IMG/VR virus record: IMGVR_UViG_3300029908_000173
Coordinates: 1 to 21,016 of that record
Direction: 5' to 3' (one strand)
Origin: a virus
Length of the DNA stretch: 21,016 bases
The position numbers were made by a program, and so were the translations under genes. Below are positions 1 to 21,016 of this stretch, piece by piece. Each line of letters opens with the position of its first letter. Positions within the stretch are counted from its first letter, which is position 1. The notes beneath the pieces are model-generated. The model ran no database searches. It saw only the letters and a program-made list of their open reading frames with translations, and was not told where the DNA came from.

Positions 1-3
1 GAT

Positions 4-831
4 ATGTCAGGAAATAATCTAGAACAAATTATGGAAAAAGAACTTACTTTTGAAGAAATAACAAAAATGAAGGTAAGTGAGTTTTACGATAATTATTTTG
101 AAAAGTATAAATCTTTAATAGAAAGGAATTATTATGTTCATACAAAAGGCCCTGCTTTTAAAACAAAAACTGATTTTATAGAATTATTACAAATTTTATT
201 TGGTGGAAGTTCAAATATAGTTATTAATACTAAAGGTGATGCTAAAAAAATTGCTTTAGCTTTTTTAAAAAATAAAGAAATATTGGATGAATACGTTGAT
301 AAATTGAAAAAAATTAAACAGATCCGTAATTTGTTTATAGAAGAACGCGCAACAAATTTTATTTATGGTTTTACTAGAAATATTGAATTAAACCTATTAC
401 GAATAAAAAATTTTATTTTTGTAAAAAACGATAGTTTAGCAAAAAATCTTATAGAATTAAGTAAAAAATACTACGATAATGTTATAGAATTAAGAAAATT
501 ATATGATGATATAGATAGTAATTTTGAAAAAATAGAAAATCTAGGTAGTGTGGTTAGCGAATCTTTAAAAAATTTAAACGATTTTAAAAAAACTGTTTTA
601 GATAAGCAATATAATATAGACATGCAAAAATTCAGTTTAATTTTAACAAATAGAAAAGCTATAGCAGAAAAATTAAAAGAAATTCGGCTTCCAAAATCTT
701 TAAATGAATTAAGAGAGATAACTATTTCCGACATAGAAAACAACAATGACAATATTCTAGAACAATATCAAAATACTAAATTACTTTTATCAAAACAAAA
801 ACAAAATGAAAAGATTCCACGTGCTATATAA
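4..831 (+). CDS. Hypothetical protein, helical/coiled-coil (possibly 5'-truncated)
   Basis: No family recognised. The 275-residue product is Lys/Glu/Asn/Leu rich and reads as almost entirely alpha-helical; residues about 85-220 have heptad-like spacing of Leu and Ile typical of coiled coils. No signal peptide, membrane span or Cys motif is visible. The frame is already open at base 1 (a Gly-free Asp codon before the Met), so the gene may begin upstream of the window; the ATG at 31 is another possible start. Its 3' end overlaps the next small gene by 26 bases, which suggests coupled translation. A structural or scaffold-like role is possible but nothing here demonstrates it. Confidence 0.7.
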   Translation: MSGNNLEQIMEKELTFEEITKMKVSEFYDNYFEKYKSLIERNYYVHTKGPAFKTKTDFIELLQILFGGSSNIVINTKGDAKKIALAFLKNKEILDEYVDKLKKIKQIRNLFIEERATNFIYGFTRNIELNLLRIKNFIFVKNDSLAKNLIELSKKYYDNVIELRKLYDDIDSNFEKIENLGSVVSESLKNLNDFKKTVLDKQYNIDMQKFSLILTNRKAIAEKLKEIRLPKSLNELREITISDIENNNDNILEQYQNTKLLLSKQKQNEKIPRAI

Positions 832-958
832 AATTTTAGAAACAGACTTTTTTTCTACTGGACGTGATTTTTCCGGACCAGATGTAGAATCAGCTCTAAA
901 ACAATGGAGAGAATTTGCTCCAAATACTTATTTTATGGCTATTTATGTAAAAGAATAA
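806..958 (+). CDS. Small hypothetical protein, 50 aa
   Basis: A complete 50-codon frame (MKRFHVLYKI... ending AIYVKE) that starts inside the end of the preceding gene and stops before the next one. It fills what would otherwise be a 145-base gap in a genome where genes are nearly contiguous. The product has a balanced soluble composition: a beta-like N-terminus, a Gly/Pro turn (GRDFSGPD, residues 19-26), a helix (VESALKQWREF) and a final strand. No family recognised. The 26-base overlap with the upstream gene is like others in this window. Confidence 0.6.
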   Translation: MKRFHVLYKILETDFFSTGRDFSGPDVESALKQWREFAPNTYFMAIYVKE

Positions 959-976
959 TTTATTAAATTTAAAATA

Positions 977-1432
977 ATGAAAAAAGCAATTAATAAAAAA
1001 GAATTAACAATACCCAAAAAAGAGAAAATAACTTATTTGATTGACTTAGAAGATTATGATAATGTGAGAGAATATTTAGAAGATAATGGTGATTTAAATA
1101 TTATATTTGATGCTGGTGTAAGAAGCACAAAACAATTAATATCTTTGAAACTCCAAGTTTGTAATATTTCTTGTGGTATATTTGAATTAGAGGGTATCTC
1201 TCAATTTGAAAAATGGTTAAATAAAAATAAAGAACTAAGTTCAGAATTAGAACCCGTTTTAATTCAAGTAATTAACCGTATAAAAAATTATGGACAATTT
1301 TGTTTTTGTTTATGTAGTAATAATACCGGAACACCATTAATTAACCAGGTTTTAACAAATATTAGTTCTACAACAACAGAAATAAGAAGAAACCCTAATT
1401 CGGGCAATAATATTTTAATTTGGATTATTTAA
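977..1432 (+). CDS. Hypothetical protein, 151 aa
   Basis: No family recognised. A mixed alpha/beta soluble protein with a basic N-terminus (MKKAINKKELTIPKKEK), a likely strand-helix-strand core around residues 35-75 (IIFDAGVRSTKQLISLKL) and a Cys-containing strand (FCFCLC, about 112-117) near the C-terminus. The short clusters of Cys are not spaced as a zinc ribbon. The start follows an A/T-rich leader with no Shine-Dalgarno sequence, as elsewhere here. It lies just before the strong promoter at 1454-1485, so it probably ends a transcription unit. Confidence 0.65.
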   Translation: MKKAINKKELTIPKKEKITYLIDLEDYDNVREYLEDNGDLNIIFDAGVRSTKQLISLKLQVCNISCGIFELEGISQFEKWLNKNKELSSELEPVLIQVINRIKNYGQFCFCLCSNNTGTPLINQVLTNISSTTTEIRRNPNSGNNILIWII

Positions 1433-1453
1433 CTAAAATATTTAAAACAAATA

Positions 1454-1485
1454 TTTGTAAATCTACAAAGTTTATTTTATCTTTG
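1454..1485 (+). promoter_or_regulatory. Bacteroidota-type promoter (TTTG, 20-base spacer, TATCTTTG)
   Basis: TTTG at 1454-1457 and TATCTTTG at 1478-1485 are separated by 20 bases, matching the -33 TTTG/TTG and -7 TAnnTTTG elements used by the primary sigma factor of Bacteroidota. The next gene's ATG starts only 4 bases past the -7 box, so transcription would begin at or near the start codon and give a leaderless or almost leaderless mRNA. Confidence 0.75.
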
Positions 1486-1489
1486 TAAA

Positions 1490-1903
1490 ATGAAAAGTAA
1501 ACTAAAAAAGTGTAAAGGTTGTGCAAAAGAATCATACATTTGGAAAAAAGGGCTATGCAAAGTATGTCACTTTAAAACAATCCTGCCAAAAACAAAACCT
1601 ATAAAATCACATCAAAATCATTTAAACAAATATTCACAAAAACAAATTGATAGATTAAAAAAATATCAAATAATTAGAGATCTTTATTTTTTAGAGAATC
1701 CCTTCTGTGAATTTCCCGGGTGCACGTCAAAAAAAATTACATGTCATCATAAAGGTGGGAGATTATCTGATAATTTATATAAAAATTTATGTTCTTTATG
1801 TGAAAAACATCATCAGTATGTCCACGATAATGCACAATGGTCTTATGAAAATAATTTCTTAATTAGTAGAATTAAAAATAAAAAAAATGAAAAAAATTTA
1901 TAG
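1490..1903 (+). CDS. HNH-type zinc-binding endonuclease-like protein
   Basis: 137 residues. The N-terminus carries a treble-clef-like set of Cys pairs (CKGC at 8-11, CKVC at 23-26). The C-terminal half has an HNH-like arrangement: CEFPGC, then TCHHKGG with the paired His, an Asn (DNLYKNL), then LCSLCEKHHQYVH with a second Cys pair and the metal-binding His residues. This is the usual layout of small phage HNH proteins that nick or cut DNA in packaging, recombination or homing. Which of these applies cannot be told; no intron or terminase gene is next to it. It is driven by the promoter at 1454-1485. Its end overlaps the next tiny gene by 17 bases. Confidence 0.7.
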   Translation: MKSKLKKCKGCAKESYIWKKGLCKVCHFKTILPKTKPIKSHQNHLNKYSQKQIDRLKKYQIIRDLYFLENPFCEFPGCTSKKITCHHKGGRLSDNLYKNLCSLCEKHHQYVHDNAQWSYENNFLISRIKNKKNEKNL

Positions 1904-2000
1904 TAATGAAAATATGATACGATTAGAGTATTTAAAAAATATTTATCGTTATTGTACGATAATACACGAATCTTTAATTAAAATGCCAGAATTATGTTAA
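1887..2000 (+). CDS. Tiny hypothetical protein, 37 aa
   Basis: A 37-codon frame (MKKIYSNENM... MPELC) that begins inside the end of the HNH-like gene and overlaps the next small gene by 7 bases. A shorter 28-residue product could start from the ATG at 1914. Nothing is recognised in the product. The only support is its place in a run of frames joined by short overlaps that together fill 1887-2304. Confidence 0.4.
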   Translation: MKKIYSNENMIRLEYLKNIYRYCTIIHESLIKMPELC

Positions 2001-2161
2001 AAATATTTTTGTTAATTTTAATTTTAATTTTATTTACAATATTTATTTGGACGCGTTGGGAATTAAATATGCAAAATATAAAATCCTGGATATTAATAGG
2101 TATCTGGGAAATGCAATTACAACTGATAATAGAAACTTATTTTAAAACAAAACAAAAATGA
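1994..2161 (+). CDS. Small single-pass membrane protein, 55 aa
   Basis: The 55-residue product starts with a long hydrophobic stretch (about residues 3-19, LKIFLLILILILFTIFIW) followed by Arg and a second amphipathic segment rich in Ile, Leu and Trp. A single inner-membrane helix with the C-terminus in the cytoplasm or periplasm is likely. It overlaps its neighbours on both sides (ATGTTAA upstream, ATGA downstream). Pairs of tiny membrane proteins in phages can be lysis proteins (holin, antiholin, spanin), but no lysin gene is seen nearby, so that is only a possibility. Confidence 0.55.
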   Translation: MLKIFLLILILILFTIFIWTRWELNMQNIKSWILIGIWEMQLQLIIETYFKTKQK

Positions 2162-2304
2162 TTGCTACCATAATAATAATAAGTTTAATTGTTATTTTAT
2201 TATTTATAACACTAATATTTGCGTTTGGATATATTTTAACTATAAATAATCAACCAAATGTAGAACAATTGATTGAAGACGAAATAAAATCAAAAAAATG
2301 TTAG
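2158..2304 (+). CDS. Small single-pass membrane protein, 48 aa
   Basis: A 48-residue frame beginning in the ATGA that ends the previous gene. Residues 2-28 are almost entirely Ile, Leu, Val, Phe, Ala and Thr (one transmembrane helix), followed by a short acidic tail with NVEQLIEDEIKSKKC. The final Cys could be modified or bond with another protein but is not in a lipobox. It overlaps the next gene by 7 bases. With the previous gene it makes a pair of adjacent tiny membrane proteins. Function unknown. Confidence 0.55.
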   Translation: MIATIIIISLIVILLFITLIFAFGYILTINNQPNVEQLIEDEIKSKKC

Positions 2305-2591
2305 TAAGTGTTGAAATAAAAAACGGTATAATACAAACAGATTTATCTTTTATTCAAGATGGACAATATTTATTAAAAATAATACCTTTGCATAATAAAA
2401 CTTTAAAAGAATTTTATGCTTGGTATTTTACTTTAATAGAAGATTATTGTATAAATACTGGTAATTCTAAATATCAAATTCACGAACATTTTAAAAAAGA
2501 ACAAGGAATTACCTCAATAAAAGAAATACCATTAGAAGACTGGAGTGCAGTAATTGAAACTTTAAAATATTATTTATTAAATAATTCTTAA
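2298..2591 (+). CDS. Hypothetical protein, 97 aa
   Basis: Function not recognised. The first 30 residues look like beta-strands (VSVEIKNGIIQTDLSFIQDGQYLLKIIP) and the rest like three helices (LKEFYAWYFTLIEDYC, YQIHEHFKKEQG, WSAVIETLKYYLL). A beta-strand start followed by an aromatic helix and an H-x-x-F-K element recalls phage NinB-like recombination proteins, but the match is from general shape only and is weak. The start overlaps the preceding membrane-protein gene by 7 bases. Confidence 0.65.
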   Translation: MLVSVEIKNGIIQTDLSFIQDGQYLLKIIPLHNKTLKEFYAWYFTLIEDYCINTGNSKYQIHEHFKKEQGITSIKEIPLEDWSAVIETLKYYLLNNS

Positions 2592-2609
2592 CAATAAAAA
2601 ACCAATAAA

Positions 2610-2900
2610 ATGAAAGTAGGTAAATACAAAGTTCGCTTTCAATATTCAATATGCGAAAAAGAATTACATCAAGGTAAGATAGAACAAAAATGTACTACCG
2701 CTATTCTAGATGAATTTACGGGTTCAACAGAAGAACCTTACAGAGAAGTTGCCCGTGCAACAATTACTAAATACCACAAAGATATTTTTAGTAAACCTCT
2801 TGCTCGTCGTCTTGCCTTTACAAAATTAATAGCTGGTTTTAAAAAAGATGTAAGAGCTGTATTTTGGGAAGCTTATAGAAAAGAAATAAAATTTAATTAA
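2610..2900 (+). CDS. Conserved phage-type hypothetical protein, 96 aa
   Basis: The protein has a strand-rich first half with two Cys, a segment AILDEFTGSTEEPYREVARATI, then a basic helical part (KPLARRLAFTKLIAGFKKDVRAVFWEAYRKE). The pattern of a small protein ending in a 'GRKLALTRAL...R..FW..Y'-like helix is common in phage genomes, where it has no assigned function. The start is well set by an AAACCAATAAA leader just before the ATG, the same leader seen at several other starts here. It is followed by the hairpin at 2906-2946. Confidence 0.7.
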   Translation: MKVGKYKVRFQYSICEKELHQGKIEQKCTTAILDEFTGSTEEPYREVARATITKYHKDIFSKPLARRLAFTKLIAGFKKDVRAVFWEAYRKEIKFN

Positions 2901-2905
2901 TTATT

Positions 2906-2946
2906 ATTTGGGCATACTAATTCTAAAAAAGTTAGTATGCCCAAAT
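2906..2946 (+). promoter_or_regulatory. 15-bp inverted repeat (hairpin) overlapping a possible start codon
   Basis: Bases 2906-2920 pair perfectly with 2932-2946 around an 11-base A-rich loop; the core is TTTGGGCATACTAA and its complement. The G+C content of the arms stands out from its surroundings. It sits between two genes. The 3' arm contains an ATG (2937) in frame with the AAA+ ATPase, so the folded RNA would hide that start. There is no T-run after either arm, so it is not a usual intrinsic terminator in either direction. It could be an RNA stability element, an operator for a dimeric regulator, or a processing site. Confidence 0.7.
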
Positions 2947-2960
2947 TTAAAAAAACCAAA

Positions 2961-4007
2961 ATGAATATAAAAAATCCACAAACAATATTAAACGGATTAA
3001 CTGATTGTGATTATTCTTTAATCAGCCCATTCTTTTTATACTTAGAATTATTTAAAAAACTTCCAAACAATTTACTTCATACTGACATAGATTGTGAAAA
3101 ATATAAAGAAGAATTTGAAAAAAATCATTTTAAAGAAATAATTGAAAAGAAAACAAGTTGCTATACTAATTTAAAAGATAATGAAGTAATATATAATCAA
3201 ACATATCTTTATGTTTTAAAAAATAAAATAATTGTAACGATAGAATCAAGAACAGTTATAATTTGTTATGATACAAATTTATCTGAAAATTTTTTAAATG
3301 AAGCTTTAAAATTTAGAAAAATAGAAAACAAAACTTCTACAGAAATAGGATTAATTTTATCGGGAAATGGTTTATATGTAAAAACTATTCAAATAAAAGA
3401 AAATAAATTAGACTATTTAAATTATAATCTTGATTTTGAAAAAACAGATTTAGAAATAAAACAAAATCTTGAAGAAGATAAGTTAGGTATCTATCTTTTA
3501 TATGGTGATGCTGGAACAGGTAAAACTTCTTACATAAGACATTTAGCTGGAATTTGTTCAAAAAAATTTTTAATAGTTAGTTCTATATTTTTATCAGCTT
3601 TAGATTCTCCAGAATTTGTTAAATTATTATTAAATAATCCTAATTGTATTTTAATTATAGAAGATGCTGAAAGAATATTAACTTCAAGAGAAGATAACTC
3701 ACATTCTCCTGTTGCAGCATTATTAAATTTATCTGATGGATTTATTGGACAAGCAATAAATTTACAAATTATTTGTACTTTTAATAGTTCTTATAATAAA
3801 ATTGATAAAGCTTTACTTAGAAAAGGACGCCTTATAAAAGCTTATGAATTTAAAAAATTAGAAGTATCTCGTGTAGAACAATTAGCTAAAAAATTAGATA
3901 AAAAAATAAAATCAACTTTTCCAATGTCTTTAGCTGATATTTATAATTTTGAACAAGAACCAACCAAATTAATTGAAACGCGTCCAAAAATAGGATTTTC
4001 AAAATAA
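2961..4007 (+). CDS. AAA+ family ATPase
   Basis: From the ATG at 2961 the protein is 348 residues; from the alternative ATG at 2937 it is 356. I prefer 2961 because it has the AAACCAAA leader seen at other starts and avoids the hairpin. The N-terminal 170 residues are of unknown fold. The ATPase core shows Walker A GDAGTGKT (182-189), Walker B ILIIED (230-235), sensor 1 in CTFN (Asn 275) and an arginine-finger segment LLRKGRL (286-292), very like the LLRPGRL of FtsH, BCS1 and proteasomal ATPases. Such proteins act as ring-shaped unfoldases or remodelling enzymes. No protease domain is fused. Its partner in the phage cycle is unknown; the neighbours are uncharacterised small genes. Confidence 0.8.
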   Translation: MNIKNPQTILNGLTDCDYSLISPFFLYLELFKKLPNNLLHTDIDCEKYKEEFEKNHFKEIIEKKTSCYTNLKDNEVIYNQTYLYVLKNKIIVTIESRTVIICYDTNLSENFLNEALKFRKIENKTSTEIGLILSGNGLYVKTIQIKENKLDYLNYNLDFEKTDLEIKQNLEEDKLGIYLLYGDAGTGKTSYIRHLAGICSKKFLIVSSIFLSALDSPEFVKLLLNNPNCILIIEDAERILTSREDNSHSPVAALLNLSDGFIGQAINLQIICTFNSSYNKIDKALLRKGRLIKAYEFKKLEVSRVEQLAKKLDKKIKSTFPMSLADIYNFEQEPTKLIETRPKIGFSK

Positions 4008-4014
4008 ATAAATT

Positions 4015-4218
4015 ATGCCAATTTTTAGATCAAAAAATAAATTTAAACTTAAAAGAAATTCATATAATATTAAAACTAACAAACATATTCCCACAAAATT
4101 TAAAATGAGTTTTGTATTACAACAAGAATATAAACCAATACGTCATTATAAATATGATTGTTTTGGAGAAAATTACACAGAAGACATAGTACATATAAAA
4201 AGAAAAAAATGCAACTAA
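4015..4218 (+). CDS. Small basic hypothetical protein, 67 aa
   Basis: The product is strongly basic (Lys/Arg about a quarter of residues; FRSKNKFKLKRNSYNIK at the start, HIKRKKCN at the end) with several Tyr and no acidic domain, so nucleic-acid binding is plausible but unproven. No family recognised. It starts 7 bases after the ATPase gene and overlaps the next gene by 10 bases, consistent with one operon. Confidence 0.6.
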   Translation: MPIFRSKNKFKLKRNSYNIKTNKHIPTKFKMSFVLQQEYKPIRHYKYDCFGENYTEDIVHIKRKKCN

Positions 4219-4472
4219 AAAATATAAAATTTGGTATAGAAAGAAATGATGAATCAAAAACGCATCAGTTAAAGTTATTAGACGCTGACACTAATAGAAT
4301 TTTAGCAAAATCAGAAGAAATCGACCAGCAACTCTACCCAGAACTAGAATATAATAATATAATATTTAAATTTTATGAAAACAAAATATGGTTAGAATAT
4401 AATTCAATATTAGAATTTATAAATAAACCAAAAATAATTGAAGAAGTAAAAACTTCTCCAAATGAAATTTAA
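4209..4472 (+). CDS. Hypothetical protein, 87 aa
   Basis: Start chosen at the ATG at 4209, which overlaps the previous stop; an upstream ATG at 4158 in the same frame would overlap the preceding gene by 60 bases and give an odd Arg/His-rich leader. The product is beta-rich and acidic in its second half (KNIKFGIERNDESKTHQLKLLDADTNRIL..., later LEYNSILEFINKPK). No family recognised. It contains one of the CTACCCAGA words (4334-4342), coding Tyr-Pro-Glu. Its end overlaps the next gene by 11 bases. Confidence 0.6.
   Translation: MQLKNIKFGIERNDESKTHQLKLLDADTNRILAKSEEIDQQLYPELEYNNIIFKFYENKIWLEYNSILEFINKPKIIEEVKTSPNEI
4333..4349 (+). repeat. 17-bp exact repeat, copy 1
   Basis: TCTACCCAGAACTAGAA here is identical to 14245-14261. 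It contains the recurring word CTACCCAGA. In this copy it codes the YPELE segment of the 87-residue protein using TAC and CTA codons that are rare beside TAT and TTA in this genome. Confidence 0.7.
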
Positions 4473-5016
4473 AGGAGATATAATAATAACTGATCCGTGC
4501 TATATAAGTAATAATGATAGATGGTGGAACAATGGATATTTTGATATTTTTACAGGAAAAGGCTTAGACAAATTTGGATTTACCAATTATCTATATAGTC
4601 CTACCGAATATGGAGATTGGTCTTGTTTGACTTTATTAGATATACTCGAATCAAAAAATGTATTTGTTGAAATGAAAGATTGTTATTTTAAATTTTTTAA
4701 ACAATATAATAATCATCATTTAACAATGGATCAAAAAAAAGAAATCTACAAAGAATACATAAAAGAAAGAGAAGAATTAAATAAAAATCCACTAATTCTA
4801 GGTAGATTTTGTGCTGATTCAGGATTAGTTGCTGTGTTTTTATTAAACGAAGTTCTTAAATTCAATTCAGAATTTAAAGATCATATTGATGCTCCACAAG
4901 CATGCACATGGATAAAAGATTTTGACGGAGAAATAGATTTAGTGCATATAAATGACGAAATATTTGTAAAGGGTAAAGGCAATATAAATTTTTATACAAC
5001 ACAAATTGAATTTTAA
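4462..5016 (+). CDS. Phage protein with DPCY and ADSG motifs
   Basis: 184 residues, beta-rich. Near the start is IIITDPCYI (residues 7-15) followed by a WW pair (21-22), then YGDWSCLTLLDI (50-61), and in the second half GRFCADSGLVAVFLLNEVL (about 114-132). Proteins with an N-terminal 'I.DPCY' strand and a later 'aDSG..avf' strand are frequent in phage genomes, sometimes annotated as DUF-type conserved phage proteins; their function is not known. The start overlaps the upstream gene. It contains a TCTAGGTAG word at 4797-4805. Confidence 0.65.
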   Translation: MKFKGDIIITDPCYISNNDRWWNNGYFDIFTGKGLDKFGFTNYLYSPTEYGDWSCLTLLDILESKNVFVEMKDCYFKFFKQYNNHHLTMDQKKEIYKEYIKEREELNKNPLILGRFCADSGLVAVFLLNEVLKFNSEFKDHIDAPQACTWIKDFDGEIDLVHINDEIFVKGKGNINFYTTQIEF

Positions 5017-5031
5017 AAAAAAATTTAAAAT

Positions 5032-5265
5032 ATGAAAAGTAATAAAAAATTTAAGGTTGGAGACAAAGTTTATACTGATACACATGGTGTTAGGACAAAA
5101 ACGCAAGAAAGTTTAAGTAGAAGAACAGGAATAGTTATAAATAATGACGATTATCCCTATAATATTCATGTCCAAGTTAATGGAATAGAAGAAAAAATTG
5201 GTTTTTCAGAATTTGAACTCAGTCATATTCCAATTATTGATTATAAAAATGAAAATAATAAATAA
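5032..5265 (+). CDS. Small SH3/KOW-like hypothetical protein, 77 aa
   Basis: The sequence starts KFKVGDKVYTDTHGVRTKTQ, then RRTGIVINNDDYPYNIHVQVNG, IEEKIGFSEFEL. This 'F.vGDkVy...G.iv.......v...g....f...eL' rhythm is that of a small beta-barrel of the SH3/KOW type often found in phages, usually uncharacterised. The assignment rests on this pattern only. The C-terminus overlaps the next gene by 17 bases. Confidence 0.6.
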   Translation: MKSNKKFKVGDKVYTDTHGVRTKTQESLSRRTGIVINNDDYPYNIHVQVNGIEEKIGFSEFELSHIPIIDYKNENNK

Positions 5266-5626
5266 AGATAAATATTTTTTAGTTTTAACAAATTTATTTT
5301 TTAAATTAAACAAATATGATTATGATGCTATTGTTTGTTTAAAAAGATCTGGTTTTATAATGGGAGCTTATTTATCTAATCAATTGGGCCTCCCATTATT
5401 TACACCAGCAGAAATAGATAAAATACCAAAAGAATTAAATCGTATATTAGTAGTAGATGATAAAATATTTACAGGTAAATCTATTAACAAAGTAAAACGA
5501 CAATTATTAAAAAAATATTTTCAAGTCAAAACGGCAACCTTATTTTGTCAATCCAATATTTTCCCAGACATCTACCTAGAAAAATTAAATGGAATTTATA
5601 AAATGTGGTACGAAGTAAAAATTTAA
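5249..5626 (+). CDS. Phosphoribosyltransferase-like protein
   Basis: Start chosen at 5249, giving 125 residues and a 17-base overlap with the preceding gene; an upstream in-frame ATG at 5198 would add a hydrophobic leader overlapping that gene by 68 bases. Residues 24-50 (YDYDAIVCLKRSGFIMGAYLSNQLGLPL) match the first strand, Gly loop and helix of type I phosphoribosyltransferases, and ILVVDDKIFTGKS (66-78) is the PRPP-binding motif with its two acidic residues and TGKS turn. The family uses PRPP in nucleotide salvage and synthesis. The protein is short and lacks an obvious hood domain, so the base it acts on is unknown. It lies directly before the DNA polymerase, consistent with a nucleotide-related role. 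Confidence 0.75.
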   Translation: MKIINKDKYFLVLTNLFFKLNKYDYDAIVCLKRSGFIMGAYLSNQLGLPLFTPAEIDKIPKELNRILVVDDKIFTGKSINKVKRQLLKKYFQVKTATLFCQSNIFPDIYLEKLNGIYKMWYEVKI

Positions 5627-5636
5627 AATAATTTGT

Positions 5637-6920
5637 ATGAGTAATGAAACAGTAGAAATGGATCTTGAGGTATATACAAATGCATTTATTTGTGGAATAA
5701 AAGATTTTAAAACAAAAAAAGTAAAAAACTTAGAAATTTCAGATGTAATAGATCAACGTCAAGAAATTTATGATTATTGGTCTAATTATGATGGTTATTT
5801 GGTAACATTTAATGGTATTAATTATGACGAAATGTTACTAAAATACTATCTTTCAAACTGGAAAAAATTTAAAGAATTACCAAAAAAAATATTTTTAGCA
5901 AATTTAAAAATGTTTTCAGATAAAGTGATTAATAACGATAGAGATAATAATTGGGAAATATTAAAAACATACGCTTATCAAAAAACAACATGGACTTCTA
6001 TAGACTTGTTTTTATATTGGGCAAAAATGTTGAGAATGTCCAAAAAAATAAGTTTAAAAAGTTTAGGAATACAATTAGGATACCCCGTAGTTCAAGAATT
6101 ACCTTATAAACCAGAAACAATACTTACCATAGAAGAATTATCTAATTTAAGAAATTATAATAACGAACATGATTTAGGTATTTTAGATCTTTTATGTGAA
6201 AAAATGCGTCCAGAAATAAAATTAAGACTGGATATACGAAAAGAATATTCTTTTAACTGTCTTTCTTGGGATGCAATAAAAATAGCTTCAGAAGCATTAT
6301 TAAAAGATTATTGTTTAGAAACAAAACAAGATATTAATACAATTAGAAATAAAAGATTTTTAAAAGAAAATATTTCATTTAAATCTGTTTTATCTGGATT
6401 TGATCCGCAATTTAAATTACCAATTTTTCAAAAATTTTATTCTGATTTATTAAAATTAAATAGTGAAGATAAAGAAACTGAAGAATTTTTTACAAAAGAA
6501 TATCCAATAATAATAAATAACACATCTATTCGACTATCTTATGGAATAGGTGGAATACACACAATAAATGAAAACGAAATTTATCACTCTACTGAAACAC
6601 ATAAAGTAGTAACTTCAGATTTCAATTCTTTATATCCAAATTTAATAATTAATTATGAATGTATAAGATTTTCTGAAGTTTTAAATAGATATTCTACAAT
6701 TAAATCTGAAAGAATTTTAGCAAAAAAAGAAAAACAAAAAGCAAAAGATTTGTTTTTAAAATTAATTTTAAACGGTAGTAGTGGCCTCTTAGATAATCCT
6801 CATTCATGGTTATATTATCCAGAAGGTGCTTTACGATTAAGATTAATTGGACAATTAATTATGACAAAAGTTTTAGAAGTTTGTCTTATAAATAATTGGC
6901 AAGTGCTAAGTATAAACACT
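5637..6920 (+). CDS. Family B DNA polymerase, exon 1 (residues 1-428)
   Basis: The frame runs to a TAA at 6921-6923, which is the first base triplet of a group I intron; the coding exon ends at 6920. The 3'-5' exonuclease domain shows Exo I DLE (9-11) and Exo II FNGINYDE (58-65); Exo III is probably around YNNEHDLGILDLL (174-186), though the usual Tyr-to-Asp spacing is one residue longer. The polymerase domain has the YGIGG link motif (302-306), motif A SDFNSLYP (327-334, catalytic Asp 328) and motif B LILNGSSG (376-383). The exon stops at VLSINT, one residue before the catalytic Asp of motif C, which is the first codon of exon 2 at 7285. With exon 2 the protein is 639 residues, a compact phage replicative polymerase. 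Read without splicing, the product would lack motif C and be inactive. Confidence 0.9.
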
Positions 6921-7284
6921 TAATTTCGTAGGTGTTATAAAATGGGGTGGATTGACGGGAAGTTCCTTAGAGTCTTTTATACTAAACTGTAATTGCAAAA
7001 TTATAGTGGCGAAGTTAATAACTTAGGTATAGTAAAAAATAAAAGAATTGGATAATCCGCAGCCGAGTGTCTGATAAATCAGATAAAGGTTCAACGACTA
7101 CTGGAGAAGTAAATCTTCTTAATTACCAGAATAAGTACCCCACAATAATTAAATACCATCTGTAACGGATGGTTTGGAAATGTCAAATATTTGTTGTAGA
7201 AAAGAACTTTTAAAAGACATTTTTAATTATAAAATTATTGAAGATATAGTCTGATCTCATAAGAAACTATGAGTAACATAAATG
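6921..7284 (+). ncRNA. Group I self-splicing intron in the DNA polymerase gene (364 nt, no endonuclease)
   Basis: Excision joins AACACT to GATGGA, restoring Asn-Thr-Asp-Gly-Ile of polymerase motif C. P1 is exact: exon AACACT (6915-6920) pairs with the guide GGTGTT (6931-6936) and ends in the required U-G wobble at the 5' splice site. The intron ends in G (7284). Conserved core strings are present in order: Q-like AATCCGCAGCC (7054-7064), R-like GTTCAACGACTA (7089-7100) and S-like AAGATATAGTCTGA (7241-7254), followed by a P9 hairpin CTCAT/ATGAG (7256-7260 with 7269-7273). These are the hallmarks of phage group IA introns such as T4 td. A peripheral hairpin CCATC/GATGG lies near 7157-7173. The core is complete, so the intron should be active; it has no endonuclease gene. 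Confidence 0.9.
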
Positions 7285-7920
7285 GATGGAATAGAAGCTA
7301 TTGTACCAAAAAATGAAATTAAAAAATATAAAGAAGCATTAAAAGATGTTGAAAATATGTTTAATTTAGAATTAGAACACGAAACATATAAAAAAATATT
7401 CTACAAGAACATAAATAATTATGTTTGCCAAACTGAATCTGAAAAATTAAAAAAGAAAGGCTTTTTTAAAACAAGAGACGAAATTCCTTTAGGTGATTCC
7501 GTAAATGAATTAGTCGTAGCAAAAGCCTTAGAACAATATTTCATTAATAATATTCCAATAGAAAAAGTAATTTGCAATCCAGATAATTTTGACTTAACAA
7601 TTTATGATTATTGTCAATCAAATAAAATCAGTAAAGAATATGAAGTTTGGTATAATCAAAAAATTGTTCAAAATTTAAACAGATATTATTTTAGTAAACC
7701 AGCACCGTTTTTATTAAAAAGAAAAAAAAATACCGCAATAAAACGAAAATTAAATGCTAACTTTGAACACGTTAATGTTTCAGATCCAGTAATTCTTTTT
7801 AACGAATATCAAAAAAAAGATTGGGAAGATTATAATATAAACTATAATCATTATATCGCTAAAGCAAGACAAATTATAAACGAAATGGAAAATCCCTATA
7901 AACAATTAAGTTTGTTTTAA
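7285..7920 (+). CDS. Family B DNA polymerase, exon 2 (residues 429-639)
   Basis: Continues the polymerase of 5637-6920. The first codon is the motif C Asp (NTDG across the junction, residues 427-430). The ATG at 7282 that seems to open this frame is the intron's last three bases and not a start. Next come the palm and thumb: a likely primer-grip segment KKKGFFK about 50 residues in, then helical and basic regions (FLLKRKKNTAIKRKL). The last five residues, QLSLF, equal the consensus peptide by which proteins bind the bacterial beta sliding clamp, suggesting that the phage polymerase uses the host clamp, as no phage clamp is seen here. The stop overlaps the next start (TAATG). Confidence 0.88.
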   Translation, partial: DGIEAIVPKNEIKKYKEALKDVENMFNLELEHETYKKIFYKNINNYVCQTESEKLKKKGFFKTRDEIPLGDSVNELVVAKALEQYFINNIPIEKVICNPDNFDLTIYDYCQSNKISKEYEVWYNQKIVQNLNRYYFSKPAPFLLKRKKNTAIKRKLNANFEHVNVSDPVILFNEYQKKDWEDYNINYNHYIAKARQIINEMENPYKQLSLF

Positions 7921-8195
7921 TGAAAAATTTTAAACAAATAAGAGAAAAATGGTTTAAAAAATATAATATTAAACCTAAATTAATTTTAAAAATAGATAAT
8001 AATTTAAAAATGAAAATATGTACTTGTCTTAATTGTAATGAAGTATATGAAGATCTTAATCCTGGAAAAGAAAGTAATAATTATCCAGAAGAAGATTTAG
8101 ATCAATTAAGATATATTCAAATTCAAAAAGAAGAAGCAATGTGGGCTTGTCCAAAATGTTTAACTGATGAATTTTTAATAGATAATAAACAATAA
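7920..8195 (+). CDS. Small zinc-ribbon hypothetical protein, 91 aa
   Basis: A basic N-terminal helix (KQIREKWFKKYNIKPKLILK) is followed by CLNC (residues 36-39) and CPKC (about 77-80), two Cys pairs that can bind one zinc. Between them is an acidic linker (NPGKESNNYPEEDLDQLRY). The family is not recognised. The start codon overlaps the polymerase stop, so the two are probably translated together. Confidence 0.65.
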   Translation: MKNFKQIREKWFKKYNIKPKLILKIDNNLKMKICTCLNCNEVYEDLNPGKESNNYPEEDLDQLRYIQIQKEEAMWACPKCLTDEFLIDNKQ

Positions 8196-8200
8196 TATTT

Positions 8201-8710
8201 ATGGGATGTTATACATGGTTTAGCGTACCTTATATAAAAGATAAGCAAAAAATAAAAGAATTAGCTCAAGAAAATTTAAATAAAAGTAATTCTTATTCTG
8301 AAAGTTCAAGAAAAATGGATCAATATGCAATTGATAATGATTTAATTACTCCTATTTTTAATCTTGCTGATTTAGAACATTATGATGATACTTGGGTGGC
8401 ATATATAGATGTATCTGAGTGGTCATTATTAGAATATAATAAATTAAATAATACAAATTATACATTACAATATGATAACGAAATAATTAATAAATTGGAA
8501 AATTATGGTGACGAACCCAGAATAGGTGGTTATCCTGATAAAATTATTCATTCTTATCAAGAAATGTTAGATTTTATGAAAACTGGATTTACTAATGAAA
8601 AGGGTAAGAAATATGATTTTTATTATGATGAAGATAGATATGATATATTTATGTCAAATATAAAAACTTTTTTTGAAAAACATCCAGATGGAATAATTAC
8701 TTTTGGCTAA
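8201..8710 (+). CDS. Conserved phage hypothetical protein (MGCYTWFS)
   Basis: 169 residues beginning MGCYTWFSVPYIKDK. The C-terminal part (GDEPRIGGYPDKIIHSYQEMLDFMKTGF...DFYYDEDRYDIFMSNIKTFFEKHPDGIITFG) is a distinctive block I associate with uncharacterised proteins of large phages. It is acidic and soluble, with no membrane span. No catalytic motif is evident. It lies 5 bases after the preceding gene. Its end holds a possible promoter for the next gene (8672-8705). Confidence 0.65.
   Translation: MGCYTWFSVPYIKDKQKIKELAQENLNKSNSYSESSRKMDQYAIDNDLITPIFNLADLEHYDDTWVAYIDVSEWSLLEYNKLNNTNYTLQYDNEIINKLENYGDEPRIGGYPDKIIHSYQEMLDFMKTGFTNEKGKKYDFYYDEDRYDIFMSNIKTFFEKHPDGIITFG
8672..8705 (+). promoter_or_regulatory. 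Possible Bacteroidota-type promoter
   Basis: TTTG at 8672-8675 and TACTTTTG at 8698-8705 (fits TAnnTTTG) are 22 bases apart, at the end of a coding region and about 33 bases before the ATG at 8739. The spacer is slightly long and the boxes overlap the coding sequence, so chance is possible. Confidence 0.35.
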
Positions 8711-8738
8711 AAAATAATAATATGATAAATAAAAACAT

Positions 8739-9113
8739 ATGAAAACAATTACTGAAGAAGAAATGAATAAATATTTAGTCTCTATAGGGGGACTAGAAAA
8801 TGGATATTTTACAGATAGATCTAAACTAATGGATTGTGGATTTATGGAAGTAAATAAAGGTTGGTATGGTCTAATAAAATCTTGTATAGAAGAAATGATT
8901 GCAGCAGGATGGAATAAACAGGTTTGCCAGATCAAGGAAAAATTTGCTGGTTTAAGGTTCTATACAGGTGGTTGTACAGATGAACAACATAAGATAATTA
9001 ATAAATATGAAAAATTATCTGAAAAAACTTGTGAAAATTGTGGCAAACCAGGAGAAATTATATTAAAATCTGGTTGGTTTCGTTGTGAATGTGAAACTTG
9101 TAAAAAACTATAA
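8739..9113 (+). CDS. Phage zinc-ribbon protein with KEKFAGLRFYT motif
   Basis: 124 residues. A central VCQIKEKFAGLRFYTGG (about 62-78) is followed by a helix (IINKYEKLSEKTC) and a zinc ribbon with CENC (97-100) and, after GKPGEI...GWFRCECETC, a second Cys set at the C-terminus. The combination 'QiKEKFgGLRFY...CE.CG.PG....GW..C..C' recurs in unrelated phages as a conserved hypothetical protein, probably nucleic-acid or protein binding. The function has not been assigned as far as I know. Confidence 0.7.
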   Translation: MKTITEEEMNKYLVSIGGLENGYFTDRSKLMDCGFMEVNKGWYGLIKSCIEEMIAAGWNKQVCQIKEKFAGLRFYTGGCTDEQHKIINKYEKLSEKTCENCGKPGEIILKSGWFRCECETCKKL

Positions 9114-9114
9114 T

Positions 9115-9327
9115 ATGTTAACTGCAAAAGAATTACGAGAAAAATATAAAAATAATGTTAATTATTGGGCAGAGCAGGAATATGATCATGAAAATATTTT
9201 GAAGATGTTAAAAGAATGTAAAGAACAACTCATAAATCATATATTAAATACTCCAGATTTAATTTTTTGTAAGTCTGGAAAAATTTCTTATAATTATGAA
9301 GCTCTTACTGAATTAGTAAATAAATAA
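9115..9327 (+). CDS. Small hypothetical protein, 70 aa
   Basis: Start chosen at 9115, one base after the previous stop; an in-frame ATG at 9085 would overlap that gene by 29 bases. The product is helical (LTAKELREKYKNNVNYWAEQEY..., HENILKMLKECKEQLINHILN). No family recognised. It precedes the putative replication protein by only 5 bases. Confidence 0.6.
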   Translation: MLTAKELREKYKNNVNYWAEQEYDHENILKMLKECKEQLINHILNTPDLIFCKSGKISYNYEALTELVNK

Positions 9328-9332
9328 ACCAA

Positions 9333-10076
9333 ATGAATATGGGAAATAGTGAAATTGAACATGTGGTAAATATTCAGATTAATAGAAAAATTATAGCTAG
9401 ACTTAAAGAGTTGCAAATACCTATGGATTTAATGGGTACTACAATATTTATTTTAATAGCTATGCTTGAAAAAAAGATAGAATTATTGGACGCGGCAGAT
9501 GATAAAAATAAACAAAGAAGAATGTTGATGCTTTATATGAGATTAGAACGAGAAAAAATATTAGTTCAAACAAATAAAAAAGAAAATAATTTTGCGTTAG
9601 AATTACCCATTTATTCTTTAACTAATCACGGTTTATCCTTGGCAAAATGGCTCAAAAATGAATTTAATGATGAAATACATGCGGAAAATTTAGAACCGAT
9701 TGTTGAGGCTGAAAATAGCAAAATACAAGCTCAAGATAAATATGGTTTTTCTTTAGAATGGTGTGAAACATATAATAATTTATTTCCTTCTTTTAAACAA
9801 TCTAATCCAAAAGTAATTTATAGTAGATTAGAAAAATTTAGAAGAATGTTTCCGGAATATTTTAAACCAGATTTATTATTATGCGCCGTCCAATTATATA
9901 TAAAAGAATCAGCAAAATTAGATGAATCTTTAACCTACTTAAGAACAGCTCAATTTTTTCTATGGAAAATGGAAGGAAAGGGAAACATAACCTATGATAT
10001 AGCTGAATGGTGTAGAAAATGTTTAACACAAAAACAGGAAACACAACACGATACTAACTTTTTAAATATAGCTTAA
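9333..10076 (+). CDS. Possible replication accessory protein (winged-helix-like N-terminus)
   Basis: 247 residues. Residues about 10-85 (IQINRKIIARLKELQIPMDLMGTTIFILIAMLEKK...MLMLYMRLEREKILVQ) have the helix pattern of a winged-helix domain, ending in 'L..EKILVQ' like the recognition helix and wing of phage replication initiators. The C-terminal part (YGFSLEWCETYNNLFP... YLRTAQFFLWKMEGKGNITYDIAEWCRKC) is helical and Trp/Tyr rich. It is close upstream of a DnaB-like helicase, so an initiator, helicase loader or DnaD-like role is a reasonable guess, from position and helix pattern only. The AAACCAA leader supports the start. Its stop overlaps the next start (TTAATGA). Confidence 0.6.
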   Translation: MNMGNSEIEHVVNIQINRKIIARLKELQIPMDLMGTTIFILIAMLEKKIELLDAADDKNKQRRMLMLYMRLEREKILVQTNKKENNFALELPIYSLTNHGLSLAKWLKNEFNDEIHAENLEPIVEAENSKIQAQDKYGFSLEWCETYNNLFPSFKQSNPKVIYSRLEKFRRMFPEYFKPDLLLCAVQLYIKESAKLDESLTYLRTAQFFLWKMEGKGNITYDIAEWCRKCLTQKQETQHDTNFLNIA

Positions 10077-10474
10077 TGAAAAAATTATTTTTAGATGATT
10101 ATCGTGATCCTATTGATTGTGTTAATTATATGTATAAACATATAGGAAACGCCAACCCAATCTACCTAGATAAAGATTGGTTTATAGTAAAAAATTATTT
10201 AGAATTTTGTAAATGGATTGCAACAAATGGAATACCAGACATAATAAGTTTTGATCATGATTTAGCTGAAGAACATTATAGTTATGACGAAATAGATGCT
10301 CCTTGTGAACAATATGAAGAAAAAACTGGAGCCGATGCTTTAAAATTTCTTTTACAAATTTGTAAACAAAATAATTTTAAACTTCCAATAATTTATATTC
10401 ATACAATGAACCCTCTAGGTAGAGATAATATGATTAATATTTTAAACACATATAAAAAAGAAAATGCAAAATAA
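10076..10474 (+). CDS. Cyclic-phosphate-processing receiver-domain (cREC) protein
   Basis: 132 residues. LFLDDYRDP (4-12), IISFDHDLAEE (56-66), TGADALKFLL (84-93) and HTMNPLGRDNM (109-119) match in order the motifs of the cREC domain, a receiver-like fold in phages and bacteria predicted to act on cyclic phosphate ends of RNA or nucleotides. The conserved residues of the proposed active site (the DD pair, DHD, His and Asn-Pro-x-Gly-Arg) are all present. Prediction of the function comes from comparative genomics of the family, not from this sequence. The neighbours are a putative replication protein and a zinc ribbon. Two CTACCTAGA words lie in inverted orientation inside it (10162 and 10414). 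Confidence 0.75.
   Translation: MKKLFLDDYRDPIDCVNYMYKHIGNANPIYLDKDWFIVKNYLEFCKWIATNGIPDIISFDHDLAEEHYSYDEIDAPCEQYEEKTGADALKFLLQICKQNNFKLPIIYIHTMNPLGRDNMINILNTYKKENAK
10161..10423 (+). repeat. 10-bp inverted repeat inside the cREC gene
   Basis: TCTACCTAGA (10161-10170) and its exact reverse complement TCTAGGTAGA (10414-10423) lie 243 bases apart in the same gene. Both are CTACCYAGA words. The distance is too long for a simple hairpin. Confidence 0.5.
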
Positions 10475-10661
10475 ACTTATTTTGGTTTGTGAGAAATGTG
10501 GGTCAGAAGATATTGAACAACTAGAATGGCATAAAGTAAACACTAATGAATTTTCGGGTTTAGGATCAGATTATAATGATGAAGAAGTACAATGGTGTTG
10601 TACATGTGAAAAACATGTTAGTTTTCTTGAAAAATCTGAATTTGATAAATTAAAAAAATAA
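10464..10661 (+). CDS. Small zinc-ribbon protein, 65 aa
   Basis: CEKC at residues 9-12 and the later WCCTC segment (44-48) make a likely zinc ribbon, with the pattern 'C.kCgS.di.q..W..........WC..C..hv.f' seen in small phage proteins. It overlaps the cREC gene by 11 bases and is followed within 2 bases by the helicase gene. No further function visible. Confidence 0.65.
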   Translation: MQNKLILVCEKCGSEDIEQLEWHKVNTNEFSGLGSDYNDEEVQWCCTCEKHVSFLEKSEFDKLKK

Positions 10662-10663
10662 AT

Positions 10664-11725
10664 ATGGCTCTTTATGAAGAAGTGATAAACGATTTAGAAG
10701 AAAAAAAAAAAAATAAAGAATCCGGCAAACATAATTCTATACCCTGGCCATTTTCCCGGCATTCAGAATATTTTGATTCTATAGAAAAGGGGACTTATAT
10801 TGGATTACTTGGCGCAACAGGCAGTTCAAAAAGCAGATTTATAAGATTTCTTATATATAATATGGTACAATTTTCAATGGAAAATGATTATAATATAAAA
10901 ATTTTATACTTTGGCCTTGAAGATGAAAAAAAAGCAATTTATAGAAAAATAATAGCTCATTATTTATGGTCACGGCATGGAATTGAAGTAAGTCAAAAAT
11001 ACCTCAATAGTAAAGACGTTCCGTTACCGGATAGATACTTAAATATTATTAAACAAGATGCCCCTTTTTGGGAAGAGTTTGAGAAACGAGTTTGGATTAT
11101 CAATAACGCAACCAGTCCCAACGAAATACATGAAAAATGTGAAAAAGTTTATAATCAATATGGAAAAACACACCATTGTGTAGCCATAATTGATAATTTT
11201 GCAAATATTACAAAAGATACCACTGATGACACAGAATATCAAGCCGTCAAAAGGTTAAGTAGAAACATTATAAGACTTCGATTATGTAAGACTTTAAATA
11301 TGTCTGTAATAGCTATTTTACAACAAGATTATGAGTCAGAACGCAATTCTTTTAGAAATACAGGCAAACCAATCACCGCGATAGAACCTAATCTTAGTTC
11401 CGTAGGGGACATGAAAATTTGTACTAGAGATATGTTTGCTGTATTTGCAATTTTTGATCCTTTTAGATATGACCTAAAAAGTTATCCAAATTCAGAAGGG
11501 TACTCAATAGAAATTCTTAGAAATAAAGCAAAATTTTTATTAATGCTAAAAGCAAATGAATATGCTATGGCACCTAGACTCGGAATGTTATTTGACGGAG
11601 CAAAAGAGCATTTTGAAGAACTACCCAGACCAGAAGACAAATTAGCTTTAGAGCAATTATATACTAAAATAATACAAGAAGAACGTGATAAAATTGCTAA
11701 ATTCGGCCAACAAAAAATGTTTTAA
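10664..11725 (+). CDS. DnaB-like replicative helicase
   Basis: 353 residues with the RecA-fold core of DnaB-family helicases: Walker A GATGSSKS (50-57), the strand ending in GLED with the likely catalytic Glu (84-87), Walker B VAIIDN (173-178) and the strand SVIAILQQD (214-222) that corresponds to DnaB motif H4. There is no separate N-terminal DnaB domain; the first 45 residues are only a short leader, so it is shorter than a standard DnaB (about 450-470 residues) and like other phage RecA-fold helicases. It would unwind the fork for the polymerase at 5637 and cooperate with the primase at 13908. The C-terminus (FGQQKMF) might be a weak clamp-binding peptide. Confidence 0.78.
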   Translation: MALYEEVINDLEEKKKNKESGKHNSIPWPFSRHSEYFDSIEKGTYIGLLGATGSSKSRFIRFLIYNMVQFSMENDYNIKILYFGLEDEKKAIYRKIIAHYLWSRHGIEVSQKYLNSKDVPLPDRYLNIIKQDAPFWEEFEKRVWIINNATSPNEIHEKCEKVYNQYGKTHHCVAIIDNFANITKDTTDDTEYQAVKRLSRNIIRLRLCKTLNMSVIAILQQDYESERNSFRNTGKPITAIEPNLSSVGDMKICTRDMFAVFAIFDPFRYDLKSYPNSEGYSIEILRNKAKFLLMLKANEYAMAPRLGMLFDGAKEHFEELPRPEDKLALEQLYTKIIQEERDKIAKFGQQKMF

Positions 11726-11735
11726 TTTAATAAAT

Positions 11736-11903
11736 ATGAAAAATCAAGAAAAAGAAATGGAGTTTGAAGATTTAGAATTTTCAGAATCAGAATTGAAAAG
11801 TATGGAATATGATACTGTAGGTAGACACGAATTGATTGAAGATGGAGAATTTGATATTCTAGGTAGTGATTATGATCCACTTGATGAATTGGACGCCGAG
11901 TAA
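11736..11903 (+). CDS. Very acidic small protein, 55 aa
   Basis: Start chosen at 11736, just after the helicase; an in-frame ATG at 11685 would overlap it by 41 bases. By my count 21 of 55 residues are Asp or Glu and only 4 are Lys or Arg (net charge about -17), spread over the whole length (EMEFEDLEFSESELKSMEYD ... DEL). Such composition is seen in phage DNA-mimic inhibitors and in disordered partners of DNA-binding proteins. It sits between the helicase and the promoter of the recombination genes. Function unknown. It contains a TCTAGGTAG word at 11858-11866. Confidence 0.6.
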   Translation: MKNQEKEMEFEDLEFSESELKSMEYDTVGRHELIEDGEFDILGSDYDPLDELDAE

Positions 11904-11918
11904 TAACCACTACCCAGA
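11858..11918 (+). repeat. Imperfect 11-bp inverted repeat across the end of the acidic gene
   Basis: TCTAGGTAGTG (11858-11868) and CACTACCCAGA (11908-11918) are complementary at 10 of 11 positions, with a 39-base loop. It covers the last codons of the 55-residue gene and ends 34 bases before the promoter at 11953. Made of one copy of each form of the CTACCYAGA word. Confidence 0.5.
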
Positions 11919-11952
11919 AAATATTAGCAAAACAAATATTTTTTAAAAAGTA

Positions 11953-11982
11953 TTGAAATGTGAACAGATTAGTGTATCTTTG
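11953..11982 (+). promoter_or_regulatory. Bacteroidota-type promoter for the recombination genes
   Basis: TTG at 11953-11955 and a perfect TATCTTTG at 11975-11982 are 19 bases apart, in a noncoding gap of 96 bases. Transcription would begin about 5 to 8 bases downstream, leaving a 10-15 base leader before the GTG at 12000. This likely drives the Sak4-like and SSB genes. Confidence 0.75.
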
Positions 11983-11999
11983 TAAAAAATAAATAATTA

Positions 12000-12740
12000 G
12001 TGGGAAAGGCAATATTGGTATTAGGCGCCTCAAAAGCAGGCAAAACGACAAGTATTAGGACATTAGATCCTACAAAAACAATAGTTTTTTCACCACTATC
12101 AAAAGGTCTTCCATTTGACGGTTCAATGAAAAGCTATAAAAACTGGAATAAAGATACTTGTCCTACAGGAAATATAGTTCGTACTTCAAGTAGTAGAACA
12201 ATAGTTCAATGGTTACGACATATTAGTGAAAAAATGCCACAAATAACCGTTTGTATTATTGATGACAACACGTTTGTTATGGCAAAAGAGCTAGATAGAC
12301 GAAGGGATGAAAAATCTTATGAGAAATTTGGAGATATTGCACATGATTTTTTAGAATTAGCAGAAACAGCAAATTCTTTAAGAGAAAACCTAAATGTTTA
12401 TGTGCTTCATCACGTCGTCGAAGCGGGAGACAATATTATTTCCGCAAAAACTATTAAAGCTAGTTCGTATGGAAAAATGATTGATGAAAAGCTTCACGGT
12501 ATTGAATCACAGTTTGAAATTGTCTTTTTAGCACAAAAATTAGTAGATGCTGATAATAACATAAACTATAAATTCAAAACACGTGATGCAAACAGCACAT
12601 GTGGTGTTCCAATGGGAATGTATGATGAAGAATATATTGATAATGATTTACAAGCAATAGATACAAGAATAAGATGTTATTATTCTGGAGACTGTAAAGA
12701 AAAAATAGAACCTGAAATAATGCCTAAAAAAAATAAATAA
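12000..12740 (+). CDS. Sak4-like recombination ATPase (AAA_24 family)
   Basis: The start is a GTG at 12000; an in-frame stop six bases upstream rules out a longer version. The protein (246 residues) begins directly with the ATPase fold: Walker A GASKAGKTT (9-17), Walker B VCIIDD (84-89), and a following strand VYVLHHV (133-139) that fits the sensor position of the RecA-like AAA_24 / phage nucleotide-binding family. Phage proteins of this kind, named Sak4, are short RecA/Rad51-related factors for single-strand annealing and recombination and are typically encoded beside an SSB, as here (next gene). It has a close promoter of its own. Other AAA_24 roles cannot be excluded. Confidence 0.75.
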   Translation: MGKAILVLGASKAGKTTSIRTLDPTKTIVFSPLSKGLPFDGSMKSYKNWNKDTCPTGNIVRTSSSRTIVQWLRHISEKMPQITVCIIDDNTFVMAKELDRRRDEKSYEKFGDIAHDFLELAETANSLRENLNVYVLHHVVEAGDNIISAKTIKASSYGKMIDEKLHGIESQFEIVFLAQKLVDADNNINYKFKTRDANSTCGVPMGMYDEEYIDNDLQAIDTRIRCYYSGDCKEKIEPEIMPKKNK

Positions 12741-12788
12741 AACCGTTTATTTTAAATATTCAAATTAGTAAAATTAAAACCAATAAAT

Positions 12789-13418
12789 ATGAGCAATAGC
12801 AATGTGGCTGAAGTATCAGCATTTAATTTTGGAGCCGTGGAGGTTCCTGTATCTACAGACTTTGTAAAACTTGGATTTTACATGATGAATGTAGAAAACT
12901 GTAAATATGTAAAACCAGAAGGTGTTAATCAAACAGGTGGAACTAAAACACCTTATTTAGAAATTCTTTTTAAGGGTAAGTTGGGTCAAACACAGCATAA
13001 GTTTTATGTTGGCCCAAAATCTGGATTAATGAAACAATTACAGTATCTTCACTTCCATATAGTAGGTAAGGAATGTACTAAGAATTTTAAAAATGAAGAT
13101 GAAGTAGGTAAGTATTACGAAACAGTCTTTAATGACGCCAGAATTACTTCTAAATCACATTATATGATTATAGGCGGTAAAGAAGATGATAAAGGAAATG
13201 TTTGGGCTAGTTTACCTTATTGTCGGTTTATTATTCCTGCTGATATGGCTAAAACTAATGGATTTGAAGAAGGTCCGTTTGAAGAAGGCTCGGCAAACTA
13301 TCGTCAATATCTAGAAAAACAAAAAACCAATATTTCTCATACAACAAATGATATAATGTTGGCTCCAAATTCTAATAGTAGACAAGTATCTGATATTTCA
13401 GATGATATGCCCTTCTAA
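12789..13418 (+). CDS. Single-stranded DNA-binding protein (SSB-like)
   Basis: 209 residues. The body is beta-rich with an OB-fold-like pattern (VKLGFYMMNVENCKYVKPEG, PYLEILFKGKLGQTQHKFYVG, YMIIGGKEDDKGNVWASLPYCRFIIP). The C-terminus is disordered and ends SDISDDMPF, the acidic tip (DDxPF) by which SSB proteins recruit replication and repair enzymes. The preceding Sak4-like gene is the usual neighbour. The AAACCAATAAAT leader marks the ATG. It would coat single strands at the fork and in recombination. The sequence is not a close match to bacterial SSB, so I rely on the tail, fold pattern and context. Confidence 0.75.
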   Translation: MSNSNVAEVSAFNFGAVEVPVSTDFVKLGFYMMNVENCKYVKPEGVNQTGGTKTPYLEILFKGKLGQTQHKFYVGPKSGLMKQLQYLHFHIVGKECTKNFKNEDEVGKYYETVFNDARITSKSHYMIIGGKEDDKGNVWASLPYCRFIIPADMAKTNGFEEGPFEEGSANYRQYLEKQKTNISHTTNDIMLAPNSNSRQVSDISDDMPF

Positions 13419-13445
13419 AATGGTAAAAATATAAAATAAATTTGT

Positions 13446-13453
13446 TATCTTTT
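13446..13453 (+). promoter_or_regulatory. Possible promoter -7 element (TATCTTTT)
   Basis: TATCTTTT differs by one base from TAnnTTTG and lies between the SSB stop and the small gene at 13486, 32 bases before its ATG. The -33 region is poor: the nearest candidate is TGG at 13421-13423, 22 bases upstream. It may give the short gene its own transcript, together with the terminator at 13633. Confidence 0.4.
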
Positions 13454-13485
13454 TAAATATTTCGCAATTTATTAAAACCAATAAT

Positions 13486-13614
13486 ATGAGTACAACAAAG
13501 AAAACAGGTAATCCTGTTCCTAGTACAAAACCAAATCCAGCTACAAAAAATACACCTGGAAAAGTAAATACACCTCAACCAGCACCAAAAAAGAAAATGG
13601 GTGGTAAGTGTTAA
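13486..13614 (+). CDS. Pro/Lys/Thr-rich tiny protein ending KKKMGGKC, 42 aa
   Basis: A 42-codon frame with an AAACCAATAAT leader before its ATG, a signal shared with proven genes here. The product is low in complexity: Pro, Thr, Asn and Lys with NPVPSTKPNPATKNTPGK, then PAPKKKMGGKC. It is disordered and basic. It is followed by a strong terminator, so it may be a small stand-alone transcript. It resembles the Gly/Lys-rich short proteins often seen in phages of Bacteroidota, but no function can be assigned. Confidence 0.6.
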   Translation: MSTTKKTGNPVPSTKPNPATKNTPGKVNTPQPAPKKKMGGKC

Positions 13615-13632
13615 AATTTAGAATTGTTAATT

Positions 13633-13668
13633 AAAAGAGATAAGTATTAATTTACTTATCTCTTTTTT
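13633..13668 (+). terminator. Rho-independent terminator
   Basis: A perfect 14-bp stem (13633-13646 pairs with 13653-13666) with a 6-base TTAATT loop runs into a T-tract (six T at 13663-13668). The 5' arm begins with four A, so the hairpin could also end leftward transcription. It closes the unit containing the SSB and the 42-residue gene. Confidence 0.85.
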
Positions 13669-13683
13669 ATTTAAAATAAATCT

Positions 13684-13905
13684 ATGGAAAATAATTGGAA
13701 AAATGTGTTAAGAATACAACCAGAAAAAGATGTAGATGTATTGTTATCTGATACATTTGGTGGTGATATACAAATTGGTAGTTATACTATAAATGAAGAA
13801 GAAGGCGAGTGCTGGACTTTATCTGATGGGAGTATTATGGATTTATGTTATTTAGAATATTGGCGAGAATTACCAGCACCACCATTTGCAAAAAAAGGCT
13901 TATAA
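13684..13905 (+). CDS. DUF551-like small protein, 73 aa
   Basis: The order NNWKNVLRIQPEKDVDVLLSDTFGG... ECWTLSDG... YLEYWRELPAPP follows the DUF551 pattern ('W..v...LP..g..Vlv...g....g......W....g....vt.W.pLP.pP'), a family common in phages with no known activity. The similarity is from memory of the pattern. It is the first gene after the terminator and stands 2 bases before the primase start, so the two are probably co-transcribed. Confidence 0.65.
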   Translation: MENNWKNVLRIQPEKDVDVLLSDTFGGDIQIGSYTINEEEGECWTLSDGSIMDLCYLEYWRELPAPPFAKKGL

Positions 13906-13907
13906 TT

Positions 13908-14936
13908 ATGCAGGAATTAGATTTTTCAAAAGTTGCACCCGAACTCACACCAGATTGGATTTTATCCAGAATAACACAATTAGAAATAATGACCTATTAT
14001 TTAGGTTCATTTAAAATAGGAAGATCAATTCACTCTCCTTTTAGAAAAGATACATTAGCTAGTGGTGGTGTTTTTGTAGCAGGAAATGGTAATTTATTAT
14101 TTAAAGATTTTAAAACAACAGAAGTTTTAAATTGTTGGCAAGTGGTTAAAAAAAGATTTAATTGTAATTTTAATAAAGCTTTACAAATAATTGTTGAAGA
14201 TTTTGGATTAATTGATTTAAAAACAAAAACAGTCCCACAATCCTTCTACCCAGAACTAGAAAATATAGATAAAGATTTAAAAAAACAAACAATTATTCAA
14301 TTTGAACCTGAAAAATGGAATAAATATAATTTAAAATTTTGGGAAAGAGGCGAAATTACAAAAAAAGAATTGGAACAAGAACAAGATATATTTGCAATAA
14401 AATCTTTATTTATTAATCATAAAGAAATTCCTAATTCAAATAAATATTGGAGATATGCTTATGTTGTTAATTGTTTTATTAATAATAAATGGGAGAAAAG
14501 AGTTAAAATTTATTCACCACAAGACAAAAAAATGAAGTTCTTGAGTAGTGTTCCATTAGATTGTCCGGGTGGAATAGATAAATTACCTCATTTAGATGAA
14601 AGATTATTTATTTGGAAAAGTAAAAAAGATAGTCTTGTAACAAAAAGATACTTTACAGATCAAATATGGCTTCAAAATGAAAGTGAAAATTCTTTACCTG
14701 AAAATTGGATTAAACAATTTAAAAAAGAATATAATCGAATAATTCTTTGTTTTGGATCAGATTATCACGCTGTTAGTGTTTCACAAAAAATAACAAAAAA
14801 ATATAATATTGAATATTATAATACACCAAAAGAAGATTATGATAAATATGAGCTGGAAGATCCTTATGATATTGTTTCAACTTTTGGACGTCCAATACTT
14901 GAATCTCATTTAAGACAAAAAAAATTAATTATATGA
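13908..14936 (+). CDS. DNA primase, DnaG-like with degenerate zinc domain
   Basis: Start chosen at 13908 (MQELDFSKV), giving 342 residues; an in-frame ATG at 13845 overlaps the previous gene by 61 bases. Residues about 30-110 (YYLGSFKIGRSIHSPFRKDTLASGGVFVAGNGNLLFKDFKTTEVLNCWQVV...FNKALQIIVEDFGL) match the N-terminal primase domain ('sPfr.d..pS.......g..kDf....g.....v......f..al..i..df'), but the zinc-binding CHC2 residues are missing, as in some phage primases. Near the C-terminus IILCFGSDYHAV (278-289) and DPYDIV (about 318-323) look like the TOPRIM fold, with the acidic residues only partly kept. It would make primers for the polymerase and helicase of this phage. No fused helicase. Confidence 0.7.
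   Translation: MQELDFSKVAPELTPDWILSRITQLEIMTYYLGSFKIGRSIHSPFRKDTLASGGVFVAGNGNLLFKDFKTTEVLNCWQVVKKRFNCNFNKALQIIVEDFGLIDLKTKTVPQSFYPELENIDKDLKKQTIIQFEPEKWNKYNLKFWERGEITKKELEQEQDIFAIKSLFINHKEIPNSNKYWRYAYVVNCFINNKWEKRVKIYSPQDKKMKFLSSVPLDCPGGIDKLPHLDERLFIWKSKKDSLVTKRYFTDQIWLQNESENSLPENWIKQFKKEYNRIILCFGSDYHAVSVSQKITKKYNIEYYNTPKEDYDKYELEDPYDIVSTFGRPILESHLRQKKLII
14245..14261 (+). repeat. 17-bp exact repeat, copy 2
   Basis: Identical to 4333-4349 and in the same frame (YPELE), but in an unrelated gene, the primase. Shares the CTACCCAGA word described in the findings. Confidence 0.7.
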
Positions 14937-15154
14937 ATGAAGAATTTTTAAAATACGAGCAAGTAATTTCTGATTTAAATGATAAAATTTATATTTTAGA
15001 AGCACAAAAAGGAGTTTTAATTAAACGTGTAAAAAGTGCAGAGCTACTTATAAGTCAACAACACCAAACAATAAAAAATTTAAATAAATCTACAAGAATT
15101 GTTGAACCAGAATTAGATTTTACAAAATATTTAGATAATAATTATCAAGATTAA
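14933..15154 (+). CDS. Coiled-coil hypothetical protein, 73 aa
   Basis: Starts in the ATGA that ends the primase gene. Residues 1-52 (YEQVISDLNDKIYILEAQKGVLIKRVKSAELLISQQHQTIKNL) are a heptad-like coiled coil; a short acidic tail follows (EPELDFTKYLDNNYQD). Probably oligomerises or binds a partner, perhaps the primase, given the coupling. No family recognised. Confidence 0.6.
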   Translation: MNEEFLKYEQVISDLNDKIYILEAQKGVLIKRVKSAELLISQQHQTIKNLNKSTRIVEPELDFTKYLDNNYQD

Positions 15155-15198
15155 ATATTTAAATCTTTAATTAAACACACACACTAAATTTAACACAG

Positions 15199-15612
15199 AT
15201 GAAATTAATTACAGAAAAAAATCCTTATGTGCTATTATGTGCGTATGGGAGTTTAAGATTAAACCAAACTAATTGGCGGCGATTTTTAGAAAATAAATCT
15301 AAATATCTAGGTACAATTATTACCGAGCCTAATTATGAAATGTATAATTTGGGATTATTTCCAATTATTTGCCCGGGAAAAACAAGTATTGTTTGTGATG
15401 TAATAAAAATATCTTCACAAAGAATTTTAGAAAGTATTTTAAAATTAGAAAGTTGTTCAAATGAAAATGAATTAAATTATATTGATACTGAATTTGGCCG
15501 AGCAATAATTTTTGTACAAAAAGACTACAAACCTACCCAGAACAATTTAATAAAATCAGGAAATTGGAATATTAAACCATTAATACGTAAAAATTATGAA
15601 ATATTTAGATAA
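15199..15612 (+). CDS. Gamma-glutamylcyclotransferase-like (GGCT/AIG2-fold) protein
   Basis: 137 residues. The N-terminal CAYGSLRLNQTNW (14-26) carries the YGSLR motif that binds the gamma-glutamyl group in this fold. It continues with KYLGTIITEPNYEMYNLGLFPIICPGKTSIVCDVIKI (36-71), typical of the family's 'fLGt....y.ly.lg.yP.....g..vvGevy.i'. The catalytic Glu is probably E84 in LKLESC. The family converts gamma-glutamyl amines or amino acids to 5-oxoproline plus the free amine. Here it heads a block that also contains an amidoligase and a gamma-glutamyl hydrolase-like enzyme, suggesting trimming or editing of gamma-glutamyl links. It is preceded by 44 bases without clear promoter boxes. Confidence 0.78.
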   Translation: MKLITEKNPYVLLCAYGSLRLNQTNWRRFLENKSKYLGTIITEPNYEMYNLGLFPIICPGKTSIVCDVIKISSQRILESILKLESCSNENELNYIDTEFGRAIIFVQKDYKPTQNNLIKSGNWNIKPLIRKNYEIFR

Positions 15613-16774
15613 TGTTAGAATAAAAAAAGATGTTATTACTTCTAGGATTAGTAAAAATATGCAAGATATACAAAAATTAGGTATTAGTGGTATAATTCAT
15701 ACCATTATTACCCCAGTATATCTTGAGAATCTTAATAATTTTATTAATGTTTCTTTTTTAAATGGTAACCAAAGTTATTGTCTTAAATTTAATGAGTTAG
15801 AACTAGTAGAATTAACAGACGAACAACAAAAAATTAATGAAGAGGGTCTTTTGAAAATATATCCACACTATAAATCCTTGATAAATAAACTAGACACACC
15901 AATAAAAGGATGTTTTTTAGATATTGATCCATTTAAAAAAACAGATCTTAATATATATCTACAAACTAGATTTGTTCATGTAAAACAATGTAAAATAGAT
16001 TTTCAAACTAAAAAAATAACAAATGGCGGATATATAAGATACAAACAAGACTGTTGTGATTTTATTAAATCTAATTTTGATTTTTGTTATTATTTTCCTG
16101 AAGTTTATTTGAATTTTTATGGTTATACTCAATATGATTTACACAAATGGTTGCGATTTATAAAAGATCTAGATATAGGGTTTGAATATATATTTGAAGG
16201 CCCAACTACACTACCTAGCTCTTTTGATGCCCTTATGAAATCTAATTTTTTAATGGGAAAAAATTATAATATAATTGGTAGTGCGATTAATTTTGGTAAA
16301 AAAGCTAAATTTTTTGAAATATATGTAACTAATGGTGGACATTCTTGGATGGCTTATATGTATTTACTTTTAATTAGATATATGCACCAAGAAACTAATT
16401 GGCACATACCTGCGTTAGCAATGCAAATAAAACACGAATTAAAAGAAAAAATAACTAATTGGGAAGCTTTGCTTTTAGCACACTATTCTCCTTGTTATTT
16501 ACCTACAAATAGTTTAATCAACTCAAACAATTCAACTTTAGTAGATATATTTGCTTCTAAAACAGAAATTATTACAAAAATTAAACAAAATAAAAAAATG
16601 ATGAGATCATTTGATTATTTTGGTGGTAATTATAGAAATGATGAATATAGTAAATGTCAAAATTTTGCAAATAAACATAGAAATAAATTACAAACATTAA
16701 TGCAAGAAAGAAAATTTGAAGAATGTTTTAATGAACTAAAAAATTTAAAAAATGGAAACAATACAGAAAAGTAA
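15596..16774 (+). CDS. Hypothetical protein of the amidoligase module, 392 aa
   Basis: Starts inside the end of the cyclotransferase gene (17-base overlap) and overlaps the amidoligase by 23 bases, so all three are likely translated together. Residues 1-75 (KYLDNVRIKKDVITSRISKN...FINVSFLNGNQSYCLKFNELELVE) resemble a small SH3-like barrel. The rest is of unknown fold, with a Cys pair (QDCCDF), an aromatic part (FCYYFPEVYLNFYGYTQYDLHKW), a segment EGPTTLPSSFDALMKSN and a C-terminal Asn/Lys-rich helix. I see no ATP-grasp or other nucleotide-binding motif. Its size and position suggest it is a real partner of the ligase, but its role is unknown. Confidence 0.65.
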   Translation: MKYLDNVRIKKDVITSRISKNMQDIQKLGISGIIHTIITPVYLENLNNFINVSFLNGNQSYCLKFNELELVELTDEQQKINEEGLLKIYPHYKSLINKLDTPIKGCFLDIDPFKKTDLNIYLQTRFVHVKQCKIDFQTKKITNGGYIRYKQDCCDFIKSNFDFCYYFPEVYLNFYGYTQYDLHKWLRFIKDLDIGFEYIFEGPTTLPSSFDALMKSNFLMGKNYNIIGSAINFGKKAKFFEIYVTNGGHSWMAYMYLLLIRYMHQETNWHIPALAMQIKHELKEKITNWEALLLAHYSPCYLPTNSLINSNNSTLVDIFASKTEIITKIKQNKKMMRSFDYFGGNYRNDEYSKCQNFANKHRNKLQTLMQERKFEECFNELKNLKNGNNTEK

Positions 16775-17570
16775 AATATTAAATTGGAAAATTGGTGGAG
16801 ATTTTGAAACTTTTTTGCAAGATAAACAAACAAAAAAGATTTATACTGCTGAAGGAATTATTAAAGGTACAAAAAACGACCCTTATCATTTTGACCCAGA
16901 AAATAATTATTATGCAACAAGTCTTGATTGTGTACTTTCTGAATTCAATGTTGAACCTTGTACATCCCCAGGTCAATATTATTTAGCCATACAAAAAGCA
17001 TTAAAATATATTGATTCTATTTTACCACAAAATATGGAAATAGCAACCATTCCTTGTTCAAGAATGGATTACGATCAATTAGTATCAGAAACAGCTAATT
17101 TATTTGGTTGTTCCGTTTCTTATAATGCGTGGAATTTAGAACCTATTCATCCTATACCAACAGGGGATTCTCTTAGGTCGGCCGGCGCCCACATACATAT
17201 AGGATATGATAATCATAATTCAGAAACAAGCATAGAATTAATTAAAGCTATGGATTTATTTTTAGGTATTCCATCAATTTTGATTGAACCAGAAAATGAA
17301 AGAAAACAGGTAGGATATGGTTGTGCAGGTAATTTTCGCTTACAAGATTACGGTGGTGTTGAATATAGGACGCTGTCTTCGCACTTCATATCTACTCAAG
17401 AACTAATAGAATGGATGTTTAGAAATACCGAACGTGCTATTCAATTTATTAATGAAGAAAGAATAAATGAAATAATAAATTTTGGAAACGAAATACAAGA
17501 CATAATAAATAATTCTAATAAAGAATTAGCTAAAGAATTTGTTGAACGCTTTAATCTTGAAATAATTTAA
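16752..17570 (+). CDS. COOH-NH2 ligase (phage amidoligase, type 2)
   Basis: 272 residues of the glutamine-synthetase-like fold. Motifs in order: GGDFETFLQD (15-24, the metal-binding E), SLDCVLSEFNVEPCTS (57-72, acidic D/E of the next metal site), SAGAHIHIGY (143-152, the His-rich strand), ENERKQVGYGCAGNFR (181-196) and GVEYRTLSSHF (202-212, with the EYR signature). This is the pattern of phage COOH-NH2 ligases, which form amide bonds between a carboxyl and an amine using ATP. Natural substrates are unproven for the phage forms; links to cell-wall, peptide or protein modification have been suggested from gene context. The flanking gamma-glutamyl cyclotransferase and hydrolase-like genes make a gamma-glutamyl substrate plausible. 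A GC-rich run lies over codons 142-147. Confidence 0.85.
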   Translation: METIQKSKILNWKIGGDFETFLQDKQTKKIYTAEGIIKGTKNDPYHFDPENNYYATSLDCVLSEFNVEPCTSPGQYYLAIQKALKYIDSILPQNMEIATIPCSRMDYDQLVSETANLFGCSVSYNAWNLEPIHPIPTGDSLRSAGAHIHIGYDNHNSETSIELIKAMDLFLGIPSILIEPENERKQVGYGCAGNFRLQDYGGVEYRTLSSHFISTQELIEWMFRNTERAIQFINEERINEIINFGNEIQDIINNSNKELAKEFVERFNLEII

Positions 17571-17571
17571 C

Positions 17572-17805
17572 ATGTCATTAAAACACGAATGTTATTTTTA
17601 TAATGATGGTTGTGGTAATGGTGGTTATTGTTCCGGTATGTTAGCCGGACCACCGTCATGTAATTTAAGTAAAAAATTAATCGCACCAAATTGTAATGGA
17701 CTATTTAAAAAATGTGAATTAGACAAAAATATAGCAAAAATTAGAACAAAATTAATTGAAGAAACACAAAAACAAATTGAACAACTAAAACAAAATAAAA
17801 TATGA
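17572..17805 (+). CDS. Cys-rich small protein, 77 aa
   Basis: Six Cys lie in the first 48 residues (7, 14, 20, 30, 41 and 48) in a Gly/Asn-rich setting (CGNGGYCSGMLAGPPSCN), followed by a helical Lys/Gln-rich tail. No signal peptide is visible, so the Cys are more likely to bind metal than to form disulfides. No family recognised. It follows the ligase by 1 base and overlaps the next gene by 4 (ATGA). Confidence 0.6.
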   Translation: MSLKHECYFYNDGCGNGGYCSGMLAGPPSCNLSKKLIAPNCNGLFKKCELDKNIAKIRTKLIEETQKQIEQLKQNKI

Positions 17806-18152
17806 AATTATCTAAAAATCAAATAATAGCTCTTGCACAAAAAATAACAAAAGAATTAAATACAGATATAGAAAATCATAATAAAAATGTACGAGAAAAA
17901 AAAGATAAATTATTTAAACAAATTTTAAAAAAAGAACCTTTATTTTTAGAATTTATTAATACTGATGTATATGGTAACCATAGTGCTAAAATATTTTTAG
18001 AAAAAAAATTTAAAGAAGAATTTGATAAATTTCCCGTTATAATTTCAATAAATCAATCAAATATTGAAAACGAATTAATAATCTTAAGTATAGAGCATGT
18101 AAAATTAGATGAATTAATAGAACACATAAAAAATAAATTTACAAAAATATGA
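17802..18152 (+). CDS. Hypothetical protein, 116 aa
   Basis: A basic alpha/beta protein: an N-terminal helix (NQIIALAQKITKELNTDIENH) and a central Lys-rich stretch, then strands and a final helix (HVKLDELIEHIKNKFTKI). No motif recognised. The ATGA overlaps on both sides put it in the same run as the ligase and the amidotransferase. Confidence 0.6.
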   Translation: MKLSKNQIIALAQKITKELNTDIENHNKNVREKKDKLFKQILKKEPLFLEFINTDVYGNHSAKIFLEKKFKEEFDKFPVIISINQSNIENELIILSIEHVKLDELIEHIKNKFTKI

Positions 18153-18592
18153 GTAACCCGACAGCATTAGATATAATTAATAACTGTGAACAATTTATTA
18201 AAAATAAAAATGCTCAATTACGTATAGATTCGGGTTCTTATCAAAAAAATCATATTTTTTATAAATATTTTCGTAAAAAATTACCAAAAATTTTACAATT
18301 TACGTGTAAAATGGGTGGTTCTTGGATAGACTCACGAACATTTTTAAAAAAATATCAAAATCATTCTGATTATTTTTGGGGAGATTTACAAAAAATTTAT
18401 GATAGAGATTATTTTTATACAAAAAATAGAAAATCATTAAATAATTTAGGTAAAGAATATATTAAATTATTAAAACTTTACTATAAAAATACACCTTTTA
18501 AAAAAGATGAAATTAAAATTCATACGGAAAAATTTCAACAAGATTTTTATATTAAACATAATTTAATAAAATTTTCAGCAGCACTAAACTAA
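18149..18592 (+). CDS. Basic hypothetical protein, 147 aa
   Basis: Very rich in Lys, Tyr and Phe (KYFRKKLPKILQFTCK, DYFYTKNRKSLNNLGKEYIKLLKLYYK). Mostly helical with no clear catalytic signature. It starts in the ATGA of the preceding gene and ends 13 bases before the amidotransferase. Possibly nucleic-acid binding, but this is not supported by any motif. Confidence 0.6.
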   Translation: MSNPTALDIINNCEQFIKNKNAQLRIDSGSYQKNHIFYKYFRKKLPKILQFTCKMGGSWIDSRTFLKKYQNHSDYFWGDLQKIYDRDYFYTKNRKSLNNLGKEYIKLLKLYYKNTPFKKDEIKIHTEKFQQDFYIKHNLIKFSAALN

Positions 18593-18605
18593 AAAAAAAT
18601 AAAAT

Positions 18606-19157
18606 ATGAACAAACAAATAAATATATATTGTATAAGAAATTCTACAGGTTATGCTCGATGGATACCAAATAAAAATTTTGTAAATACTATTGAAGAAGC
18701 CGATTTAGTAGTTTGTCCAGGAGGAAGTGATATTGACCCAAGAATTTATGGCGAAAATAAAGAACATCCTTATGGCTGGGGTTTTACTAGAATGGAACAA
18801 GATAAAGAATTATTGGATATTCGTAAAGCTATCAGTCTAGGTAAAAAGTTGTGGGGTACATGTAAAGGAATTCAATATGGTTGTGCTGTATCTGGAGGAA
18901 AATTAGTTCAAGATATTTCTCATCCTGGCAGTCATACTATTACAACAATAGATGGTAAAAAATTAAGTGTAAATTCGATGCACCATCAATTATGTTTTCC
19001 TTTTAATTTACCTGAACATAAATATAGAGTATTTGGTTGGGCGGAAAATATATCTTCACACCACGAAAATGGAAACGGTGAAGAAATGGATACTCCTGTG
19101 GAACCCGAAATATTATATTTTCCTGAAACTCAATTTCTTGGTACGCAGTTTCACCCT
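18606..19157 (+). CDS. Class I glutamine amidotransferase / gamma-glutamyl hydrolase-like, exon 1
   Basis: Exon 1 codes 184 residues: VVCPGGSDIDPRIYG (35-49, the oxyanion-type loop of peptidase C26), LWGTCKGIQYG (82-92, nucleophile Cys 86) and the end FLGTQFHP (177-184, catalytic His 183). Read straight on, it meets a TAG at 19158, the first triplet of a group I intron. Exon 2 (20231-20311) supplies the missing Glu to give FHPE, completing the Cys-His-Glu triad; the whole is 210 residues. Members hydrolyse gamma-glutamyl amide bonds (puuD-like or gamma-glutamyl hydrolases) or supply ammonia. It fits beside the cyclotransferase and amidoligase as a hydrolase that removes or edits the product. 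Without splicing it would be inactive. Confidence 0.82.
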
Positions 19158-19312
19158 TAGTCATTTGGGGGTGAAGTAAATAAATAGGATGAATTGCTGG
19201 AACGCTAAAGAGAGATCTAGGCCAATCAGCAGCCAAGCTATCTAGGGATAGATAGAAGGTTCAACGACTAATAGCATACCACTAGAACAGTGATGAAGCT
19301 AACACGAGCGTC

Positions 19313-20092
19313 CTACATATATAATCTTTCAATTAAAAATTGATTTTCAATTAATTGACTATTATTTGCATGAATTAAAAGAGTACTTTTGCAAAAATCA
19401 ATCGCATTAGACACCTCTTGCCATGTTTTATAAGTAGTTTCAATATTATTTAGAACATTAGTAACTTTGATTAAGAATTTTTTAACAGTGATTGGTTTAA
19501 TATTTTCAGGAAATTTATATTTCCATTTAAATCCCCCAGCAGTTTTTTGTCCAGGATTGTTTCTACAAATCTTATAAATTTGTACACGACAAATATTTGT
19601 TTGTCTTGCTGCTTCTGCTACGCTATAGAATTCTTGAATAAAGTTATCTTGTAAATCAAACTGAAGAACAGGAACACCTAAATGTTTGCATATTTCTTTT
19701 TGGTTATTATTTTGAACTCGTCTTTTTGCCTGTTTTCCATTATAACTTAAAGCATTTCTACAAATATTAAATCCCAGATCTCCATAAGGTTGCAATAAAT
19801 CTAAATAGTGTTGTTCACGTATTTTACAGTCGGAAGAAATACAAATCTCAAGAATTTCAAATGTAAACGATTCTTCTCCATATTTATTAAAATAATTTTG
19901 AAGAATATTATTACGATGTTTATTTAATTTAAGTTTTAATAGATGACCATATATTCTACCACGAAATCCTCGTTTATGAATTGGAACATTTATTGAAGCC
20001 GCAGAACCAATATAAATTCTGCCATCAATTAAAGATGTAATTTTATATACACCGTTTTTACCCATTTGATCGTAACTGTAGTTGTGTTTCAT
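19313..20092 (-). CDS. GIY-YIG homing endonuclease, antisense within the intron
   Basis: 259 residues encoded against the direction of the intron and all other genes. The catalytic domain has GVYKITSLIDGRIYIGS (14-30, GVY...YIG), a likely catalytic Arg in FRGRIYGHL (43-51), the helix and strand NKHRNNILQNYFNKYGEESFTFEILE (57-82), and the metal-binding Glu at REQHYLDLL (E93). The C-terminal part has a DNA-binding repeat of the NUMOD type (GVPVLQFDLQDNFIQEFYSVAEAARQT...GGFKWKYKF, 139-194) and another helical Lys-rich region. These enzymes cut intronless alleles so that the intron is copied across. In phages such genes normally lie in the sense direction (as I-TevI in T4 td). It has a promoter-like sequence of its own on the minus strand (20111-20142). 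Confidence 0.88.
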   Translation of the reverse strand: MKHNYSYDQMGKNGVYKITSLIDGRIYIGSAASINVPIHKRGFRGRIYGHLLKLKLNKHRNNILQNYFNKYGEESFTFEILEICISSDCKIREQHYLDLLQPYGDLGFNICRNALSYNGKQAKRRVQNNNQKEICKHLGVPVLQFDLQDNFIQEFYSVAEAARQTNICRVQIYKICRNNPGQKTAGGFKWKYKFPENIKPITVKKFLIKVTNVLNNIETTYKTWQEVSNAIDFCKSTLLIHANNSQLIENQFLIERLYM

Positions 20093-20110
20093 TTCTGGAT
20101 GTTTTATAAT

Positions 20111-20142
20111 AAAATATACGTAGAAATGTTGATATTAACAAA
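20111..20142 (-). promoter_or_regulatory. Promoter-like sequence for the antisense endonuclease
   Basis: On the minus strand TTTG (20142-20139) and TATATTTT (20118-20111) are separated by exactly 20 bases. The second differs from TAnnTTTG only in its last base. The endonuclease ATG (20092-20090) lies 18 bases past it, so the leader would be about 10-14 bases. Confidence 0.5.
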
Positions 20143-20230
20143 TGTGAAAAAAAAATATATGATGATATAGTCTGAACTTATAAGAAATTATAAGATATAT
20201 AGGATAAAGAGCCTATATAATAACAAAATG

Positions 20231-20311
20231 GAAGTGATGGATGTAAATAATCCTACCGTACAGTACTGTATAGAATTATTAAATAAATTTATGGACGATA
20301 AACTATTTTAA
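20231..20311 (+). CDS. Class I glutamine amidotransferase-like, exon 2 (residues 185-210)
   Basis: The 26 codons plus stop continue exon 1 in frame: E185 (the catalytic Glu of FHPE), then VMDVNNPTVQYCIELLNKFMDDKLF, a C-terminal helix as in the peptidase C26 fold. The reading frame meets exon 1 with no base lost or gained when the intron is removed. It is followed 4 bases later by the next gene. Confidence 0.8.
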   Translation, partial: EVMDVNNPTVQYCIELLNKFMDDKLF

Positions 20312-20315
20312 AATT

Positions 20316-20540
20316 ATGGAACTATTTAGAGACAATAATAAATTAAAATGGGTTGTAGTTACCTGTATTGATGGTACCAAAGAATATAGACAGAATTGTA
20401 AAAAAATAAAAAATAATTATTATCGTATTAATGATCATGTTTTTTATATTGATTCTGAAAAAACATGGTTTAGAGTTGAATCAGAAAAAATTAGATGTAT
20501 TAATGGTAAATGGGAATTAAAACCTGATGTATGCAAATAG
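20316..20540 (+). CDS. Small hypothetical protein, 74 aa
   Basis: A beta-rich small protein with aromatic residues and three spaced Cys (residues 17, 28, 60) plus Cys 73 near the end. Pattern: KWVVVTCIDGTKEYRQNCKKIKNNYYRINDHVFYIDSEKTWFRVESEKIRCINGKW. No family recognised. It begins 4 bases after the amidotransferase and overlaps the next gene by 10 bases. Confidence 0.6.
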   Translation: MELFRDNNKLKWVVVTCIDGTKEYRQNCKKIKNNYYRINDHVFYIDSEKTWFRVESEKIRCINGKWELKPDVCK

Positions 20541-21016
20541 AAAAATTAGAACTAGTTTTAAAAATAGTAAATGAGTTGGAAATCCATTTCAAAAGTGAAC
20601 CTCGATTATTTTTTAATTTATCTTCAGAAGATCGAGAAAAATTTGAAGCTTTATCTTTACAAAAAAAAATATTTTGGATAATTGACTCGGGAAATCGCAA
20701 ATATCAAACACTAAAACCATTCATAGATGGAACGTCTATATTACAATGTGAAGCTCGTCGCCACCGTTCTACTGGAGATTTGTATAGAATATCAATTGGA
20801 ATGGGTATTGATATATCTTTAGAAGATTTTATATACCAACTTTGTCAGTTACGTGAAAATAAAGAATTATTCACAATTTATTGCCCTGATGTACAAAAAA
20901 GAGTTTGGGATACAAATATTAGAGAATTAGAAACTATTTATGATTTATCTGAAATAAGAAATGGACGCGAAAAAAAAACAAATGGTTTATTATTTGACGA
21001 TTTATATTTAATTTAT
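20531..21016 (+). CDS. Hypothetical protein, 3' end outside the window (at least 162 aa)
   Basis: An open frame from the ATG at 20531 to the last base, starting MQIEKLELVLKIVNELEIHF. It is mixed helix and strand, with a short His/Arg-rich patch (QCEARRHRSTGDLYRISIGMGIDISLEDF, about 76-104). The codon use is like that of neighbouring genes. No family recognised. It overlaps the previous gene by 10 bases, as in other coupled pairs. Confidence 0.65.
   Translation, partial: MQIEKLELVLKIVNELEIHFKSEPRLFFNLSSEDREKFEALSLQKKIFWIIDSGNRKYQTLKPFIDGTSILQCEARRHRSTGDLYRISIGMGIDISLEDFIYQLCQLRENKELFTIYCPDVQKRVWDTNIRELETIYDLSEIRNGREKKTNGLLFDDLYLIY

Follow-up and report, generated by a model that had tools for sequence, protein, structure and literature searches.

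The window, by which we mean the whole stretch of DNA analysed, comprises the entire virus record of 21,016 bases and is probably a fragment of a genome. Its + strand carries a gene for a class I glutamine amidotransferase (Peptidase_C26) that is split into a 5' exon at 18606-19157 (Pfam Peptidase_C26, 2e-12), with the catalytic Cys in GTCKG and the catalytic His in QFHP, and a 3' exon at 20231-20311 (EVMDVNNPTVQYCIELLNKFMDDKLF, then the stop codon), recognized from the joined frame and from the alignment of homologues, which extends over the junction. The insertion point lies between the catalytic His-Pro and Glu codons; joining 19157 to 20231 yields GTQFHP|EVMD, which restores the His-x-Glu of the catalytic triad at a point where the homologues are continuous. 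The comparison with intron-less homologues recommended in the initial annotation revealed no intron at the 19157/20231 site in 79 of 80 related amidotransferase loci on viral contigs, the site reading as uninterrupted HPE in 77 of the 80 and as uninterrupted HCE in 2; the sole interrupted locus is L259, described below. These intron-less loci belong to homologues with at most 66% identity (the nearest being L383, with 66%) and are not alleles from the same species. From the 79 homologues that read through without the intron we infer that the exons would be joined by self-splicing. The amidotransferase gene (18606-20311) and a COOH-NH2 ligase gene (16752-17570) make up an amidoligase-type cassette, and a related pair of ligase and amidotransferase is found in the crAss-like phage cr108_1.

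The interruption, at 19158-20230 on the + strand, is a group I (IA2-like) intron of 1073 nt, identified by the Rfam model RF00028, covariation, the predicted fold and an omega-G at 20230. With the region scanned alone, RF00028 scored 59.8 bits at 19148-19383 (the 5' half, P1 to P3/P8) and 21.8 bits at 20160-20192 (the 3' half, with the P7 3' strand), while Rfam scans of the whole window or of multiple loci miss such split introns because of their speed filters, so that absences in those scans were given little weight. Folding of the intron without its P8 insert revealed P1, P3, P4, P5, P6, P7.1/7.2, P8, P9 and P9.1/9.2 (-64.3 kcal/mol, z = -4.9); P7 is absent from this fold because it is a pseudoknot. 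In 31 related cores P3, P4, P6 and P7 are kept, with standard pairs in 95.1% of the pair cells, and covariation is far above that of shuffled alignments (104 both-side changes vs 31.5) and is abolished when the pairing partners are slid; P3 and P6 covary, while the P7 strands carry no evidence of this kind because they are invariant.

P1 (19149-19176) is formed by the exon sequence UUUCACCCU (19149-19157) and the internal guide GGGGUGAAG (19168-19176), as seen in the sequence and in the fold; it has 9 bp, with the U19157.G19168 pair at the 5' splice site. The P3 5' strand UAGGAUG (19185-19191) pairs with the 3' strand CGUCCUA (19309-19315), with both-side changes in 5 of the 7 pairs. The P7 5' strand GACUA (19266-19270, RF00028) pairs with 20168-20172, and between it and the P3 3' strand the predicted fold places two nested hairpins, P7.1/P7.2 (about 19271-19302), which in this position are a mark of the IA2 subgroup. 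P8 is formed by CAUAUAU (19316-19322) and AUAUAUG (20155-20161), both taken from the fold of the insert-deleted intron, and the 3' part of the intron (20164-20230, RF00028 and fold) comprises GAUAUAGUC, the P7 3' strand, the P9 helices and the omega-G. Thus, by its P3-P9 core, P7 pseudoknot, J8/7, U.G pair and omega-G, the 19158-20230 element is a group I intron, IA2-like, and the complete core and 9-bp P1 noticed in the initial annotation are confirmed by RF00028, covariation and fold.

Inside the P8 loop, on the strand opposite to the ribozyme and the amidotransferase, lies a homing endonuclease gene (HEG, 19313-20092, - strand) for a protein of 259 aa with a GIY-YIG domain (residues 11-101) and a NUMOD1 region (residues 140-173), recognized by Pfam and NCBIfam models, by a profile match in the PDB and by an orthologue in L259. 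All other plausible genes of the window are on the + strand, and the gene map thus bears out the orientation initially reported. In 2000 random versions of the intron, resampled at first order (dinucleotides), open runs reached at most 147 codons vs the 259 of the HEG, and each of the three + frames over the same stretch contains 15 to 20 stops. The Pfam matches to GIY-YIG (6.4e-5) and NUMOD1 (7.6e-8) both exceed the curated cut-offs, as does the match to TIGR01453, the NCBIfam group I intron endonuclease family (82 bits, cut-off 56), and a profile built from the two HEG sequences identified the I-TevI catalytic domain in the PDB (1mk0, E 6e-6). The G.Y/YIG motif and the I-TevI active-site positions R46, H50, E93 and N109 are kept in both sequences. 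Judged by motif, active-site positions and DNA-binding region, the product is predicted to be a GIY-YIG homing endonuclease. Comparison with the L259 orthologue gave dN of 0.50, dS of 1.55 and dN/dS of about 0.3, a ratio that is approximate and tells only of protein constraint because dS is near saturation; the second codon position is the most conserved. This pattern of substitutions indicates that the antisense frame is under purifying constraint.

L259 is an IMG/VR contig from a different dataset (3300033562), retrieved with a pattern from the P6/P7 region of the window. Its amidotransferase shares 39% amino acid identity with that of the window (53% for the exon DNA). The gene is split at the corresponding point between codons, QPHP|EMMR; the intron found there has a core with 86.5% identity to that of the window and, in its P8 loop, the antisense GIY-YIG/NUMOD1 orthologue (46% amino acid identity over the whole length). 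The two introns are identical from P7 via P7.1/7.2 and P3 to the HEG stop codon, and in both the TAG stop (CTA on the + strand; 19313-19315 in the window) ends P3, while the last HEG codons provide the P8 5' strand. The 3' end of the HEG would therefore be dual-coding, since its stop and last codons also form the P3 and P8 helices. The amidoligase-type cassette of L259 (2189-4194) has, next to the amidotransferase gene, genes for a gamma-glutamyl cyclotransferase, an ATP-grasp-like protein and a probable ligase.

The L259 layout bears directly on a misassembly that would have inverted the HEG segment, the event that the initial annotation named as a possible refutation. The P8 arms do form an inverted repeat that flanks the HEG and through which such an inversion could have arisen, yet at 7 bp this repeat is not long enough to confuse an assembler, and the same orientation recurs in an independent contig from another dataset; an inversion is thereby excluded in practice, and we assign this explanation a negligible probability. 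The recurrence also means that the arrangement has persisted, and the comparison of the two sequences argues that the antisense layout is a conserved design rather than an accident, and not a recent one.

The relatives of the HEG and of the intron core tell how the two components may have come together. The nearest annotated HEG relatives are from crAss-like and other Bacteroidota phages, mostly with 26-39% identity over the catalytic domain, and searches of plasmids and genome contigs revealed no close relative. In a tree of 44 HEG relatives the window and L259 antisense genes form one clade (support 98/88); the tree includes several intron-borne relatives, which are in sense wherever the orientation is readable, and many other HEGs that are apparently free-standing. 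The nearest ribozyme cores, with 76-83% identity to the cores of the window and of L259, are those of L292 (near 3860, + strand), L263 (near 5974, - strand) and L258 (near 5935, + strand). They lie in other genes, which in L292 encodes a PolA-like polymerase and in L263 an AAA-type ATPase, have short P8 loops and carry LAGLIDADG-like or NUMOD1-like frames just upstream of P3. These different HEG-like frames 5' of P3 suggest modular exchange of HEGs, with the antisense HEG as one acquisition.

Could the HEG then be an independent passenger, i.e. a gene of free-standing type that came to lie in the P8 loop of an intron without an ORF, with its target elsewhere or in the intron itself, and with no homing of the intron? 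Three HEG relatives with 44% identity over the catalytic domain (L001-L003) do lie outside any detected intron, HEGs evidently come and go within this ribozyme lineage, as the short P8 loops and the other frames 5' of P3 illustrate, and an antisense insertion needs no coordination with intron folding. However, two diverged phages have both intron and antisense HEG at one and the same codon boundary, and in each of them the termini of the HEG correspond to the ends of P8, which would be expected if intron and HEG moved as a unit. We therefore consider the passenger explanation distinctly unlikely.

Several candidates for further antisense cases among the HEG relatives were rejected. L304 appeared antisense by motif, but its intron halves are in sense, and several antisense P7 matches proved to be the reverse complement of a sense 3' half (AUAGUCUGAAC). 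The GIY-YIG gene of Flavobacterium phage FpV4 (L014, 2435-3202) is opposite to its neighbours, like the window HEG, but no group I intron was detected around it and it looks free-standing; the same is true of the GIY-YIG gene of Methanobacteriales virus vir323 (L016, 2429-3367). In the crAss-like phages, unlike in the window, the GIY-YIG genes that we inspected share the strand of the adjacent phage genes.

The frequency of the arrangement was estimated from 270 introns with both core halves, collected by three pattern scans of viral contigs and from loci already fetched. In 43 of these the P7 strands are separated by more than about 330 nt, a set that covers P8 inserts; 40 of the 43 carry a sense ORF, one (L211) has no ORF, and two (the window and L259) carry an antisense gene, the sample not being random because it was a window-derived pattern that led to L259. 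Used alone, the two general patterns yielded no antisense HEG from viral contigs. As a group, the sense ORFs match the LAGLIDADG, GIY-YIG, HNH, Vsr-like and endonuclease VII families. An apparent second antisense insert, in L063, was discarded as its antisense frame is spurious and its sense frame is an HNH-type endonuclease, and L297, found by the P3-stop signature, was a chance match within a coding region. Antisense HEGs in phage group I introns are thus real and rare, as the initial annotation had held.

A leftward promoter is required because the amidotransferase pre-mRNA cannot supply the HEG message. The apparent promoter of the initial annotation withstood the analysis in part: a scan for sigma-70-type promoters was at chance level (13 found vs 13.7 expected) and hence uninformative, whereas a Bacteroidota-type motif, TTTG-N20-TATATTTT (20111-20142, - strand), stands out 18 nt before the HEG start (chance 0.006). 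The Bacteroides consensus has TTTG around -33 and TAnnTTTG at -7 (PMC7366714); in the -7 element of the window T replaces the final G. L259 has TTTG-N19-TATCTTTG 19 nt before the HEG start (chance 0.002; both chance values refer to composition-matched sequence), and both motifs are situated in the part of the P8 loop that separates the HEG start from the P8 3' strand. The motif is not common upstream of the other genes of the window. A Shine-Dalgarno-like motif was found in none of the 28 window genes and the upstream regions contain 56% A; together with the crAss-like amidotransferase-ligase pair, these features indicate that the host is probably a member of Bacteroidota.

The search for a leftward terminator found none, so that leftward RNA could reach the complement of the ribozyme 5' half. 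The earlier suggestion that the HEG mRNA is complementary to the intron core holds for the last codons and the stop, which overlap P8 and P3; otherwise the complementarity is mainly to the P8 loop insert. How strongly splicing would be hindered, and whether the core would be blocked directly, depends on the extent of leftward transcription. The lack of a detected terminator would also suit a dying element, in which the inverted HEG has lost its expression and is degenerating, but the frame of 259 codons is intact in two lineages despite near-saturated synonymous change, and the residues at the I-TevI positions and the promoter motif are kept, which makes decay very improbable. A further proposal is that the layout is a selected regulatory device, in which an early HEG transcript from a host-type promoter would precede amidotransferase transcription and delay splicing, and the later sense pre-mRNA would anneal to the HEG mRNA and silence it; we regard such a role as conceivable but unlikely.

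The most probable interpretation, which we hold with considerable confidence, is that of a mobile group IA2-like intron with an antisense HEG, kept in at least two diverged phages; it would spread by homing of the ordinary, endonuclease-driven kind, and a leftward promoter of its own would drive the HEG. The ribozyme would be transcribed rightward with the amidotransferase mRNA and, as its structure suggests, splice out to restore the His-Pro|Glu site, and the GIY-YIG endonuclease would be transcribed leftward from the host-type promoter predicted in the P8 loop. The enzyme would cut intron-less amidotransferase alleles of co-infecting relatives near the QxHP|E codons, and repair of the break would copy intron and HEG into the cut site; cleavage and copying are suggested by the protein family and by the patchy distribution of the intron. 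Insertion of the HEG, in its present orientation, into the P8 loop of a pre-existing intron probably preceded the split of the two phage lineages, or alternatively the whole element may have moved between them long ago. Expression from its own promoter would remove the usual competition between translation and folding of the intron, at the cost of an mRNA complementary to part of that intron.

Among the closest known systems is the phage T4 td intron with I-TevI: the td intron belongs to group IA2, and the two systems have in common a GIY-YIG catalytic domain, a phage protein gene as host and an IA2-type intron. I-TevI, however, is in sense orientation, whereas the window HEG is antisense and preceded by a leftward promoter motif of its own. 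In the papers searched, antisense intron HEGs occur solely in nuclear rDNA introns, which agrees with the initial annotation: Dir.S956-2 of Didymium iridis (I-DirII) and Dsq.L2066 of D. squamulosum (I-DsqI), expression having been shown and for I-DsqI cleavage as well (PMC9548176, PMC3679873, PMC3073962). As in our case, these HEGs are opposite to ribozyme and host gene, with a promoter of their own reported or proposed (PMC9548176, PMC3679873, PMC3073962). These systems are otherwise different: they are eukaryotic rRNA introns, that of I-DsqI with an IE core and a His-Cys enzyme encoded in P9, a spliceosomal intron and polyadenylation, in contrast to a phage protein gene, an IA2-like core, a GIY-YIG/NUMOD1 enzyme encoded in P8 and a Bacteroidota-type promoter motif. 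In every respect tested the element thus conforms to GIY-YIG group I introns; its strand layout and proposed expression logic are those reported elsewhere for rDNA introns of eukaryotes, mainly of slime moulds. A term search found no phage intron HEG described as antisense in the 2010 T4 review (where free-standing segD is the sole antisense mention), the 2014 reviews of bacterial group I introns and of homing endonucleases, the 2025 Bastillevirinae paper and the 2025 group I intron database paper; the gene described here is probably the first from a phage, subscription literature lying outside the search.

Phage intron endonucleases are usually discussed as translated from an RNA that must also fold and splice. 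The conserved antisense case suggests that phage introns can assign the two tasks to opposite strands, in the manner of some nuclear rDNA introns, and it offers a bacterial system in which the cost and timing of complementary transcripts may be measured. Introns of this kind will be overlooked or misinterpreted by pipelines whose annotation presupposes sense HEGs.

A second group I intron of the window, at 6921-7284 (364 nt, RF00028 53 bits), is apparently HEG-less and splits a DNA polymerase B gene (5637-6920 and 7285-7920) at SINT|DGIEA; its 3' part (7231-7273) is 84% identical to the 3' part of the amidotransferase intron. Two or three such group I introns occur close together on single contigs in L063 (7422-7834), L127 and L213, with two cores within 400 nt in L063. 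Finally, the two intron-less amidotransferase loci with HCE instead of HPE at the insertion point (L384 and L385, 57% identity, match end near 3040-3118) could exemplify a change that protects the homing site.
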